From Draconibacterium orientale (GTDB taxonomy: Bacteria > Bacteroidota > Bacteroidia > Bacteroidales > Prolixibacteraceae): a DNA stretch of 64,000 nucleotides. Position 1 is the first letter of the stretch, and every line of letters begins with the position of its first letter. The position numbers and the translations under genes are program-made. Of this stretch, positions 1 through 64,000 are shown in pieces. The notes beneath the pieces are model-generated. The model saw only the letters and a program-made list of their open reading frames with translations. It made no database searches and had not been told where the DNA came from. The stretch spans positions 4,322,501 through 4,386,500 of the forward strand of contig NZ_CP007451.1 in assembly GCF_000626635.1 (NCBI RefSeq), read 5' to 3'.

Positions 1-1
1 T

Positions 2-292
2 TCAGCTTTTGCTGAAATATTACCACTGAATAATGATTTTGCAAAAGTTGATTCCAAATCGGATGAGAAGGAGGCGTTAAGCAGGCTCGATATTGCAAAA
101 GAGAAATATGGTCTCACCAAAAGAGAATTGGAAGTTTTTCATTTATCGGCAAATGGGTTAACAGTGAAAGAATTGGCGGCTGAGCTCAAAATATCTGAAC
201 GAACCATTGAAAAACACCGGGCAAACATCAGGAGAAAAACGCAAACAAGAAGTATCCTGGAAACTATGTGGGTTATTGACTCTAATCATTAA
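2..292 (+). CDS. LuxR-family response regulator/transcription factor, C-terminal part
   Basis: The reading frame is open from the window edge to the stop at 290-292 and gives 96 residues, so the N-terminus lies outside the window. The last 60 residues form a LuxR-type helix-turn-helix: a LTKRELEVFHL first helix, then GLTVKELAAELKIS and RTIEKHRANI, the pattern of the GerE fold where the recognition helix is followed by a conserved K-H. Such domains bind DNA as dimers and usually sit behind a receiver or sensor domain, which cannot be seen here. It lies 650 bp upstream of the curli genes on the same strand. A role as curli regulator (a CsgD-like position) is possible but is inferred only from position. 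Confidence 0.85.
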   Translation, partial: SAFAEILPLNNDFAKVDSKSDEKEALSRLDIAKEKYGLTKRELEVFHLSANGLTVKELAAELKISERTIEKHRANIRRKTQTRSILETMWVIDSNH

Positions 293-940
293 GCATTTGT
301 TCAATAGGTGCTTCGTTTTTAATCCCGATTGTCATCGTTTTTTCAATAGAGGAATAGCGAAAACCATATTTCCTCAAAAATTTTAATCAAAATGTTATTT
401 TTTTTGGAAACCTTTTGCAATGCTGGATCTGGAATAAATGTATGCACAATAAGTGTAAAAAACTTAGTGAAACCACGTAATAATTTTTAAAGGGTCGTAA
501 AACTACGTATTTCAATTGATTGGATACCTGCGTAATTTAGACATCGGAAAACAAGGAATTGCCCCCTAAGCGTTCCTCCGATCTCCGACGATAAAAATTA
601 AGGGTTTATCTTCAGATCATTTCCATAAATAATTTTAACAAATCCCAACTGTTAAATCAACTTTTAAAATTAATGCTTTTGCATAAATGAATGCATGGTG
701 TAACTGTGTAAAGTATGTTGATATAATATAAAATGTTAAACCAAATTATTATGGAAAGTAATTTCAAAATTGTTGAAAAAGTGTAAGCCACAATCACGTT
801 AGAATCGTGACGTAGTACGTGGCACTCCGCTTGTTTCGGTAGATTATCAGGCTACGCTGATGAATACACCGGAAACTAATCCTGTCTCCTCGGGATTATC
901 AAAATTAACAGTCTTTTTAAAAACAACTTAATTAAAAAAA
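293..940. other. Intergenic region upstream of the curli locus, with a structured leader
   Basis: No open reading frame with coding character was found. The stretch presumably carries the promoter of the first curlin gene, but no clean TAnnTTTG element was recognised. Several short hairpins can be drawn: AGGAA/TTCCT with outer CGGA/TCCG around 545-585, TCACG/CGTGA around 793-811, TCAG/CTGA around 848-861, and AATCC/GGATT around 879-900. The last three fall within 150 bp of the original start codon and could be part of the 5' untranslated RNA. Confidence 0.5.
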
Positions 941-952
941 ATGAAAAAATTA
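941..952 (+). other. Severed first four codons of the first curlin gene
   Basis: ATGAAAAAATTA at 941-952 reads M-K-K-L and is cut directly by the IS1595-type element starting at 953. The same TTA codon reappears at 1952-1954 on the other side of the element and continues as VFLFAMVLIAGFVMAQ. Joining the two flanks and removing one duplicated 8-mer gives an ordinary lipid-free signal peptide, MKKLVFLFAMVLIAG and onward. This was therefore the native start codon before insertion. Confidence 0.85.
945..952. repeat. Target-site duplication of the IS1595-type element, left copy
   Basis: AAAAATTA at 945-952 matches AAAAATTA at 1947-1954 exactly. Eight-base duplications are normal for IS1595-family elements. 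Confidence 0.85.
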
Positions 953-1946
953 TTGAATATCCGTATTTAGTCATAGTCCAGTAATTCCAGCAATAACCAG
1001 CCTGTCAAAGAGTTTTTCTCCAAAATACCTCCGGTTTAGCTTGTAGACGAACTCATTCAAATACATTTGAAGGTATTTCCCCTTAATCTTGTGGTAATTA
1101 CCAAGGAAGTTTCGTTTAGCATTGCTTATTGTAATATGAACCCAACGCAATGTTTCTTTGGTGAGCTTTTCGCTTGACTTTTCAGAAAAATGAAGTTCCA
1201 CATAATCCGAAATATCAACATAAGACGTACTGTCGTCGGTAAATACAATACTTTTTTCATCAAAAGATTCCCTGACCGTATCATTAATTTCATCTGCATG
1301 GTGACTCTCAAGAACCCTGGCTTTGAAGTAACGGCATTGACTTGTTTTTTCCCCGGTCTCTACATCTTCAAGCTGAGCCGACTCTGCCATTACTGATACC
1401 GGCGACTTGCCTGCAGCACCACGTCCTCTTTTCCCTCTCGACTTTTCCACTTCAGAAGATTCTACTGTAAAATATCCCTCGTCCATTTCAATCATCCCCT
1501 CCAAGGTATAACGCGCATCGCGGTTACCCATGGCTTTACGAAGTTTGTGTACCATTGCCCAAACAGGCTCATAGCGTTTCATTCCAAGTTGCTTTTGGAT
1601 TTCCTTGCTGGAAAAACCTTTTTTGGTGGCAGTCATTAAGAACATGGTTTTGTACCAGATCATGAACGATAGGTTTGATCCCTGCATTATAGTGCCACTA
1701 CGCAATGAAGTACGGTGTCTACACTTTTTGCACTCGTAACTCCAGCGACTTTTTATCCAGTAATGCTCTGTATGTCCACATTCCTTGCAGACTACACCTA
1801 CCTTGTCCCTTTCCTCTTTAAAATGGTTTCGGCAAGCTTCCTCGCTATCAAAATGTGCTGTGAAAGTAAATAGGTTCATCTATATCGTTTTAACTACCTT
1901 AAAGATAATGAAATAAATCAAATTATGAGTATTTACGGATATTCAA
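953..1946 (-). mobile_element. IS1595-family insertion sequence (994 bp)
   Basis: The element is bounded by 13-bp perfect inverted repeats, TTGAATATCCGTA at 953-965 and its complement at 1934-1946. The similarity continues imperfectly inwards (TCATA in both ends). It is flanked by the 8-bp duplication AAAAATTA. It carries one transposase gene on the minus strand. Because boundaries, repeats and transposase are all intact, the copy looks recent and complete. Confidence 0.9.
971..1879 (-). CDS. IS1595-family (ISXO2-like) transposase
   Basis: The 302-residue protein has an N-terminal zinc ribbon with two Cys pairs (CKECG near residue 32 and CKKC near residue 50). An ISXO2-like DDE domain follows, with a first acidic residue in IEMDEGYF, a second in FTDDSTSY, and the C-terminal signature YLQMYLNEFVYKLNRR typical of this family. 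The zinc ribbon binds DNA and the DDE domain performs strand transfer. The gene is intact, starts 67 bp inside the right end of its element, and is antisense to the curlin gene it interrupts. Family assignment is firm; activity is not shown. Confidence 0.92.
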   Translation of the reverse strand: MNLFTFTAHFDSEEACRNHFKEERDKVGVVCKECGHTEHYWIKSRWSYECKKCRHRTSLRSGTIMQGSNLSFMIWYKTMFLMTATKKGFSSKEIQKQLGMKRYEPVWAMVHKLRKAMGNRDARYTLEGMIEMDEGYFTVESSEVEKSRGKRGRGAAGKSPVSVMAESAQLEDVETGEKTSQCRYFKARVLESHHADEINDTVRESFDEKSIVFTDDSTSYVDISDYVELHFSEKSSEKLTKETLRWVHITISNAKRNFLGNYHKIKGKYLQMYLNEFVYKLNRRYFGEKLFDRLVIAGITGL

Positions 1947-2824
1947 AAAAATTAGTATTTCTTTTCGCAATGGTGCTTATTGCAGGGTTTGTAATGGCAC
2001 AAAAAACAACAACTCTTGTACAATCGGGTAATAGTAATATTGCTACAGTAGATCAAATGGCTTGCCTAAGTGGTGCTGTTAATTCTATTTTTGCAACTCA
2101 ATCGGGTAATTGGAATACGCTGACTACTTTTCAGAAAGGATGGGATAATAACATTGATTTATTGCAAAGTGGTGATCATAATACTGCAGATATGACCCAG
2201 GAAACTTGTGACTATGATGATAGCCATGGATATAATACTGCCAAAGTAGTGCAATATGGTGATGGAAACACTGCTAATCTTTCGCAGATGGAGGAAGACG
2301 GTGGTCTCGCCGACATAGATTATGTGGGTGGGTGGCTTCCTCTGCCAATTCTTCCAGAACGGGATAGAAGTATTAACGAGGCTACTACAACTCAATCAGG
2401 AAATTCGAACACTTACAACCTGGCGCAGGGACGGGAAAATTACATTCCGGATAATACTTCTTACCTGACTCAGTCAGGTAACTCGAACGCTGCAGATATA
2501 GATCAACTCGGGTTTAATAATTACAGTGAAATTCGTCAAACAGGTGATTGGAACACGGCAGATCTGTTGCAAGATGGTGCTGATATTTCATTAACTGCAG
2601 TCAACAAGGATGAAAGTTATTCTTGGCAAATAGGAGTGCATAGTACTTTGAACGTGAAACAAGTAGGAGATGTTGATGAACAACTGGCTGAATCAAGACA
2701 GAACGGTAGTGGCAACACTACTAACATTTTGCAGGTTGGTGTAACCATGCAAAACGTTGATGCATGGCAGTATGGTACCGATGTGATAGATATTGATCAG
2801 GTAGATGTTGAGCCTGAGGAATAA
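1925..2824 (+). CDS. Curlin-repeat protein 1 (CsgA/CsgB-like), 5' end rebuilt by IS insertion
   Basis: The 299-residue product starts with a hydrophobic signal peptide (KKLVFLFAMVLIAGFVMAQ). It then carries many curlin repeats of the type xQxGxxNxxxxxQ, such as VQSGNSNIATVDQ, TQSGNWNTLTTFQ, LQSGDHNTADMTQ, TQSGNSNAADIDQ and RQTGDWNTADLLQ. Such repeats stack into the amyloid fold of curli fibres outside the outer membrane. The start codon at 1925 and the first seven codons (M-S-I-Y-G-Y-S) come from the right end of the IS1595-type element. The native start is at 941, on the other side of the insertion. The new fusion is in frame and keeps a usable signal peptide, so the protein could still be secreted if transcription reaches it. 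It has the position of a major or nucleator subunit; which one cannot be told. Confidence 0.88.
   Translation: MSIYGYSKKLVFLFAMVLIAGFVMAQKTTTLVQSGNSNIATVDQMACLSGAVNSIFATQSGNWNTLTTFQKGWDNNIDLLQSGDHNTADMTQETCDYDDSHGYNTAKVVQYGDGNTANLSQMEEDGGLADIDYVGGWLPLPILPERDRSINEATTTQSGNSNTYNLAQGRENYIPDNTSYLTQSGNSNAADIDQLGFNNYSEIRQTGDWNTADLLQDGADISLTAVNKDESYSWQIGVHSTLNVKQVGDVDEQLAESRQNGSGNTTNILQVGVTMQNVDAWQYGTDVIDIDQVDVEPEE
1947..1954. repeat. Target-site duplication of the IS1595-type element, right copy
   Basis: AAAAATTA, identical to 945-952. It lies inside the reading frame of the curlin gene and encodes the K-K-L after the IS-derived residues. Confidence 0.85.
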
Positions 2825-3001
2825 AGGCATCGGCCTGTCTGTTGGCTTATTGGGTGTATAAAGAAGATAAATACAATTATTGATGGTGAAAAAAGTACAC
2901 ACTGAGAAGGTGTTGAAGTTTTTTTTGGGGTGTGCCTTTTTACTGTTAAAATCGTTTTTACCACAATCTGGCCAATAAACTTTCTCTAAAACAGCAATTC
3001 T

Positions 3002-3028
3002 CTCCCGGCTTTTCAGGCCGGGAGGGTT
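3002..3028 (+). terminator. GC-rich hairpin between the two curlin genes
   Basis: CTCCCGGC at 3002-3009 pairs perfectly with GCCGGGAG at 3017-3024, with a seven-base loop. The following bases are mixed rather than a clean T-run (GGTTATGTTGTTTT). It may be a leaky terminator or an mRNA-stabilising stem that sets the ratio of the first curlin to the downstream genes. Confidence 0.55.
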
Positions 3029-3121
3029 ATGTTGTTTTATATTAAAAAAAAGAAAATAGTAACGCAAGATAATCAGTGCTAATCGTATTGCAAATTAGTT
3101 AGCCTTAAATTAAAAGTTCTT

Positions 3122-3781
3122 ATGATGATTAAGAGTTGTTATATATTGCTTGTCTTAAGCCTGCTGTCAATCAGTGCTTTCTCGCAAGTTTTTATGCCTG
3201 ATATGTCGGTAGAGCAGTTTGATCTTATCGATGCAAATGAATTACTTAATAGTAGTAACTCGATAATAGAGCAAATTGGTAATCAAAATACAATGGTTGT
3301 CATTCAGCAACAGGAAGGAGTACTTTCGAATGTAATAATTAGCAAACAGTACAACGCTGAAAACGATGCCTATATTAACCAGGTAGGTTCGGGGCATGCT
3401 TCTGTTTTGGTTCAGAAAGGAAGTGGAAATGAGGCGAATTTGTGGTCGGATGGCGAAATGACTGTTTCAAAAGCCTGGCAGCAGGGAGACGATAATACCA
3501 TTTATAGTTTTATAAGAAACGAAGCATTAATACCCAAAGTGGCAGCACTTATTCAAGTAGGGAATAGGAATAACATCGAACTGGCTTTAACCGGTAATGG
3601 ATTTGTTTCGGAAGGTTGGCCTAAAGCTGCCTTTATAGAGCAAAAGGGAAACGATTTGGAAGTTATTGCTAAACTCGATTCGTATGACAGTCCTGTTCTT
3701 GTGAGGCAACAATCGGGAACCAGCGGCGAGGGGATGCGTGTAAATATTTCAAATTCCGACTTTTACTTTCCGATGAAATAG
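3122..3781 (+). CDS. Curlin-repeat protein 2 (CsgA/CsgB-like)
   Basis: The 219-residue protein has a signal peptide ending near SISAFSQ. It carries weaker and more widely spaced curlin repeats than its neighbour: EQIGNQNTMVVIQQ, NQVGSGHASVLVQ, QKGSGNEANLW, QQGDDNTIYSF and IQVGNRNNIELAL. The more degenerate, Q/G/N-rich repeats suggest a minor or nucleator subunit comparable to CsgB, but this is inference. The stop codon at 3779-3781 abuts the csgE start codon at 3782, so the two genes are translationally linked. Confidence 0.87.
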   Translation: MMIKSCYILLVLSLLSISAFSQVFMPDMSVEQFDLIDANELLNSSNSIIEQIGNQNTMVVIQQQEGVLSNVIISKQYNAENDAYINQVGSGHASVLVQKGSGNEANLWSDGEMTVSKAWQQGDDNTIYSFIRNEALIPKVAALIQVGNRNNIELALTGNGFVSEGWPKAAFIEQKGNDLEVIAKLDSYDSPVLVRQQSGTSGEGMRVNISNSDFYFPMK

Positions 3782-4285
3782 ATGAAGTATTTTACGACCA
3801 TAATATTTTTAATGGCCGGTGTTGTATTTTGTACTGCCCAAAACGATACAACAATTATCAAAAATAAGCAGATGAAACAAGCTCCCGAAGAATTGCAGAA
3901 ATTGTTGAATGATATTCAACAAGAAGAAACCCAAAAAGTAAGCCGCGATGCTGAAATAGAGATTGATGGACTTTTGATAGATGAAACCAAAACTAAAAAT
4001 GGGCGGGATTTTTATGATTATTTTTTTCGTGATTGGGTACCACCACAAAATGCGAAAAATTATTCAATATTTATTACCGAAAAACCCTATCGCCTAACCA
4101 CTACCATGATCGAAATCAGAATTAACGAGACGCTCGTTTTTCAGTCGTTTTTACAACCACGCAGCGATATTGTTGAAATATTATCGCAACAGGCGGTAGC
4201 ACGTACCGCATTGTACCTGCAAAATTACGAAGAGATCGTTAAGCAATTGGAGGGTGCTGATCAATCGGGAAGTGGTATTTTTTAA
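3782..4285 (+). CDS. csgE: Curli assembly protein CsgE
   Basis: The protein has 167 residues with a signal peptide ending at FCTAQ. The core shows the CsgE pattern: IEIDGLLIDETKTKNGRDFY, an aromatic stretch before W-V-P-P, then ITEKPYR, VFQSFLQPR and a helix beginning SQQAVARTALY. CsgE is a periplasmic adaptor that caps the CsgG channel and hands curlin to it. The gene starts immediately at the stop of the second curlin gene and is followed 33 bp later by csgF, as expected in a curli export operon. Confidence 0.93.
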   Translation: MKYFTTIIFLMAGVVFCTAQNDTTIIKNKQMKQAPEELQKLLNDIQQEETQKVSRDAEIEIDGLLIDETKTKNGRDFYDYFFRDWVPPQNAKNYSIFITEKPYRLTTTMIEIRINETLVFQSFLQPRSDIVEILSQQAVARTALYLQNYEEIVKQLEGADQSGSGIF

Positions 4286-4318
4286 CCAGAATTAATAAAC
4301 CAAACAATAAAAAATAAC

Positions 4319-4741
4319 ATGAGTAAAACTTTTATAACGGCAATGTTACTACTGGCTGGTAGTTGTATTTACGCACAAGATTTTGTGTACACACCAAAAA
4401 ACCCGGCTTTCGGAGGGAGCCCGTATAATTACAGTTGGATGTTGAGTTCTGCTGAGTCGCAGAATACAATTGAAGCTCCGGAGGATGATAGTTACGATCC
4501 GTATAGTTCTCAAAGTTCCAGTTCTGTTGATGATTTTGCTGAAAGCTTAAACCGACAAATATTAAGTCGGCTGTCGAGAGAGTTAGTAACCCGGCAGTTT
4601 GGAGAGGATGCTCTAGAAGAAGGTAGTTATGTGCTCGGTGATTATCAAATTGATATTGGTGATTCCGACAGTGGTATCAATATCACAATTGTTGATAATG
4701 TAACCGGTTCAACGACAACGGTTGAAGTACCCTATTTTTAA
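4319..4741 (+). CDS. csgF: Curli assembly protein CsgF
   Basis: The protein has 140 residues with a signal peptide ending at CIYAQ. The mature N-terminus DFVYTPKNPAFGGSPYNYSW is the diagnostic CsgF segment: the F/V-Y-x-P-x-N-P-x-F-G-G-x-P motif that inserts into the CsgG channel, followed by a Ser/Glu/Gln-rich linker. The C-terminal half (SRLSRELVTRQFGE and onward) is the surface-exposed domain. CsgF anchors the nucleator subunit at the cell surface. Its place between csgE and csgG fits. Confidence 0.93.
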   Translation: MSKTFITAMLLLAGSCIYAQDFVYTPKNPAFGGSPYNYSWMLSSAESQNTIEAPEDDSYDPYSSQSSSSVDDFAESLNRQILSRLSRELVTRQFGEDALEEGSYVLGDYQIDIGDSDSGINITIVDNVTGSTTTVEVPYF

Positions 4742-4754
4742 GTTTGTTTAAATT

Positions 4755-6149
4755 ATGGAAAAACCCAATTTGCAAAGTATGATAAAACGTCTTTTGTCCG
4801 CACTTTTTCTTTCTTCAGCATTAGTGGCATGTGCACCGTATTTTCATCAACCATTTAGTTCTGATCGTGGAGCTGAATTAGGGCCGGAAACAGCTGTTAA
4901 AAAAGATTTGCTGGAACTACCCGACCCCAAAGAACCTATTGTTGTTGCTGTTTATAAATTTCGGGACCAAACCGGACAGTATAAACCATCAAATGTTGGT
5001 GCTAACTGGTCAACTGCAGTTACTCAGGGAGCCACCAATATATTGGTTCGTGCATTGGAAGAGTCGGGCTGGTTTGTGCCAATCGAAAGAGAGAACATAA
5101 GTAATTTACTTAATGAACGAAAAATAATCCGTTCAAGTAGAGAACAGTATGAAGGGAACACCGGTTCGTTACTGCCCCCTCTGTTATTTGCGGGCGTGTT
5201 GCTCGAAGGAGGAATAACCTCATATGAAACTAATATTTACACCGGAGGTGCAGGCGTGCGTTATTTTGGCACCGATGCATCAACTCAATATCGCGAAGAC
5301 CGTGTGAGTATTTATTTACGCGCGGTTTCAACCAGTAATGGTAAAATATTAAAAACCATTTATACTACAAAATCAATATTGTCACAAGAAGTATCTATGG
5401 GCGTATTCCGTTATGTGAAGTTTAAACGATTGTTAGAGGCAGAAACCGGTTATACCTACAATGAGCCAACAGAATTGGCCGTTACTGAGGCAATTGAAAA
5501 AGCAGTTTTGGGATTAATTGTTGAAGGGGTTCTTGATAATCTTTGGACTTTAAGTGATCAGGAGGAAATAGAAAATACAGTAATTCAGGAGTATATGAAC
5601 GAAAAGGAAGAACGACTTGATGCCAATCATATTGGAATTCCATTTGAAACGAACAGAAGGGGGAAAATATATGCTTCGCTACTTGGTACCGGTCAGTTTT
5701 ATGCTGGTGATTATTCAGTAAGCAAAATAAGACCTGGAGGCGTATTTAATCTTGGTTTTGCCTTGCATAATAACTTTTATCTTGAAACAATGTTTGGTAT
5801 GCAAAACATTCATGTTAAGGATTTAATGAACTCTAACGAATTCTACGGAGGTTCAAGTTTGTTGTTTCGGGCAAATCCTGATGGCTTGTTCTCCCCATTT
5901 TTCGGTGTAGGAGGAGGCGTTTATTATGATTTTGAAGATGAAATAGGGCTGTCAAAAAAGACTCTTATTCCTTTTCTGAGTTATCAGGCAGGTTTAGAAT
6001 ATCTGGTTGGTAGTAGATTTGCTTTAACTGGGAAAGTTTTTGCGAATCAATTGTTTTCCGATTTTTATGATGGTGTTAAAGTCGGTGAGTTTAATGACCA
6101 TATTTGGGGATTTCAGTTGGGGGCAACTTATTATTTTGGGAAAAATTAA
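4755..6149 (+). CDS. csgG: Curli secretion channel CsgG with C-terminal beta-barrel-like extension
   Basis: The 464-residue protein is a lipoprotein: the lipobox SALVAC sits at residues 21-26 if translation starts at 4755. A second ATG at 4779 would give a shorter signal peptide. Residues about 57-275 are the CsgG domain (PIVVAVYKFRDQTGQYKPS, RALEESGWFVPIERENI, LLNERKIIR, then the beta-rich channel-forming part with RVSIYLRAVSTSNGKIL). CsgG forms the nonameric outer-membrane pore for curlin export. From about residue 290 the protein continues with about 170 residues of alternating strands rich in aromatic and glycine residues, ending GATYYFGKN. This resembles an OmpA-like or porin-like outer-membrane barrel and is absent from the enterobacterial protein of about 277 residues. 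Confidence 0.92.
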   Translation: MEKPNLQSMIKRLLSALFLSSALVACAPYFHQPFSSDRGAELGPETAVKKDLLELPDPKEPIVVAVYKFRDQTGQYKPSNVGANWSTAVTQGATNILVRALEESGWFVPIERENISNLLNERKIIRSSREQYEGNTGSLLPPLLFAGVLLEGGITSYETNIYTGGAGVRYFGTDASTQYREDRVSIYLRAVSTSNGKILKTIYTTKSILSQEVSMGVFRYVKFKRLLEAETGYTYNEPTELAVTEAIEKAVLGLIVEGVLDNLWTLSDQEEIENTVIQEYMNEKEERLDANHIGIPFETNRRGKIYASLLGTGQFYAGDYSVSKIRPGGVFNLGFALHNNFYLETMFGMQNIHVKDLMNSNEFYGGSSLLFRANPDGLFSPFFGVGGGVYYDFEDEIGLSKKTLIPFLSYQAGLEYLVGSRFALTGKVFANQLFSDFYDGVKVGEFNDHIWGFQLGATYYFGKN

Positions 6150-6238
6150 AATAACATAAAAAAATGAAGAGATTACAATTTATAATATGCTTTCTGATTG
6201 CCGTTTTGCTCTTTGGCTGTGAAGAAGAAAAACTTGAT

Positions 6239-6247
6239 ATTGAGAAA
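6239..6247. repeat. Target-site duplication of the IS4-family element, left copy
   Basis: ATTGAGAAA at 6239-6247 matches ATTGAGAAA at 7650-7658. A 9-bp duplication fits IS4-family elements. Confidence 0.88.
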
Positions 6248-7649
6248 CATTGTTGTCCGGGAAACCGGATTTAGTTTAAATTCATATCTCTAACTTCCTG
6301 ATATTCAAGTCAGGTGTTTTTATTTTTCAAAAGTAAGCCCCCTGTACTTCAGGGAATAGCGAATGTTGGTATTTGTATTTGTCTTGCTTTATCAATATGA
6401 GCCAGCTTTTCTCAGGATTTTCCAGGAAAGCATATATGTTAATGTAGTTCATCAGTTGCTGCCTGATAATGGATACCATGTTGGAAAAAGCCCAATTTCG
6501 CTTCAGTTTGCTCTTTACCAAAGTAATCAGCAGGTTGGCAAGCATAGCAGCCCATATCTGTATCTCAATGGCGTTCTCATTGTCACCAAGAAAATATTTT
6601 AATGGGAAGTTCTGTTTTAGCTGTTTGAAAAGCAGTTCTATTTGCCAACGTTTTTTGTAAATCCAAGCTATCTTTTCGGCAGCTAGTTCAAAGTTATTGG
6701 TTATAAACTCAAATAACCGTTCGTTTTCATTATCCCAATAAGCAATTCTACGAGCCTTGTGTTCTTTCGTTTTATTTTCTCCATACAGAAGCACCACTTC
6801 TTCGTCTTTTAGAACACCAGAATCTGCGTCATCCGGTATATCAAACTCTTTTCCTGCTGTATAACGTGCATTGTCTTTCAATCGGGTTACATACCAAATT
6901 GACTTTTCCGAAAAAATTTCATATTGCGCATAGTCAACATATCCTTTATCAAAAGTTATAATCGAGCCTGCTGGCAAAGCTTCCACTTCTTGCAAAAACA
7001 TATGGTCGTGCCTTGCAGCTTCGCTGTACCTAACTAAACAAGGGACGTTTTCACTGGCTTTGATAATTGTATGAGCCTTAATCCCGCCTTTCTTTTTGCC
7101 ACTTTTAGGATTACGACCAACTCCTTTTAGAATGTCCTTGAACAAAGATATGGTAGATGAATCCATGATATAAAGCCGTTTCAAATCCTTATCTGTTAAC
7201 CGGCTGTCCGCTAAAAAACGAGAATGCTTTTGGTAAACGGTCATATAAATATCCTCGAACACCTTGCTACTCCGACGTTTATTAGCTTCTGAAAAAGTAC
7301 TTCGCCGTACCAGATAACTTAAACCTAAATGGGACAGTTTGTGGGCATTGGCAAGTAAACCAAGAATAACCTCCCTGATGGAATGATATCCTTCAAAGAC
7401 TACGAAGAGCATAACTACTAAGTGATTGTAAGTAGTAAACTTCTTGACATAGTACTCACTGCCGTGTTTCTTCGCTATTTTTCTAATCTCACTCTTGTCA
7501 ATGAACGTTAACAGCTGATTAAATATAGGCTGTCCGCTAAAAATTGTATTTTTACCCATGTCTAACTTTTTGGTGTGGTAACTCAAAAGTAGACATACCG
7601 GGTGGTTCTTTAAAATGTACTGCCCGGTAAATTTTACCGGACACTAATG
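6248..7649 (-). mobile_element. IS4-family insertion sequence (1402 bp)
   Basis: The left end reads CATTGTTGTCCGGGAAA. The right end, read on the other strand, is CATTAGTGTCCGGTAAA. These are imperfect inverted repeats with 14 of 17 bases identical. The 9-bp duplication ATTGAGAAA lies directly outside both ends. One complete transposase gene lies on the minus strand. The right end supplies an ATG (7647-7649) fused in frame to the interrupted lipoprotein. Confidence 0.92.
6327..7586 (-). CDS. IS4-family transposase (DUF4372 type)
   Basis: The 419-residue protein has an N-terminal domain of the DUF4372 type (FNQLLTFIDKSEIRKIAKKH) and a DDE nuclease. The nuclease shows D in YIMDSSTISLF, D in ITFDKGYVDYA, and the IS4 signature Y-(2)-R-(3)-E-(6)-K in YKKRWQIELLFKQLKQ. 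All catalytic positions are present. The gene is antisense to the curli lipoprotein gene it interrupts. Confidence 0.93.
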   Translation of the reverse strand: MSYHTKKLDMGKNTIFSGQPIFNQLLTFIDKSEIRKIAKKHGSEYYVKKFTTYNHLVVMLFVVFEGYHSIREVILGLLANAHKLSHLGLSYLVRRSTFSEANKRRSSKVFEDIYMTVYQKHSRFLADSRLTDKDLKRLYIMDSSTISLFKDILKGVGRNPKSGKKKGGIKAHTIIKASENVPCLVRYSEAARHDHMFLQEVEALPAGSIITFDKGYVDYAQYEIFSEKSIWYVTRLKDNARYTAGKEFDIPDDADSGVLKDEEVVLLYGENKTKEHKARRIAYWDNENERLFEFITNNFELAAEKIAWIYKKRWQIELLFKQLKQNFPLKYFLGDNENAIEIQIWAAMLANLLITLVKSKLKRNWAFSNMVSIIRQQLMNYINIYAFLENPEKSWLILIKQDKYKYQHSLFPEVQGAYF

Positions 7650-7658
7650 ATTGAGAAA
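7650..7658. repeat. Target-site duplication of the IS4-family element, right copy
   Basis: ATTGAGAAA, identical to 6239-6247; it re-encodes I-E-K at the junction of the interrupted lipoprotein gene. Confidence 0.88.
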
Positions 7659-8300
7659 TACGGAATAGTTAAAGGACAAATTGTTGATGGTGAGACGTAT
7701 CAGCCTCTTTCCGGAGTGCAGATAGTAACCAATCCGGCTAGTACGTCTACTATAACAGCTGACGATGGAGTATTTGAGTTTTCCAAAGTTAAAGAAGGTG
7801 ATTTAGCAGTTACCGCACGTAAAAATGACTATCTAAGTAGTACCGTTAGCATTGCTGTTTATGAAAACGAAACAACGGATTTAAGATTCTTTCTTATGAA
7901 AGATGAAAACGATATTGGATGGATAGAAATTTATGATCCCGTACCGGGCAATGGTGCTGTTGAACAAAGTACAAGTATAACTTTTAGGTGGGCAGTTGAG
8001 CAGGAATACTCAAGAAAAGAGTTAGAATACACAGTGTATTATTTCCAGTCGAACTCTACCACGCAAAAAGTTGCCGGCGAAAACTTAACCAGTAATGAAG
8101 TCGTAGTTGATGGCTTAAGTTACGATACAACATATTATTGGTATGTAGTTGCTAAATATGAAGGAGACCGTGTGGCAAACAGCCCAACATGGACATTCAA
8201 GACCAGGGTTGATGAAGAATAGCAGCACATTTATATTTGGCTCGAAAAGAAAAAGCAAGTCGATATTGCTCGATAAGGTAATTCAAATTACAATTCGTTA

Positions 8301-8331
8301 AGAAAGATCCGTTTTTGGATCTTTCTTTTTT
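8301..8331 (+). terminator. Intrinsic terminator after the curli locus
   Basis: AGAAAGATCC at 8301-8310 pairs with GGATCTTTCT at 8317-8326, followed by a T-run. It closes the csg run about 80 bp after the last stop codon. Confidence 0.85.
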
Positions 8332-8385
8332 ATCTTTCTGTTGTTTTTCCTACTTTTAAGCACAAAATCATAAAACAAGTAGATC

Positions 8386-8901
8386 ATGTTGAAAGAAAAA
8401 ATGCTAAAAGCGCTAAATGAGCAAATTAACGCGGAACAATACTCTTCATTATTATACCTATCAATGTCGGCCTATTTTAACGATAAAGGGCTGCCGGGCT
8501 TTGCTAACTGGATGTATGTTCAATACCAGGAAGAGCTGACTCATGCCAACAAGTTTTTTAATTACGTAGTTGAACGAGGAGGTAAAGTGGAGTTGAAAGC
8601 TATTGACCAAATGCCAACAACCTGGGAAGGTGTTATTGATGTTTATGAGAAAACACTGGAGCACGAGCAGTTGGTTACCAGTTTAATCGATAAATTGGTT
8701 GATGTTGCTATTGAAGAAAAAGACCATGCAACACAAAGTTTTTTGCGCTGGTTTGTTGATGAGCAGGTTGAAGAAGAAGCTAACGTTACTGAAATACTTG
8801 ATACCTTAAAACTCATTAATGGCCAGGGTAACGGTATTTTTATGCTGGATCGTGAAATGCGTAATCGTACCTTTGTTGATACTACTGCTGCAGCTCAATA
8901 A
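8386..8901 (+). CDS. ftnA: Ferritin, non-haem bacterial type
   Basis: The 171-residue protein has the usual FtnA length. It has the four-helix iron-storage fold: EQINAEQYSSLLYLSMSAYF with the ferroxidase Glu/Tyr, then YQEELTHANKFFNYV with the E-x-x-H pair. FVDEQVEEEANVTEI contains the third-site E-Q-x-x-E pattern. It oxidises ferrous iron and stores it in a 24-mer in the cytoplasm. It stands alone between two intrinsic terminators, so it is a single-gene transcript. Confidence 0.95.
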   Translation: MLKEKMLKALNEQINAEQYSSLLYLSMSAYFNDKGLPGFANWMYVQYQEELTHANKFFNYVVERGGKVELKAIDQMPTTWEGVIDVYEKTLEHEQLVTSLIDKLVDVAIEEKDHATQSFLRWFVDEQVEEEANVTEILDTLKLINGQGNGIFMLDREMRNRTFVDTTAAAQ

Positions 8902-8924
8902 TATTAAAATCAATATATAGAATT

Positions 8925-8953
8925 AAAAGGCTGCTCTTATAGCAGCCTTTTTT
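8925..8953 (+). terminator. Intrinsic terminator after ferritin gene
   Basis: AAAAGGCTGCT at 8925-8935 pairs perfectly with AGCAGCCTTTT at 8941-8951 around a five-base loop and runs into T residues. Confidence 0.92.
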
Positions 8954-8964
8954 ATTTTTACATC

Positions 8965-11157
8965 ATGGAACCCAGAGAACAAATATATACCAGATACGAC
9001 CACTTAAAAGAGTTTTGCCAGTTAACATGGGACGATGCATCGTTTCTGAAACTTGAGAATGCTTTTGAGTTTGCCCGGAAAGTTCTTGGCGAGACCCGCT
9101 TTTCTCACGACGAAGTAATTTTAAGCCATTCGCTCGAAGTTGCCTCCATAATTGCGATGGAGATCGGTCTTGAACCCGATTCGGTAATTACAGGTTTGTT
9201 ACACAATGTAATGTATGCCGGATTAAAGGAAAAGGCAACTCAGGAAGAAATTGGTGAAAAATTTGGGAAGCATATAAGTTCTATCCTGGAAGGAATGGCA
9301 AAGATCAATGCCCTGGGAACCGATACCATCGATTTGCACTCGGAAAATTACCGAAAACTGATGCTGGCACTGGCCGGCGATGTACGAGTTATTTTGGTTA
9401 AAATCGCCGACCGGTTACAGGTAATGCGTAATCTCGAAGTTTACAGCAAGGCGAACCAGCAGAAACTCGCCTACGAAACACAATATTTATACGCTCCTTT
9501 GGCACACCGGCTTGGTTTGTACAGTATAAACTCCGAAATGCAGGATATTTGCCTGAAAATTCAAAAGCCTGATGAGTATTATTACGTTGTAAACCGTTTA
9601 AAGGAAACCGAACGCGAGCGAGCCAACTTTGTAGCCGAATTTGTTAAACCTATTGAGAAAAAGCTGCAGCAGCGCGGATTGAAATTTTCGATGAAGGCAC
9701 GCACAAAGTCTATTTCGTCGATAAATACCAAAATGCGCAAAAAGAATGTTTCGTTCGACGAGGTAATGGACTTGTTTGCCATTCGTGTGATTCTTGACTC
9801 GGAACCGGAAAATGAAAAAGCCGACTGCTGGACAGCTTATTCGTTTGTTACTGAAGAGTATCAAACCAATCCAAACCGGCTGCGCGATTGGATAACCATT
9901 CCGAAATCAAACGGATACGAGTCGTTGCACACAACGGTAATGGGACCGCATAAAAAATGGGTTGAAATTCAAATTCGTACCAAACGAATGGATGAGGTTG
10001 CCGAAAAAGGCTTGGCTGCACACTGGAAATATAAAGGAGGCAAGGAATCGGGTTTCGACTCGTGGCTGGCTGGTATCCGCGATATTCTGGAAAATCCGGA
10101 ATTAAATGCGGTTGATTTTATCGAACACTTTAACACCGATATATACAGCGACGAAATATTTGTTTTTACGCCAAAGGGCGATTTGAAGAAAATGCCCTCA
10201 GGAGCTACAGTGCTGGATTTTGCTTACGACATTCATTCGCGCCTTGGTGATACTTGTGTCGGAGGCAAAATAAATGGTAAAAAAGTTACTTTAAAACACA
10301 AGCTTAAAAACGGCGATCAAATTGAGATCGATACGTCGAATAATCAGAAACCAAAGTTAGACTGGTTGGAATTTGTAGTAACCTCGAAAGCCAGAAACCG
10401 GGTTAAAACGAGTTTAAACGAAGATCGTAACCGCCAGGCGAGTGATGGCCGCGAAATGTTGTTACGCAAGTTTAAAAACTGGAAACTGGATTTAAACGAC
10501 GATGCTATTCGTAAAATTCTGAAACATTTTGGCTTTAAACTGGCAATTGATTTTTACTATGAAATAGCAAATGGTAAAATCGATACGCTTGAAGTAAAAT
10601 CGCTGTTTGTTGAAAAAGAGGAGGAACCCGATACAACGAAGAAGACGATTGAAGAACTGTTGCCAACAAGCGAAGCAAAAAATCTGACGTATGATGGTGG
10701 CGAAGATTTTCTGATCATCGACAACAACCTGAAAAATGTAAATTACAAACTGGCAAAATGTTGTAATCCGGTTTTTGGCGATAAAATATTTGGTTTTGTT
10801 ACCATAAACGAAGGTATAAAAATACATCGTGCCAGTTGCCCGAATGCACCTCAAATGAGAGAGCGCTTTCCTTACCGCATTATAAAAGCCGTATGGAAAG
10901 ACAATACCAGCAATAGCTCATTCTTAACGTCGTTGCATATTTCAGGAACCGACGAAGTAGGGATCATTTCCGAGATTACACACATTATTGCAAAAGATGT
11001 TGGCACACAAATGCGAGCTATAAATATTTCGAGCGATAAAGGCAATTTTGAAGGCGTATTGCAGATTTTGGTTTATAACCTCGATCACCTTGAATTCCTT
11101 ATTCATAAACTAAAAAAGGTAAAAGGTGTTATTTCAGTAAGCAGGGGAGAGAAATAG
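8965..11157 (+). CDS. relA: RelA/SpoT-family (p)ppGpp synthetase, hydrolase site degenerate
   Basis: The 730-residue protein has the long RSH architecture: HD domain (about 20-190), synthetase (about 245-360), TGS (about 395-455), a helical region and a C-terminal ACT domain (about 655-730). The synthetase domain is intact: LFAIRVIL, RDWITIPKSNGYESLHTTV and EIQIRTKRMDEVAEKG with AAHW. In the HD domain the catalytic H-D has become H80-N81. The following E-D pair of active enzymes is Y-A (LLHNVMYAG instead of LLHDVVEDT). The enzyme therefore probably makes but does not degrade (p)ppGpp, like gammaproteobacterial RelA. A small TPR gene begins 3 bp after the stop, suggesting co-transcription. Confidence 0.93.
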   Translation: MEPREQIYTRYDHLKEFCQLTWDDASFLKLENAFEFARKVLGETRFSHDEVILSHSLEVASIIAMEIGLEPDSVITGLLHNVMYAGLKEKATQEEIGEKFGKHISSILEGMAKINALGTDTIDLHSENYRKLMLALAGDVRVILVKIADRLQVMRNLEVYSKANQQKLAYETQYLYAPLAHRLGLYSINSEMQDICLKIQKPDEYYYVVNRLKETERERANFVAEFVKPIEKKLQQRGLKFSMKARTKSISSINTKMRKKNVSFDEVMDLFAIRVILDSEPENEKADCWTAYSFVTEEYQTNPNRLRDWITIPKSNGYESLHTTVMGPHKKWVEIQIRTKRMDEVAEKGLAAHWKYKGGKESGFDSWLAGIRDILENPELNAVDFIEHFNTDIYSDEIFVFTPKGDLKKMPSGATVLDFAYDIHSRLGDTCVGGKINGKKVTLKHKLKNGDQIEIDTSNNQKPKLDWLEFVVTSKARNRVKTSLNEDRNRQASDGREMLLRKFKNWKLDLNDDAIRKILKHFGFKLAIDFYYEIANGKIDTLEVKSLFVEKEEEPDTTKKTIEELLPTSEAKNLTYDGGEDFLIIDNNLKNVNYKLAKCCNPVFGDKIFGFVTINEGIKIHRASCPNAPQMRERFPYRIIKAVWKDNTSNSSFLTSLHISGTDEVGIISEITHIIAKDVGTQMRAINISSDKGNFEGVLQILVYNLDHLEFLIHKLKKVKGVISVSRGEK

Positions 11158-11159
11158 AA

Positions 11160-11447
11160 ATGGAGAACATAGAAATTGAAAACAGCCTGAAAGTAATTGA
11201 AGATTTGTTGAAAACTGAAAAAGCAGAACAGGCCCGAAAACTTTTTGAAGAGCTTGAGGAACAGAATTCTGTACGTTATTTTTTGCTGAAAGGGAAGATT
11301 GAACAAAAATACCAGAATTGGGGCGAAGCCATAAATGCTTTTAGCCGTGTGTTGGATATGGAGCCCGGTAATACCGAGGCAATAAACAATCTTCACCTGA
11401 TTAAAAATATATTGAACTTTTGGAATCCGGATTTGCTTAACCCGTAA
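11160..11447 (+). CDS. Small TPR-like protein
   Basis: The 95-residue protein consists of helical pairs resembling tetratricopeptide repeats (QARKLFEELEEQ; a better match near residues 50-80, QNWGEAINAFSRVLDMEPGN). It has no signal peptide, so it is cytoplasmic. It starts two bases after the RSH stop codon and almost certainly shares its transcript. No specific function is recognisable; a protein-binding partner of the RSH enzyme is a guess from position only. Confidence 0.75.
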   Translation: MENIEIENSLKVIEDLLKTEKAEQARKLFEELEEQNSVRYFLLKGKIEQKYQNWGEAINAFSRVLDMEPGNTEAINNLHLIKNILNFWNPDLLNP

Positions 11448-11633
11448 CTCGCTAAAAAATAATGCATTTTTTAACGGTACTGTTTTTGTTTCGGCAATAA
11501 TAAGAAAAATGAGTAGGGAATCTTAATTACTGTATTTTAGGTTTTTAATTCAGAATTACTATTTTTGGGGCTCATCGACGAAATTTAGAGAAAAATTAAA
11601 TTGAATTATAAAATATCAAAAAGTAGTTGAAAA

Positions 11634-12431
11634 ATGAAAAGAGTAGTATTGTTAATGGTGATGGTGTTTATTTCAGTAATGACATTTGCCCAGGACGCCA
11701 GTGAATTAATGACGCAGGCAAATGCCGCTGTTGAAAGTAAAGATTTTGAAAAGGCTATTGAATTATTCGAATCTGTATTGGCCATCCCGGATCATGGACA
11801 GAATGTGGATAATATTAACGCCGTACTTGGTCAATTGCGCCCGGCTGTAGCAAAAAGTAAAGCATCGGATGCAGTAGATAGTAAAGAGTACGATAAAGCA
11901 ATTGAGCTTTATAAAGCTGCTATTGCCGATTACCCAAATGAAGGTATTGAAGAGCAAGCGGGTAAAATTTTCTATAATGAAGGAATTAAAAGCTATAAAA
12001 GCGAAGATTTTGTTGAGGCTGCCAATTGTTTTGCCGTTTCGCAAAACGATTTCAATTACGACAAAGCCGAAAAATATAAAAGTGCTTCGTTGAAAAAGGC
12101 TGCTGAAACTTTGGTTGCCGAAGGAAAATCGTCGGTTGAAGGTGTTGCTGTTAGCGAGGCAAATAAAGCCGAATTGGTTGAAAACATTGCCAAGGTTTAT
12201 TTTTCTCAAGGATATGACAAATACCAGGAAGGTGCTGCAACGATTAAAAGTGCAACCGAAAGTGTTAATTCCGGAAGCATCACAACTTTAGACGATGAAT
12301 ATAAAAACGCAGTAGCAGCCGGTAAGAAAAGCTTTGAACAAGCCATTCCGTTCTTGAAAAAAGCCTTAGAGCTTGATCCTAATAATGCAAATGCAAAAAA
12401 GGTATTAGCTGCATGTGAGCAAAGTTTATAA
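11634..12431 (+). CDS. Secreted TPR-repeat protein
   Basis: The 265-residue protein has a signal peptide ending at MTFAQ. It is built of TPR-type helices: ANAAVESKDFEKAIELFESV, then SKEYDKAIELYKAAIADYP, SEDFVEAANCFAVSQNDFN, and a last repeat IPFLKKALELDPNNANAKKV. It is therefore exported to the periplasm or inner face of the outer membrane and probably serves as a protein-protein interaction scaffold. It lies 186 bp after the previous gene and is followed by its own terminator, so it is probably transcribed alone. Confidence 0.8.
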   Translation: MKRVVLLMVMVFISVMTFAQDASELMTQANAAVESKDFEKAIELFESVLAIPDHGQNVDNINAVLGQLRPAVAKSKASDAVDSKEYDKAIELYKAAIADYPNEGIEEQAGKIFYNEGIKSYKSEDFVEAANCFAVSQNDFNYDKAEKYKSASLKKAAETLVAEGKSSVEGVAVSEANKAELVENIAKVYFSQGYDKYQEGAATIKSATESVNSGSITTLDDEYKNAVAAGKKSFEQAIPFLKKALELDPNNANAKKVLAACEQSL

Positions 12432-12453
12432 GCGAATTTTTAAATAAACAGTG

Positions 12454-12485
12454 AAAGGTTCGGGAGTGATTCCGGACCTTTTGTT
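12454..12485 (+). terminator. Intrinsic terminator after the TPR gene
   Basis: AAAGGTTCGGGA at 12454-12465 pairs with TTCCGGACCTTT at 12470-12481 (12 pairs, two of them G-T), followed by TTGTTTTT. Confidence 0.85.
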
Positions 12486-12640
12486 TTTACAGGCGCTTTC
12501 TAAATCCAAAAACGGTTGTTCATTACGTTTCCGGAGTAAGGCAAACAACGCGAATTAATCATAAAATATTCAGCTAATTCTTTGTTTTCAGAAAAATTAA
12601 TATTGCGTCAATATTCTTTTCATGCTATCGAAAATTAGCA

Positions 12641-12648
12641 TATATTTG
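12641..12648 (+). promoter_or_regulatory. Candidate Bacteroidota -7 element upstream of the ribosomal protein genes
   Basis: TATATTTG at 12641-12648 matches the TAnnTTTG consensus of the primary Bacteroidota sigma factor. Only a weak TTTC stands at the -33 distance. A second, imperfect candidate (TTTCTTTG at 12755-12762 with TTG at 12732-12734) lies closer to the rpmB start. The rest of 12486-12814 shows nothing else recognisable. Confidence 0.4.
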
Positions 12649-12814
12649 CAGGCGATTGAGTAGAAAACTCGTTTTTTCCTGAGTATTAACACGGTATTGT
12701 TAATTGTTTTTGCAAAAATTAGGATAACTACTTGATTATTTTCTAAAAAAGTATTTTCTTTGCACTCCGTTTTTAGTAATGTGTTTATTTTGAACATCAA
12801 GAAATTAAAAAGAA

Positions 12815-13057
12815 ATGTCACGAGTTTGTCAAATAACAGGTAAAAGAGCAATGGTGGGTAACAATGTTTCTCACTCGAAAAGAAGAACTAAAAGAAAGTT
12901 CGATGTAAACCTGTTTAAAAAGAAATTTTATATGCCCCACGAAGATCGTTGGGTGCAACTAACAGTATCTGCTGCCGGTATGCGTACCATTAATAAAAAA
13001 GGCATTAAGTCTGCTTTAGCCGAGGCACAGGAAAAAGGTTTTATTGATAAATTTTAA
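12815..13057 (+). CDS. rpmB: 50S ribosomal protein L28
   Basis: The 80-residue protein shows the L28 N-terminal signature [20 protein letters not shown], then the basic [12 protein letters not shown] strand and a C-terminal helix with [10 protein letters not shown]. Only one Cys is present, so this is the non-zinc-binding form. It begins the rpmB-rpmG-DUF4295 block common in Bacteroidota and is separated from rpmG by 13 bp. Confidence 0.97.
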
Positions 13058-13070
13058 AAGATCTTAAGCA

Positions 13071-13253
13071 ATGGCAAAAAAAGGTAACAGAGTGCAGGTG
13101 ATATTAGAATGCACAGAGCATAAGGATAGTGGTGTGCCAGGTACTTCAAGGTATATTACTACAAAAAACAGAAAGAATACTACGGAGCGTATGGAATTAA
13201 AAAAATACAATCCTATTCTTAAGAAAGTAACAGTACATAAAGAAATTAAATAA
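13071..13253 (+). CDS. rpmG: 50S ribosomal protein L33, zinc-free form
   Basis: The 60-residue protein [20 protein letters not shown] and onward contains the L33 signature [20 protein letters not shown]. It has a single Cys (in LECTEH) and lacks the paired CxxC motifs of zinc-binding L33, so it is the C-minus form. It lies between rpmB and the DUF4295 gene with gaps of 13 and 7 bp, hence one transcript. Confidence 0.97.
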
Positions 13254-13260
13254 TTAAGAC

Positions 13261-13413
13261 ATGGCAAAGAAAGCAGTAGCATCACTACAAAAAGGTGCCG
13301 GTAAAGGTTATGCGAAAGTAATCAAAATGATTAAGTCGGAGAAAACCGGAGCATACGCTTTTAAAGAAGAAATGGTGCCAAACGACGACGTTAAAACGTA
13401 TTTTAAAAAATAA
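13261..13413 (+). CDS. DUF4295 family small basic protein, probable ribosomal protein
   Basis: The 50-residue, lysine-rich protein begins MAKKAVASLQKGAGKGYAK and ends DDVKTYFKK. It is a Bacteroidota-specific family that follows rpmB and rpmG directly. A Bacteroidota-specific ribosomal protein named bL38 has been reported from the Flavobacterium johnsoniae ribosome structure. Size, charge and linkage make this a good candidate for that protein, but the identity is from memory and not proven here. Confidence 0.88.
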   Translation: MAKKAVASLQKGAGKGYAKVIKMIKSEKTGAYAFKEEMVPNDDVKTYFKK

Positions 13414-13434
13414 GAAAATATAATGTATAACAGG

Positions 13435-13466
13435 AAAAGCTTTCATGTAAGATGAAAGCTTTTTTT
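13435..13466 (+). terminator. Intrinsic terminator after the ribosomal protein block
   Basis: AAAAGCTTTCAT at 13435-13446 pairs perfectly with ATGAAAGCTTTT at 13452-13463 around a five-base loop, then a T-run. Confidence 0.92.
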
Positions 13467-13554
13467 GTTTATATGAACGTTTTGATATTTTTTGTACCAC
13501 AAATTTACTGTAACCAAATTTTGTACTATTTTAGAACCTGCAAATCATTTTTAT

Positions 13555-14505
13555 ATGGCCATATTCGGAAGTTTTAGCAGAAAGAAGAAAGAGAGTCTCG
13601 ACGAGGGGTTGTTGAAAACAAAAGAGAGTGTTTTTAAGAAACTAAGTCGTGCGGTAGTTGGAAAATCGAAAGTTGACGACGAAGTTTTAGACAACCTGGA
13701 AGAGGTACTTATTACATCAGATGTAGGAGTTGATACAACGCTTAAAATCATTGAACGTATCGAAGAGCGTGTTTCGCGCGATAAATACATGGGCGTTAGC
13801 GAATTGAACAGCATCCTGAAAGATGAAATATCTGATTTATTGGAGGAAAATAATACCACTGATGTTTCAGACTTTGATCTTCCGCAAAAAGACGGGCCTT
13901 ATGTAATTATGGTTGTTGGTGTAAACGGAGTAGGAAAAACCACCACCATAGGTAAACTGGCATACAATTTTAAACAAGCCGGGAAATCGGTCGTTTTGGG
14001 AGCTGCCGATACATTCAGAGCCGCTGCAATTGAGCAATTGGAAGTTTGGGCCGAAAGGGTAGATGTACCTATTGTAAAACAAAAAATGGGATCCGATCCG
14101 GCATCGGTAGCTTACGATACATTGGCATCGGCAAAAGCCAGCAATGCTGATGTGGTGATTATTGATACGGCCGGCCGACTGCACAATAAGGTTGGTTTAA
14201 TGAACGAGCTAAGCAAGATTAAAAAAGTGATGCAAAAGATCGTTCCCGATGCGCCTGATGAAGTGTTACTCGTTCTGGATGGATCTACCGGGCAAAACGC
14301 TTTTGAGCAGGCCAAACAGTTTACAAAAGCTACTGAAGTAACGGCACTGGCACTAACCAAACTCGACGGAACTGCTAAAGGCGGTGTTGTAATTGGTATT
14401 TCCGACCAGTTTAAAATTCCTGTAAAATATATTGGTATTGGCGAGAAAATGGAGCATTTGCAAATTTTCCGTCGTCGCGAGTTTGTCGATTCGCTGTTTT
14501 CGTAA
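13555..14505 (+). CDS. ftsY: Signal recognition particle receptor FtsY
   Basis: The NG-domain GTPase has 316 residues from the ATG at 13555. An upstream in-frame ATG at 13492 is disfavoured because it lies close behind the terminator and would add 21 residues (MYHKFTVTKF and onward) not found in the family. Motifs: GVNGVGKTTTIGKLA (P-loop), DTFRAAAIEQL, IIDTAGRLHNK, and ALTKLDGTAKGG (G4). It docks ribosome-nascent chain complexes to the membrane. The long acidic A-domain of E. coli FtsY is absent, as usual in this phylum. Confidence 0.96.
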   Translation: MAIFGSFSRKKKESLDEGLLKTKESVFKKLSRAVVGKSKVDDEVLDNLEEVLITSDVGVDTTLKIIERIEERVSRDKYMGVSELNSILKDEISDLLEENNTTDVSDFDLPQKDGPYVIMVVGVNGVGKTTTIGKLAYNFKQAGKSVVLGAADTFRAAAIEQLEVWAERVDVPIVKQKMGSDPASVAYDTLASAKASNADVVIIDTAGRLHNKVGLMNELSKIKKVMQKIVPDAPDEVLLVLDGSTGQNAFEQAKQFTKATEVTALALTKLDGTAKGGVVIGISDQFKIPVKYIGIGEKMEHLQIFRRREFVDSLFS

Positions 14506-14520
14506 TGCTAATTTGTTGCC

Positions 14521-14853
14521 ATGGCCGAACTGAATAAGGTTGAAATAAAAGTTCAAATCACTTCCGAAATTGATAAAACGGAAAAACTTATTCAGGAATA
14601 TACCGAACTGACAAAACCTGTTGAGCCGGAAAATGCCATTGGACGAATATCCCGGATGGATGCTATAAACAACAAAAGTGTTACTGAAGCCACTTTGCGT
14701 AAGGCAAAAGAAAAGCTTGAGAAGTTGAAATTTGCCTTATCGAAAGTTGATGACGATGATTTTGGCCGCTGTATAAGCTGTAAAAAACCAATTCCGCTGG
14801 GTAGGATTCTTATTATGCCGCAAGCGCGAACCTGCGTAAGTTGTTCGCATTAA
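14521..14853 (+). CDS. DksA/TraR-family zinc-finger protein
   Basis: The 110-residue protein has an N-terminal coiled-coil-like helix pair (ITSEIDKTEKLIQEYTEL and KAKEKLEKLKFALSKVDD). It ends with a C4 zinc finger of the DksA/TraR type, with CISCKKPIPLGRI and CVSC. Family members bind the RNA polymerase secondary channel, often with ppGpp. The start is 15 bp after ftsY, so the two may be co-transcribed. It is shorter than E. coli DksA (151 residues) and its exact role is unknown. Confidence 0.85.
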   Translation: MAELNKVEIKVQITSEIDKTEKLIQEYTELTKPVEPENAIGRISRMDAINNKSVTEATLRKAKEKLEKLKFALSKVDDDDFGRCISCKKPIPLGRILIMPQARTCVSCSH

Positions 14854-14858
14854 TTCTG

Positions 14859-16928
14859 CTATTCAGATATGGCCGGTTGTTTTAACTTCGACAGAATCTT
14901 TTTTAACTGGTTTTTATCAATCGGTTTTACAATAAAATTATCGCATCCCGCGGCAATTGCTTCTTGTTTGTAGTTTTCCTGCGCATATGCGGTTTGTGCA
15001 ATAATGTACACGTCTTTATTGAATGTCCTTATCCGTTTTGTTGCTTCAAAACCATTTATTTTTGGCAGTTTAATGTCCATTAAAACGACATCGGTAGCTG
15101 GATTTTCCCGAACAACTTTAACTACGTCGATACCATTTTTAACCCGCTTTAAACTTCCTGATATGTCGGAAAGAATATGGCTTAAAAAGTCAAATGAAAT
15201 TTCATCGTCTTCTGCAATTACAATGTTTAAATCATTGTCCCGGCTAAAATTAACTTGTTCTGCATGCGCCTCTGTTATAGTTAATTCCTGCGGTGTGCAT
15301 ACCGTTTTTAAATTGGGCAAAACAAAAGTGAATGAAGTGCCTTTGCCCGGTGTTGAAGAAACGCTGATTTCTCCATTTAGCAGCTTTACATAGCCACGTG
15401 TTATTGAAAGTCCCAGTCCTGATCCTTCATAGCCGCTAGAGTGTGAATGGTCGGCCTGAACAAAGTAATCGAATATTGCTTTTTGCTTTTCGGGAGCAAT
15501 TCCAATTCCGGTGTCGCTTACCGTAATTTTTAACTCGGTAGAGTTAAGCGAGTAATGAATTTTTACATAGCCTTTGTTGGTGAATTTAATGGCATTTTTA
15601 ATGAGATTGGTTAAAATGGAAGTCAGCTTGTACGAATCGCTGTAAAAGTTCTGCAACGGCGTATTAATTTCCGGCTCAACAAGCAAATCAATTCCTTTTT
15701 CATCGGCTTCAACGCTAAAAAAATCATACAATTCGGATACGATTTTTGCAATGTTTACCTTTTTAATTTGTGCCTCCTCGTTTCCTGATTCAATTTTCGA
15801 GATATCAATAATATTATTGATGGTATTCAGCATTCTGTCGCCACTCTGCTGAATGATGTTTATAAACTGAAGTTCTTCTTCCTTTGAATAAGCCTGCGTT
15901 TTTAAGAGTTCTGCAAAACCCAGAATGCCATTCATTGGGGTTCGTATTTCGTGGCTCATATTGGCTAAAAAAGCAGACTTCATTTTATCACTTTGCTCAG
16001 CCTTGTTTTTCTGACGCGAAAGTTCTTTCATAATCTCAGAGTTCAGGTAGAGTTGGTGTTGGAGATCATGTGTTTTTCTTCGAACCCTGGCTTGAAGAAT
16101 TCGATTGACTACAATGAGAAGAAGAAGTATGAAGCCAACAATTGCACTGATGAGTATAATGTACCGCCAGTAATCTCTCAATCCATTCGATTCTTTGTCG
16201 TACTCGGCGAGCCACTGGTCATAAATGCGTTGGTATTCGCCATTTGAAAGCAGTATTTCTGTGGCGTTATTTATTATTGCTGCCAATTCAATCGAACCTG
16301 GCGAAAGCATAAACCCCATGCTTCGCTCCAGTATTCGGTGGTTAGTAGTTTTTATGTAGTCTTTTTGATGTTTAGTTACATAATACATCCCACCAATTCG
16401 TTGGGCAATGGCGCAAGTTATCTGTTCGTCTTCCAGTAAATCAACTAATTGATTGTAATTGGCAGCATAAACAAATTTCGCGGCAGGATTTATACTTAAA
16501 ACATAGCGCACCAGTACATCGTTTTTCCATAATGCAACAACGGGTTGTTTTTGAGTTCGCAAAAACTCTATCGTTATAGTTTTATGGTAATTATTGTTGT
16601 AAAAAAAGCAATGCGAAGTATTTATAACCGATCGGGTATAAAGGTGCTGATTATCGGGATAGCCGGGGTAGTGAGCTCCGGCAATACCGTCAATTTGTTC
16701 GTTTTCCAGTAACGAGTTAGCCGCTTGCCACTCTGCTCCCGATATTTCAATTTGGTTATTATACAGCTCATTTATGGCCTTTACCAAATCGATGTTAAAG
16801 CCAACAAGGTCCCCATTCTCATCAATATAATTAAACGGGGGATAATTATTACTCGCCTTAATTTTATATTGAGCATTTAGGTAATAGCAATTAGTAAATA
16901 CTATTACGCAAATTAAAAATAATCGCAT
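14859..16928 (-). CDS. Hybrid sensor histidine kinase with periplasmic solute-binding domain
   Basis: The 689-residue protein runs as follows. A signal peptide (to about residue 19) precedes a bacterial extracellular solute-binding protein family 3 domain (about 21-245, YPPFNYIDENGDLVGFNIDL and EYQRIYDQWL). A transmembrane helix (about 255-276) leads to HisKA with phospho-acceptor His326 in SHEIRTPMNG, then HATPase with DTGIGIAPEKQ and GSGLGLSI. The C-terminal receiver has the acceptor Asp in VVLMDIKLP and VKPID. The ligand is probably an amino acid or similar small molecule bound in the periplasm. No separate response regulator gene is next to it. The gene is convergent with the DksA-like gene, with 5 bp between stop codons. 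Confidence 0.93.
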   Translation of the reverse strand: MRLFLICVIVFTNCYYLNAQYKIKASNNYPPFNYIDENGDLVGFNIDLVKAINELYNNQIEISGAEWQAANSLLENEQIDGIAGAHYPGYPDNQHLYTRSVINTSHCFFYNNNYHKTITIEFLRTQKQPVVALWKNDVLVRYVLSINPAAKFVYAANYNQLVDLLEDEQITCAIAQRIGGMYYVTKHQKDYIKTTNHRILERSMGFMLSPGSIELAAIINNATEILLSNGEYQRIYDQWLAEYDKESNGLRDYWRYIILISAIVGFILLLLIVVNRILQARVRRKTHDLQHQLYLNSEIMKELSRQKNKAEQSDKMKSAFLANMSHEIRTPMNGILGFAELLKTQAYSKEEELQFINIIQQSGDRMLNTINNIIDISKIESGNEEAQIKKVNIAKIVSELYDFFSVEADEKGIDLLVEPEINTPLQNFYSDSYKLTSILTNLIKNAIKFTNKGYVKIHYSLNSTELKITVSDTGIGIAPEKQKAIFDYFVQADHSHSSGYEGSGLGLSITRGYVKLLNGEISVSSTPGKGTSFTFVLPNLKTVCTPQELTITEAHAEQVNFSRDNDLNIVIAEDDEISFDFLSHILSDISGSLKRVKNGIDVVKVVRENPATDVVLMDIKLPKINGFEATKRIRTFNKDVYIIAQTAYAQENYKQEAIAAGCDNFIVKPIDKNQLKKILSKLKQPAISE

Positions 16929-17024
16929 ATTGGGTTATTTTGAAACAACGCTAAAAAGTTTTTTGTAATCTAATTTCCTGCTAAATTTAAACATATTCTT
17001 TAATTAAGAAAATAAACAAACAAA

Positions 17025-17915
17025 ATGGGGGTAAATAGTCAAGGTCGTATTTTGCAGGAAGTTGAAAAGCAATTGTCGAATGTACTTGGAGAAACGGTAA
17101 TGATTACATCTTCCAAAGTTTTGTCTGGCGGATGTATAAATCATGCTTCGAAAATCGATACCAATTGTGGCAGCTTTTTTTTGAAATGGAATTCGGATTG
17201 CGAGAGCGATATTTTTATCCGCGAAGCAGAGAGTTTGAAGGAACTCAGCAAGGCATCAGACGGGACGTTTTGTGTGCCCAAAGTGTTATATGCAAAAGAA
17301 CTTGACGAAATGCTCGCTTTGCTGGTGATGGAATACCTGGAACCGGGAGGTTTCGATCAGTCGGAAAGGTTAGGAAGAGGGTTGGCACTAATTCATAAAT
17401 ATCAGCAAAATGATTTTGGATTTTATTCCGATAATTATTGTGGCGCAACTACACAAAATAATACCTGGGGAAAAAGCTGGGTGCCGTTTTTCCGTGATAA
17501 GAGATTGGCGTTTTTAATAAATATGATTCGGGAAGGCAGGGGGTTAGACAGTTCTTGTTTGCGTTTGTTTGAAAAGTTGCTGGATCGCCTCGAATTGTTG
17601 ATTCCGAATGAAGAAAGGGCTTCGTTAATTCATGGCGATTTGTGGTCGGGCAATTACATGTTAACAAAGAATGGTCCGGCATTAATCGATCCGGCAGCCA
17701 GTTATTCGCACCGCGAAATGGAATTTGGAATTGTTACTATGTTTGGGGGTTTTTCTTCGCGTTTTTTTGATGCCTATAACGACGAATTTCCGCTCGATTC
17801 CGGATGGCAAGAAAGAAATCAGCTGTATCAGTTGTATCATGTGCTTAATCATTATTATTTATTTGGAGGTGCTTATCTGCATCAGGCTGTAGCAATAGCA
17901 AAACGGTATTTGTAA
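17025..17915 (+). CDS. Fructosamine kinase family protein
   Basis: The 296-residue aminoglycoside-phosphotransferase-like kinase belongs to the fructosamine-kinase/ketosamine-3-kinase family. Visible motifs are SGGCINHASKI, FFLKWN with the ATP-binding Lys, FIREAESLKEL, and LIHGDLWSGNY with the catalytic Asp. The diagnostic ALIDPAASYSHREMEFG with TMFGGF is also present. The family phosphorylates Amadori products or free ribulosamine/erythrulosamine residues, allowing deglycation of proteins or sugar amines. An SIS-domain gene follows 76 bp downstream on the same strand, which could act on the phosphorylated product. The substrate cannot be read from the sequence. Confidence 0.9.
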   Translation: MGVNSQGRILQEVEKQLSNVLGETVMITSSKVLSGGCINHASKIDTNCGSFFLKWNSDCESDIFIREAESLKELSKASDGTFCVPKVLYAKELDEMLALLVMEYLEPGGFDQSERLGRGLALIHKYQQNDFGFYSDNYCGATTQNNTWGKSWVPFFRDKRLAFLINMIREGRGLDSSCLRLFEKLLDRLELLIPNEERASLIHGDLWSGNYMLTKNGPALIDPAASYSHREMEFGIVTMFGGFSSRFFDAYNDEFPLDSGWQERNQLYQLYHVLNHYYLFGGAYLHQAVAIAKRYL

Positions 17916-17991
17916 ATTTCTTTCCGGTAAATACTTGTATTTGTACGTTTTGTTTTTGTAACTTATAGTTATAATCCAAAAGGTTACAGCA

Positions 17992-18927
17992 ATGAAACAT
18001 GAAGTTTTTGAAATACCGTACAGGGCAGAGCTGTGTTACATGAAGAACAAGGGGTTGATATTGCCGGAGGAGGTGCCTTATATTGGTATGGGGGCTTCGC
18101 ATATTGCAACAAAAGCTTTTCGTTTTATGGGAATAAACTTTTTTCCTGAGAAAGCAGCCGAATATTTTAATTACCTGTTAAAGTATAAAGAGCCTGAAAA
18201 AGGCGTACTTATTTCGCAATCGGGGCAAAGTTCTGAAACGCTTTGGTGTGCCGACTATTTTAAGTCTTTTACCGCTATTGTAAACGACGAGAACAGTCCG
18301 TTGGGAAAACATCCGAACTGCTCGAAGAAGGTAATGTTGTATTCCGGGATTGAAAATCATATCGCCACAAAAACATACATTAATACTTTGCTGGTATTGT
18401 ATCTGGGGTTTGGTTTTGATCCGGGCGAAGCAGTAGAAGCACTAAAAAAACATCAGGCAGAATTTGAAGCCTTAGGTACCGATATTGGCGCACGAATCTA
18501 TACGAAAACACAACGGAAGAAACGCTGTTGTTTGTATATTCTTGGCAACGGACCAAATGTTGCTACCGCTAATATTGCGGCACTTGTGCTCAGCCAGGTA
18601 ATGCGAATGCCGGTTTTAAGTATGTCGGTTTCGCAATACGAACACGGATTTATTGAAACAGCCAAAGATTCGATGGTTATTGCTATAAACCACGAAGGGC
18701 GCGAACATAAACGCACAAAAAGGTTGTTGAAGAAAGTGAATGTTGCAGGTGCCGAAACTTGCGAAATATCGAACAGGTATGTGGAAAGCATTTTTAGTCC
18801 GGTTACGTTACCCATTCCGTTTTATTATGCTGCCGAATATTTATCACAAAAACTAAAGGTAAAAACACTTTTCCAGGTGGGCGATAAAGTGGTAAGCAAG
18901 GTTATCATCGATAAAAATTATGAGTAA
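17992..18927 (+). CDS. SIS-domain sugar isomerase/deglycase-like protein
   Basis: The 311-residue protein has two SIS (sugar isomerase) domains. The first carries the phosphosugar-binding LISQSGQSSETLW motif, and the second has YILGNGPNVATANIAALVLS. The layout resembles the isomerase half of GlmS, AgaS and FrlB (fructoselysine-6-phosphate deglycase). No glutamine amidotransferase domain is present. Position directly behind a fructosamine-kinase-like gene makes a deglycase for a phosphorylated Amadori product an attractive hypothesis. A plain aminosugar-phosphate isomerase/deaminase is the alternative. Confidence 0.8.
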   Translation: MKHEVFEIPYRAELCYMKNKGLILPEEVPYIGMGASHIATKAFRFMGINFFPEKAAEYFNYLLKYKEPEKGVLISQSGQSSETLWCADYFKSFTAIVNDENSPLGKHPNCSKKVMLYSGIENHIATKTYINTLLVLYLGFGFDPGEAVEALKKHQAEFEALGTDIGARIYTKTQRKKRCCLYILGNGPNVATANIAALVLSQVMRMPVLSMSVSQYEHGFIETAKDSMVIAINHEGREHKRTKRLLKKVNVAGAETCEISNRYVESIFSPVTLPIPFYYAAEYLSQKLKVKTLFQVGDKVVSKVIIDKNYE

Positions 18928-18987
18928 AGCCATTGTTGTCGGTTGCCTTAATGATTAAATTAGCCTCAAAACCAAAATCCGATTCTA

Positions 18988-20144
18988 ATGATCGCACAAA
19001 AGGCTAAGGAAATTACTCCTTTTATTGTAATGGAAGTTCTTGAAAAGGCTGCCGAAATGGAGCAGCAGGGAATAAATGTAATCCATCTGGAAGTGGGAGA
19101 ACCCGATTTTAACGTTCCAAAATGTGTTTCGGTTGCCGAACAAAAAGCCTTCGACGAAGGCCGAACGCATTATACACACAGCCTTGGCGACCCCGAACTG
19201 CGCAAGCAAATTGCCGAAAAATACAAAGAGGAATATAATGTAAGCGTGTCGCCCGGGCAGATTATTGTAACATCGGGAAGTTCGCCTGCCATTTTATTAA
19301 CGTTGGGCGTGTTGTGCGATGCCGGCGATGAAGTAATAATTTCCGACCCGGGATATGCCTGCTACGAGAATTTTATACGCTTTATTGGTGCAAAAGCTAT
19401 TAAGGTGCCGGTTTACGAGGAAGATGGATTTCAGTACCGGTACGAGGAAATAAAAAGCGCATTACCGACAGAACACGCGCAATAATGATAAACAGCCCCA
19501 TGAATCCAACCGGAAACCTTTTGTCGGTTGAGTTGATGAAAGATCTGGCAACATTTGATATTCCAATTGTTTCCGACGAAATTTATCACGGTTTGGTTTA
19601 CGAAGATCGTGCTCATTCTATTCTGGAAGTAACCGACAAGGCCTTTGTTCTTAATGGATTTTCGAAACTTTACGCAATGACGGGGCTTCGTTTAGGATAC
19701 GTTATTGCTCCGATGGAGTATTTAAGATGTATGCAGAAAATGCAGCAGAACTTATTTATTTGTGCAGGTTCAACTACTCAGCGCGCCGGCATTGAAGCAT
19801 TAAAAAATGCGGGTAACGAGGTGGAGGAAATGCGCTTAACCTACGATAAAAGACGCCGGTATTTAATTGAACGGTTAACGAAGCTGGGTTTCGATATTAA
19901 AGTGAAACCCACAGGAGCTTTTTATGTAATGGTAAATGCCAAACACCTTTCAAATGATAGTTATAAGCTGGCTTTCGATATACTGGAAAAAGCGCATGTT
20001 GGCGTAACTCCCGGAATCGATTTTGGCGATAACGGCGAAGGCTTTCTGCGTTTCTCGTATGCCAATTCAATCGAGAATATCGAAGAAGGAATGAATCGTT
20101 TACAGAACTACCTGGTTAAATATCACAATGTGCCTATGAATTAA
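18988..20144 (+). pseudogene. Class I/II PLP-dependent aminotransferase, split by a one-base deletion
   Basis: The first frame (18988-19485, 165 residues) carries the aminotransferase N-terminus (INVIHLEVGEPDFNVP, THYTHSLGDPELR, IIVTSGSSPAILL) and stops at TAA 19483-19485. The second frame (to 20144) continues with MINSPMNPTGNLLS, the PLP lysine in VLNGFSKLYAMTGLRLGYV and a normal C-terminus. Adding one A after the TTA at 19462-19464 restores A-L-T-D-R-T-R-A-I-M-I-N-S-P across the junction, the expected family sequence, in a protein of about 385 residues. Either the gene is inactivated by a single deletion or the base was lost in sequencing; no canonical slippery site is visible. Substrate unknown. 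Confidence 0.88.
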
Positions 20145-20652
20145 AGCGGTCGAAATGAACGATCTCGTCAATAGGTTTGCGCTTTTTATCCGGTCTTTTG
20201 CTATTTGGGTATCCAAGCGGAAGTAAGGCAACAGGCTCGATATTAGCTGGCAGTTGCAACAGGTTGGAACAACAGGTTACATTAAAATTACACACCCAGC
20301 ATGTACCTAAGCCCAATTCGGTGGCTTTTAAGGTTATGTGGTCGATGGCAATTGCCAGGTCGATATCGGCAGAATCTTTGCCATCTGAAGCCCGTTTCCA
20401 CGATTGAGAATGGTCGGCACAAGCAACTATAATTACCGGCGCTGTGCGAAACCAGCTGCGGTCGTAGCATTTATAGAGCTGAGTCAGGACTTCCTTGTTT
20501 TGCACAACAATAAAATGCCAGGGTTGAAAATTAACGGCCGACGGTGCCAGTCTGCCAGCTTCCAGGATTTCAAAAAGTAGTTCCTTTTCTATTTTGGTAT
20601 CTTTATAAGCTCTAACCGAGTAACGGTTTTTTATAATATCTGACAAATTCAT
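20134..20652 (-). CDS. Nitroreductase-family protein
   Basis: The 172-residue flavoprotein of the nitroreductase fold begins MNLSDIIKNRYSVRAYKDTK, with the FMN-binding R-x-S-x-R pattern. It continues with LEAGRLAPSAVNFQPWHFIV and LGTCWVCNF, all typical. It probably reduces nitro compounds, quinones or flavins with NAD(P)H in the cytoplasm. Its 3' end overlaps the 3' end of the aminotransferase gene by 11 bp in convergent orientation. Confidence 0.93.
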   Translation of the reverse strand: MNLSDIIKNRYSVRAYKDTKIEKELLFEILEAGRLAPSAVNFQPWHFIVVQNKEVLTQLYKCYDRSWFRTAPVIIVACADHSQSWKRASDGKDSADIDLAIAIDHITLKATELGLGTCWVCNFNVTCCSNLLQLPANIEPVALLPLGYPNSKRPDKKRKPIDEIVHFDRFNS

Positions 20653-21037
20653 AGGCCACTAATTGTTTATTTTAACTGTTCGCCAGCTGGTGCATTCAGC
20701 TTTTATTTTACCGTTTCGGCCGTTGGGCCGGTGTTTCGCGGGGAATTCTGATAAAATCTGCACTTTTAGTATGTAAATATAAACTTTTTCAGTTTTTAAA
20801 AGTGTAAGCAGAAATATGGTTTTCTGTCAATTTTTAATCCGTTTTTCAAATTTTAAAGTTCAGAGTGTAAGGGAAAAATGACTTGTGCTTAAAGTCTTTT
20901 ATTTTCAATGTTTTAATGGTGTTTGAAATGTGTTTTAGAGCATTCATTTTTCTTGTTGCAGCATTAAAAAATATACGTCATTTGCACGAAAATTAAACAA
21001 TAACAAAGTTTAGAGTTGAACCTTAAATTTTAATGTC
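20653..21037. other. Intergenic region between divergent nitroreductase and secreted-protein genes
   Basis: No coding frame was seen. The only notable element is a short GC-rich stem, CGGCC/GGCCG around 20717-20730, with no T-run. The stretch must contain two divergent promoters, but no exact TAnnTTTG box was found. Confidence 0.4.
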
Positions 21038-21508
21038 ATGAGAAAAGTAAATTTTATAATCGCAATTGTAACATTTTTTACCATGGCCACATCTGTAGCC
21101 AATGCCACCGGAATACGTACTGAATTTAATGAGTTTGAATTTACCCTTGTTGATGATTTGCACATGGGCAAAAAGGTAGATGCAATTTGGACCTTGAGCT
21201 ACGACAAATCAGAAAAACCGGTTACTGTTGTTAAACGAAATACAATCGAAGGAACAGAATATGTGGTAAGCGCAGAGTTCTTTTCAGTTCGTTACGTGGC
21301 TAATGCATCAGGTTTTGGTGCAAAACAAGTTCGAAAATCATGGTGTAATGTAGATAGCAAAATCAACAATGCAGTTATTAATCAAACCGAATTAAAAAAT
21401 CAAGAAATTATTTCGCCAAACAAGGTGGATGACAAAATGGCTTTAGGGCTTATTGCAAGTTACCTGCCCGATCTTTTAAATGATGGATATACGCACTTAC
21501 TCAATTAA
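21038..21508 (+). CDS. Secreted protein of unknown function, tandem paralogue A
   Basis: The 156-residue protein has a signal peptide ending SVANA. The mature part starts TGIRTEFNEFEFTLVDDLHM and ends with a conserved tail, ALGLIASYLPDLLNDGYTHL. The gene downstream encodes a clear paralogue with the same framework (DLHMGKKVDAIWTLSY against NLYMGKSVKALWTVSY; identical PVTVVKR). No known domain is recognised. It is probably periplasmic or surface-located. Confidence 0.8.
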   Translation: MRKVNFIIAIVTFFTMATSVANATGIRTEFNEFEFTLVDDLHMGKKVDAIWTLSYDKSEKPVTVVKRNTIEGTEYVVSAEFFSVRYVANASGFGAKQVRKSWCNVDSKINNAVINQTELKNQEIISPNKVDDKMALGLIASYLPDLLNDGYTHLLN

Positions 21509-21542
21509 TCGCAATAAATAGAATAAAAGCAATTTTAATTCG

Positions 21543-21570
21543 AAGCCATCCGTTTTACGGGTGGCTTTTT
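21543..21570 (+). terminator. Intrinsic terminator between the tandem paralogues
   Basis: AAGCCATCCG at 21543-21552 pairs with CGGGTGGCTT at 21558-21567 (one G-T pair) and is followed by a T-run. It shows that the two paralogues are separate transcripts. Confidence 0.88.
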
Positions 21571-21904
21571 GTTTTTACTGTTTGGGAGGGTAAAAAACAT
21601 AATAGAATCATAAACTATTCGTCGATTAAATCTGTCGTTCGTGGACAGATTTTAATTAGCCCTCAGAGTTGATGTAGTTGCATTTTTTTAATATTATAAA
21701 AAATGTAAATAAAAATCACCTTTTGTTTTCAAATTGAATATGTATTGGGGTTGAGACTATCAGTATGTAAAAAGCAACCTTTTTCTGTGAACGGAATCTG
21801 TTTTACAGCAAGGCTTTTGGATGTCACCAAAATGTAATTCGTGCGTCTCTTTAATACAAATAATTACGAAAACAATTACAGTCAGAAAACAAAAATTTAG
21901 AGTC
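21571..21904. other. Intergenic region before paralogue B
   Basis: No gene is visible. An in-frame upstream ATG at 21821 would lengthen paralogue B by 28 residues, but it would bury the signal peptide and is not favoured. No exact promoter box was recognised. Confidence 0.4.
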
Positions 21905-22375
21905 ATGAAAAAAGTTAATTTATTATCCGTATTGGTTTTAGCAACCTTATTCGTTTCTGTTAGTGCATCAGCAACCGGAGTGCGTACTCAATTCAAATCG
22001 TTTGAAATTAAAGAAGTCGATAATCTTTACATGGGAAAATCGGTGAAAGCACTTTGGACGGTAAGTTACAGTGCCGAGGAAGATCCTGTTACAGTTGTAA
22101 AACGTACGACGCTTGAAGGCGTTGAATATGTTGTGCATTCAAAACATTTTCAGGTAAGCTATGCGGCAACCAGCGAAGGATTTGGAGCTAAAGAAACCAG
22201 AAAAGCCTGGAGCGATGTGCCAAAAAGAATTGCAAGGGCCGTTATTAGTCAGGAAGAAATGGAGCGCCAACGTATTATTACTCCTAATAAAGTTGACGAT
22301 GAAACTGCGCTGGGTTTAATTGCAAGTTATTTGCCCGACCTGATTAACGATGGTTATACGCATCTTTTGAATTAA
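21905..22375 (+). CDS. Secreted protein of unknown function, tandem paralogue B
   Basis: The protein has 156 residues from the ATG at 21905, the same length as its upstream paralogue. This start gives a proper signal peptide (MKKVNLLSVLVLATLFVSVS) ending at SASA. The mature protein TGVRTQFKSFEIKEVDNLYM and onward aligns throughout with paralogue A and ends LIASYLPDLINDGYTHLLN. It is charged, lacks Cys, and has no recognised domain. The pair arose by local duplication and has since diverged considerably. Confidence 0.8.
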   Translation: MKKVNLLSVLVLATLFVSVSASATGVRTQFKSFEIKEVDNLYMGKSVKALWTVSYSAEEDPVTVVKRTTLEGVEYVVHSKHFQVSYAATSEGFGAKETRKAWSDVPKRIARAVISQEEMERQRIITPNKVDDETALGLIASYLPDLINDGYTHLLN

Positions 22376-22414
22376 GCAGCAAATTTTATTTCATAGAAAG
22401 CAATTTTAAGGGAG

Positions 22415-22437
22415 CCGCGAGTAATCGCGGTTTTTTT
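22415..22437 (+). terminator. Intrinsic terminator after paralogue B
   Basis: CCGCGA at 22415-22420 pairs with TCGCGG at 22425-22430, then seven T. It touches the stop codon of the convergent small gene. Confidence 0.88.
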
Positions 22438-22618
22438 ATATACAGCCACAAACAAAGCCATCTGCCAGGCTATCGAGTGCCTCTTTTTCTGCCTTTTTCT
22501 CAGTATCGGTTCCTTTACATTTCATGCAAACCGGTAAATTAACGGTAGTATTCAATTCTGAATTCTCAGTAGTGATCGGCTCTTTACAAACAAAACAGGT
22601 ATTTTTCAAGTCTCCCAT
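22436..22618 (-). CDS. Small cysteine-rich (zinc-ribbon-like) protein
   Basis: The 60-residue protein has CFVC near the start, CMKC in the middle and a C-terminal CGCI, the arrangement of a treble-clef or zinc-ribbon metal site. It has no signal peptide. The family is not recognised. It is supported by the paired Cys motifs and by a terminator shared with the convergent gene. Confidence 0.6.
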   Translation of the reverse strand: MGDLKNTCFVCKEPITTENSELNTTVNLPVCMKCKGTDTEKKAEKEALDSLADGFVCGCI

Positions 22619-22917
22619 TTAAATTAATTCGATATGCTTTGTGTAGTGTTATATTTTTTAGTGCAAAATTCATCTCAAAAATAACAATTGTTTGAAGACT
22701 AAGTATAAAGCATGAATTTCGCAGGTTCAAAACTTAATTAATTTTCAAAATTGAATGTCCGCAATTGGTCACAACCAGAACGTCACCCTGAACTTGTTTC
22801 AGGGTCTTTCTTACAAACAACTGATTATTAAATGCGAGAGATGCTGAAACAAGTTCAGCATGACGTGCTAAATATTAATTATGACATGGAACGGATAATC
22901 AAAAAAATATATCAAGA
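22619..22917. other. Intergenic region containing a REP-like inverted repeat
   Basis: No gene is present in 22619-22917. The stretch holds the inverted repeat described separately at 22781-22865. Confidence 0.5.
22781..22865. repeat. REP-like inverted repeat pair
   Basis: The 22-base arm at 22781-22802 and the reverse complement of 22844-22865 agree at 20 positions; the core is CTGAACTTGTTTCAG. Each arm is itself a small hairpin (CCCTGAA/TTTCAGGG and TGCTGAA/TTCAGCA). Such double palindromes are typical of dispersed intergenic REP elements in this phylum. Confidence 0.75.
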
Positions 22918-23247
22918 ATGAACAAGAGAATTTTTCTGCTGGCCGGCGCGCTGCTTTTTAGCTTTTCAATCCTTCTTGCCCAGCATGGTAGCAATAATGC
23001 TGACGAAGCAATTTGCAAACACATTCTTGCAGAACTGCAACAACACAGCGAAAAATCAACAGCAGAACTTGTGGTTTTTGCCGGAAAACTATTGATGAAC
23101 ACGCCTTACGTTGCGCACACATTAGAAACCGAGCCCGAACAGTTAATTTTCAAAAAATACTTATGTGAAAAACTAAAAATACTGAGGCGAAATCAGCAAT
23201 GTGCAAGGCTAAATATCATGCGAAATTCAAATAATCTGAGAATTTAG
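22918..23247 (+). pseudogene. Truncated DUF1460 family (amidase-like) secreted protein
   Basis: The 109-residue frame has a signal peptide ending LLAQ. The DUF1460 start follows: VVFAGKLLMNTPYVAHTLE then EPEQLI. In full-length members (more than 200 residues) a segment with the catalytic Cys (F-D-C-x-T-F-V-E type) follows directly. Here the sequence breaks after EPEQLI and goes into an unrelated basic tail. The catalytic Cys and the rest of the NlpC/P60-like domain are missing, so this is a 3'-truncated remnant. The break lies near 23150. Confidence 0.65.
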
Positions 23248-23664
23248 CAATACTTTATTTAGAAACATTATAAATTACAAAAATTGACAATTTTTTTATT
23301 TGAAACATTTTGTTAAGTTGAGTATAGATTGCCTAGATACGGGCTTCTTGTAAGGCGGTTCTATATTTAGAAAATTCTAATTACTAACAATAGCATTAAG
23401 AATAAGGGGACATCATAAATTGTTAGTGAATAAAATAACAGAGGTAAATAATTTCTATTAATCCGGAAAAATGCTAATTAGAAAATTCAAATAATCATTA
23501 AGAAATCTGCTTAAAATTGTGTATATTAACATATAATTAATGAAATCCATATTCTATGCCAGGTAATTGCGATGGAGCATTCACATTGAGAACAACTTAT
23601 TTTTTGCTTTGCATTTGGAATATATTTGTAGAGAATTTACAAACCTATTTAAGTTGTTAATAAA
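23248..23664. other. Intergenic leader of the giant T9SS protein gene
   Basis: No coding frame was seen. The region is AT-rich and carries the probable promoter at 23621-23628. The part next to 23248 shows no recognisable 3' half of the truncated DUF1460 gene. Confidence 0.4.
23621..23628 (+). promoter_or_regulatory. Candidate promoter -7 element for the giant T9SS protein
   Basis: TATATTTG at 23621-23628 matches TAnnTTTG exactly. TTTG at 23603-23606 could be the -33 box but is closer than usual (14-base spacing). The element ends 36 bp before the ATG at 23665, which supports that start. Confidence 0.45.
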
Positions 23665-26600
23665 ATGTGGACGCTAGTACAAATTATCGTGAATTATTTT
23701 AGTATGTGGGATTTTAACAAGAGTGTTAAAAGATTCGAGGGAAGAAAACTAAATGTAAAGAAAGGTACAAGGTATCTTTTTGTGTTATTCTTTGTATTGC
23801 TGGTAAATATTGGTAATGCAACAGTGTATTATGTAAGTGCATCAGGAGATGATGCAAATACTGGAACCAGCGAAAGCCAGCCATGGAAAACTTTGGCAAA
23901 GGTTAGTAGCACTTCTTTTAGTCCGGGCGACCAAATCTTATTTAAAAGAGGTGATGAGTGGTCAGGAACTATTACTGTAACTTCATCGGGAAGTGCAGGA
24001 AGTCCAATTGTTTATGGAGCTTATGGATCAGGTGAGAAACCAAAGATTTATGGTTCTGAAGCAATTACAGGTTGGACAAAACATTCGGGGAATATTTATA
24101 AAGCTACCTTTAATTCTTCAATCAACCAATTATTTGTTGGAGATTCAAAATTGAAAGTGGCACGCTATCCAAATAGCGGCTACCTATTTATTAATTCGGT
24201 ACAGGGATCGACAACTTTTACTTCTAACGAACTAGATGGAGGAGTAAATTATGCAGGTGCTACATGGTTTGGCCGAACTTCTGTATATTTTACGCCAACA
24301 ACAACAGTATCTTCTTCAAACTCAAAAACAATTATATTAAATAGTGCGCCTGCAGGTGACTTGGGGGTTGACCGGGGATTCTTGTTAATGAATAAATTGG
24401 AGTTTTTAGATCAAGCAGGAGAATGGTATTACGATGCATCCTCAAAAACCGTTTATGTGTGGATGCCAAATGGCGATTCTCCAGACAATTATACTGTTAA
24501 AGGTTCTGTTTATAAAAATGGATTTTATGCTAATGGAATTAATAATCTAACCATTGAGAATTTGAATATAACCCAATTTGCGGAAACTGGGATTTACGTC
24601 AACAATTGTGATGAATTGACAGTAAATAATAACGATATATTGAATGCAGACGCCTATGGAATATATGATAATTCTCACTCTTCAAATAATACAATTACCA
24701 ATAATACTATAATTGGTTCGAATCACTTTGCACTTTATTTAAGAATGATGAACTCGTTGATATCGGATAATACCATATCACAAATTGCAGTATTTGATGA
24801 ACTTGGAATTTCAGGGACAGGAGACCATGCAGAAGGAGGAGGTATTTTTATGGCAGGTATTGATGGAGGAAACACTGTGCAATACAATCGACTCACCGAT
24901 ATAGGGTATCACGGGATATATTTTGCTAGACCAAACAATAGCATTCAATATAATTTTATTGATGGTGCTTGTAAGATAAAAGGTGATGGTGGTGGAATTT
25001 ATACAAGTTTTCGTACGAGTCCAGGACCAAATGGATCTGTAGTTAAAAATAACATTGTATTAAATGTTACAGGTAGCAGATATGGCTATACAGCAAGCAG
25101 GGCTTATGGTGAGGGAATATATATAGATGAAAGTGCCGAAGAGGTTATTGTCGAAAATAATGTGGTTGCACATTGTTCAAATTCAGGTATATTTTTACAC
25201 GATAATGCATCTACAGTTGTTAAAAATAACACAGTACTAGATGCAAGATATGGTATTCAGATTAACAAAGAGCATGGGGCTAATTCAATTAACAATAATA
25301 TTATTTATGTATTAGATGAGGATGAATATGAACCAAACCAATTGTTAGTAAAAAGAAACAGTGTTAATACTTCTTTTGATTACAATAAATATGTTAGTCA
25401 CTACAATTCCGCAAAAATATTTAAAGAAATAAGTACTTATGCTGATTTTGCTGGTTGGAAAAGTGTATCGAAACAGGATGGAAATTCGACAATAGATATC
25501 TCCATTCTGAATGATGGAGAAACAGAGGAATTGCTCTACAATGATACAAAACAAACAAAAACTATTTCTCTAGGCAGTACGAAGTACCGTAATTTGGATG
25601 GGGAAATAGTAACTAATAATGTTAGTTTAGAGCCATTTACAGGAGTAATTTTAATTAAAACATCATCTACAAGTGATATTAATACTACCCCTGAGATTTA
25701 TGATCAATCTTTTGGATTTATAGGTGATAAACAAATTAATGAGTTTCTTGCACAGGTAATTGCAAGTGATCCGAATGATGGACAGACGCTCACATACGAT
25801 ATTCAGGGTGGTAATGAGGATGGCCTATTTTATATCGACGCAACAACGGGAATTATTTATGCTGCTTCATCAATTTACGAAACAAATGATAAATCAATTC
25901 AGTTAGTTGTTTCTGTAACAGATAATGCTACAGAGTCATTATCTGCTTCAGCTATAATTACAATGAACATTTCGGGTGTCAATACTAACATTCCGGATGG
26001 GGACATCTTGCCTTCTATTACATCATTTACACTGCCACCTTCCTCGTCGTCTTTAACAGTTCCAATTACTTCTTTTTCTACTGATGGAAATGTCGTAAGT
26101 TATCTGCTGAGTACCTCATCTGACGAGCCGATAATGGACGATAGTAACTGGACGACGTCGAACCCAGAAGTATATGTTTTTAGTAAGAGTGGTGAGAATA
26201 AGCTTTATGCATGGGTAAAAGATGCAACTGGAAATATTTCTACATCTTCTAGTGCGACTACATTAATTACGTTGGATAATAGTACTACTTATTCTGAATA
26301 CCGCTTTGAAGAAACGTCTGGGGCCTCTGTAATTGATTCAAAAGGAGCAAATGATGGTATTATTTTTAATGAAGAGCTAAGAGTTGAGGGAGTAAAAGGA
26401 CAGGGATTACAATTTCTCGGAAATGGTTATATTAATTTAGGACAATGTTTTTCCACCAATGTAATTGATGGAATAACAATGAGTACCTGGATAAAACAGC
26501 CTGCTATGTCTGGTGATTATCAGGGATTAATAATGCACGGTGGCCCGAATGATGATACTTTTGCATTATATATAAAGCCTGATACGAAAACTGTTGCATT

Positions 26601-29361
26601 TAAAACAACAGGCACTACTTCATCTTGGTCTACCATCGACAATGTTGATAAATTGTGGGATGGAGATTGGCACCAATTAGCGGTAACTTATAATGGCACA
26701 GAAAAAATAATTTATCTTGATGCTGAGGAAATTTTCGCGGTGTCTGGAAATGGTACTATCGAGTCAGGAGAAGGATACAACTTACTTATTGGGGCAGGAA
26801 GAGACAGAATTGAACCTATTTTGTTATACACCGGATATATCGATGAAGTTAGAGTATACAACTATGGATTAACAAGCTCTGAAATTGAAGAAATCTATAA
26901 TTCTATAGTTAATAAGATTGATACCGTTTACACAACAGAAGACATTTCAATTTGCGAAGGCGAGTCATACAAAGGCTGGACATCCGCAGGCGAATACCAA
27001 ACGGTTCTGCAAAGTGCTGTTGGAGGAGATAGTATTGTAACAACAAATTTATCTGTTAATCCAGTTTATGATATAGTTGAAAATATTGTTATCCAGGCAG
27101 GAGAAGATTATAATGGCTGGACTGCTTCAGGGGAGCATGTTCGTAATTTAACTACCATTTTTGGTTGTGATAGCACTATAACAACTGTTCTCAGTGTTGA
27201 AGAAAACCCAATTTATACGACCGAAGAAATTTCTATCTGCGAAGGTGAATCGTATAACAACTGGACATCCGCAGGCGAATACCAAAGAGTACTAAAAAGT
27301 ATTACCGGTGGCGACAGTATTGTAACTACCTATTTAACCGTTAATCCGGTTTATGATATAGTTGAAAATATTGTTATCCAGGCAGGAGAAGATTATAATG
27401 GCTGGACTGCTTCAGGGGAATATATTCGTAACTTAACTACAGTTTTGGGATGCGACAGCACTATAACCACTGTTCTGAGTGTTGAAGAAAAATCTGCTCA
27501 TGAAACAGTATATTCCACGGAAGAAATTTCTATTTGCGAAGGTGAATCGTATGAAGGCTTAACCTCCGCAGGCGAATACCCAAGAGTACTGCAAAGTATT
27601 ACTGGTGGCGACAGTATTGTAACTACCTATTTAACCGTTAATCCGGTTTATGATATAGTCGAAGATATCGTTATCCAGGCAGGCGAAGATTATAACGGTT
27701 GGACCACTTCGGGCGAATATGTTCGTAATTTAACTACCATTTTTGGTTGTGACAGCACCATAACAACACATTTGATTGTAGAAGAAGATACCAGACATTT
27801 CGTTCCTGTTTGGGATGGAGAGAATGGTCAGGATCATATGACTTTTGTTGTTACCAAGGCTCTTGTTGACAGTATTGAACTTGGCATTGGTGATGAAATA
27901 GCAGTTTTTGATAATGACATATGTGTTGGTTCTGTGGTTTTGACAAGCAGCATAAATATTGACGACGAAAATTCCTATGTTTTCATATCTGCTTCGCAGG
28001 CAACCGAAGATTTAAATGGGTTTACTGATGGAAATGATGTAATATTTAAGATTTGGGATTCAAAAGAACAGGTTGAAAAAGTTGCTAACCATGTTATTTA
28101 CCACGATGATTTACCCGAATGGATAATTTCTGGTAAATTTAAGTCGAGAGGTACTTCAGTAGTCGAAATCAGTTATGTTTATGAAGAACCAATTATTACT
28201 CAAACGATACAGCTTGAACTGGGATGGAATATTTTTTCCGCTGCAGTTGTGCCTGATGATCCGAACATAGAAGTAATTAGTAGTGTTTTGGTTGAGAGTA
28301 AAGATCTTTTTAAGGTGCAGAATGAAGAAGGTAAAACCTATGAGAAAATTCGTAGCACCTGGATAAATAATATTGGCGATATGAAACAAACGGAAGGTTA
28401 CCGTATTCGTGTAAAATCAGCTTGTAGCATTGAAATTACGGGATCCCAGGTTAGTTTGCCAATGAGTATAAACCTTAAAGCCGGATCAAACCTTATTTCT
28501 TTTCCATATAATGGATCTGTTGATGCAATGCAGGTTATTCAGCCTTTAATTGATGCCGGGGCTCTGGAAAAAGTGCAGGATCAAAAAGGAAATTCAATAG
28601 AATACTGGGGAACTGAAATAGGTTGGCTAAATGGTATCGGTAATTTTAATGTTGGACAAGGTTACCAGGTTCAGGTTAATTCAGATGTTGTTCTAACGAT
28701 TGGAAATTTATACGAAAAATCTGTTTATGTAGATGATAATATTGAAACAGTGTATTTTCAACCTGAATTTCATGGAAATGGCTCAAATCATATGAATATA
28801 AATTTATTCGGATTTGATGACTCTCATTTATCGATTGGAGACGAAATTGCAGCCTATGATGGCGACATTTGTGTTGGTGCAATTACTATAACTGCTTCTG
28901 ATTTGAGAAATAAAGCAGTAAGTATTAATGCTTCATCCACTGATATAGGCGAGAATAACGGCTTTACAGAAGACAATAACATTGAACTGAAATTTTGGGA
29001 TTCTGAAACCAATGAAGTAAAAGATTTTAATCTTTCAGTTGTGAATGGTGAATTAACATACACCATGCATTCAAGTGTTTTTATAAGGTTTGAAAATCAG
29101 CTTCTTGATGATGAAAATGTATCTTTTTCTATTGATATGTATCCCAACCCGGCTACAAATAATGTGAATGTCAGATTCTCTCAAATTCCGGAGAGTGGAG
29201 CACAATTGTTGCTTTTGGATATTAACGGTAAACAGTTGCAAAGTCGGGAGGTACAATCAACACTTGAAAGATTGGATATTAGTAGTTATCCAGCAGGTAT
29301 ATATTTTATAAAAACTGTTGTAGGTGACTTCGTAAAAACGAATAAGCTCATTAAGAATTAA
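23665..29361 (+). CDS. Giant T9SS-secreted right-handed beta-helix/LamG protein
   Basis: The protein has 1898 residues. A signal-type hydrophobic segment (RYLFVLFFVLLVNIGNA) lies near residues 37-53; a start at 23704 would shorten the leader by 13. About 54-660: parallel beta-helix with N-N-T-I repeats, as in polysaccharide lyases and glycan-binding proteins. About 680-780: cadherin-like. About 872-1080: LamG/concanavalin-like. About 1088-1373: three near-identical ICEGESY/GCDSTITT modules. Then two copies of an IGDEIA(V/A)(F/Y)D(N/G)DICVG domain (about 1378 and 1695) surround two W-N-(I/L)-I-S-type modules. From about 1818 a T9SS type-A sorting domain follows (DMYPNPATNNVNVRFSQ to KTNKLIKN). 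It is probably a cell-surface glycan-binding or glycan-degrading protein; no catalytic site was identified. Confidence 0.88.
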   Translation: MWTLVQIIVNYFSMWDFNKSVKRFEGRKLNVKKGTRYLFVLFFVLLVNIGNATVYYVSASGDDANTGTSESQPWKTLAKVSSTSFSPGDQILFKRGDEWSGTITVTSSGSAGSPIVYGAYGSGEKPKIYGSEAITGWTKHSGNIYKATFNSSINQLFVGDSKLKVARYPNSGYLFINSVQGSTTFTSNELDGGVNYAGATWFGRTSVYFTPTTTVSSSNSKTIILNSAPAGDLGVDRGFLLMNKLEFLDQAGEWYYDASSKTVYVWMPNGDSPDNYTVKGSVYKNGFYANGINNLTIENLNITQFAETGIYVNNCDELTVNNNDILNADAYGIYDNSHSSNNTITNNTIIGSNHFALYLRMMNSLISDNTISQIAVFDELGISGTGDHAEGGGIFMAGIDGGNTVQYNRLTDIGYHGIYFARPNNSIQYNFIDGACKIKGDGGGIYTSFRTSPGPNGSVVKNNIVLNVTGSRYGYTASRAYGEGIYIDESAEEVIVENNVVAHCSNSGIFLHDNASTVVKNNTVLDARYGIQINKEHGANSINNNIIYVLDEDEYEPNQLLVKRNSVNTSFDYNKYVSHYNSAKIFKEISTYADFAGWKSVSKQDGNSTIDISILNDGETEELLYNDTKQTKTISLGSTKYRNLDGEIVTNNVSLEPFTGVILIKTSSTSDINTTPEIYDQSFGFIGDKQINEFLAQVIASDPNDGQTLTYDIQGGNEDGLFYIDATTGIIYAASSIYETNDKSIQLVVSVTDNATESLSASAIITMNISGVNTNIPDGDILPSITSFTLPPSSSSLTVPITSFSTDGNVVSYLLSTSSDEPIMDDSNWTTSNPEVYVFSKSGENKLYAWVKDATGNISTSSSATTLITLDNSTTYSEYRFEETSGASVIDSKGANDGIIFNEELRVEGVKGQGLQFLGNGYINLGQCFSTNVIDGITMSTWIKQPAMSGDYQGLIMHGGPNDDTFALYIKPDTKTVAFKTTGTTSSWSTIDNVDKLWDGDWHQLAVTYNGTEKIIYLDAEEIFAVSGNGTIESGEGYNLLIGAGRDRIEPILLYTGYIDEVRVYNYGLTSSEIEEIYNSIVNKIDTVYTTEDISICEGESYKGWTSAGEYQTVLQSAVGGDSIVTTNLSVNPVYDIVENIVIQAGEDYNGWTASGEHVRNLTTIFGCDSTITTVLSVEENPIYTTEEISICEGESYNNWTSAGEYQRVLKSITGGDSIVTTYLTVNPVYDIVENIVIQAGEDYNGWTASGEYIRNLTTVLGCDSTITTVLSVEEKSAHETVYSTEEISICEGESYEGLTSAGEYPRVLQSITGGDSIVTTYLTVNPVYDIVEDIVIQAGEDYNGWTTSGEYVRNLTTIFGCDSTITTHLIVEEDTRHFVPVWDGENGQDHMTFVVTKALVDSIELGIGDEIAVFDNDICVGSVVLTSSINIDDENSYVFISASQATEDLNGFTDGNDVIFKIWDSKEQVEKVANHVIYHDDLPEWIISGKFKSRGTSVVEISYVYEEPIITQTIQLELGWNIFSAAVVPDDPNIEVISSVLVESKDLFKVQNEEGKTYEKIRSTWINNIGDMKQTEGYRIRVKSACSIEITGSQVSLPMSINLKAGSNLISFPYNGSVDAMQVIQPLIDAGALEKVQDQKGNSIEYWGTEIGWLNGIGNFNVGQGYQVQVNSDVVLTIGNLYEKSVYVDDNIETVYFQPEFHGNGSNHMNINLFGFDDSHLSIGDEIAAYDGDICVGAITITASDLRNKAVSINASSTDIGENNGFTEDNNIELKFWDSETNEVKDFNLSVVNGELTYTMHSSVFIRFENQLLDDENVSFSIDMYPNPATNNVNVRFSQIPESGAQLLLLDINGKQLQSREVQSTLERLDISSYPAGIYFIKTVVGDFVKTNKLIKN
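26944..27786 (+). repeat. Three tandem coding repeats of about 285-297 bp
   Basis: Units begin at 26944, 27229 and 27526, each encoding ISICEGESY, a GGDSIVTT strand, VNPVYDIVE, IQAGEDYNGW and FGCDSTITT or a close variant. Units 1 and 2 share long nearly identical DNA stretches around 27061-27120 and 27346-27415, so the array is young and could expand or contract by recombination. Confidence 0.88.
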
Positions 29362-29365
29362 TCTC

Positions 29366-29659
29366 ATGTATGCTAAATCAGAATGGACAATGTATGACAA
29401 AGAGTTAATAGAAGAGGCAGTTCTACTATCGTACATCAGAAATGATGTGGATAGCGTTGCCGCTGATATAGGGATTGATAGCGCGTTGTTGCATAGTTGG
29501 CGTCAAAAATATGGTGCCACTGATATCATTCGGATATTCGAAAAAAGCAATCTCGGTGCAGATGATTTAAAATCTCAGAATAAAATATTGAGAGCTCTTT
29601 TGAAAAATGCTGAATTTGAACACGAAGAGTTATTAAAAATAATGGATCATAATTTTTAA
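29366..29659 (+). CDS. Orphan transposase-like helix-turn-helix protein
   Basis: The 97-residue protein has an N-terminal HTH resembling IS3/IS911 OrfA: YDKELIEEAVLLSYIRND, then GIDSALLHSWRQKYG, and a C-terminal leucine-rich helix (LKSQNKILRALLKNAEFEHE). An alternative start at 29390 removes eight residues. No OrfB (DDE) gene is next to it and no terminal repeats were seen, so it is either an IS remnant or a DNA-binding regulator. It lies 4 bp after the giant T9SS gene and may be co-transcribed with it. It marks the left edge of the polysaccharide locus. Confidence 0.65.
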   Translation: MYAKSEWTMYDKELIEEAVLLSYIRNDVDSVAADIGIDSALLHSWRQKYGATDIIRIFEKSNLGADDLKSQNKILRALLKNAEFEHEELLKIMDHNF

Positions 29660-29701
29660 TAAACGATTCATCAGTGTTTGTTAATTTTTCAAGATATTAG
29701 G

Positions 29702-29742
29702 AAAAAGAGGGACTATCGTTATATAGGATAGTCTCTCTTTTT
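29702..29742. terminator. Bidirectional terminator at the end of the polysaccharide locus
   Basis: The arm at 29702-29717 (AAAAAGAGGGACTATC) pairs with 29727-29742 (GATAGTCTCTCTTTTT) with a single mismatch. A-run and T-run on the two sides allow termination in both directions, serving the plus-strand HTH gene and the minus-strand gmd. Confidence 0.92.
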
Positions 29743-29745
29743 ACA

Positions 29746-30927
29746 TCATTCGAAATAGTTTAAAGTTCGGTATCCGCCTTTTCTTAGGTATGCATCTTTC
29801 AGCATTAATTTAATGTCTGAATGTATCATTTCTGAGATGAGAGCCTTTAAATCGTATTCTGGTTTCCAGCCTAGTATATTTCTTGCCTTGGAAGCATCGC
29901 CAACCAGTAAATCAACTTCTGTTGGCCTGAAATAACTCGGATCAACAGAAATAACAGGAGTAAAATTATTGTTCATCCCCGAATTATTCTTCTTAATTCG
30001 ATCTTTAATATGGGAAAGATATTCAAGGCCAACCCGCGAAGTAAAAATCGTCTCATCTATATCCGAAATATATCCTTTTTCCTCAACACCTTTTCCTGTA
30101 AAAGTAATTTCCAGTCCAATTTCTTTGCCGGCCATGATTACAAAATCGCGTATTGATGTTGTAATTCCAGTGGCTATAACATAATCATCAGGTTTATCTT
30201 GTTGAAGAATGAGATGCATCGCTTTAATGTAATCTTTTGCATGGCCCCAATCTCGTTTTGCCGATAAATTTCCAAGGAAAATTGTCTCTTGCATACCGAG
30301 GGCTACACGTGCCATAGCCCGGGTGATTTTTCGGGTTACGAATGTTTCGCCCCGAATTGGCGATTCATGATTAAACAATATACCATTAGATGCGTGGAGC
30401 TTATATGCTTCGCGATAATTTACAGTAATCCAATAAGCATATAATTTTGCAATACCATATGGTGATCGTGGATAAAAGGGTGTTTTTTCTGTTTGTGGAA
30501 CTTCTTGAACAAGACCATATAATTCTGAGGTTGAAGCCTGGTAAATTTTTGTTTTTTCAACCAGGTTGAGTAATCGAATTGCCTCGAGAATACGCAAGGT
30601 GCCAACTCCATCGGCATTGGCGGTGTATTCTGGCGTATCGAAACTTACTTGTACATGACTCATTGCTGCCAGGTTGTATATTTCATCGGGCTGTACCTCT
30701 TGTATTATTCGAGTCAGGTTCAAGCTATCGGTTAAATCTCCATAATGTAAAATAAGGTTCCGGTTATCTAATTGCGGATCCTGATAAATATGATCAATAC
30801 GCTCGGTATTAAACATGGAGGCTCTTCGTTTGATACCATGTACGATATAACCTTTTTTTATAAGGTATTCAGCTAAATAGGCACCATCCTGACCTGTAAT
30901 TCCTGTAATAAGTGCTACTTTTTTCAT
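29746..30927 (-). CDS. gmd: GDP-mannose 4,6-dehydratase
   Basis: The 393-residue short-chain dehydrogenase/reductase begins [20 protein letters not shown], with the Rossmann GxxGxxG. It contains [16 protein letters not shown], the [10 protein letters not shown] active-site Y-x-x-x-K, and the Gmd hallmark [20 protein letters not shown]. It converts GDP-D-mannose to GDP-4-keto-6-deoxymannose, precursor of GDP-L-fucose, GDP-D-rhamnose or GDP-perosamine. The usual partner (fcl or rmd) is not in this window. It is the last gene of the minus-strand locus. Confidence 0.95.
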
Positions 30928-30945
30928 ATTGTGATTTTTTAAGGA

Positions 30946-32961
30946 CTAATGATTTTTGTGTTGAATCGAGATTGGTTTGCGACCATTTTTCCTCATCGAT
31001 TTAACCGGGTGTAATTTCTTTTTGTTGTTGTAAATTTGATCAAACTTCATAAATACATCGGACTCTTTAGTTTTGTTGTAATATGAATTCATGGAAACAT
31101 ATTCAGGAATTATACGCATGAGTTCATCTACAATCTCTTGATGACTCATTGTTTCAATTGAATTTAACAATCCAATGATGGCATGATTCAAGTTGGCAAG
31201 ATCCTGGGTTCTGTCTTTTCCTATCATTATCTTGCTATTATGGGTATGTGAGAGTTTTTCTTCTTTGTCATCAAGCAACTCTTCGTAAAGTTTTTCACCC
31301 GGGCGTAATCCTGTAATTTTTATCTTGATGTCTTCATCAGGAACGAATCCTGAAAGAGAGATCATTTTTCTGGCCAGATCAATTATTTTAACAGGTTCAC
31401 CCATATCGAAAACAAATATCTCTCCACCTTTGCCAATAAATCCTGCTTCAAGTACCAGTTGGCAGGCTTCCGGAATTGTCATGAAATAACGTGTGATTTT
31501 TTCGTGGGTGATTGTTACCGGACCGCCTTTTTCAATCTGCTTTTTAAATAATGGCACAACCGATCCGTTTGATCCAAGAACGTTTCCGAACCGTGTAATA
31601 ATGAACTGAGTTTTAAATTTTACTGATTGCGCCAGTGCTTGAATATACATTTCACTCAAACGTTTGGTTGCTCCCATTACGTTTGTTGGATTAACGGCTT
31701 TGTCGGTTGAAATCAGTACGAATTTTTCAACACCGAATTCTGCAGAAAGATCAGCCATTAGTTTATTCCCTCCCACGTTAATATGAATTGCTTCGCTTGG
31801 GTATTTTTCCATTAAGGGAACATGTTTATAAGCAGCAGCACTAAATACAATTGTAGGAGAATACTCTTTAAAAATTCTGCGCATTTTAATTGCATTCGTT
31901 ACATCACCAACAATAACTTCAAAGTTTGTGTTGGGATAATTTGCAATTATTTCCTGTTGCAGATTATAAAGATCCGATTCTGCTTTATCTAATAAAATAA
32001 CTCTCCGAACCCCAAAACCAATAAGTTGGCGTACTATTTCTGAACCGATTGAACCGGCTGCCCCGGTTACCAGAACAACAGAATTTTTTAATCCATTTTT
32101 AATTTTTATTCGATCTAACTGAATGGAGTTTCGTCCTAATAAATCTTCAATTTTAATGGTATGAATTTCGTTTGCATGAAGTTTGCCATTAATCCATGAT
32201 TCCAAAGGAGGTACTTCTTTGATCAAAAGATGATGTTGTAAGAATTGATCGGTTATTTGTCTTTTTCTTTGATAGGATAATTCCGATTTTTCAATGGCAA
32301 AAATTATTTCTGTAACATTATTTTTCGGAATGATATGTTTTATCGCCTTATCTATAGAGTAAATTGGATAACCTGACAAAAACTTATTTTGAATGGATAC
32401 ATTCTCATCTATAAATCCAATTGCTTTTATTTGCATATTGTTGTTGGTGAGGGCATTGAGAGTTGTTTGACCAAGTTCTCCTGTACCAAAGATCAATACA
32501 TTTTCTGAATCCTTTTTATGAAGTATCCAGTGTTGGTAAAGTATTTTTGCAAACAAACGCGACATTACCATAGATGTGGTAACAAGAAGAACAAAAATTA
32601 CGATTACCGATAAGGGCATATTAAAAAAGGAAGATTCGTCTATTTTTCTTATGGTTAGCGATATAACCGCAAGAGAGGCTCCGGTGCATGGCACCGAGAA
32701 TATTATGTTCTTTATATCCTTGATCGTTGTATGACGAAGTATAACAGAATAGCAATTGGCTTTCCAGCAACACAAAATGAATAGGGGTAAAACAATGGAG
32801 AGATGCCACGGATTAATCGTTTGGTCAACAGCTACCAAATTGAAATTAAGCCTCAAAACAAAAGCTGTAAACCATGATAATGCCGCGATACCTACATCGA
32901 ACAAGAGAATTGCCCAACGGGGTAAATAATTACGAGTAAAGAAGCGTTTAAATGTTTTCAT
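30946..32961 (-). CDS. Membrane-bound nucleoside-diphosphate-sugar 4,6-dehydratase (CapD/FlaA1/WbpM type)
   Basis: The 671-residue protein has four N-terminal membrane helices (about 15-135) and a CoA-binding-like Rossmann region with FGTGELGQTTL. The catalytic SDR domain (about 290-600) contains VTGAAGSIGSEIVRQL and STDKAVNPTNVMGATKR. The catalytic Tyr is replaced by Met in the M-x-x-x-K form, as in WbpM and FlaA1. The family dehydrates UDP-GlcNAc to a 4-keto-6-deoxy sugar used for QuiNAc or FucNAc. Upstream of it in the operon lie a WecA-like transferase and an epimerase/reductase, the three parts of a WbpM-WbpV-WbpL-like initiating set. Confidence 0.92.
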   Translation of the reverse strand: MKTFKRFFTRNYLPRWAILLFDVGIAALSWFTAFVLRLNFNLVAVDQTINPWHLSIVLPLFILCCWKANCYSVILRHTTIKDIKNIIFSVPCTGASLAVISLTIRKIDESSFFNMPLSVIVIFVLLVTTSMVMSRLFAKILYQHWILHKKDSENVLIFGTGELGQTTLNALTNNNMQIKAIGFIDENVSIQNKFLSGYPIYSIDKAIKHIIPKNNVTEIIFAIEKSELSYQRKRQITDQFLQHHLLIKEVPPLESWINGKLHANEIHTIKIEDLLGRNSIQLDRIKIKNGLKNSVVLVTGAAGSIGSEIVRQLIGFGVRRVILLDKAESDLYNLQQEIIANYPNTNFEVIVGDVTNAIKMRRIFKEYSPTIVFSAAAYKHVPLMEKYPSEAIHINVGGNKLMADLSAEFGVEKFVLISTDKAVNPTNVMGATKRLSEMYIQALAQSVKFKTQFIITRFGNVLGSNGSVVPLFKKQIEKGGPVTITHEKITRYFMTIPEACQLVLEAGFIGKGGEIFVFDMGEPVKIIDLARKMISLSGFVPDEDIKIKITGLRPGEKLYEELLDDKEEKLSHTHNSKIMIGKDRTQDLANLNHAIIGLLNSIETMSHQEIVDELMRIIPEYVSMNSYYNKTKESDVFMKFDQIYNNKKKLHPVKSMRKNGRKPISIQHKNH

Positions 32962-33036
32962 TTTAAAAATTTTAGGTTAACAAGTATTTATTCAAACAGT
33001 AGATAAAAGCGATATTGATAGGTACTTATTTGCTAA

Positions 33037-34001
33037 CTAATAAGAGTATTTCCAATTAATAGCTTTTTGTATTTTGTAGCGTATAATCAGGTAGGCTGCA
33101 GAAAGTACTATTATTGAAAAGAGAAGTACAAAGAAGTTCATCCAGTTGTTTGTAATTGACAGGATGACAGTGATATTGATAGTCAGCTGTATTAGTCCAT
33201 AAATTAAGGCTACTTTAGTGTGCGACCACTTATATTCGTTACTTAAAAACTGATACAAGTGCGTTCTGTGCGCTTTGAAAATATTTTCACGGTGAGCCAA
33301 ACGCATAAGCACGGTTACAACCGAATCAATTCCATAAACGCAAAAAAATAAAATATATTCAACTCTTCCTGTTCTTATAATTAAAGAGATCATAAACCAG
33401 GCTAGCAGGAATGCCAAACTTACACTGCCAACATCACCTGCAAATGTCTTTGCACGTCGGCGAAAATTAAAGAATAGAAAAACGAGGGTAGATATAATCA
33501 TTGTTATCAGCAGTTCTGTAGAAATAAAGTTAATGGATCGATTAAGCCAAAGAAATGTGCATAATGAAACCAAACCGTATATCCCTGTAATTCCATTGAT
33601 CCCATCCATGAAATTAAATGCGTTAATCCATCCCAGAGTCAGAATATATATTAAAATGACCGTATGCCATGGCAGATCGAAGACCTGTATTTGCCATAAT
33701 AAAATAGTTGTAGCTACTATATGAACTAGCATTCTACCACTCGATTTTAGTGGGATTATATCATCGATAAAACTGATAAATGCTATAATTAATAATGCGA
33801 CAATAATCCAGGGGGCTATCTGTCCATAAAAAAATACCATAAAACTGCTGCAATTGGAAAAATTATACCTCCACCGCGAACAGTAACATATTGATGTGAA
33901 CTTCTATTATTGGGCCTATCTACAATGTTTAAAGTTTTGGCAATTTTAATATAACCCAAAAGAATAATGGTAAGTGCAACGAAGGTAAAAATATATATCA
34001 T
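33037..34001 (-). pseudogene. WecA/WbpL-like phosphoglycosyltransferase (GT4 polyprenyl-phosphate type), frameshifted
   Basis: Two overlapping frames make one protein of about 320 residues. The first (33816-34001) carries the MraY/WecA N-terminus VDRPNNRSSHQYVTVRGGG and stops just after LWYFFMDR. The second (33037-33840) continues with GQIAPWIIV, FIDDIIPLK, INAFNFMDGINGITG, FAGDVGSVSLAF and HRTHLYQ, the catalytic motifs of the family. The frames switch inside a run of seven A on the plus strand (33828-33834, T7 in the mRNA). One extra T gives W-Y-F-F-Y-G-Q, a smooth join. The intact enzyme would transfer a sugar-1-phosphate to undecaprenyl phosphate. Slippage, real mutation or base-calling error cannot be separated here. 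Confidence 0.88.
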
Positions 34002-34011
34002 TTCAGGATAA

Positions 34012-34946
34012 TTAGAATGATGAAATTGTTTTTGTAATACCTTGTTCTGCTTGCATTGGCATTTTATCGATACGTAATGCTTTTTTTAGTTTTTCATTTG
34101 AAACGACGTATGAATCAGTTAACTTTTTTAGTCGTTCAGTATTGATAGGTAAATGAATGGTATCACCTAATTTAGCTAGGGAGTAAATTATCTTTTTATT
34201 TATGTTCCAAATGTGAGCCTTTCTTCCTTTTGATTTTGCAATAAGTTCAATGAGTCGATTGGTTGAAAGAACTTCATCATCCGCAATTTGATAGATTCCT
34301 GGCTTTATGTCTTTTTCAAGCAATGAGTTTATTACAAATGCAAGATTATCAATGGATGTAAAAGATCGTTCATTATCATAACTTCCCAAAGGCCATGGGA
34401 TTCCGCTAGCAACTTGCTTGTAAAGCAGGTTTAAATTACCCTTATTCCCAGGGCCATGAATCATGCATGGCCGAAGTATATAGAGCTTCTTACTTTTTGG
34501 CAATTCTTGGCTACACAAAAAGTTTTCAGCTGCCAGTTTTGATTTGCCATAAGGCGTCTTTGGATTCGGAATTTCTGATTCATCGAGATGATTTCCATTT
34601 AACTCATCGGCAACAGCTTTTACTGAGCTGAAAAAAATGAATTTCGATGTATTGGACTGTATGAAGTATTCAAAAATCTGCTTCGTTAGCTCCACATTAA
34701 TTTCAAAATAAGCAGCTTCATCTGTCGTATTTTTTACATCGTGAGCCTTTCCTGCCAAATGTATAATGGCATCAAATTCTACGTTCTTTTTTTATTTAGG
34801 TCATCCCAAAAAATAAATTCGTCGTACGCGTGATTTTTCGGCTGAAATATATCTAAAGCAATAAGTTGAGCTGTTAATTCTGATTTTATTGATTTTGCAA
34901 GATTTGTTCCAACAAAACCAAATGCACCAGTTATTAGAATATTCAT
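34012..34946 (-). pseudogene. NAD-dependent epimerase/reductase (WbpV-like), frameshifted
   Basis: The first frame starts at 34946 with MNILITGAFGFVGTNLAKSI (Rossmann motif) and stops after 55 residues at 34779-34781. The second (down to 34012) holds FDAIIHLAGKAHD, FFSSVKAVADE, TPYGKSKLAAE (Y-x-x-x-K) and ILRPCMIHGPG. The frames meet at T7 on the plus strand (34787-34793, A7 in the mRNA). One extra A gives L-N-K-K-N-V-E-F-D. The restored protein has about 311 residues and resembles 4-keto reductases that act after a WbpM-type dehydratase. It is immediately upstream (10 bp) of the WecA-like gene, which has the same type of defect. Confidence 0.87.
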
Positions 34947-35005
34947 AGGTTTTGATATTTTATAGCACTATGGCTGATTTATTTCTTCAAATCAGAAATA
35001 AAAGT

Positions 35006-35105
35006 CTACCATTCTTTACTTAATGAAACTTGTACTCCGAAATTATTTTTAATTGTATTACCATAATCGAAAGCAAGTGCTAAAGGCATATCGGTATAAT
35101 TAAAC
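35006..35105 (-). pseudogene. C-terminal remnant of an outer-membrane beta-barrel protein
   Basis: Between two genes a minus-strand frame reads YTDMPLALAFDYGNTIKNNF, then GVQVSLSKEW and a stop at 35006-35008. Alternating hydrophobic residues and a terminal aromatic residue are the signature of the last strand of an outer-membrane barrel, for example capsule-assembly proteins of the Wzi type. Only about 32 residues remain; the upstream part runs into the 3' end of the WecG/TagA gene. It is probably a deletion scar. Confidence 0.45.
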
Positions 35106-35819
35106 TTCACTTTTTTCAAGTAATATAATCCGGGGATAATGTTTTATAATTTTACCGACTCTTTTAAGTTGTTTTTTGGGTTCGGTGAGGATGCGGTATA
35201 ACCAAATTAGATTGAATTTGGTGACCCACTTCGGTATATCTTTAATATCTCCCGAAAAGTAATTCAAAGCTGCCCCAACTCCCAGCATCATACCTTTATT
35301 TAAGTAGGGAAGTAGTTTTGACATAAATATTTCTTGTTTTGGTGCGCCTAACGACACCCAAATAAGTTCAGGTTTAATACTGTTTATTTGCCTTGCAATT
35401 TCTTCGTAGTTAAATTGATCAGCTTCTAAATATGGAACAGGAATATAGTGTAATTGCGAAGCAGTGCTTTGCTTTTCAACTTTATCCTTTATTTTTTGAT
35501 ATACACTTACTGTGTTTCCAACAATGCAGTGGTTGCCAGGATGATAGGCAAACTTGTTGAAAAACTGCGGACCATTATATGCCTTTAACTTTTTGTTGTA
35601 AAATATCGAGGCTAACTTTGCAATATAGCTTCCATCGCAAGAGTTTACGGTTGATCCATTCAGAATCTCCAGTAATGCATTATTTCTTTTTTTATGTGCT
35701 TCAATTAGTATATTGCTGTCGATAAAACAACAATAGCCTTTGGCAGTTAAAGAAGTAAGTATTACTATTTCTTCGAATTTATGATGATCGAACTCAAAAT
35801 TTATTTTAAAGTATTTCAT
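35100..35819 (-). CDS. WecG/TagA/CpsF-family glycosyltransferase
   Basis: The 239-residue protein has the GT26 pattern: NGSTVNSCDGSYIAKLA near the start, then IVGNTVSVYQKIKDKV. The strongly conserved LIWVSLGAPKQEIFMSKLLP follows, with GVGAALNYFSGDIKDIPKWV and WLYRILTEPKKQLKR. The family adds N-acetylmannosamine(-uronate) or related sugars to a lipid-linked first sugar. Its place beside the WecA-like gene fits transfer of the second sugar of the repeat unit. Confidence 0.92.
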   Translation of the reverse strand: MKYFKINFEFDHHKFEEIVILTSLTAKGYCCFIDSNILIEAHKKRNNALLEILNGSTVNSCDGSYIAKLASIFYNKKLKAYNGPQFFNKFAYHPGNHCIVGNTVSVYQKIKDKVEKQSTASQLHYIPVPYLEADQFNYEEIARQINSIKPELIWVSLGAPKQEIFMSKLLPYLNKGMMLGVGAALNYFSGDIKDIPKWVTKFNLIWLYRILTEPKKQLKRVGKIIKHYPRIILLEKSEV

Positions 35820-36223
35820 CTGTTTACAAATTGTTTAAATGGTAAGGCAACAGATGGAACTCCCGATGAATTTTAGGTATTCTCGCTGGTGAATTCCTGA
35901 AAGCTAAAATTCATGTTCGTTTCATTCGATTGTCTTTTTAAGTTATAATCGGAATAATTCCCTGTGGCTTTGCCTCAGGGTTTCGCATTCTTTTCCCTGG
36001 TGAGGGGAGATGGCATTCGTCAATTGACGGATGTCAGAGGGGGAAATAAAGAAAATTCGGTTTTCAGCATTTTAGCTGAAATGAAGTTGGAGTAATACCC
36101 TTGGCTTTGCCACGGGGATAGTCAACTTCAAGAATTTTATTTATTCGACTGTAAATAAATATTTGCTAATAAAATTATGGTCTGGTGGTTGAGGAAAAGT
36201 TATTGTGGAACAATCGGCAATAA
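35820..36223. other. Non-coding palindrome-rich gap inside the polysaccharide locus
   Basis: No gene was found. The stretch holds several palindromes: a long one at 35992-36045 centred on CGTCAATTGACG, and two similar hairpins with GGCTTTGCC loops at 35960-35980 and 36098-36117. It looks like one or more dispersed repeat elements inserted between operon genes. Confidence 0.6.
35992..36045. repeat. Long imperfect palindrome
   Basis: The arms run from TTTCCC at 35992 to GGGAAA ending at 36045. The inner part GCATTCGTCAA/TTGACGGATGT is nearly perfect around the centre at 36022-36025. It could form a cruciform or, as RNA, a strong stem in the operon transcript. Confidence 0.7.
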
Positions 36224-36601
36224 CTAATTTGCGATGAAGTTTTTTGTATAATCCTTTACTTTTTCTCCATCCGTTAGCAACCGGTAAAGTTTTTTCCACT
36301 GAGGAAGACCTAAAATGTTCCGATCGTCGATATATAGATCTGCATAAATTTTGCGACTAATCGTCTCATCGTATTCTTCGCCTTCGTAATTGCTGTTAAC
36401 GGCATAAAATATCAGTCCTTTTTCCCCGCAAAACTCTACTGCTTTATCAAGTTCAGTACCAGTTCTGTAAGTCCATAGGATTAACTTATGGCCTTTCTCC
36501 TGAAATAGTTTGAGCGTTTCTATGGCATACGGAATTTCTTTTCCAATGGATGGATATTTGTGTTCAACAATTGTTCCATCAAAATCTACTGCAATAATCA
36601 T
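36224..36601 (-). CDS. Small HAD-superfamily hydrolase-like protein
   Basis: The 125-residue protein begins MIIAVDFDGTIVEHKYPSIG with the HAD nucleophile D-F-D-G-T. It has a second motif in HKLILWTYRTG and a late acidic motif in ADLYIDDRN. Small HAD proteins of this kind recur in Bacteroidota capsule loci. It is probably a phosphatase acting on a sugar phosphate or nucleotide, but the substrate is not known. It lies 44 bp after the Wzc-like gene. Confidence 0.85.
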   Translation of the reverse strand: MIIAVDFDGTIVEHKYPSIGKEIPYAIETLKLFQEKGHKLILWTYRTGTELDKAVEFCGEKGLIFYAVNSNYEGEEYDETISRKIYADLYIDDRNILGLPQWKKLYRLLTDGEKVKDYTKNFIAN

Positions 36602-36645
36602 AATAATTGTGTTTTTAAGTGTTTAGTAGTTTTTAAGCATAATAC

Positions 36646-39000
36646 TTAGGCAATACTCATTTTGTGTTTGTAACCGCCATAGCCTTTTTTCCAATACTTG
36701 TTACCATAACCATACCCTCTGTCTGGTGCATTGTTTATTATAATTGCTGCACGTTTTATTCTATTGAACTGAATAATTTTGTTGATTTGCTTAATTTCGT
36801 TTTTGTGGCTATGGTTAATGCGAAGAACGAAAAGAGAGATATTTGAGAATCCGCTTGTTAAAATAGCATCTGGAACTAATAACAAGGGGGCATTATCGAT
36901 TACGATGTAATCATACTTGTGCTGTACACTATCTACTAATTTTTCAAATTTGACCGAATCTAAAAGATCAGACGGATTTGGTGGAATTGGCCCAGCTTGT
37001 ATAAAATGTAAGTTAGATATGTCTGTTTGCTCAATTATATCTTCAATTGATTTTTCATTTTTAAGGTAGTTACTCAATCCGATCGCTTCTTGCTTGTTCA
37101 GGAAGTGATGTAAGGTAGGTTTATGTAAATCTGCACCAATGAGCAAAACTTTTTTGTCTGATTTTGTAAGAATTGCTGATAAATTAGATGAAATAAATGA
37201 TTTCCCTTCACCCGGAACTAGTGAGTGTATGGCGATAACCTTTGTTCCTGATTGATCTAGGATTGTGTTAAGATTAGATTTAATACCTCTGAAGCACTCT
37301 GCAATTCCCGATCGGGGATGATGGACGACAGGTAACTTAACTTTATATTTATGTTTAACAATACCTTCTAGTATTGGGGTACTGGTATTGTGCTCAATCT
37401 CTTCCCTGGTTTCTATTTTTGTATTGAAGAAGCCAATTAAAGTGATAAAAATGAATGGAATTGCTGCGCCTCCAAACAATCCTATACCAACGTCTTTTAC
37501 CAGCGTTGGTCCAATTTGTACCGCAGCTTCAACCATGGCTTTATCTATAATTTGTATTTCGGAAGCGATAGATGCTTTAGAAATGGAGGCTTCAGCCTTT
37601 TTTTGAAGCATGTAAGTATAGAGTTCATTATTTAAATCAAATTCTCTTTGTATTCCAATTAATTTTTTTTCAGTATCAGGGAGTTTTTTAAGCCTTGACT
37701 GGATAGTATTGTATCGCTCTTGCATACTTTCCATTTTTGATTCTGTCACTTTTAATTGGTTCTTGAGCGTTTCTTCAAGTCCATCGCGTGTAATTTTTAT
37801 TTCCTTTTCAATAAGTATTAATGATGGATTTTTTTCCTGAACACTAAAAGAAAGAACCTCACGTCTACTATATAAATCTTTTAATCTGTCGAGCGTACTG
37901 TTTAAACTTGTATTAGTAATTCCAATGACAGCAGGATTAACCATCTGTTCAATTTTTTTTGAATCATCAAGGTATTGTTGTAAATCGTTGTAATAATCGA
38001 TCTGCAACTGAGTTAAATATTGTTCTTGTTCTATTTCTTCCAACTTTGTATATACGGTTTGGGCTTCCTGACCTAAGTTCATAACCTGATTGTTTTTGCG
38101 ATAGCTGCTGAAATTTTCTTCGGCTGCACCTAACGATTTTTTTATTCTGGAAAGCTGTGAGTCAATAAACTCTAACGAATGTTCTGAGTTTTGATTCTTA
38201 TTTTCCATCCCAAACTGTATAAATACATCGTTTAGTTCGTTTATGAAATCAGCTTCGCGTTGTTTGACTTCTCCTTCAATCATAATTGAGATAAGGTCAG
38301 AATTTATTTCTTCCAGATTGATTTGTGTTCTTTTCAGATATTGAGTTGTTAGCTTATCAACGTTATTGAATACTAGTATATAAGTTTCATCAACTGTTGC
38401 ATTTTTATTTGTTATTGTGAAATTGAAAAGATCGTTAAAAAAGGGGTCTCCAAATTTATGTCTTTGATCCATATCAATTTGTTGTGGATAACCATTCTGG
38501 CTGGTTTGTCCTTTTCCGATAATTTCGAATTCATTCTCGTTGAGAACTTTTATGTACAGAGGAATGTTCTGGGCATTTTGTGCCGTAGGAGAGATGTCTA
38601 AATGAAAAGGCGCTCTTTGATATAGGTCAGCATTATACAATAACCTTTTATGGTACCACGAATAGTCCCAACCAAGGTTTCGTAGAGCTTTTCGATATAG
38701 TGTATACGAACGAAGAATTCCAATCTTGTTTTCAATATTCGCTTTTTTACCCATTCCCTTCATGGGATTATCAAATGACAAAACTGAACTTATTGAGCTT
38801 TCTTCATTTACCACAAGTATTCTGCTTTGAATTTGATATTTATTTGGTGAATTTATAAAGTGGAAGTATCCTAAAACTAAACCAAGTGCGCAAAATCCTA
38901 CAAACCATGGCCATTTTTTCAAATATCTTAAAAAGAAATTTCTTGTTTCTTTTTTCTCGTGTGAGTCAATCAGGTTAATAATTTCTTCTAACTTTTCCAT
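36646..39000 (-). CDS. Wzc-like polysaccharide co-polymerase/BY-kinase
   Basis: The 784-residue protein has a Wzz chain-length domain with a first membrane helix near residues 31-49, long periplasmic coiled coils (about 265-450) and a second membrane helix near 515-535. The C-terminal bacterial tyrosine kinase has Walker A LVPGEGKSFISSN, Walker A' VLLIGADLHKP (first Asp replaced by Gly) and Walker B YIVIDNAPLLLVPDA. The C-terminal tail GYGYGNKYWKKGYGGYKH is a Tyr cluster for autophosphorylation. It controls polymer length and export with the Wza-like protein encoded just upstream (12-bp gap). Confidence 0.94.
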   Translation of the reverse strand: MEKLEEIINLIDSHEKKETRNFFLRYLKKWPWFVGFCALGLVLGYFHFINSPNKYQIQSRILVVNEESSISSVLSFDNPMKGMGKKANIENKIGILRSYTLYRKALRNLGWDYSWYHKRLLYNADLYQRAPFHLDISPTAQNAQNIPLYIKVLNENEFEIIGKGQTSQNGYPQQIDMDQRHKFGDPFFNDLFNFTITNKNATVDETYILVFNNVDKLTTQYLKRTQINLEEINSDLISIMIEGEVKQREADFINELNDVFIQFGMENKNQNSEHSLEFIDSQLSRIKKSLGAAEENFSSYRKNNQVMNLGQEAQTVYTKLEEIEQEQYLTQLQIDYYNDLQQYLDDSKKIEQMVNPAVIGITNTSLNSTLDRLKDLYSRREVLSFSVQEKNPSLILIEKEIKITRDGLEETLKNQLKVTESKMESMQERYNTIQSRLKKLPDTEKKLIGIQREFDLNNELYTYMLQKKAEASISKASIASEIQIIDKAMVEAAVQIGPTLVKDVGIGLFGGAAIPFIFITLIGFFNTKIETREEIEHNTSTPILEGIVKHKYKVKLPVVHHPRSGIAECFRGIKSNLNTILDQSGTKVIAIHSLVPGEGKSFISSNLSAILTKSDKKVLLIGADLHKPTLHHFLNKQEAIGLSNYLKNEKSIEDIIEQTDISNLHFIQAGPIPPNPSDLLDSVKFEKLVDSVQHKYDYIVIDNAPLLLVPDAILTSGFSNISLFVLRINHSHKNEIKQINKIIQFNRIKRAAIIINNAPDRGYGYGNKYWKKGYGGYKHKMSIA

Positions 39001-39012
39001 ATCAGATGTGTT

Positions 39013-39804
39013 TTAGAGTGCAAATATTGAGGCAGCTACCAACAAAACAGACAAAGTACCAAGTAGTTTTGAGTAAGTATCGCTGTTAACATTCCTTCTT
39101 TTTAGCTTACTTGGAGGAATATAGACCATATCATTCGGTTGAAGATAAAATACATTTGATGAATAAATACTATTATTTGTAAAATCAACTTTATGGGTAT
39201 ATATACGATTGCCATTATGTCTTTTAACAGTAACATTTGATAAATCTGCAAAGTCCGTGTATCCGTTTGCTTCACTGAGGGCGTCAAGTATGTTCAGGCT
39301 TCCTTCATAATTGTAATAAATCCCTGGATTTTTAACTTCACCGCTAATATTTACCTTAAAGTTTAAGAGTTTTACTTGTACGGTCGGTTCTTTCAAGTAC
39401 TCCTGCGCACGTCTCATTACTCTGTCTTCAGCTTGGTCAAGAGTAAGGTCAACCAACTTTATCTTCCCTAAAATAGGCAGGATTATAGTTGAATCAGCTG
39501 ATACTCTGTAACCATTGATATATTTACTCGTGGGATCGCCAAACATTTGCTGAGTTCCAGTATAAATCCCATTTCCTGCCAGACTCGGATTAAATAACTT
39601 ATTGACCTCTGAGTCCAAGGTTAAAATGCTTAAATAAAGATTGTCATAGGGTTTAATCTTATGCTCAGGTGCTGCGCCAGGAACTTGGAAGTAATCTGCT
39701 TTTTCTACATTCGTTTGAAACATCGTGATATTTTTTGTATTACTGCACGCTGTTTGAATTAGAATGCTGGAAACACACAAATAGAAAATATATCTTTTTT
39801 TCAT
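39013..39804 (-). CDS. Wza-like polysaccharide export lipoprotein
   Basis: The 263-residue protein has the lipobox IQTAC at residues 16-20. A polysaccharide-export (Poly_export) domain follows (HKIKPYDNLYLSIL, GYRVSADSTIILPILGKIKL), and then an SLBB-type domain (VNISGEVKNPGIYYNYEG with ILDALSEANGYT). A C-terminal hydrophobic helix (LLGTLSVLLVAASIFAL) is present. It forms the outer-membrane export channel for the polymer. It pairs with the Wzc-like kinase downstream. Confidence 0.94.
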   Translation of the reverse strand: MKKRYIFYLCVSSILIQTACSNTKNITMFQTNVEKADYFQVPGAAPEHKIKPYDNLYLSILTLDSEVNKLFNPSLAGNGIYTGTQQMFGDPTSKYINGYRVSADSTIILPILGKIKLVDLTLDQAEDRVMRRAQEYLKEPTVQVKLLNFKVNISGEVKNPGIYYNYEGSLNILDALSEANGYTDFADLSNVTVKRHNGNRIYTHKVDFTNNSIYSSNVFYLQPNDMVYIPPSKLKRRNVNSDTYSKLLGTLSVLLVAASIFAL

Positions 39805-39892
39805 ACTGTATATTGTTATTGTTGTTATGTATTACTCAGTTTACTAGTGTATTATAAATGAAATAACTTTTGAAATATTAAATTGGAGAGAA

Positions 39893-41023
39893 TTAATCAA
39901 TGTTGAGAATTGATTTTAAAATTTGTACCAGGTTCGTTTCGAATTTAGAAATTGTATATTCTCGTTCGAACTTTATTCTAGCTGCCGATCCTAAAGTTTG
40001 TCGCAATGTTGGATTTGTAATTAGTATTCTTAATTTTTTTGCGAGTTCTTCGGGGTTTCCCTTTTTTACTAAAAAACCTGTTTTCCCTTCGATAACGATA
40101 CTTCTTATTCCTCCTTCTGTAGTAGAAATAACTGGCAGGCTATGTTTCATTGCTTCTAACAATACTAAAGGAAAACATTCGTTGTGATAAAAAGTCGGGA
40201 AAGCGAAAATGTCGGTTTCTGAATAGATAGTTTCTTTTTCTCTTCCGTATTTTTTCCCCAGGTACTGGATACTACCGTTCATATTAAGTGAACGAATTTT
40301 TTCACAAATCTTTTGTTGGGTAATATCACCTTCTCCACCAACGAAGGTACATCGAAAATTGAGTCTTTGGTTGTGTAATATTTTACAAGCATCAAGCAAT
40401 ACATAGACACCTTTTGTTTCGATTAAATTTGACAGAAACAGAATTTTGACAGTTTTCGGTCTATATTCTGCCTCATTAAATTTATCAACTATGTGATTGG
40501 TGTTTTGTTGCTCGAAATCTATACCATTGGGACAATAGTAAACTGAATCTCGGGAAACATATTTTTGAATATCCGGATATAAGTATTCTGATAAGAGTAC
40601 GAATGTTACATTCTTAAATATAACTTTATATAAAAAATTGTCAAAGTATTTATGTTGCCGGGAAGTTACTCCTTTATTATGAAGGTGAAAAACCAACTTA
40701 ATTCCAAATAGTTTTAAAAGCAAGACCACCAACGAGTCTTTATAAAAGCCTATTCCTTTAATGGTTATTGCAAAATAACACAAATGAGGTCTAAATGTAA
40801 CTGCATGCCAAAATGTATGGAGTAGAATAGAAATGTATATAAATACTTTATATATGCTCCTTTTGCCAATGTCTGTTGTATTTTTTGAGGTATTTAAATT
40901 TACATATTTGCAATGGAAAGTATCATTAATCAATGTACTTCTTTGAATATTCTTTCCAACAACTGATGAGCCGTGGGTAGGTGGGGGTAAATGCAGAATA
41001 AAAAGAATTTTACTTTTGTGCAT
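39893..41023 (-). CDS. GT4-family glycosyltransferase 1
   Basis: The 376-residue protein has the GT-B fold. The N-terminal Rossmann half begins ILFILHLPPPTHGSSVVG. The C-terminal half has KILFLSNLIETKGVYVLLDA and the E-x7-E motif in ECFPLVLLEAMKHSLPVIST. It transfers a sugar from an NDP donor to the lipid-linked oligosaccharide on the cytoplasmic face. The sugar cannot be predicted. Confidence 0.92.
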   Translation of the reverse strand: MHKSKILFILHLPPPTHGSSVVGKNIQRSTLINDTFHCKYVNLNTSKNTTDIGKRSIYKVFIYISILLHTFWHAVTFRPHLCYFAITIKGIGFYKDSLVVLLLKLFGIKLVFHLHNKGVTSRQHKYFDNFLYKVIFKNVTFVLLSEYLYPDIQKYVSRDSVYYCPNGIDFEQQNTNHIVDKFNEAEYRPKTVKILFLSNLIETKGVYVLLDACKILHNQRLNFRCTFVGGEGDITQQKICEKIRSLNMNGSIQYLGKKYGREKETIYSETDIFAFPTFYHNECFPLVLLEAMKHSLPVISTTEGGIRSIVIEGKTGFLVKKGNPEELAKKLRILITNPTLRQTLGSAARIKFEREYTISKFETNLVQILKSILNID

Positions 41024-41072
41024 TATTGACGATATAGAAGATGATAGAACTAGTAAGTATCGAATACTTCAT

Positions 41073-42230
41073 TTATTGTATAATTTTAACCAAATCTGAT
41101 TTTAATGTTTTTAAGGTAAATTGTTCCATTCTTTTTTCAGGCAATGCTCTTCTGTCGATTTGTAAAGCTTTAATCATCATCTCTGAGAAATCAATCACAC
41201 TCCTGTTTTCCACGACATAACCATTAATTCCATTTTTAATGATATCATACGAACTGCTAAAATTGGTAACTACTGACGGCACACCAATACACGCAGCTTC
41301 AAGTAATGTGGTTGACCATCCTTCGGTGTACGAACCCATAATAAATACATCGGCAATATTAAGGTATTTGGAGATTTCGGTATTTTTTAAAAATCCGGGA
41401 AGAAAAATATTGTTTTCAAGCTCATTTAGTTCAATGTAACGCACAATTTTTTCATGGTCTTCTCCGTCACCAATCACAAAAAATACTGAGTTAGGATATC
41501 TCTCATGAAAAAGCTTATAAGCATCAATCATTAGTTGCCAGCCCTTATAATATCCAAGTCTGCCACAGGTAACTATCACTTTTGTGCTTTTGGCGATTTT
41601 CAATGTTTCTTTGTAATTGTTGTTGTTTACTTTTTTAAAAATATTTTCATCAATTCTAGTTGGGAATTGAATCACAGATTTTCCGTTAAACCCCTTGCCT
41701 CTGATTTCTAGTTCTTTTATAGCCAAACTGTCGGCAGCAGCTAAAATCCAGTGGGCACTAGCCACCTGAGACAAGAATAGGCTATCATATGCACTGGCAA
41801 ATATTTTTGCATAAAAATACCTGGAATAATTTAATGGATTTTTGATCCCGGGGAATATAAAACATATTTTTCTGTCTTGGATCTTTGAATTTAATGCCAA
41901 CAGTACTTCCGGAGCTTGTATTACGATTATTTCACTACATCCTTCTGCAATTGTTGATCGGTATTTTCGAAGACTGTTGTACGCCTGTAGGCGCATTGGA
42001 ATTAATGGTTTGTTTTTCCTTCTTATTCCTTTCATGAATGGGAAAAAACGATATTTTTTGCCATCTATTTCTTTTATGGTCCATGATCCAATTTCTTCTT
42101 TCCCGGTTGAAATGCCTACAAGATTTAGCTCTCCGTTAAACGAATGTAATAAATTTCGTACGAATGTAAGTTGGCCTCCGGTAGGGAAGTCGACAAAATT
42201 GCATGGTTCTATAACAGTTATTTCTTTCAT
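41073..42230 (-). CDS. GT4-family glycosyltransferase 2
   Basis: The 385-residue GT-B enzyme begins MKEITVIEPCNFVDFPTGGQ, where the Gly-rich loop follows the first strand. The donor-binding half has KVIVTCGRLGYYKGWQLMID and the E-x7-E motif in EGWSTTLLEAACIGVPSVV. It is 50 bp from the preceding gene and belongs to the same transcript. Acceptor and donor are unknown. Confidence 0.92.
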   Translation of the reverse strand: MKEITVIEPCNFVDFPTGGQLTFVRNLLHSFNGELNLVGISTGKEEIGSWTIKEIDGKKYRFFPFMKGIRRKNKPLIPMRLQAYNSLRKYRSTIAEGCSEIIVIQAPEVLLALNSKIQDRKICFIFPGIKNPLNYSRYFYAKIFASAYDSLFLSQVASAHWILAAADSLAIKELEIRGKGFNGKSVIQFPTRIDENIFKKVNNNNYKETLKIAKSTKVIVTCGRLGYYKGWQLMIDAYKLFHERYPNSVFFVIGDGEDHEKIVRYIELNELENNIFLPGFLKNTEISKYLNIADVFIMGSYTEGWSTTLLEAACIGVPSVVTNFSSSYDIIKNGINGYVVENRSVIDFSEMMIKALQIDRRALPEKRMEQFTLKTLKSDLVKIIQ

Positions 42231-42299
42231 TTTGTAATGATTTTAGTTTGCTTGAGGTTAAATACGTAAAAGTGTGTTATGTCTCTAAAATTTGCTTGT

Positions 42300-43448
42300 T
42301 TAAGCAGTTAATAGTTTTACGTATTTTGTAACAGTAGATTCTACTGAAAATTTGCTAGCAGAATCGATTATGTTACTTTTCTTGAACATAACATCGTTGT
42401 TTGCCACTCTTAATAATGCCTTTGCAAATTCGATAATATTTTTGTGTTCAACCAAAATTCCGTTAACTTCCTGTACAATTATATCTTTCGGACCACTTGG
42501 ACAATCAAATGCAATAACGGGTGTTCCAAGTGAAATCGATTCCACCAGAACATTAGGAAATCCTTCAAAAAGAGAGGTTAAAACGGTTGCTTTTGCTCTT
42601 AAATAATACGATATAGTTGATGTCTGAAAACCTTCAAAGGATACTTGTAGTGTCAAACCTAATTCCTTTACTAAGGTTTTTAACTGGGGCTCTTCTTCCC
42701 CTTCTCCAACAATGGTCAAGTGCAGGTTGGAGTTAGTTCTTAATGCAATGGCGAAAGCCCGTAACAAATACGTAAGTCCTTTTTGAGCATTTAATCTTCC
42801 TACATACAGAAATTCATTTTCAAGCTTTTTTTGTTCATGATTGTCTTTAGTTATACTACCAATGGTTAAAGCCGGATTAAAAATTGTTTCAATTTTATTG
42901 CTGTCTATGTTAAATGATTTAACCAAATCTTCGCACATCCCTTTCGATTGTGCTACAATCTTATGACAGTCTTTTAGTGCAAGTTCTGTAAGTTTTGAGG
43001 TAATAAAGTTTCTTAATACGTTTCCCGAATTTTGAAAGAAATGCGAAAGTGTATTAATGTTTCTTACAATTACTTTTCTTTTTATAAAGAAGATTTTTTT
43101 GACCAGAAAAACCAATATTGCCAACTCAGTATGAAATACCAAAATGCTTTCGGGTTTTCTTTTCCAAATCGTTTTAAGTAAAGGGAAAAAGGCATTCCGC
43201 GTATGTTTTTTGTTTAGGTTGACAATTGGAACCTGTTTATTTAATTCCTTACTTAAAGATGTTTCCCGGTAATTGATTACCCAAAGTTCTACTTCAAAGT
43301 TTCTGCTGAATAATTCGTTACATAGAAGCGTACTTACCTTTTCAGCACCGCCATGCTCCAGGTTATAAACGAAAAGAGCAATTTTGTTTGATTCCACTTC
43401 TGACATTGATTGAATGTATTTGGCTTCTGAAATAGGATCACGATACAA
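42300..43448 (-). CDS. GT4-family glycosyltransferase 3
   Basis: The GT-B enzyme has 382 residues from the ATG at 43448, which overlaps the previous gene by 11 bp. An internal ATG at 43406 (MSEVESNKIALF) would start just before the first strand and is equally plausible. Motifs: ALFVYNLEHGGAEKVS, FLYVGRLNAQKGLTYLLRAF, and E-x7-E in EGFPNVLVESISLGTPVIAF. The LEHGGAEK loop is typical of GT4 enzymes of polysaccharide loci. Confidence 0.92.
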   Translation of the reverse strand: MYRDPISEAKYIQSMSEVESNKIALFVYNLEHGGAEKVSTLLCNELFSRNFEVELWVINYRETSLSKELNKQVPIVNLNKKHTRNAFFPLLKTIWKRKPESILVFHTELAILVFLVKKIFFIKRKVIVRNINTLSHFFQNSGNVLRNFITSKLTELALKDCHKIVAQSKGMCEDLVKSFNIDSNKIETIFNPALTIGSITKDNHEQKKLENEFLYVGRLNAQKGLTYLLRAFAIALRTNSNLHLTIVGEGEEEPQLKTLVKELGLTLQVSFEGFQTSTISYYLRAKATVLTSLFEGFPNVLVESISLGTPVIAFDCPSGPKDIIVQEVNGILVEHKNIIEFAKALLRVANNDVMFKKSNIIDSASKFSVESTVTKYVKLLTA

Positions 43449-44469
43449 ACTTGTGAACTTTTACCAGAGAATTCACAAAATCTTCGATCATAAATTTTTG
43501 CGGACTGACGCTTCCTTTATGCCAGTTTAGGTTCTGATCCCAGAAACCAGGAAATTGGTGCGACGTAAATGCGTAACTCAGTTCAATTATTTTATATTCT
43601 CCTTGATGACTAATAAAATCAAAAGCAACCGATTGTGCATTTAGTTTTTGGGCCGATTCAAATGCTATGCGAATGCATTCAGTATCGATTTTTGTGTAAT
43701 CATAATCTTTTAATCCACTACCAGAAGCTCTGAAATCGCCCTTTCTGCAGAATCTGCGAAGTCCAAAACATCTTGTTCCCACAATTACCAAACGAATATC
43801 AAATTCATTTTGAGGAATAAAATCCTGAAAATAGATATATCCTTTTTCTTTCTGTGAATATTTTTCTATTTCATTTTTAACGAAAATCCTGGCTACACCT
43901 GTGAGTAGTCTTTGAGCTGAGGTTAAATTTTTATCGCGACGAAACATCCAGATTCGTTCCTTTAACCGTGCAAATGGGTTGGTTTGTGAAAAACCTTGCC
44001 CAAAGGCTATGTTTATCATCCTTTCTGCCTCAGGCTTATCTTTCACTAGCCTGACATTTGAAGACCCGGCCCCATTTCTTAATTTAAAAACTTTTGGGAA
44101 TGTAGTTCTTGATAGCCAGTTATCAGCATCTTTTTTCGAAAAAAATACATAAGTATTAATGAGTGGTACTCCAATAGCTTCTAGTAAATATTTTTGTCCA
44201 ACTTTATCATCATAATGCCAACTGGTATCTACATCCGGAAAAACTTTAATATTTATTCTTTCCAACGATTGAGTTAATTGGCGAGCCATTAAATTTGATT
44301 TATAATCGGTTAAATCCCAGTGCCACATTAGGCCATCACAGTCTTTCAACTCTGAAATAATATTGGAGTTGTAACAATTAACTTCTTTGTAGTGAATGCC
44401 ATTCTCAATACAGTGTTCAATCCATATGTCACTAAAACTACCGGATCTGTCATGAATTGCTATTTGCAT
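43438..44469 (-). CDS. ATP-grasp family protein in the polysaccharide locus
   Basis: The 343-residue protein has the ATP-grasp fold of the RimK/carboxylate-amine ligase class. It contains FPKVFKLRNGAGSSNVRLVK (nucleotide-binding lysine and glycine-rich loop), IYFQDFIPQNEFDIRLVIVG, and metal-binding FDFISHQGEYKIIELSYAF. Such enzymes join a carboxylate to an amine. In this locus it may attach an amino acid or similar group to a sugar or to the polymer, which is inference. It overlaps both neighbours (10-11 bp), so it is tightly embedded in the glycosyltransferase run. Confidence 0.82.
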   Translation of the reverse strand: MQIAIHDRSGSFSDIWIEHCIENGIHYKEVNCYNSNIISELKDCDGLMWHWDLTDYKSNLMARQLTQSLERINIKVFPDVDTSWHYDDKVGQKYLLEAIGVPLINTYVFFSKKDADNWLSRTTFPKVFKLRNGAGSSNVRLVKDKPEAERMINIAFGQGFSQTNPFARLKERIWMFRRDKNLTSAQRLLTGVARIFVKNEIEKYSQKEKGYIYFQDFIPQNEFDIRLVIVGTRCFGLRRFCRKGDFRASGSGLKDYDYTKIDTECIRIAFESAQKLNAQSVAFDFISHQGEYKIIELSYAFTSHQFPGFWDQNLNWHKGSVSPQKFMIEDFVNSLVKVHKFVS

Positions 44470-45626
44470 GATTGTATCATTTTAAAGAAACGAATCATTC
44501 GTTGTGTGTGTGTGTGATAATCGAAGTTTTCTAATGCAAACTTTCTTCCATTACTCCCTATGGTATTTGCCTCCTTGGGATGGTTTAGAATATATTCGAT
44601 ATTTTGGCAGATATTTTCTGCGCTAAATTCAGTGAACACTACATTTTCTCTATCTTTCAAAATATCTCCAATTATCCCTGTTTTTGTTGAGATAACAGGT
44701 CTGCCGGAAATCAAGTATTCTCCAATTTTTGTAGGGAAATTATATCTATTTTGCCGATTTTCCGGTTTTGCAAGAATTAACATACTTGAAGACATTAATA
44801 TATCCTGCAATTCTGTTTCTAATAAATAACCTGGGAAACAGATGTTCCGTTCTAAATTATGGTTTTCTATAATAGTTTTTAATGCATGATAATCTTTTGA
44901 CCTCTGAGGGGACCCGGTTAGTACCAGATTCAAATCAGGATTTTTTTGTATAAGCTTTGAAAATGCCTTTAATATGGTTAGTATACCATCCTTCCTCTCT
45001 AGGTAAGTTCCTGTGTATGTGATGTTACGGGTGGTTGAAAGATGTTTGTCTGCTTTAAAATCTTGAATTAAAATTGGTACAACAAGCGACTTTGTCTTTA
45101 ATTTCAAATCATTTCTTAGGTAATCTTGTAATTGACTATTTATTACAATAAAACCATGAAATAATCTGTTTTTCCTGTTTATTTGTTTTATCTGCTTTTC
45201 AGATATTTCATTCTCATCCAAAAAATCCACTTCATTTTTTTCGCGAATTAATTTGGTTCCGGTCACAATAGAAATAACTTTCAAAAATAGATAAAAATAG
45301 ATTGGAAAAGCAGATATAATAAGCACATCAGGTAGTTCTCGTATACAAACTAAACCTGCTTTAATCGATCCTAAAATATCTTGCCATCTCCTTAAAATAA
45401 ATCGTTTACTTCGTATTGTATTGTTACAAGTATATTCAAAAGGTATTTTCTCAAATATTCCGGAGATTTTTGAATTATTTAAAACATTATTCGCTTCAGT
45501 TGGTACAGGCAGAATTACTTTAGCGATATGCCCTTCATGTACAAATCCTTTTGCATATAAATGAAATCGTTTTGTTAATGCAAATCCGTGTGGGTAGGGT
45601 TGATTTAGAAGCAGAAATATCTTCAT
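44460..45626 (-). CDS. GT4-like glycosyltransferase 4
   Basis: The 388-residue GT-B protein begins MKIFLLLNQPYPHGFALTKR. The donor half has NITYTGTYLERKDGILTIL and LVLTGSPQRSKDYHAL. The usual E-x7-E region reads YNFPTKIGEYLISGRPVIST, so only the second Glu is kept, as in some GT4 subgroups. The overlap with the ATP-grasp gene is 10 bp. Sugar specificity is unknown. Confidence 0.85.
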   Translation of the reverse strand: MKIFLLLNQPYPHGFALTKRFHLYAKGFVHEGHIAKVILPVPTEANNVLNNSKISGIFEKIPFEYTCNNTIRSKRFILRRWQDILGSIKAGLVCIRELPDVLIISAFPIYFYLFLKVISIVTGTKLIREKNEVDFLDENEISEKQIKQINRKNRLFHGFIVINSQLQDYLRNDLKLKTKSLVVPILIQDFKADKHLSTTRNITYTGTYLERKDGILTILKAFSKLIQKNPDLNLVLTGSPQRSKDYHALKTIIENHNLERNICFPGYLLETELQDILMSSSMLILAKPENRQNRYNFPTKIGEYLISGRPVISTKTGIIGDILKDRENVVFTEFSAENICQNIEYILNHPKEANTIGSNGRKFALENFDYHTHTQRMIRFFKMIQSCK

Positions 45627-45683
45627 TTGGCTATGTACTTCATTAATTATTTGAACACGATATTGCCGGTGTTAATATTGAAC

Positions 45684-47021
45684 TTATGAGCTCTGAGTCT
45701 CTATTGTTTTTAATACATAGGAGAGAATGTGTTTTCGATAATTCTCAACCTTTAATATACCAGGAAGATAGAACAACCAAATGCACATGAACAATATCGT
45801 GAACAGACTGTAACTGATAGAGATCATAAACATAATTAGTACTGGGAAGATAGTGCCTTTTAATTTATATAACTTTAATATCTCTTTTGTTGATTGCCAT
45901 AAACTAAAGAGAAAGAAAATGAAGCCAATGGTACCAAACCTGGCTAAAATTTTTCCAATGCCTGATACTGTAAATATTTGGGCCCCTAGGTTGTTGGTCC
46001 ATCTTGCTTCCTCGTGCCCTCCATACCCGATTATAGGATGATTCAAATAATCTACAAAATCTATTTGTAATGATTGAAATCGTTGAGTGGAATATTGATT
46101 CCCGTATTTTGCAGAATAATAGACAAGTTCCTTTGTTGTATATCCTTGATCGTCTGTAATTTTTTCACGCATAAATGGAAGTGTAAAGATTAGTGTTGTT
46201 GCTATAAGAACAATGGGAGCCATCCAGACCATTTTAATCAAATGCTGATTATATATATAGAAGAGAATAATAATAATAAAAATTGAATATCCAGTGGTAG
46301 AGAAGGTTGTTATCAGAGTAAATACAAATACAAAAAAATGTTTGTTTGAGTTGATTGACATGTTGTTTCGTATCAGGTTAATTAAAATTGCCAGGTTTAT
46401 AAAAGTAGCGAATCCTCCTGGCTCCCATGCGAATCCGGCATTTCTGAAGACTTGAATGCCTCCTAAATGCATAATTGTTTTAGGTACTTCTTTAAAATTT
46501 GGAATTGTATAAACAATTGTGTTGAAGTCCACATTTCCCTTTACTGGTCCTTGTGTTGAAAATTCGAAATTGCGAAGAAATTCGATAAATGGGACAGGAA
46601 TAATATTTTGGATTGTCCAAAACACAAGAGCTATAATACACAGGTAATAGATCAGGTCTTCATAAATTCGAAAAAAACGAATACGTAAACTTGCAATTAT
46701 TATATAAGCAAAAATAAATTTGATTAAATATATAGCAAAAAACCTGGGGTGAATCGCTCCAAATTTAATTGTGGAGGCAATTGTATATATAATATAACCA
46801 GATATTAATAAAATAAATTTGTAGTTAAAATGAATACCTTTCATAAAGGCTAACGCACCAAATGTTAAGATGGGTAGCATTAACCCGATTGGATTTGCCC
46901 AACTCTCGATTGCACCTACAAACAAACTGGCTTTACCTGCATAAAAAATTACAATAAAAACTGTAAAATATTCAAATATATAGAGTAAGCTATTTTTTGA
47001 TGAAGACCTGATGCTTTCCAT
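45684..47021 (-). CDS. Wzy-like O-antigen/capsule polymerase
   Basis: The 445-residue integral membrane protein has ten or more predicted helices, for example YIFEYFTVFIVIFYAGKAS, LMLPILTFGALAF and IIIIILFYIY. A larger soluble loop near residues 275-320 holds YGNQYSTQRFQSLQ and PIIGYGGHEE. This topology matches Wzy polymerases and O-antigen ligases, whose sequences are poorly conserved. Neighbouring Wzx and glycosyltransferase genes make polymerase the better choice. Confidence 0.8.
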   Translation of the reverse strand: MESIRSSSKNSLLYIFEYFTVFIVIFYAGKASLFVGAIESWANPIGLMLPILTFGALAFMKGIHFNYKFILLISGYIIYTIASTIKFGAIHPRFFAIYLIKFIFAYIIIASLRIRFFRIYEDLIYYLCIIALVFWTIQNIIPVPFIEFLRNFEFSTQGPVKGNVDFNTIVYTIPNFKEVPKTIMHLGGIQVFRNAGFAWEPGGFATFINLAILINLIRNNMSINSNKHFFVFVFTLITTFSTTGYSIFIIIILFYIYNQHLIKMVWMAPIVLIATTLIFTLPFMREKITDDQGYTTKELVYYSAKYGNQYSTQRFQSLQIDFVDYLNHPIIGYGGHEEARWTNNLGAQIFTVSGIGKILARFGTIGFIFFLFSLWQSTKEILKLYKLKGTIFPVLIMFMISISYSLFTILFMCIWLFYLPGILKVENYRKHILSYVLKTIETQSS

Positions 47022-47039
47022 ATCAATTTCATACAGTAA

Positions 47040-48524
47040 TTATAACTTGGCTTTAATATAAAATTGTTTCATATTATTTTTGACGAATCTTATGCAGGTT
47101 TCCAGTTCTCCAATTTTCATCATCCATAAGGAGGCTGTGTAGATAAATATTCCCCATAATGTACTACATAGTATACGTATTATATCGCTGGATATTAAAT
47201 GAGAGACTGGAATACTAGCAGCAAACATAAGTATGGTGGAAATAAAGAACGGTAAAATATTTTTCAATTGATACCCGATGGAAATATCTATTACTTTTTT
47301 TAAATACCAACTACTTGCCAAATAGGTAAGAACCGTTGCTCCCATTTGTCCGTAAATTAATGCTGAAACTCCGTGTTTGTATGTTATTGCAATCGCTCCT
47401 GCAATAATTATTTTGTTTATAATCTGTAATTGTAGATAGTAATCGCTTCTTCCCTTAGCTGTAATTACTATATTATTAATAGAATATAATATAAATATCC
47501 AGCCATAAATGCACATAATTCTTAAATAGGGGACAACTGGTAGCCATTTGTCTCCCAGAACAACTATAATTATCGGTTTTGCAATAATGTAGATTAAAGC
47601 CATTAGAGGGAGAGCTATTGCAGCCAGTATTCGGATTATTTTGGTATATCCTACTATAAGTTTAGGATTGTTATCCTGCATAAGAGAAAAAACAGGGTAG
47701 GCAACTTTTTGTACAACAACAGTTAATGTATTTACAGGTAAGTTGGAAAATTGAACCGCCCTTGTATAGTAACCTAAACTTGCAGCTTGAAAAAATCGAC
47801 CAATTATAAGATAATAGATGTTGTTAAATATTGAGTTTAGTATTCCTGCTATTAATATTTTAGATCCATATGAAAATAAAACCTTAAACGATTTGAATCT
47901 AAAAACAAAAGAAGGTTTCCATCCGCTTAATATCCACAATAAAGTTGTGGTGATAAAACTTCTTAAAATTGAATTGCAAACTAAAGCCCATACGCCTAAG
48001 CCTTTTAATGCAAGATAAATGCTAATTGCGCCTGACGTAAAAATACTTACAACTCCGATTATGGAAGGAGCTTTGAAATTTAATTTTTTTTCTAAATAGG
48101 TTCGGTGAACTAGGCCAAAAGCATCAATAATAAAAATAAGACATAGAACTCGGGTCAGAGAAATAAGGTCTGTTTCATTATAGAATCTTGATATTAGTGC
48201 GGAGCATGCAAAAACAAGAATATAAAGAAATATACTTGTGAAGACATTGAAATAGAATACGGTAGAAAAGTCAACATCACCTGCATCTTTCTTCTGAATT
48301 AAGGCTTGGCCAAAACCACTGTTCGTAAGAGAGCTGCCAATAACAATAAAGATGGTAAGCATCCCAACTAGCCCAAAATCAACAGGATCAAGTAAACGGG
48401 CCAATACTATTCCAATTACAAATTGTCCACCTAACCGACCAACATTATCGAAGAATGACCATTTAAATCCAGTTAACGTTTTTTCCTTAAGTTGACTCAG
48501 TGAAATATTTTTGTGCTCATCCAT
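47040..48524 (-). CDS. Wzx-like flippase (MOP/polysaccharide transporter family)
   Basis: The 494-residue membrane protein has about 12-14 helices. It starts with the family pattern KTLTGFKWSFFDNVGRLGGQ, then ARLLDPVDFGLVGML and GFGQALIQKKDA. It flips undecaprenyl-linked repeat units across the inner membrane. Its stop is 18 bp before the polymerase start. Together with the Wzy-like, Wza and Wzc genes it defines a Wzx/Wzy-dependent pathway. Confidence 0.92.
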   Translation of the reverse strand: MDEHKNISLSQLKEKTLTGFKWSFFDNVGRLGGQFVIGIVLARLLDPVDFGLVGMLTIFIVIGSSLTNSGFGQALIQKKDAGDVDFSTVFYFNVFTSIFLYILVFACSALISRFYNETDLISLTRVLCLIFIIDAFGLVHRTYLEKKLNFKAPSIIGVVSIFTSGAISIYLALKGLGVWALVCNSILRSFITTTLLWILSGWKPSFVFRFKSFKVLFSYGSKILIAGILNSIFNNIYYLIIGRFFQAASLGYYTRAVQFSNLPVNTLTVVVQKVAYPVFSLMQDNNPKLIVGYTKIIRILAAIALPLMALIYIIAKPIIIVVLGDKWLPVVPYLRIMCIYGWIFILYSINNIVITAKGRSDYYLQLQIINKIIIAGAIAITYKHGVSALIYGQMGATVLTYLASSWYLKKVIDISIGYQLKNILPFFISTILMFAASIPVSHLISSDIIRILCSTLWGIFIYTASLWMMKIGELETCIRFVKNNMKQFYIKAKL

Positions 48525-48630
48525 ATTAAAGGAAATTATGCATGGGGAATTTATTATTCATAACTTTTTCTTGCTTTGTCTCTATTAAATTTTGGATGCT
48601 TTACGAAGTTGCACTAGTACATTTAAAAAA

Positions 48631-49785
48631 TTAGAGTGTTGGTTGTTTAAATTTTCTTTTTAAAGTTTTATATTCAATATCATGTTGATGATTCCAATAA
48701 TTAACTCTTTCAATAATCTCTTTAGAAAATAGTTTGTAGTTATATTTCTTCTCGCATAAATACCTTCCTCTTGCTCCCATCTCTTTAGCTTCATCAGGAT
48801 TGTTAATAAGGTATTTAATGCATTGTTTCCAACCTTCAATATCTTTGTCATTAATAATAAAACCAACTTTTTCTTTTTCGTAATCAAACTGGTGGAGTTG
48901 GTTTTTTGTGCAAATTATAGGTTTACCCATGGCCAAAGCTTCCCAAATAACTGTAAGGCCAATTGGGGCATTCTGGATTGCTCCATTTAATGGTATCGCA
49001 ACAGCCAATGCATCATAATATTCTTTCCGCATAATACTGACGGAGTCTAAGCCTGGTTTTATCGTATTGTTAATGGAAATATTTGGTGTTAGTTGTTTCG
49101 TTATGCTTTGCTCCATATCTCGTTTTGTTGTTATTCTGAGATTAAAGTTGATTTCAGCAAAAGCTTCAATTAATGTTTTATAATCTCGACCTGAGCCACC
49201 CGTTGAATATATATAGTCCAGCGTTGGAGGTTCGGTTTGTTTATCTATAAATGAATTGATAAAGTCCAAATCTGCTCCCCATGACCTAGAGAAGCTGTGT
49301 CCATTTTTTAATTTACTGTACTCGTTGGATTTTAAGTAGGTTTTTTCAGTTATATAAAGTAAGTTATCGATACCATGAATATATATATATCGTACAATTT
49401 TCTGCCGTAATTTTTTGAAAATATTTTTCTTATACGGAGTATGATCATCGATACCCATCCCGATGATAGGTTTATTATAAAGCCCCAGTGTTTTTAATAA
49501 TGCTAGCAAGAAAACATCTTCAATAAAAGGACTGTAAATGATATTATAATTGTTCGAATCTCGTAATAAATTTAATTGTTGCTGGAGATTTAGGATTTTG
49601 ATTTTCTTACCTAGTTTATTAAAGAAGCTTTCTTTGTTGAAATTAATTTCATTAATATAATATCCATATTCTTTTATTTGATCATAGCCCCACATATTAT
49701 GTCCGGGGTATTCTCCCCCCTGGTCTTTAAAATCCATAATTTCATTTAATGAATAGAAGCGTAATACTTGAGCAATATTAGTCAT
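48631..49785 (-). CDS. GT4-like glycosyltransferase 5
   Basis: The 384-residue GT-B-like protein lacks a clear N-terminal glycine loop. The C-terminal half shows TLDYIYSTGGSGRDYKTLIE, then NAPIGLTVIWEALAMGKPII (one conserved Glu) and AKEMGARGRYLCEKKYNYKL. It lies 106 bp upstream of the flippase gene in the same orientation. It probably acts in repeat-unit assembly; the specificity is unknown and the class assignment is less sure than for the other transferases. Confidence 0.78.
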   Translation of the reverse strand: MTNIAQVLRFYSLNEIMDFKDQGGEYPGHNMWGYDQIKEYGYYINEINFNKESFFNKLGKKIKILNLQQQLNLLRDSNNYNIIYSPFIEDVFLLALLKTLGLYNKPIIGMGIDDHTPYKKNIFKKLRQKIVRYIYIHGIDNLLYITEKTYLKSNEYSKLKNGHSFSRSWGADLDFINSFIDKQTEPPTLDYIYSTGGSGRDYKTLIEAFAEINFNLRITTKRDMEQSITKQLTPNISINNTIKPGLDSVSIMRKEYYDALAVAIPLNGAIQNAPIGLTVIWEALAMGKPIICTKNQLHQFDYEKEKVGFIINDKDIEGWKQCIKYLINNPDEAKEMGARGRYLCEKKYNYKLFSKEIIERVNYWNHQHDIEYKTLKRKFKQPTL

Positions 49786-50124
49786 GATTATATTGTTTCG
49801 TTTACTTTAGGGAATTTCGAACATGATGTCTTATCCGTTATTTAGGGAATAATATTGAATAAATTACTAAAAAAGAGGAATATGTTTTGGTGTATTTAAT
49901 GAAAAGGAAACAACAGTTCCCGTAGAAAAATCTTATGCCATAAAATTGAGTTGTTATTATAGAATAAAAACTTGACACGGAAACCGTCATTTCCTAACTC
50001 CAGAACGGAGTGATAAAAAACAAGGGTGTCTTTGTTATTCTTATGGAATACTATTAGAAACTGAGATGCTTTTATTGTACACCCTTATTAATCTCAGCCA
50101 ACCTCAATATATAATGAAAATAAC
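49786..50124. other. Non-coding gap inside the polysaccharide locus
   Basis: No gene was found between the transferase and the T9SS gene. The octamer GGGTGTCT near 50024 and a matching inverse near 50080 (ACACCC) could form a distant stem, but no convincing terminator or promoter box was seen. It may hold an internal promoter for the downstream half of the locus. Confidence 0.35.
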
Positions 50125-51642
50125 TTACCTTTTTATTATAACTTTTGTGATTTGTTTGCTGGCACCATTTTGAATGACCAGGAGATAAAGACCTTCATTA
50201 AATCGTGTACTTTCGAAACGCAGAGTTTCCGGAATGTTTTCTACCACATTTTTATCATAAATTCTTCTGACTTTTTGGCCGGTTGAATTATAAATGTCAA
50301 TGGTAGCTTTTGAACTAACTTTAGGAGTGAATGAAATTGTAGCTATTCCTTTTACTGGATTTGGATAAACTTGTAAATCAACGACTCCCATCTCATCAGG
50401 AGCAGTTATGAATGCCGATTTTTCCATATAATAGGATTCGTCGTCACAATGACCAGAACCAATTCTTCCTTCATTATAATCGGCAAGTATTGAAGCAAGA
50501 TCAGTCAGTTCTTTGATTTCTTCTTTACTTGCATCTGTTTTGCCTTTTACCTTTTCGTAGTAGCCAGGTTCATCTACCTCAAAAATGGACATAGCATCAG
50601 TTAGAGCATCTTCAACTTCAGAAGGAACATATATTCCTCGTAAGGTATTTAGGTAGGCGGCCATAAACTGGTGCGCCAAATTATAATACACATTTCCCTT
50701 TACCGGAGTATTAAATAAATCGATCCAACTCATTCCTGATAAGTAAAATTCAGTATCAGGACCATCTGAGAGTTCGTTCCAGGTAGCGTCAGGTTTGCTG
50801 GCCGGTCCGTATTCGGAGTGGGTTTTCCAGTATCCCTGGGTATAAGTACAGCCCTGGTTAACTGTGGTTGTTAGTAAGATGGTACCTGTAAGAAATGAAT
50901 CGCCTACTTTATCATCAACAGGATAATTTGGAGAATAGATCTCTAAGCTTACCTCAGTAACATCGCCCGGGATATTTGAGAGCATAATGTTTTGGATATT
51001 TAAAAGATGTCCAAGATTATTAGAGTCAAATTCTAATTCCTCAGTTTCTGCCCCTGCAGTTAGTTTAATAACAACGTACCGATGGTCTTCAGTTAGCTCA
51101 CTAATCGGAATATCTACTTCGATATCACGTGCTTCCATGCTCCATGGTAAAGTAAAGTTGTAAGTTAAAGGATCAGCGGCTCCATTGTGAAATACAAAGG
51201 CATGATCATATTCAACAATACTGTACACATCCGGATCTCCACCCGATCGGTAAACATATGCCGTGAAAGAGATTACATTTTCCAACTGGTCGTAATTCTG
51301 GAGAGTAATTCCTCCCGCATCAACATCGGTGAAAGTTGCAGTGTAATATCCCCAATGTTGGCTTACTCCATTCGGAACGGTTGGAGCAAAGTCTTGTTCT
51401 GCAAGGTTGAATGAAACAGTGTAATTTTCATTAGCATCAGAAAAAGTAACATCAGCAGGTGTGGTGCCCCGAAATACTGAAGCCGCTTCTACTACAACAT
51501 GGTCAACTGTGCCCCGATCGGAAATGTAAAGCGTTGAAGGATTGGTATTTTCTACACCAATCCCAACGAGTTCAATAACCTGAGAATTTGCAAACTGAAA
51601 GAATGCAATACTCAAAACAAGTAAAAGTAAATTTTTTTTCAT
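50125..51642 (-). CDS. T9SS-secreted protein encoded inside the polysaccharide locus
   Basis: The 505-residue protein has a signal peptide (LLLLVLSIAFFQFANS). A long beta-rich region follows, then a conserved extracellular segment containing CTYTQGYWKTHSEYGPASKP, a motif shared by various secreted proteins. A T9SS type-A C-terminal domain closes the protein (LQVYPNPVKGIATISFTPK to GASKQITKVIIKR). It would be exported through the T9SS and attached to the surface. No enzyme motif is recognised. Its co-localisation suggests a polymer-associated surface protein, which is inference. Confidence 0.85.
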   Translation of the reverse strand: MKKNLLLLVLSIAFFQFANSQVIELVGIGVENTNPSTLYISDRGTVDHVVVEAASVFRGTTPADVTFSDANENYTVSFNLAEQDFAPTVPNGVSQHWGYYTATFTDVDAGGITLQNYDQLENVISFTAYVYRSGGDPDVYSIVEYDHAFVFHNGAADPLTYNFTLPWSMEARDIEVDIPISELTEDHRYVVIKLTAGAETEELEFDSNNLGHLLNIQNIMLSNIPGDVTEVSLEIYSPNYPVDDKVGDSFLTGTILLTTTVNQGCTYTQGYWKTHSEYGPASKPDATWNELSDGPDTEFYLSGMSWIDLFNTPVKGNVYYNLAHQFMAAYLNTLRGIYVPSEVEDALTDAMSIFEVDEPGYYEKVKGKTDASKEEIKELTDLASILADYNEGRIGSGHCDDESYYMEKSAFITAPDEMGVVDLQVYPNPVKGIATISFTPKVSSKATIDIYNSTGQKVRRIYDKNVVENIPETLRFESTRFNEGLYLLVIQNGASKQITKVIIKR

Positions 51643-51794
51643 GTCTCTTGTTTTTAAGTGAGATAAAACTGTAAAATGTTAATCTTATATAGATCAGTTA
51701 TTTAAGCGTGGATAGATATTGCATAGCAATAAGGCATAATCAGCAATAAATTATTCCGGAGTTTGCCATTTAGATAAATTTTGACCTTAACGGC

Positions 51795-52967
51795 CTATAA
51801 ACAAATTAGCTCAGGAAAAAGGTCCATTTCAGTTAACATTTTTTCTATTTCCGTTTTATAAACGGCATTCATTATAATAATGGTATCTGGTTTAAACAAA
51901 TGAAGAATTTTGGGATGTACGTACTGAATACCAATTCCCGGAATATAGTTACCTTGCATGTGAGGATTTATATCAACAACATGCTTAATTACTTTCATTT
52001 CATCAAAATGTGTCAAAAAACCTACTGACTTTGAACCACCGCCCCATAACGCAACTTTTTTGTTTTCATCTTTTAACTTTTGAAGTAACTTTTTGTAGCT
52101 GTTCAATTGATGATTTATTTTTATTGCAAACTCATTAACGTGTTTGCGGAGCTGCTCAATACTTTCTTCTATGGCGTGAATTTGCTGTGACGAATTTTGC
52201 GATACTCTTGCTTCGATAAACAAATATTGTTCCTCATATTCCTGATATAGATCCAGAACTTCGAACCCAGACGTTTTAAACAGGCGTGCCAGTGAACCCG
52301 GACTAAAATAGGAACAGTGTTCGTTGAAGATATCCCAAAAAGCCTGGACTTTTAAAATGCGAACGATGCTGGGAACTTCGAAAAATACAATTACTTCATT
52401 CTTTGCCTGTATGGATTGTTTTATCGTATCTAAAAAAGTTTTTGTATTGTGAATGTGTTCCAGTGTGTGCCTGCACACAATTACATCGTTAGGCAATTTG
52501 CCATGTTCGCTTGAATAGAATTCTTTTACGAATGAAACATTCGGATTTGGTTTTAATCGGCCATTAACATAGGCCGGATCAATTCCAATACCTCTGTTGT
52601 TGCCTAATTCACAAATCAGGTTTAAAAAATCGCCTTTGCCACAACCTACTTCCACAACATCTTTATTCCGAACATTGTATTTATTAATAAACCGGTTGGT
52701 AATTTCGGTAATAAACTTCTTAAATGTTGGCGAATAACCTTGCTGGTCTTCATATCCTTTTGTGTAGTAATCAATACTGGTGTCAAAAGAGCTGTTGTAA
52801 ATAAAACCACATGAATTACAAAAAGCCAGTGTAATATCCATCCGAGGAATTGATATTGCTTCTTCGTATGATTTTACAGTAACCACACTTTGAACAGGTG
52901 CGTTTTTTACCCGAAAGAATTCTTCTGTTTTATGGCTGTTACAAGAAGGGCAGTGTAAATGCTTCAT
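51795..52967 (-). CDS. SAM-dependent C-methyltransferase-like protein, second copy
   Basis: The 390-residue protein has an N-terminal zinc-binding pair (CPSCNS and CNSCGFIY), then a class I SAM domain with DVVEVGCGKGDFLNLI and VCRHTLEHIHNTK. A C-terminal domain with KVALWGGGSKSVGFLTHF follows, similar to the nucleotide-sugar C-methyltransferase C-domain. This three-part layout is that of sugar C-methyltransferases such as TylC3. It differs clearly from the other copy at 55250-56545, so both probably act on different substrates or steps. Confidence 0.82.
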   Translation of the reverse strand: MKHLHCPSCNSHKTEEFFRVKNAPVQSVVTVKSYEEAISIPRMDITLAFCNSCGFIYNSSFDTSIDYYTKGYEDQQGYSPTFKKFITEITNRFINKYNVRNKDVVEVGCGKGDFLNLICELGNNRGIGIDPAYVNGRLKPNPNVSFVKEFYSSEHGKLPNDVIVCRHTLEHIHNTKTFLDTIKQSIQAKNEVIVFFEVPSIVRILKVQAFWDIFNEHCSYFSPGSLARLFKTSGFEVLDLYQEYEEQYLFIEARVSQNSSQQIHAIEESIEQLRKHVNEFAIKINHQLNSYKKLLQKLKDENKKVALWGGGSKSVGFLTHFDEMKVIKHVVDINPHMQGNYIPGIGIQYVHPKILHLFKPDTIIIMNAVYKTEIEKMLTEMDLFPELICL

Positions 52968-52990
52968 TGTGTTGTTTTATAAAGAAATTT

Positions 52991-53599
52991 CTACCATAGT
53001 TCCCCATTTATTTCAATAATATTAGGTTGATATTTGTTATTCTTACTCTTTAACATGACGCAATATTCAACTAATTCTGTTCTGATATTATCCTTGTAAT
53101 AAAACAGTTGGCTTTTTGATCTATACCAACCAAGCTTGCGGTAATAATGTACTAGTTGTTCCCCGCAAATAAATAATCCACACTCTACATTTAGTTGGTT
53201 AAAAAGATGGTTGTCAACATATTTGAATGTTTTTTTTGCAATTCCAAAGCCTCTGTAAGATGGCAAGGTTAAAAGCCCTCCAGTTCCTCCTACAATAACT
53301 GGTTTGGAATCAAACAGTGCACTTGTTTTAATAATATATCTGATGCTGATAATTTTATTCCTTAGATAGGCAATCGCAATCAAGTGCGGGGTGTGCCACT
53401 CCTGATCAGAACTTAATGTGCGATTGAATACTTTTTTGAATATATTGTCAATTGCCGATAATGTTGTTTTATCTAGTTGGTTGTAGAGCTCAATTTTTAT
53501 CGTTATTCTATTTCTTATAGGTGTTTTTGCATTTTGTTTTTGTAAATAGTATTTCCTTATTTTACGTAATATTTGTTTTGATTTGATAACTAACGTCAT
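52991..53599 (-). CDS. GNAT-family N-acetyltransferase
   Basis: The 202-residue protein has a GNAT core with the acetyl-CoA loop in LLTLPSYRGFGIAKKTFKYV and a later VHYYRKLGWYRSKSQLFYY. It begins 24 bp before the downstream methyltransferase gene. In sugar loci GNAT enzymes acylate amino sugars. Presence next to a PIG-L deacetylase suggests exchange of the N-acyl group, which is inference. Confidence 0.82.
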   Translation of the reverse strand: MTLVIKSKQILRKIRKYYLQKQNAKTPIRNRITIKIELYNQLDKTTLSAIDNIFKKVFNRTLSSDQEWHTPHLIAIAYLRNKIISIRYIIKTSALFDSKPVIVGGTGGLLTLPSYRGFGIAKKTFKYVDNHLFNQLNVECGLFICGEQLVHYYRKLGWYRSKSQLFYYKDNIRTELVEYCVMLKSKNNKYQPNIIEINGELW

Positions 53600-53734
53600 A
53601 TTTTGCTCTTATTTATAGTGTTCTTTTATTAAGCAGATATCTTGGAGACAGTAATGAAAAGAAGTGATTCTCTGCCAATCATCAAGTTAACAAGTGCCGG
53701 TTTTAAGCTCAAATGTATAGTTGAATATTGTCGC

Positions 53735-54376
53735 TTAAATCACCAACTTTCTAACATAAAATGCTTCTGCAAATCTTGATGTTGATTCTATTCCTCTTAG
53801 GCGGGGGAGTGCGTTAAAAGTTGCCTCATCAAACCAATGTTTATTTTGCTGAGAAATAAAGCTTTCCAAGATTATCTTGTTCCTTTTGTGTATAATTTCT
53901 TCTTGGAGTGGAACGTAAAAATTAGGGATTCCCAAATCACCATCGTATTTTGGTATTTCATACTCTAGTATCATATGATTTCGCCAGGTATTCCAGGTTA
54001 AATCGCTTATTAAACGATGATCCTGATGCCTGTCTTTTCTATAATGTGTGAATATCAGGTCGGGGTCAATATCCTTTTTTAGTTCCTCAAAATATTCCTT
54101 TATTTTCACAAATTCGGTTTTAAGAAAACCATCTCGAAATGTATTTATTGAAACCTTATTGTTAGGGATATCTTCTACAAACCTATGAGCACTTATAAGA
54201 GCTTCTTGCTTTCTTATTTTGTTAGATGCGAAAACTATCCAACTAAGGTGGCTAACTTCATTTTCTTGAATTATCTTAAGTAGGGTACCACCTGCTCCTA
54301 TCTCAATATCATCGCAATGTGCCCCTAAACAAAGGATTTTTAATGGAGTATCGTTCTGAAATTTAAAGGACAACAT
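53735..54376 (-). CDS. PIG-L/LmbE-family deacetylase
   Basis: The 213-residue protein has the zinc-binding A-H-C-D-D motif in ILCLGAHCDDIEIGAGGTLL and the second metal motif in THYRKDRHQDHRLISDL. The family removes N-acetyl groups from GlcNAc-type sugars. It lies 18 bp after the second nucleotidyltransferase gene, so it probably shares its pathway. Confidence 0.9.
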   Translation of the reverse strand: MLSFKFQNDTPLKILCLGAHCDDIEIGAGGTLLKIIQENEVSHLSWIVFASNKIRKQEALISAHRFVEDIPNNKVSINTFRDGFLKTEFVKIKEYFEELKKDIDPDLIFTHYRKDRHQDHRLISDLTWNTWRNHMILEYEIPKYDGDLGIPNFYVPLQEEIIHKRNKIILESFISQQNKHWFDEATFNALPRLRGIESTSRFAEAFYVRKLVI

Positions 54377-54394
54377 ATTTCGTAAATCTTTTAA

Positions 54395-55204
54395 TTAATT
54401 TAGTTTTTTCTTTTCCTGATTTTCAAAGCGTGTCCAAACTTCCCAGGGAGGATTCCCCTGTGCATAAATGTCATCCAGATTCTTTTTATCTTTAAACGTG
54501 TCCATGCTAGCCCAGTAACCGTTATGTTCCCATGAAATGAGTTTGTTTTCTTTAATCAAGCGACTGAATGGTTGATCCACCAATTCATCACCTTGCTCCA
54601 TGTAGTCAAAAATCTCTTTGCGAAGAATGAAATAACCGGTATTAATATGCAATCCGGCCGATCCAATATGGCTAATTTTCTTTACAGTTCCATCATTTTT
54701 ACGTTGTACGACATGGAAACTTTGTGTTGGTTGGTAGGCCATAATAGCAGCAGTTTTGCTTTTATCATTTAGAAACCAGTCTAGCATATCAGGTAGGTGG
54801 AGGTCTGTTAATCCATCACTATAATTAGCCAAAAATAAATCTTCATCTTTAAGGTATTCTTTCACTTTCAATAGTCGCATACCTATGTTTGAGTTTAAAC
54901 CGGTATCAACAAAGGTTATTCGCCAATCGTCTATATCCGAATTTAGAAGCTCGATTTCACTGCCTCCTTTGGTATAGACAAAATTATTCGATAGTGTTTC
55001 GTTGTAATTAATGAAATAGTTTTTTATGTAATCGCCCTTATATCCGAGGCAAAGAATAAAATCTTTGTGTCCGTAACTGGCGTAGTATTTCATTACATTC
55101 CAAAGAATTGGACGATAACCAATTGTTACCATTGGTTTGGGAATCTGTTCCGAATATTCTCGGAGTCGGATTCCTTGTCCACCGCAAAATAAAACTACTT
55201 TCAT
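54395..55204 (-). CDS. RfbF-like sugar nucleotidyltransferase, second copy
   Basis: The 269-residue protein starts MKVVLFCGGQGIRLREYSEQ, with the nucleotide-binding G-G-x-G-x-R-L. It then has PKPMVTIGYRPILWNVMKYY, YGHKDFILCLGYKGDYIKNY and NGYWASMDTFKDKKNLD. It is homologous to the first copy at 59010-59822 but clearly diverged. The family makes CDP-glucose or related NDP-sugars from sugar-1-phosphates. Having two in one locus implies two activated sugars, or one copy with altered specificity. Confidence 0.88.
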   Translation of the reverse strand: MKVVLFCGGQGIRLREYSEQIPKPMVTIGYRPILWNVMKYYASYGHKDFILCLGYKGDYIKNYFINYNETLSNNFVYTKGGSEIELLNSDIDDWRITFVDTGLNSNIGMRLLKVKEYLKDEDLFLANYSDGLTDLHLPDMLDWFLNDKSKTAAIMAYQPTQSFHVVQRKNDGTVKKISHIGSAGLHINTGYFILRKEIFDYMEQGDELVDQPFSRLIKENKLISWEHNGYWASMDTFKDKKNLDDIYAQGNPPWEVWTRFENQEKKKLN

Positions 55205-55249
55205 AGGGAAAAATGAGGATGAGTTTGTTGTGCTGCTTAAGATAAATGA

Positions 55250-56545
55250 TTAACCGATTTCTTCTACGCAGTAATGATTCTTTTCTGCATAGGCGTGATC
55301 GATAACAGTTAGCCGGGGAATTGGAACAACAAATTTTCCGCCCCAGTCGAATACATATTTATGGTGACTGATAATTTCCTTTTTTAAGTTCCAGGGAAGT
55401 ATAAAAACATAGTCAGGTTTAGTAGATTTCAGCATTTCAGGATGATAAACCGGAATGTGAGAACCGGGCAGGAAGGTATCTTGTTTATGTGGGCTTCTGT
55501 CAACTGTATAGTCCAAAAAATCAGATCGGATACCACAATAATTTAAAAGTGTGTTTCCTTTGCCGGGTGCTCCATAACCGGCTATGTGTTTCCCTTCATT
55601 TTTTGCCTGAATCAGAAAGGCCAAAATGTTGCGCTTGGTTTCTTTTACTTTTTCGTTAAACGAATCGTAATATTGCAGGTTATTCATACCTGCCTTGTGT
55701 TCAGTCTCCATTAGGTCGAATACGCTTTGTTGGATGCTCCTTTTCGTGTCATTTTTATGATGTGCATATATCCGTATTGAACCGCCATGTGTTGTAAGTT
55801 CTTCAACATCGAACAATTCAAGATCGTGTTTTGAAAATATTTTCTGAACAACGGTAAATGCAAGATAGGAGAAATGTTCATGATAAATTGTATCAAATTG
55901 GTTCTCGGCCACAAGTCGCATCAGGTGCGGAAATTCCATTGTAATAACGCCTTCGTCTTTTAGAAATATCTTCATTCCCTCAACAAAATCATTAATGTCG
56001 GGGACATGTGCCAATACGTTATTTCCTATTATTAAATCTGATTTTCCGTATTTTTCAACCAGCTCTTTTGCGGTATTAACACCAAAAAACTTTTTTTCCG
56101 TTCTGATATTCTTTTCATTAATGGCATAGTCGGCAACCCCTTCTGATGGCTCAACCCCAAGAACCGGAATTCCTTTTTCAACAAAATATTGTAACAGATA
56201 TCCATCGTTACTGGCAATTTCGGTAACCAAACTATTTGAGGTTATTTTAAATTGTTTCATCGCATGGTTAACATACCTTTTTGCATGGTTGAGCCATGTG
56301 TCGGAAAATGATGAATAGTACCCATAATCGCGATAAATCTGTTCGGGCGAAGCACTTTCTGGTACCTGGGTTAGATAGCAATTTTCACAAATATAAACCT
56401 TCAAAGGGAAATGTGGTTCCATTTTGTTCAGGTCTTCAGGTTTTATTCTATCCTGGCAGAGTGGTTGCATTCCAAGGTCGGTAACTTCATGCGTTAACGA
56501 AGATTTGCAGAAATTACATTTGTTAAAAGCTGTTTTTGATTTCAT
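55250..56545 (-). CDS. NDP-sugar C-methyltransferase
   Basis: The 431-residue protein has the complete three-domain layout of sugar C-methyltransferases. The N-terminal zinc site has CNFCKSSLTHE and ICENCYLTQV. The SAM domain has LVTEIASNDGYLLQYF and NNVLAHVPDINDF, then MEFPHLMRLVAENQFDTIYH. The C-terminal domain has HIAGYGAPGKGNTLLNYCGI. The family adds a methyl group to a carbon next to a keto group, making branched sugars. A keto-sugar substrate is therefore expected, yet no soluble 4,6-dehydratase is encoded nearby. Confidence 0.92.
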   Translation of the reverse strand: MKSKTAFNKCNFCKSSLTHEVTDLGMQPLCQDRIKPEDLNKMEPHFPLKVYICENCYLTQVPESASPEQIYRDYGYYSSFSDTWLNHAKRYVNHAMKQFKITSNSLVTEIASNDGYLLQYFVEKGIPVLGVEPSEGVADYAINEKNIRTEKKFFGVNTAKELVEKYGKSDLIIGNNVLAHVPDINDFVEGMKIFLKDEGVITMEFPHLMRLVAENQFDTIYHEHFSYLAFTVVQKIFSKHDLELFDVEELTTHGGSIRIYAHHKNDTKRSIQQSVFDLMETEHKAGMNNLQYYDSFNEKVKETKRNILAFLIQAKNEGKHIAGYGAPGKGNTLLNYCGIRSDFLDYTVDRSPHKQDTFLPGSHIPVYHPEMLKSTKPDYVFILPWNLKKEIISHHKYVFDWGGKFVVPIPRLTVIDHAYAEKNHYCVEEIG

Positions 56546-56587
56546 AATGTGCTGTTCGTGTGTATTTATATTTTGGCGAAAATTTGA

Positions 56588-57790
56588 TTAAGTCAGTTTG
56601 CTCATTGCCCTTTGGGCTATTGTTTCTCCTATTGCTAGCGAAGCTGTGGCTGCCGGAGATGGTGCGTTTAAGACATTAAGGATATGCTTGTTTTCAGAAA
56701 TCAGAAAATCGTCAATCAGCTTTCCGTTACGATCGCATGCCTGCGCTCTTACTCCGGCGCCTCCCGTTTTTATGTCATCATATTGAATCTCAGGCACCAG
56801 CTTTTGCAGTGCTTTAACCAGGGCAGCTTTATTGTACGATCGGTAGTATTCTCCTAATCCCATTCTCCAGTATTGGCGCATTACTTTCCTGAATCCAGGC
56901 CATGCGAGTGACTCTAAAAATTCAGTACATTTAAATGAGTATTTCGTGTAACCTTCTCGTTTAAATGCCCATACAGCATTGGGGCCGGCTTCAATACCAC
57001 CATGTATCATCCGTGTAAAATGAACACCCAAAAATGGAAAATTCGGATCGGGGACAGGGTATATGAGGTTTTTCACCAGGTGACTTTTCGCTTCGGTTAG
57101 TTGGTGATATTCTCCTCTGAATGGAATGATTCGTACATTTAGTTCCGATTCAGACAAGGCCGCAATTTTATCGCAATACAAGCCTGCTGTATTAATTAGA
57201 ATTCGGCACGTATATGTATTCTGATTTGTTTCGATGGTAACACCATTATTAATCAAACCGATTTTTTCAACTTTGGTGTTCAGCTTTATGTGCCCACCAA
57301 ACCTTTCGGTAAAAATTTCAGCATATTTATTGCTCAAATCGCCATAATCAATTATCCCGGTGTATGGCACATGTATGGCAGCTATTCCCGAGGCATGTGG
57401 TTCGTAAGCTTTAATTTCTTCCCGGTGCACTTTTCTCATCCGAACCAATCCGTTTTGAATACCTCTTTCCCAAAGATCCTCAAGCCGCGGCAATTCATCT
57501 TCGCGGGTAGCAACTATTAACTTTCCGCACAAATCATATTTGATGTTTTCGTTCTCGCAAAAATCGATTAGTTTTTGATAACCTTTCCGGCAATTAATGG
57601 CTTTCAGACTACCCGGTTTATAATAAACTCCTGCATGTATAACTCCGCTGTTATTACCGGTTTGGTGCAGGGCAACTTTGGCCTCTTTTTCAAGAACTGT
57701 AATCTTTTTTGAAGGATTGTTTTCCGCTAGATACAAGGCGGTTGCAAGTCCAACAATTCCCCCTCCAATTATAATTATATCTTGTTTCAT
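56588..57790 (-). CDS. lhgO: LhgO-like FAD-dependent oxidoreductase (L-2-hydroxyglutarate oxidase family)
   Basis: The 400-residue protein begins DIIIIGGGIVGLATALYLAE (FAD-binding G-x-G-x-x-G). It contains HQTGNNSGVIHAGVYYKPGS, the hallmark of the L-2-hydroxyglutarate oxidase family, and ends with GAGVRAQACDRNGKLIDDFL and PSPAATASLAIGE. The family oxidises L-2-hydroxyglutarate at the membrane with FAD. Its presence in a polysaccharide locus between an SDR gene (10-bp gap) and a C-methyltransferase gene suggests a sugar-related substrate, but this is only inference from position. Confidence 0.9.
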   Translation of the reverse strand: MKQDIIIIGGGIVGLATALYLAENNPSKKITVLEKEAKVALHQTGNNSGVIHAGVYYKPGSLKAINCRKGYQKLIDFCENENIKYDLCGKLIVATREDELPRLEDLWERGIQNGLVRMRKVHREEIKAYEPHASGIAAIHVPYTGIIDYGDLSNKYAEIFTERFGGHIKLNTKVEKIGLINNGVTIETNQNTYTCRILINTAGLYCDKIAALSESELNVRIIPFRGEYHQLTEAKSHLVKNLIYPVPDPNFPFLGVHFTRMIHGGIEAGPNAVWAFKREGYTKYSFKCTEFLESLAWPGFRKVMRQYWRMGLGEYYRSYNKAALVKALQKLVPEIQYDDIKTGGAGVRAQACDRNGKLIDDFLISENKHILNVLNAPSPAATASLAIGETIAQRAMSKLT

Positions 57791-57800
57791 GGATTACGGA

Positions 57801-58847
57801 TTACCAGTTCCAGCTCAAGTTATCATCAAGAGTTTTTGCTTCAAGTAGCTGGTTAATTACGTTTAATCGCATAAGTGAAGATGACCTGAAATTGGCGTCA
57901 TTAAATCCCATGTTTGTTAATTGGTCATACAGGTTTTGTATGCTGGGTTTTAGGCTATAGATGGGTTGATGATTAGGAGCCAGTTTTTTGAACAGATCGA
58001 AATTAACTTTGTATGAACGCTTGTCAGGAGGTGCATCTGCATTGACTGATACTTTACAACCGGGAACAACCTCTGCAACAACTTCGGCGAGTTCTTTTAC
58101 CTGGTAGTTCCATTCATTACTGCCGGTGTTAACAGCCAGGAAGTTACCACCTTGTTCCGGTTTTCGCGTAACCGACCAATCAATTGCCCTGGCCATATCG
58201 AACACGTTAATCAGAGGTCGCCAGGGAGTTCCGTCGCTTAAAATGTCGATTTTTTTAGAGGTAACTGCACCGGCTACAAAATCGTTTACTACCAAATCAA
58301 GACGTAGCCGGTTGCTGGCCCCACATGCTGTAGCAAAGCGATGGCAGGTTACTGTAAAATTTTTATCAGCTATGGTTTCCAGATCTTTTTCTGCAGCAAT
58401 TTTTGATCGGGCATAAGCTGTAAGTGGGTTTAAGGTATCGGTCTCAATTTTTGCAGCATCGTCTGCTGCGCCGTAAACACTGCAACTCGAGGCAAAAATA
58501 AACGCACGAACACCTTTGGCTTTTGCTGCTTTTGCAAGCTCAATGGTTGCTTTGTAATTAATATCCATGGTTATTTGTTCAAATTTGTTTCCCATGGGGT
58601 CGTTTGAAATGGCGGCCAGGTAAATAACGGCATCAACATTATTAAGAATTTCCGTGTCGAAATTTCTAACATCGCCAAAAATCTGTTCATTGAGTTTGGT
58701 TTCGGGTAAAATGGCCGAATTTGTCAGATGTCTTGCAAAAAAACCAGTGTCGAAACCAATTAACCTGGAGTTTGGATGGGTTTTTCGAAGTTGACTAACA
58801 ACTCCCGGACCAACATAGCCCATATTGCCGGTTATTAATATTTTCAT
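57801..58847 (-). CDS. NAD-dependent epimerase/dehydratase (extended SDR)
   Basis: The 348-residue extended SDR begins MKILITGNMGYVGPGVVSQL with GxxGxxG. It has ASSCSVYGAADDA, YARSKIAAEKDLE as the Y-x-x-x-K active site, then TPWRPLINVFDMARAI and the substrate-binding C-terminal part. It probably epimerises, reduces or dehydrates an NDP-sugar delivered by the adjacent RfbF-type enzyme. Which of these it does cannot be decided from the sequence; a dehydratase would complete the CDP-sugar path. Confidence 0.87.
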   Translation of the reverse strand: MKILITGNMGYVGPGVVSQLRKTHPNSRLIGFDTGFFARHLTNSAILPETKLNEQIFGDVRNFDTEILNNVDAVIYLAAISNDPMGNKFEQITMDINYKATIELAKAAKAKGVRAFIFASSCSVYGAADDAAKIETDTLNPLTAYARSKIAAEKDLETIADKNFTVTCHRFATACGASNRLRLDLVVNDFVAGAVTSKKIDILSDGTPWRPLINVFDMARAIDWSVTRKPEQGGNFLAVNTGSNEWNYQVKELAEVVAEVVPGCKVSVNADAPPDKRSYKVNFDLFKKLAPNHQPIYSLKPSIQNLYDQLTNMGFNDANFRSSSLMRLNVINQLLEAKTLDDNLSWNW

Positions 58848-59009
58848 ACTATTTAAAATTGTTGGTTTTTAAAGGTGTAGTGCGGAACTTGCATTTGTTT
58901 TAATCATATTTTTAGATGTCGAAATATTACAAGTTCGTTTATCGATTAGATTATTATTGATTTTACAGAAACAGATTGTGCGTTAAGAGTGATGAAGTAA
59001 CCTTTGACC

Positions 59010-59822
59010 TCATGGCCTGATTGTTTTTTGATATTTATCGGTCGGAATCTTGTTCCAGATCATCCATGGGGCATTGTCAGCTTCTATTAGTCTTTCCAGG
59101 TGTCGTTTGTCGCGAGCAGTGTCCATCGGAACCCAGAAATTTTCATGTTTATAAGTAACTAATTCTTTATCAAAAGCCAGGTTTTCCAACGGAGCTCTTT
59201 CAAAAACAGTAGAGTCTCCTTCTATGTAGTTTAGCACTTCTGGTTCGCAAACAAAAAAACCACCATTTATCCATTGCCCGTCTCCACTTAATTTTTCCTG
59301 GAATTTCGTTACTTCATTTTTCTCGTTTATTACTAACGACCCCCATCTTCCTTCTGGTTGAACCGATGTCATTGTAATAAGTTTATTGTTGTAGGTATGA
59401 TATTCCAACAATTTCTGGATATTGATATTAGCAACTCCGTCACCATAGGTGAGCATAAAACGTTCGTTATTAATGTATTTTGCAACCCTTTTAATTCGTC
59501 CACCAGTCATGGTGTTAAGGCCCGTATCAATCAAGGTAACTTTCCAGGGTTCCGATTGATTGTTCAGAATTTTCATTTCGTTCGATTCCATATCGAAGGT
59601 AATGTCGGACTGGTGCATGTAGTAATTGGCAAAATATTCTTTAATAACATATCCTTTATAGCCAAGAAGAATAATGAAGTCATTAAATCCGTAGTGGGAG
59701 TAGATTTTCATTATGTGCCATAGGATGGGTTTGCCACCTATTTCAACCATTGGTTTAGGTTTAATATCTGTTTCTTCGGATAGGCGGGAACCTAATCCTC
59801 CTGCAAGTATAAGTACTTTCAT
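59010..59822 (-). CDS. rfbF: Glucose-1-phosphate cytidylyltransferase
   Basis: The 270-residue protein matches RfbF along its length: KVLILAGGLGSRLSEETDIK, PKPMVEIGGKPILWHIMKIY, YGFNDFIILLGYKGYVIKEY, LIDTGLNTMTGGRIKRVAKY and MLTYGDGVANINI, ending ENFWVPMDTARDKRHLE. It makes CDP-glucose from CTP and glucose-1-phosphate, entry point of CDP-deoxy-sugar pathways. It is the first biosynthetic gene after UpxY (100-bp gap). The next expected enzyme, CDP-glucose 4,6-dehydratase, is not recognised in the window. Confidence 0.94.
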   Translation of the reverse strand: MKVLILAGGLGSRLSEETDIKPKPMVEIGGKPILWHIMKIYSHYGFNDFIILLGYKGYVIKEYFANYYMHQSDITFDMESNEMKILNNQSEPWKVTLIDTGLNTMTGGRIKRVAKYINNERFMLTYGDGVANINIQKLLEYHTYNNKLITMTSVQPEGRWGSLVINEKNEVTKFQEKLSGDGQWINGGFFVCEPEVLNYIEGDSTVFERAPLENLAFDKELVTYKHENFWVPMDTARDKRHLERLIEADNAPWMIWNKIPTDKYQKTIRP

Positions 59823-59922
59823 TTTTTCATTTTTAAGAATTATGAGAGTGATTGTAGATGTAATTCTATTTGAAAGAGATGTGTAGATGTTAGTTAGCGT
59901 TTAAGCCTGCAGTTTGTGGTCA

Positions 59923-60513
59923 TTAGAATCTTACTGATGTTTTTGCGATACTTTTTTGGGGGAGGGTTCGCTTTTTTAACTCGTCAGATTGTTTTTCGGG
60001 CTTAAGTATTTTTATTTCATCTTTCGAGATGTTGGCATGTAAGCAGTACCCCATCATGGGAATACGAATTAGAATTCGGAATTTTCCGTTGAATTTGACG
60101 ATCTCTCCACGAACTCCTTTTAGTGCACCATATAAAACCTCTGCTTTTGTGCCTGGCGCAATGTTTTCTTTTGTTATGGCAATTTTTGTTTTGTCTTGTT
60201 CAACAAAAATTTTAATGTCTTCAATTTGTTTTTCTGGAATTGCTTGTGCTTTTCCTCCAAAACTTACGTAGCGAATTACTCCCGGAATACTAAGAACATT
60301 AAAAAATTCTTTATAACTCACTTTAACAAAAACATAGCTTTTAAACAAAGGCGCTTCAATCCATTTTTTTCTGTCGCTCCATATTCGTAATGATTCTTGT
60401 AGTGGGAGATAACAAGTTAAATTTTGCTCTTTTAAATTTTCCAGAATTTTTCTCTCTCTATTCGGTTTGGTATAAATAGCATACCAAAAATACGATGGTT
60501 CTTCCAGCTTCAT
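59923..60513 (-). CDS. upxY: UpxY-family transcription antiterminator (NusG paralogue)
   Basis: The 196-residue protein has a NusG N-terminal domain (FWYAIYTKPNRERKILENLK, IEAPLFKSYVFVKV) and a C-terminal KOW-like region (APGTKAEVLYGALKGVRGEI). Bacteroidota use one such paralogue per surface-polysaccharide operon to prevent premature termination in the operon leader. Position at the head of a 31-kb single-strand locus fits exactly. No UpxZ inhibitor gene follows it. Confidence 0.93.
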   Translation of the reverse strand: MKLEEPSYFWYAIYTKPNRERKILENLKEQNLTCYLPLQESLRIWSDRKKWIEAPLFKSYVFVKVSYKEFFNVLSIPGVIRYVSFGGKAQAIPEKQIEDIKIFVEQDKTKIAITKENIAPGTKAEVLYGALKGVRGEIVKFNGKFRILIRIPMMGYCLHANISKDEIKILKPEKQSDELKKRTLPQKSIAKTSVRF

Positions 60514-60581
60514 TTTTTATATTTTAAGAGTTATTGTTTTCAATAAGAACAAAACAGTTAGTAGCACTAGCTATTTTTATA

Positions 60582-60848
60582 TCAATTCTGTTTTTCTAGT
60601 TTTGATTTTAAAATTAAGTTCTCCAAACTTAAGTCGGCATACATACGTTTTAAGCGATCATTTTCTTCTTTGAGTTTATTAATCATTAAAAGTTCGTCTG
60701 AATTGCTTTTCCCATATTTGGCCCGCCAGTTGTAAAATGTAGCCTGGCTAATTCCATATTCATCTATAATTTGCTGAATAGATTTGCCATCTCTATTTTC
60801 CTGAAGTATTTGGGCTATTTCAGATTTTTTAAATCTCTTTTTTACCAT
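60582..60848 (-). CDS. Orphan IS3/IS911 OrfA-like helix-turn-helix protein
   Basis: The 88-residue protein has the HTH of transposase OrfA: KSEIAQILQENRDGKSIQQI, then YGISQATFYNWRAKYGKSNS, followed by a leucine-zipper-like helix (LKEENDRLKRMYADLSLENL). No OrfB follows; upxY starts 68 bp downstream. Without OrfB it cannot transpose on its own. It may be a remnant or a co-opted DNA-binding regulator, and it is the first gene of the polysaccharide locus. Confidence 0.8.
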   Translation of the reverse strand: MVKKRFKKSEIAQILQENRDGKSIQQIIDEYGISQATFYNWRAKYGKSNSDELLMINKLKEENDRLKRMYADLSLENLILKSKLEKQN

Positions 60849-61154
60849 CTGAATAGTTTTTGGTATGGAAAAGACTGATTTAGGTATTGATTGAACTTTT
60901 CTAAGAGTGGAGCTGTAATTTGGTTGGGTGGTTTAATTTCTTTAAGGAAAGAACAATAGTTGCTCTCTATTTTTGTATAAACAAACCCTCTACCACTCTT
61001 TTTTTTCGTTTTTCAAAGTTTAAGGCTCTTAATTCTTAAAATTTATTTATAAAATATTGGAATTAAAAGTTTAAAAAAAAGACTGCTTAATTGCTCTAAG
61101 TCATACTTTTGGAGGCGTTCTGGTATTCTCTTCTTTTTTTTGAAAAAGAATAAA

Positions 61155-61185
61155 GGTATCCCTACAGTTAATCACAAAGTCTTAA
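61155..61185 (+). repeat. Direct repeat upstream of the polysaccharide locus, copy 1
   Basis: Its core TCCCTACAGTTAATCACAAA corresponds to TCCCTACAATGAATCACAAA of copy 2 (61300-61331), 145 bp away; the cores differ at two positions. Confidence 0.7.
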
Positions 61186-61195
61186 CAAATCCGAA

Positions 61196-61246
61196 GACGA
61201 AAAAGCCTTTCGTCAAAGCATTTATAGTTTAATATAAATGCTTTTT
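61196..61246 (+). terminator. Two consecutive hairpins ending in a T-run, terminator of a possible small RNA
   Basis: GACGAAA (61196-61202) pairs with TTTCGTC (61208-61214). It is directly followed by AAAGCATTTATA (61215-61226) pairing with TATAAATGCTTT (61233-61244) and then T residues. This is a plus-strand intrinsic terminator with no gene upstream of it on that strand. TACTTTTG at 61104-61111 could be the -7 box of a transcript of about 130 nt. Confidence 0.7.
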
Positions 61247-61299
61247 GTCCTTTTAAATTATTTTACAGAAAATGTATAAATAGTGTGAAATTGAACAGA

Positions 61300-61331
61300 G
61301 GTCTCCCTACAATGAATCACAAAATTTTTAA
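61300..61331 (+). repeat. Direct repeat upstream of the polysaccharide locus, copy 2
   Basis: Matches copy 1 at 61155-61185 over about 28 bases with five differences. It is not followed by a comparable hairpin. Confidence 0.7.
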
Positions 61332-61958
61332 TTTCTGTAAAACAATTACACTAATAATGCACTGGTACAACTTATTTTGGGTGAGAATACAGAAAATAAA
61401 TGATTACCCTTATTTATTATTCTGTGTTTGTGCAGTACTTAAAGTTGAAAACATTTTCTAATCCATGTTACTATCCTCAACTTATAAGTTCTTTACAACG
61501 AAAATGATTTTTTAATGTTTTTATCTTATCGTTTTCGAAAAAAAAGTTACGTATAATTTCTAATACTACAAACTTATTTGCAATAAAATTCTTAGATTTT
61601 TTACTGGTTTTTCTATTTTGCTCCAACTTTGTTGTGTGTAATAATCAGTATTTCAGTGTTTTGTGGTTTGTTAAAAAAGATAGATAAGTCTTATTTTATT
61701 GTCGAATAAAAATAGGATTTGTTTTATTCATTCTTAACAAATATTCTGTGCTTATAAAAAGAGGTGTCCTGCTCAAAAGTAATCGCCACACAATAGCAGA
61801 AAATGGAAACTTTAGTGCCTCTTTCATGATATTCTGACGTGATTGTCACATATTGCAGTTTAAAGTATGAAATTCTGTCTATAAAATAATCCAGTTTATA
61901 TTTGGCATAATTATTAGTAATAAGTAAATCGAATGTTTTTTTAGCCTGTACAATTAAT

Positions 61959-61966
61959 TACATTTG
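61959..61966 (+). promoter_or_regulatory. Candidate secA promoter -7 element
   Basis: TACATTTG at 61959-61966 fits TAnnTTTG. A T-rich stretch (GTTTTTTT, near 61935-61942) lies at roughly the -33 distance. It precedes the secA start codon by 36 bp. Confidence 0.45.
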
Positions 61967-62002
61967 CACAGGTTTCATATAATTTAAATATAAGTTGCAC
62001 AG

Positions 62003-64000
62003 ATGGCATTTGTAAATAAGATCCTGGGAAAATTGCTGGGAAACAAATCGGAGCGGGATATTAAAGAAATAACTCCTATCATCAATAAAATAAAAGAGGA
62101 ATACGAAAGAATCTCCAAATTATCTCATGATGATCTTAGGGCCGAATCGGCGAAATTAAAGCAAATTATAGCCGACCGAATTAAACCTGAAGAAGACGAA
62201 ATTGCTGCTTTAAAAGTAGAAGTTGAAGAAGTTGAAATTCAGGAAAGCGAAAAGATATACGAACGTATCGACAAGTTGGAAGAAAAAATTGATGAGAAAA
62301 TAGAAGAAGTTCTCAATGAAATTCTGCCAACTGCCTTTGCTGTAGTAAAAGATACAGCACGACGGTTTGCAGAAAATGAAGCTATTGAGGTTTCTGCCAA
62401 CGATTTCGACCGCGATCTTTCGACAACCCGCGACAGCATTAAAATTAACGGAGACAAAGCCATATGGGAAAACAGTTGGTTAGCCGGAGGAAACCGGGTA
62501 ACCTGGAACATGGTTCACTACGATGTGCAGCTGATTGGTGGTGTGGTACTTCACCGGGGGAACATTGCCGAGATGGCAACCGGAGAAGGAAAAACGCTGG
62601 TAGCAACTTTACCTGTGTTTTTGAATGCACTTACCGGAAAAGGGGTACACATTGTAACGGTGAACGATTACCTGTCGAAACGTGATGCCGAGTGGATGGG
62701 GCCAATATACGAGTTCCACGGATTATCGGTTGATTGTATCGATAAGCACCAGCCAAACTCTGAAGCACGAAGAAAAGCATACAACTCGGATATTACATTC
62801 GGAACCAACAATGAATTTGGTTTCGATTATCTGCGCGATAACATGGCCATCAATCCCGAGGATTTGGTGCAGCGCAAACATCATTATGCCATTGTCGATG
62901 AGGTTGACTCGGTGTTGGTTGATGATGCACGTACGCCACTTATTATTTCGGGGCCGGTACCAAAAGGCGATAACCAGCAGTTTGAAGAACTGAAAGTTTA
63001 CGTAGAAAAATTATACCGGGCGCAGCGCGAATTGGTCAATAAAATATTTATTGATGCCAAGCGCCTGCTTACCAAACCCGATGCAACTTCCGACGAGAAA
63101 AAAGAAGGTGGTTTGCTTTTATTGCGTGCCCACAAAGGGATGCCTAAAAACAAATCGATCATTAAATTTTTGAGCGAGGATGGCATGAAAGCTGTTATGC
63201 AAAAAACAGAAAACCTGTACATGCAAGAGAACAGCAAAAACATGCACATTGTAACCGATCCGCTGTTTTTTATTATCGAAGAGAAACAAAACTCGGTAGA
63301 GCTTACCGATAAAGGTATCGATTTGATTTCTGCCGGTTTTGAAGATGCTGAATTCTTCGTTTTGCCTGATATGGGTGGAAAAATGGCCGAGCTGGAAAAC
63401 AGTGAGAAAGCGCCGGAAGACATTCAGCTTGAAAAAGATAAGTTACTGCAGGACTACGCGATAAAATCAGAGCGAGTTCATACCATAAACCAGTTGTTAA
63501 AAGCATATGCCATGTTTGAAAAAGATGTGGAATATGTGGTGATGGACAATAAGGTGAAAATTGTTGACGAACAGACCGGTCGTATTATGGAAGGTCGTCG
63601 TTATTCTGATGGATTACACCAGGCAATTGAAGCCAAAGAGCAGGTGAAAGTGGAAGCTGCAACGCAAACTTTCGCAACCATTACGCTTCAGAACTATTTC
63701 AGAATGTACCACAAACTGGCCGGTATGACCGGTACTGCTGAAACGGAAGCAGGCGAGTTCTGGGACATCTACGAACTGGAAGTGGTGGTAATTCCCACCA
63801 ACCGTCCGATTGTTCGCGACGACAGGGAAGACATGGTTTTCAAAACCAAGCGCGAAAAATACAATGCGGTAAGCGACGAAATTGTTGAACTAAACAAAAA
63901 AGGTCGTCCGGTATTGGTGGGTACAACTTCGGTTGAAATATCGGAGTTGTTAAGCCGAATGCTGAAAATAAAAGGTATTAAGCACAACGTTTTGAACGCG
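62003..64000 (+). CDS. secA: Preprotein translocase ATPase SecA, N-terminal 666 residues
   Basis: The frame is open from ATG 62003 to the window edge. It begins [20 protein letters not shown]. An acidic, helical insertion at about 70-110 ([20 protein letters not shown]) is typical of Bacteroidota SecA. Walker A is in [15 protein letters not shown], then [28 protein letters not shown] and [17 protein letters not shown] (Walker B). The pre-protein cross-linking domain follows, with [19 protein letters not shown] and [12 protein letters not shown]. It drives Sec-dependent export and therefore serves the many signal-peptide proteins here. About 450 residues should follow beyond the window. Confidence 0.97.

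Follow-up and report, generated by a model that had tools for sequence, protein, structure and literature searches.

The eight-gene cassette described here seems to be a surface-sugar operon of a marine bacterium in which an activated sugar is oxidised without the usual dehydratase. Based on sequence comparisons, we suggest with a probability of roughly 60% that its product is a C-branched CDP-sugar, formed by oxidation with no dehydration step, and that an SDR and an LhgO flavoenzyme act in it as a redox pair. The initial annotation of the window (the whole stretch of 64,000 nucleotides that was analysed) had offered either the SDR or the flavoenzyme as the source of the keto group. The SDR stands as the most likely source, while oxidation of a hydroxyl by LhgO does not fit the hallmarks of an L-2-hydroxyglutarate oxidase that this protein carries. 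These two options missed a third one, the redox pair of SDR and LhgO, which is better supported.

The cassette and its missing dehydratase

All eight cassette ORFs were found in the order and at the coordinates first read, on one strand and with gaps of 10-162 bp (Table 1). A gene for an UpxY-type antiterminator was the first of the run, ahead of the cassette; of 16 related family loci, 14 had a homologue. Gmd is encoded in a polysaccharide region that also holds a gene for a UDP-GlcNAc-dehydratase-like enzyme.

Table 1. Features of the cassette and of its surroundings, in window positions.
Feature	Position	Strand	Basis
UpxY/RfaH-type transcription antiterminator	59923..60513	-	NF033644 156 bits, cut-off 100
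RfbF1, glucose-1-phosphate cytidylyltransferase (CDP-glucose synthesis)	59010..59822	-	TIGR02623 402 bits, cut-off 300
SDR, proposed CDP-hexose 4-dehydrogenase reducing alpha-ketoglutarate to L-2-hydroxyglutarate	57801..58847	-	Cj1427 kinship by sequence
LhgO, L-2-hydroxyglutarate oxidase (FAD), proposed alpha-ketoglutarate recycler	56588..57790	-	NF008726 535 bits, cut-off 299
CMT1, sugar C-methyltransferase, TylC3/TcaB9 family	55250..56545	-	PF08421 + PF08484
RfbF2, second RfbF-type nucleotidyltransferase	54395..55204	-	TIGR02623 212 bits, below cut-off 300
PIG-L family deacetylase, in RfbF2 module	53735..54376	-	PF02585 50 bits, cut-off 28
GNAT-like acetyltransferase, accessory	52991..53599	-	PF13508 E 8.7e-4, sub-threshold
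CMT2, second C-methyltransferase-like protein	51795..52967	-	PF13489 + PF08484
UDP-GlcNAc-dehydratase-like enzyme	30946..32961
GDP-mannose 4,6-dehydratase (Gmd)	29746..30927	-	TIGR01472 567 bits, cut-off 415

The absence of the usual rfbG, remarked on at the outset, extended to the whole genome, a single contig of 5,132,075 bases. In a profile search nothing exceeded the TIGR02622 cut-off (best 113 versus 278 bits), so that a separate rfbG elsewhere in the genome was rejected, and the cassette SDR was absent from the ten TIGR02622 matches. NDP-sugar 4,6-dehydratases have an Asp-Glu pair within an (S/T)xDExYG motif. Residues 120-126 of the SDR read SSCSVYG, without this pair, and Cys-Ser occupied the site in all 38 aligned members. 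No RfbG-like ORF occurred in the best 80 of 223 confirmed SDR loci (top match 84 bits, 24% identity), yet within 3 kb the SDR had rfbF in 63 of these 80 loci, a C-methyltransferase gene in 50 and an RmlC-type epimerase gene in 68, although the window cassette has no such epimerase gene. The SDR thus occupies the place expected for RfbG.

The doubled nucleotidyltransferase and methyltransferase, read at first as a sign of two unusual sugars, look like two merged modules, each of which occurs without the other in relatives. CMT1 had both the zinc-binding N-terminal domain (PF08421) and the C-terminal Methyltransf_14 domain (PF08484) above their cut-offs, with the D-mycarose 3-C-methyltransferase 4rv9 as its PDB relative (290 bits); CMT2 was 22% identical to it over 365 columns. 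RfbF2 was 35% identical to RfbF1 and had the GGxGxRL...PKPM signature, and it scored below the cut-off of the glucose-1-phosphate cytidylyltransferase model. Its gene was immediately upstream of PIG-L in 22 of 24 PIG-L loci, 4 of them repeat records, and the two together make up a separable module. The weakest assignment in the cassette is GNAT, which is accessory to it; a homologue was found in one of 16 related family loci (L056).

The SDR and its neighbourhoods

When the family profile of the SDR was compared with the PDB, Cj1427 came top with 108 bits and the next sequence had 77.6; in a single-sequence phmmer search it tied with MoeE5 (73.4 versus 74.3). The SDR and Cj1427 had the stretches RxRLDLxVNDF and PDKRxY in common at an overall identity of about 26%, and with hits allowed up to E 10 the 38 residues of the SDR around RLRLDLVVNDF matched no PDB entry other than Cj1427. 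The structure model (pLDDT 89.4) fitted Cj1427 and GalE/Pal-type epimerases about equally well, and we dropped the fold match as proof of kinship because other SDRs tie. In the excerpts of PMC10680097, Cj1427 acts on a nucleotide sugar, oxidising it at C4 with no dehydration, its bound NADH is re-oxidised by alpha-ketoglutarate to give L-2-hydroxyglutarate, and a C3/C5-epimerase takes the next step. By analogy, we infer that the cassette SDR is an alpha-ketoglutarate-linked sugar dehydrogenase of the Cj1427 type, with its substrate and carbon assigned from this kinship.

The strongest rival, which we consider unlikely but worth weighing, has the SDR acting as a 4-epimerase, as some other redox-neutral enzyme or as a freely NAD-exchanging dehydrogenase, with LhgO as a housekeeping repair enzyme travelling along. 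The fold comparison agrees with a redox-neutral SDR, but the sequence profile and the RLRLDLxVNDF stretch point to Cj1427, and the keto-sugar-requiring methyltransferase would then have no keto sugar. As for a housekeeping LhgO, the gene is frequent across the phylum, where 151 of 395 genomes have it, and was absent within 3 kb of the SDR in 55 of the best 80 of 223 loci; against this, it lies 10 bp from the SDR gene in the cassette, and three LhgO types adjoin the SDR in different phyla. In the same 80 loci, an LhgO-type gene of one of these types was found within 3 kb in 25, compared with none of 40 rfbG control loci (Fisher 1.8e-5, a value in which the kinship of the genomes overstates independence). 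The controls represented 40 of 54 rfbG places, both sets included short contigs, and loci L061-L066 were the same records as the family loci L046, L047, L049, L048, L051 and L052. Where 3 kb was present on both sides of the SDR (58 of the best 80), 20 loci had an LhgO-type gene.

Among 44 of the LhgO places listed, which included those of all 18 genomes also having rfbG, none was within 40 kb of any of the 54 rfbG genes (Fisher 5.6e-10 and 3.3e-7, again overstating independence because the genomes are related); the list stopped short at its weak end, where no rfbG-bearing genome lost its LhgO places. In the host's family, nine LhgO genes scored above 500 bits, each of them no more than 0.7 kb from the SDR, and the 123 SDR-negative genomes of the family had no gene above this score. 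Against the pairing, no LhgO was found in 18 of 50 genomes searched. The SDR loci themselves were distributed over Bacteroidota, Nitrospirota, Planctomycetota, Verrucomicrobiota and Pseudomonadota.

Candidate alternative sources of the keto group, and the flavoenzyme

It is improbable, in our view, that the keto sugar comes from Gmd or the UDP-GlcNAc-dehydratase-like enzyme and that the methyltransferases act on those products. Both genes share the region with the cassette genes, at a distance of about 19-27 kb, but the closeness of rfbF and methyltransferase genes to the SDR in the locus counts above argues against such a source, and a cluster that by eye we take to be Gmd-like was within 7 kb in just 8 of 88 loci.

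Still less probable is oxidation of a nucleotide-sugar hydroxyl by the LhgO-like flavoenzyme itself, as its position in a sugar operon and the varied substrates of the DAO superfamily might suggest. Its score was well beyond the curated equivalog cut-off, and S48, H52, Y244, L254, H257 and R348 match the six residues through which Drosophila L2HGDH contacts 2-OG (S88, H92, Y289, L299, H302 and R393). All 36 LhgO-type ORFs in the SDR loci that were fetched kept these pocket residues, even those of two types with only about 30-35% identity. In the tree, which left out L154 and L159 (wrong frames) and did not label L073 and L076 as cassette copies (there LhgO lies 4.2 and 6.5 kb away from the SDR), the cassette LhgO was nested among other Bacteroidota LhgO, and cassette copies fell into four groups, forcing at least three label changes. 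Many loci also have the SDR and methyltransferase without LhgO. Direct sugar oxidation by LhgO is thus not supported, and we rejected it on the pocket residues and the tree.

The flavoenzyme, the sole match of its family in the genome, instead looks like a true L-2-hydroxyglutarate oxidase from its sequence. The initial annotation had counted L-2-hydroxyglutarate activity of the oxidase, together with a separate rfbG, as evidence against a new route; this was ill-posed, since the redox-pair mechanism predicts such activity. CsiD is the known glutarate-derived source of L-2-hydroxyglutarate. It was rejected as the source here, as the genome had no PF08943 match; nor did it have one for PF02668, a model other than that of CsiD. 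A fusion of LhgO to a neighbour was discarded too: the 682-residue frame of L135 was simply open-ended and had no second reference family, and a comparison of 15 reference proteins with the ORFs in loci L045-L140 flagged no fusion.

Lastly, WbpB belongs to a different fold family from the SDR and a 3-C-methyltransferase requires a 4-keto neighbour, both of which count against an SDR that uses alpha-ketoglutarate but oxidises C3 as WbpB does, the least probable reading of all. In the excerpts of PMC8651671 the 3-dehydrogenase WbpB likewise uses 2-ketoglutarate but makes the D isomer, and in those of PMC10680097 Cj1427, the nearest solved relative of the SDR, acts at C4.

Proposed mechanism and known systems

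In the redox-pair mechanism, RfbF1 would, by its family, supply CDP-glucose, and the SDR, using a tightly held NAD+ of its own, would oxidise a ring hydroxyl, most likely at C4, to give CDP-4-keto-glucose with the 6-hydroxyl retained. Judging from the kinship with Cj1427, the hydride would pass to alpha-ketoglutarate with release of L-2-hydroxyglutarate. LhgO would turn this back into alpha-ketoglutarate and send the electrons via FAD to the membrane; the re-oxidation would thus pull the sugar oxidation forward and make alpha-ketoglutarate catalytic. CMT1 would then methylate next to the keto group, at C3 by family, and the methylated product would probably be reduced later. RfbF2, PIG-L and CMT2 would form a second separable module, probably supplying a second sugar to the same polysaccharide.

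The case is evenly balanced for a broader reading, namely a widespread entry to branched CDP-sugars in which alpha-ketoglutarate serves a Cj1427-like SDR as oxidant for making a CDP-4-keto-hexose that is not dehydrated, a dedicated LhgO, possibly recruited several times, links this sugar oxidation to the respiratory chain, and a C-methyltransferase or a DRL-type reductoisomerase-like enzyme introduces the branch. We did not find such an entry in print in the open-licence literature, nor the pairing of a 2-hydroxyglutarate oxidase with a glucose-1-phosphate cytidylyltransferase and a methyltransferase. The SDR/LhgO pairing recurs across several phyla. If the mechanism is true, the cassette brings along the enzyme that regenerates its spent oxidant, which would account for net oxidation in the cell by an SDR whose NADH is trapped; bacterial LhgO would gain a biosynthetic role beside glutarate breakdown, and a route would open to CDP-sugars that retain the 6-hydroxyl.

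Cj1427 is the GDP-D-glycero-D-manno-heptose 4-dehydrogenase of Campylobacter jejuni, which like the SDR belongs to a surface-sugar pathway, and the epimerase that follows it recalls the RmlC-type epimerase genes near the SDR (excerpts of PMC10680097). The same excerpts give GDP-heptose as its substrate, whereas a CDP-sugar is expected for the cassette SDR, and mention no dedicated L-2-hydroxyglutarate oxidase, whereas the SDR adjoins LhgO. Unlike Cj1427, the cassette-type SDR usually has a C-methyltransferase or a DRL-type enzyme as its partner.

WbpB and D2HGDH belong to other enzyme families than the SDR and LhgO. They resemble this pair as a sugar dehydrogenase coupled to a 2-hydroxyglutarate enzyme: in the excerpts of PMC8651671 on Pseudomonas aeruginosa LPS, the tightly bound NADH of WbpB is oxidised by 2-ketoglutarate and coupled to D-2-hydroxyglutarate dehydrogenase, but the D isomer is formed and D2HGDH has a further coupling, to serine synthesis. 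The cassette LhgO is like known LhgO/L2HGDH in its family score and six ligand residues; its neighbours are sugar genes, whereas the lhgO neighbours named in the excerpts of PMC8206213 are csiD/gab genes or lhgR. A cytidylyltransferase and a C-methyltransferase are shared with the RfbF-RfbG (DdhA-DdhB) pathways, as in Sinorhizobium meliloti, where ddhA, ddhB and a 3-C-methyltransferase gene are consecutive according to the excerpts of PMC4053727. RfbG dehydrates CDP-glucose to a 6-deoxy sugar, whereas in the cassette, which is without RfbG, the 6-hydroxyl should stay.

Layout of the cassette and kinship of its SDR

The eight cassette genes lie where the initial annotation had placed them, in a single tight run, and the gap between the SDR and LhgO (L-2-hydroxyglutarate oxidase) genes is 10 bp. 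No ketoreductase gene was found in the cassette. The reported lack of rfbG (CDP-glucose 4,6-dehydratase, TIGR02622) holds for the whole host genome, one contig of 5,132,075 bases, in which no match was above the cut-off and LhgO had one match. The RimK-like protein of the region is perhaps an amide-forming decoration enzyme.

Genes of the cassette and other proteins discussed (window positions, or positions in a fetched locus where an L-number is given)
Feature	Position	Strand	Assignment or remark
UpxY-type antiterminator	59923-60513		heads the cassette run
RfbF1	59010-59822	minus	TIGR02623, 402 bits (cut-off 300)
SDR	57801-58847	minus	
LhgO	56588-57790	minus	NF008726, 535 bits (cut-off 299)
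C-methyltransferase CMT1	55250-56545	minus	PF08421 + PF08484
RfbF2	54395-55204	minus	TIGR02623, 212 bits (below cut-off 300)
PIG-L	53735-54376	minus	PF02585
GNAT	52991-53599	minus	weak assignment
C-methyltransferase CMT2	51795-52967	minus	PF13489 + PF08484
Sorting-domain protein	50125-51642		secretion-system C-terminal sorting domain (PF18962); directly downstream of cassette, in polysaccharide region
RimK-like ATP-grasp protein	43438-44469		within polysaccharide gene region
DRL-type protein (example)	L072:9706-11028		PF21135
DUF4910/DUF2172/HTH_47 protein (example)	L122:10909-12231		
PhyH-type protein	L128:12299-13282		dioxygenase-like match

The SDR, with a nearest relative of 98% identity in Draconibacterium orientale, shows the motifs SSCSVYG and YARSK in an alignment with 37 relatives. 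NDP-sugar 4,6-dehydratases have an Asp-Glu pair at a position that is occupied by Cys-Ser in all 38 aligned sequences. In a single-sequence phmmer search, MoeE5 (74.3 bits) and Cj1427 (73.4 bits), the Campylobacter jejuni GDP-heptose 4-dehydrogenase, were level as top PDB matches; with the SDR family profile, Cj1427 scored 108 bits and the next match 77.6. The SDR stretch RFATACGASNRLRLDLVVNDF aligns with the corresponding stretch of Cj1427, and a 38-residue query around it matched no other PDB chain up to an E-value of 10. For the AlphaFold model (pLDDT 89.4, pTM 0.91), Cj1427 was top by VIA Z (32.6, with Pal and GalE types within 1) and second to MoeE5 by Foldseek E-value. Cj1427, which yields a 4-keto sugar, holds NADH so tightly that its activity requires re-oxidation by alpha-ketoglutarate, which becomes L-2-hydroxyglutarate (PMC10680097).

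Association of LhgO with SDR loci

In a species-genome scan, we analysed the best 80 of 223 SDR loci, which span Bacteroidota, Nitrospirota, Planctomycetota, Verrucomicrobiota, Pseudomonadota and others. Among same-strand genes no more than 3 kb away, the SDR was accompanied by an RmlC-type epimerase in 68 of these 80, by rfbF in 63, a C-methyltransferase in 50, an LhgO-type gene in 25 (LhgO 8, LhgO2 12, LhgO3 5) and PIG-L in 11; an RfbG-like ORF was found in none of the 80. As a control, 40 rfbG loci from the Bacteroidota phylum (up to ~8 kb each side) had rfbF in all 40, RmlC in 14, a C-methyltransferase in six and DRL in two, and an LhgO-type gene in none. By coordinates, rfbG was within 40 kb of LhgO in 0 of 54 cases among the LhgO matches listed (smallest distance 42.9 kb), and 18 genomes had both genes. 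The SDR occurred in five of 395 phylum-panel genomes, including the host; the locus in one of them (G292) reads rfbF-LhgO2-SDR-RmlC-DRL, and LhgO was not found at 1e-80 in the other three.

Within the family Prolixibacteraceae (140 genomes), the SDR was present in 17 genomes and LhgO above the cut-off in 19. All nine LhgO above 500 bits belonged to SDR genomes and were no more than 0.7 kb from the SDR; the remaining ten (300-333 bits) were all in genomes without SDR, and the surrounding DNA had no match to rfbF, C-methyltransferase or RmlC. These ten (L035-L044) form an LhgO2-like subgroup. Eight of the 17 SDR genomes had no LhgO above the cut-off.

The fetched DNA of 52 of the best 80 loci contained no LhgO-type gene. 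Among 50 genomes searched from these, LhgO was above the cut-off elsewhere in 28, a weaker match occurred in four, and none was found at 1e-30 in 18. All 17 Nitrospira or Nitrospiraceae genomes of this set had LhgO; four of five Pontibacter and the L065 Prolixibacteraceae genome did not. LhgO is therefore helpful or replaceable, not obligatory.

A DRL-type protein stood within 3 kb of the SDR in 18 of the best 80 loci, all without a C-methyltransferase; L216, outside the best 80, had both. We take its PF21135 to be the catalytic domain of a DXR-like oxidoreductase, and the protein may serve in branching or contraction of the same CDP-keto sugar. The DUF4910/DUF2172/HTH_47 protein was within 3 kb in 36 of the best 80. 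The PhyH-type protein is a member of a cluster that occurred in 12 of 88 loci, mostly Nitrospira.

Two modules and the flavoenzyme pocket

RfbF1-SDR-LhgO-CMT1 was found without RfbF2, PIG-L and CMT2 in L052, and SDR-RfbF2-PIG-L-CMT2 without RfbF1, LhgO and CMT1 in L058 and L060. This separate occurrence supports the two unusual sugars suggested initially, or alternatively two activation routes with one common SDR. RfbF2 was directly upstream of PIG-L in 22 of 24 loci (four being repeat records), and a GNAT homologue occurred in one of 16 family loci.

Drosophila L2HGDH contacts alpha-ketoglutarate through S88, H92, Y289, L299, H302 and R393, of which the glycerophosphate oxidase mpGlpO retains S, H, Y and R (PMC10726252). 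All six are present in the window LhgO (S48, H52, Y244, L254, H257, R348) and in all 36 LhgO-type ORFs of the fetched SDR loci, which include five repeat records and three ORFs at 4.0-6.5 kb from the SDR. We sorted these proteins into three types, named here LhgO, LhgO2 (~34% identity to the window protein; scanned example 320 bits, above the NF008726 cut-off) and LhgO3 (~31%; example 263 bits, below it), the last with motifs similar to PDB 3dme. In a tree of 29 cassette copies and 38 other LhgO-type sequences, the cassette copies fell into four groups (Bacteroidota, Methylococcales-like, LhgO2 and LhgO3), with the window LhgO among other Bacteroidota LhgO. At least three label changes were forced; one gain and two losses would suffice, and the program warns that long branches separate the deep groups.

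Proposed mechanism and known systems

Gene content, residues and association were observed; the substrate, the oxidised carbon, the cofactor cycle and the methylation site in the following scheme are inferred. RfbF1 would make CDP-glucose, which the SDR would oxidise, probably at C4, passing the hydride to alpha-ketoglutarate; LhgO would regenerate alpha-ketoglutarate, and CMT1 would methylate beside the ketone. In E. coli, L-2-hydroxyglutarate is produced by the glutarate hydroxylase CsiD (PMC6265302). CsiD had no match in the host genome, and therefore the host LhgO requires another source of L-2-hydroxyglutarate.

A published lhgO neighbourhood analysis names csiD, gab genes and lhgR, and its main text does not contain the words "sugar" or "polysaccharide" (PMC8206213). 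In the searchable open-licence literature, we did not find an alpha-ketoglutarate-linked CDP-sugar dehydrogenase paired with its own L-2-hydroxyglutarate oxidase. The pairing of the putative CDP-sugar dehydrogenase with this oxidase is easily testable. The cassette is not categorically new, because every enzyme type is already known. WbpB with D2HGDH in P. aeruginosa is a precedent for 2-hydroxyglutarate recycling in surface-sugar synthesis, with the D isomer (PMC8651671).
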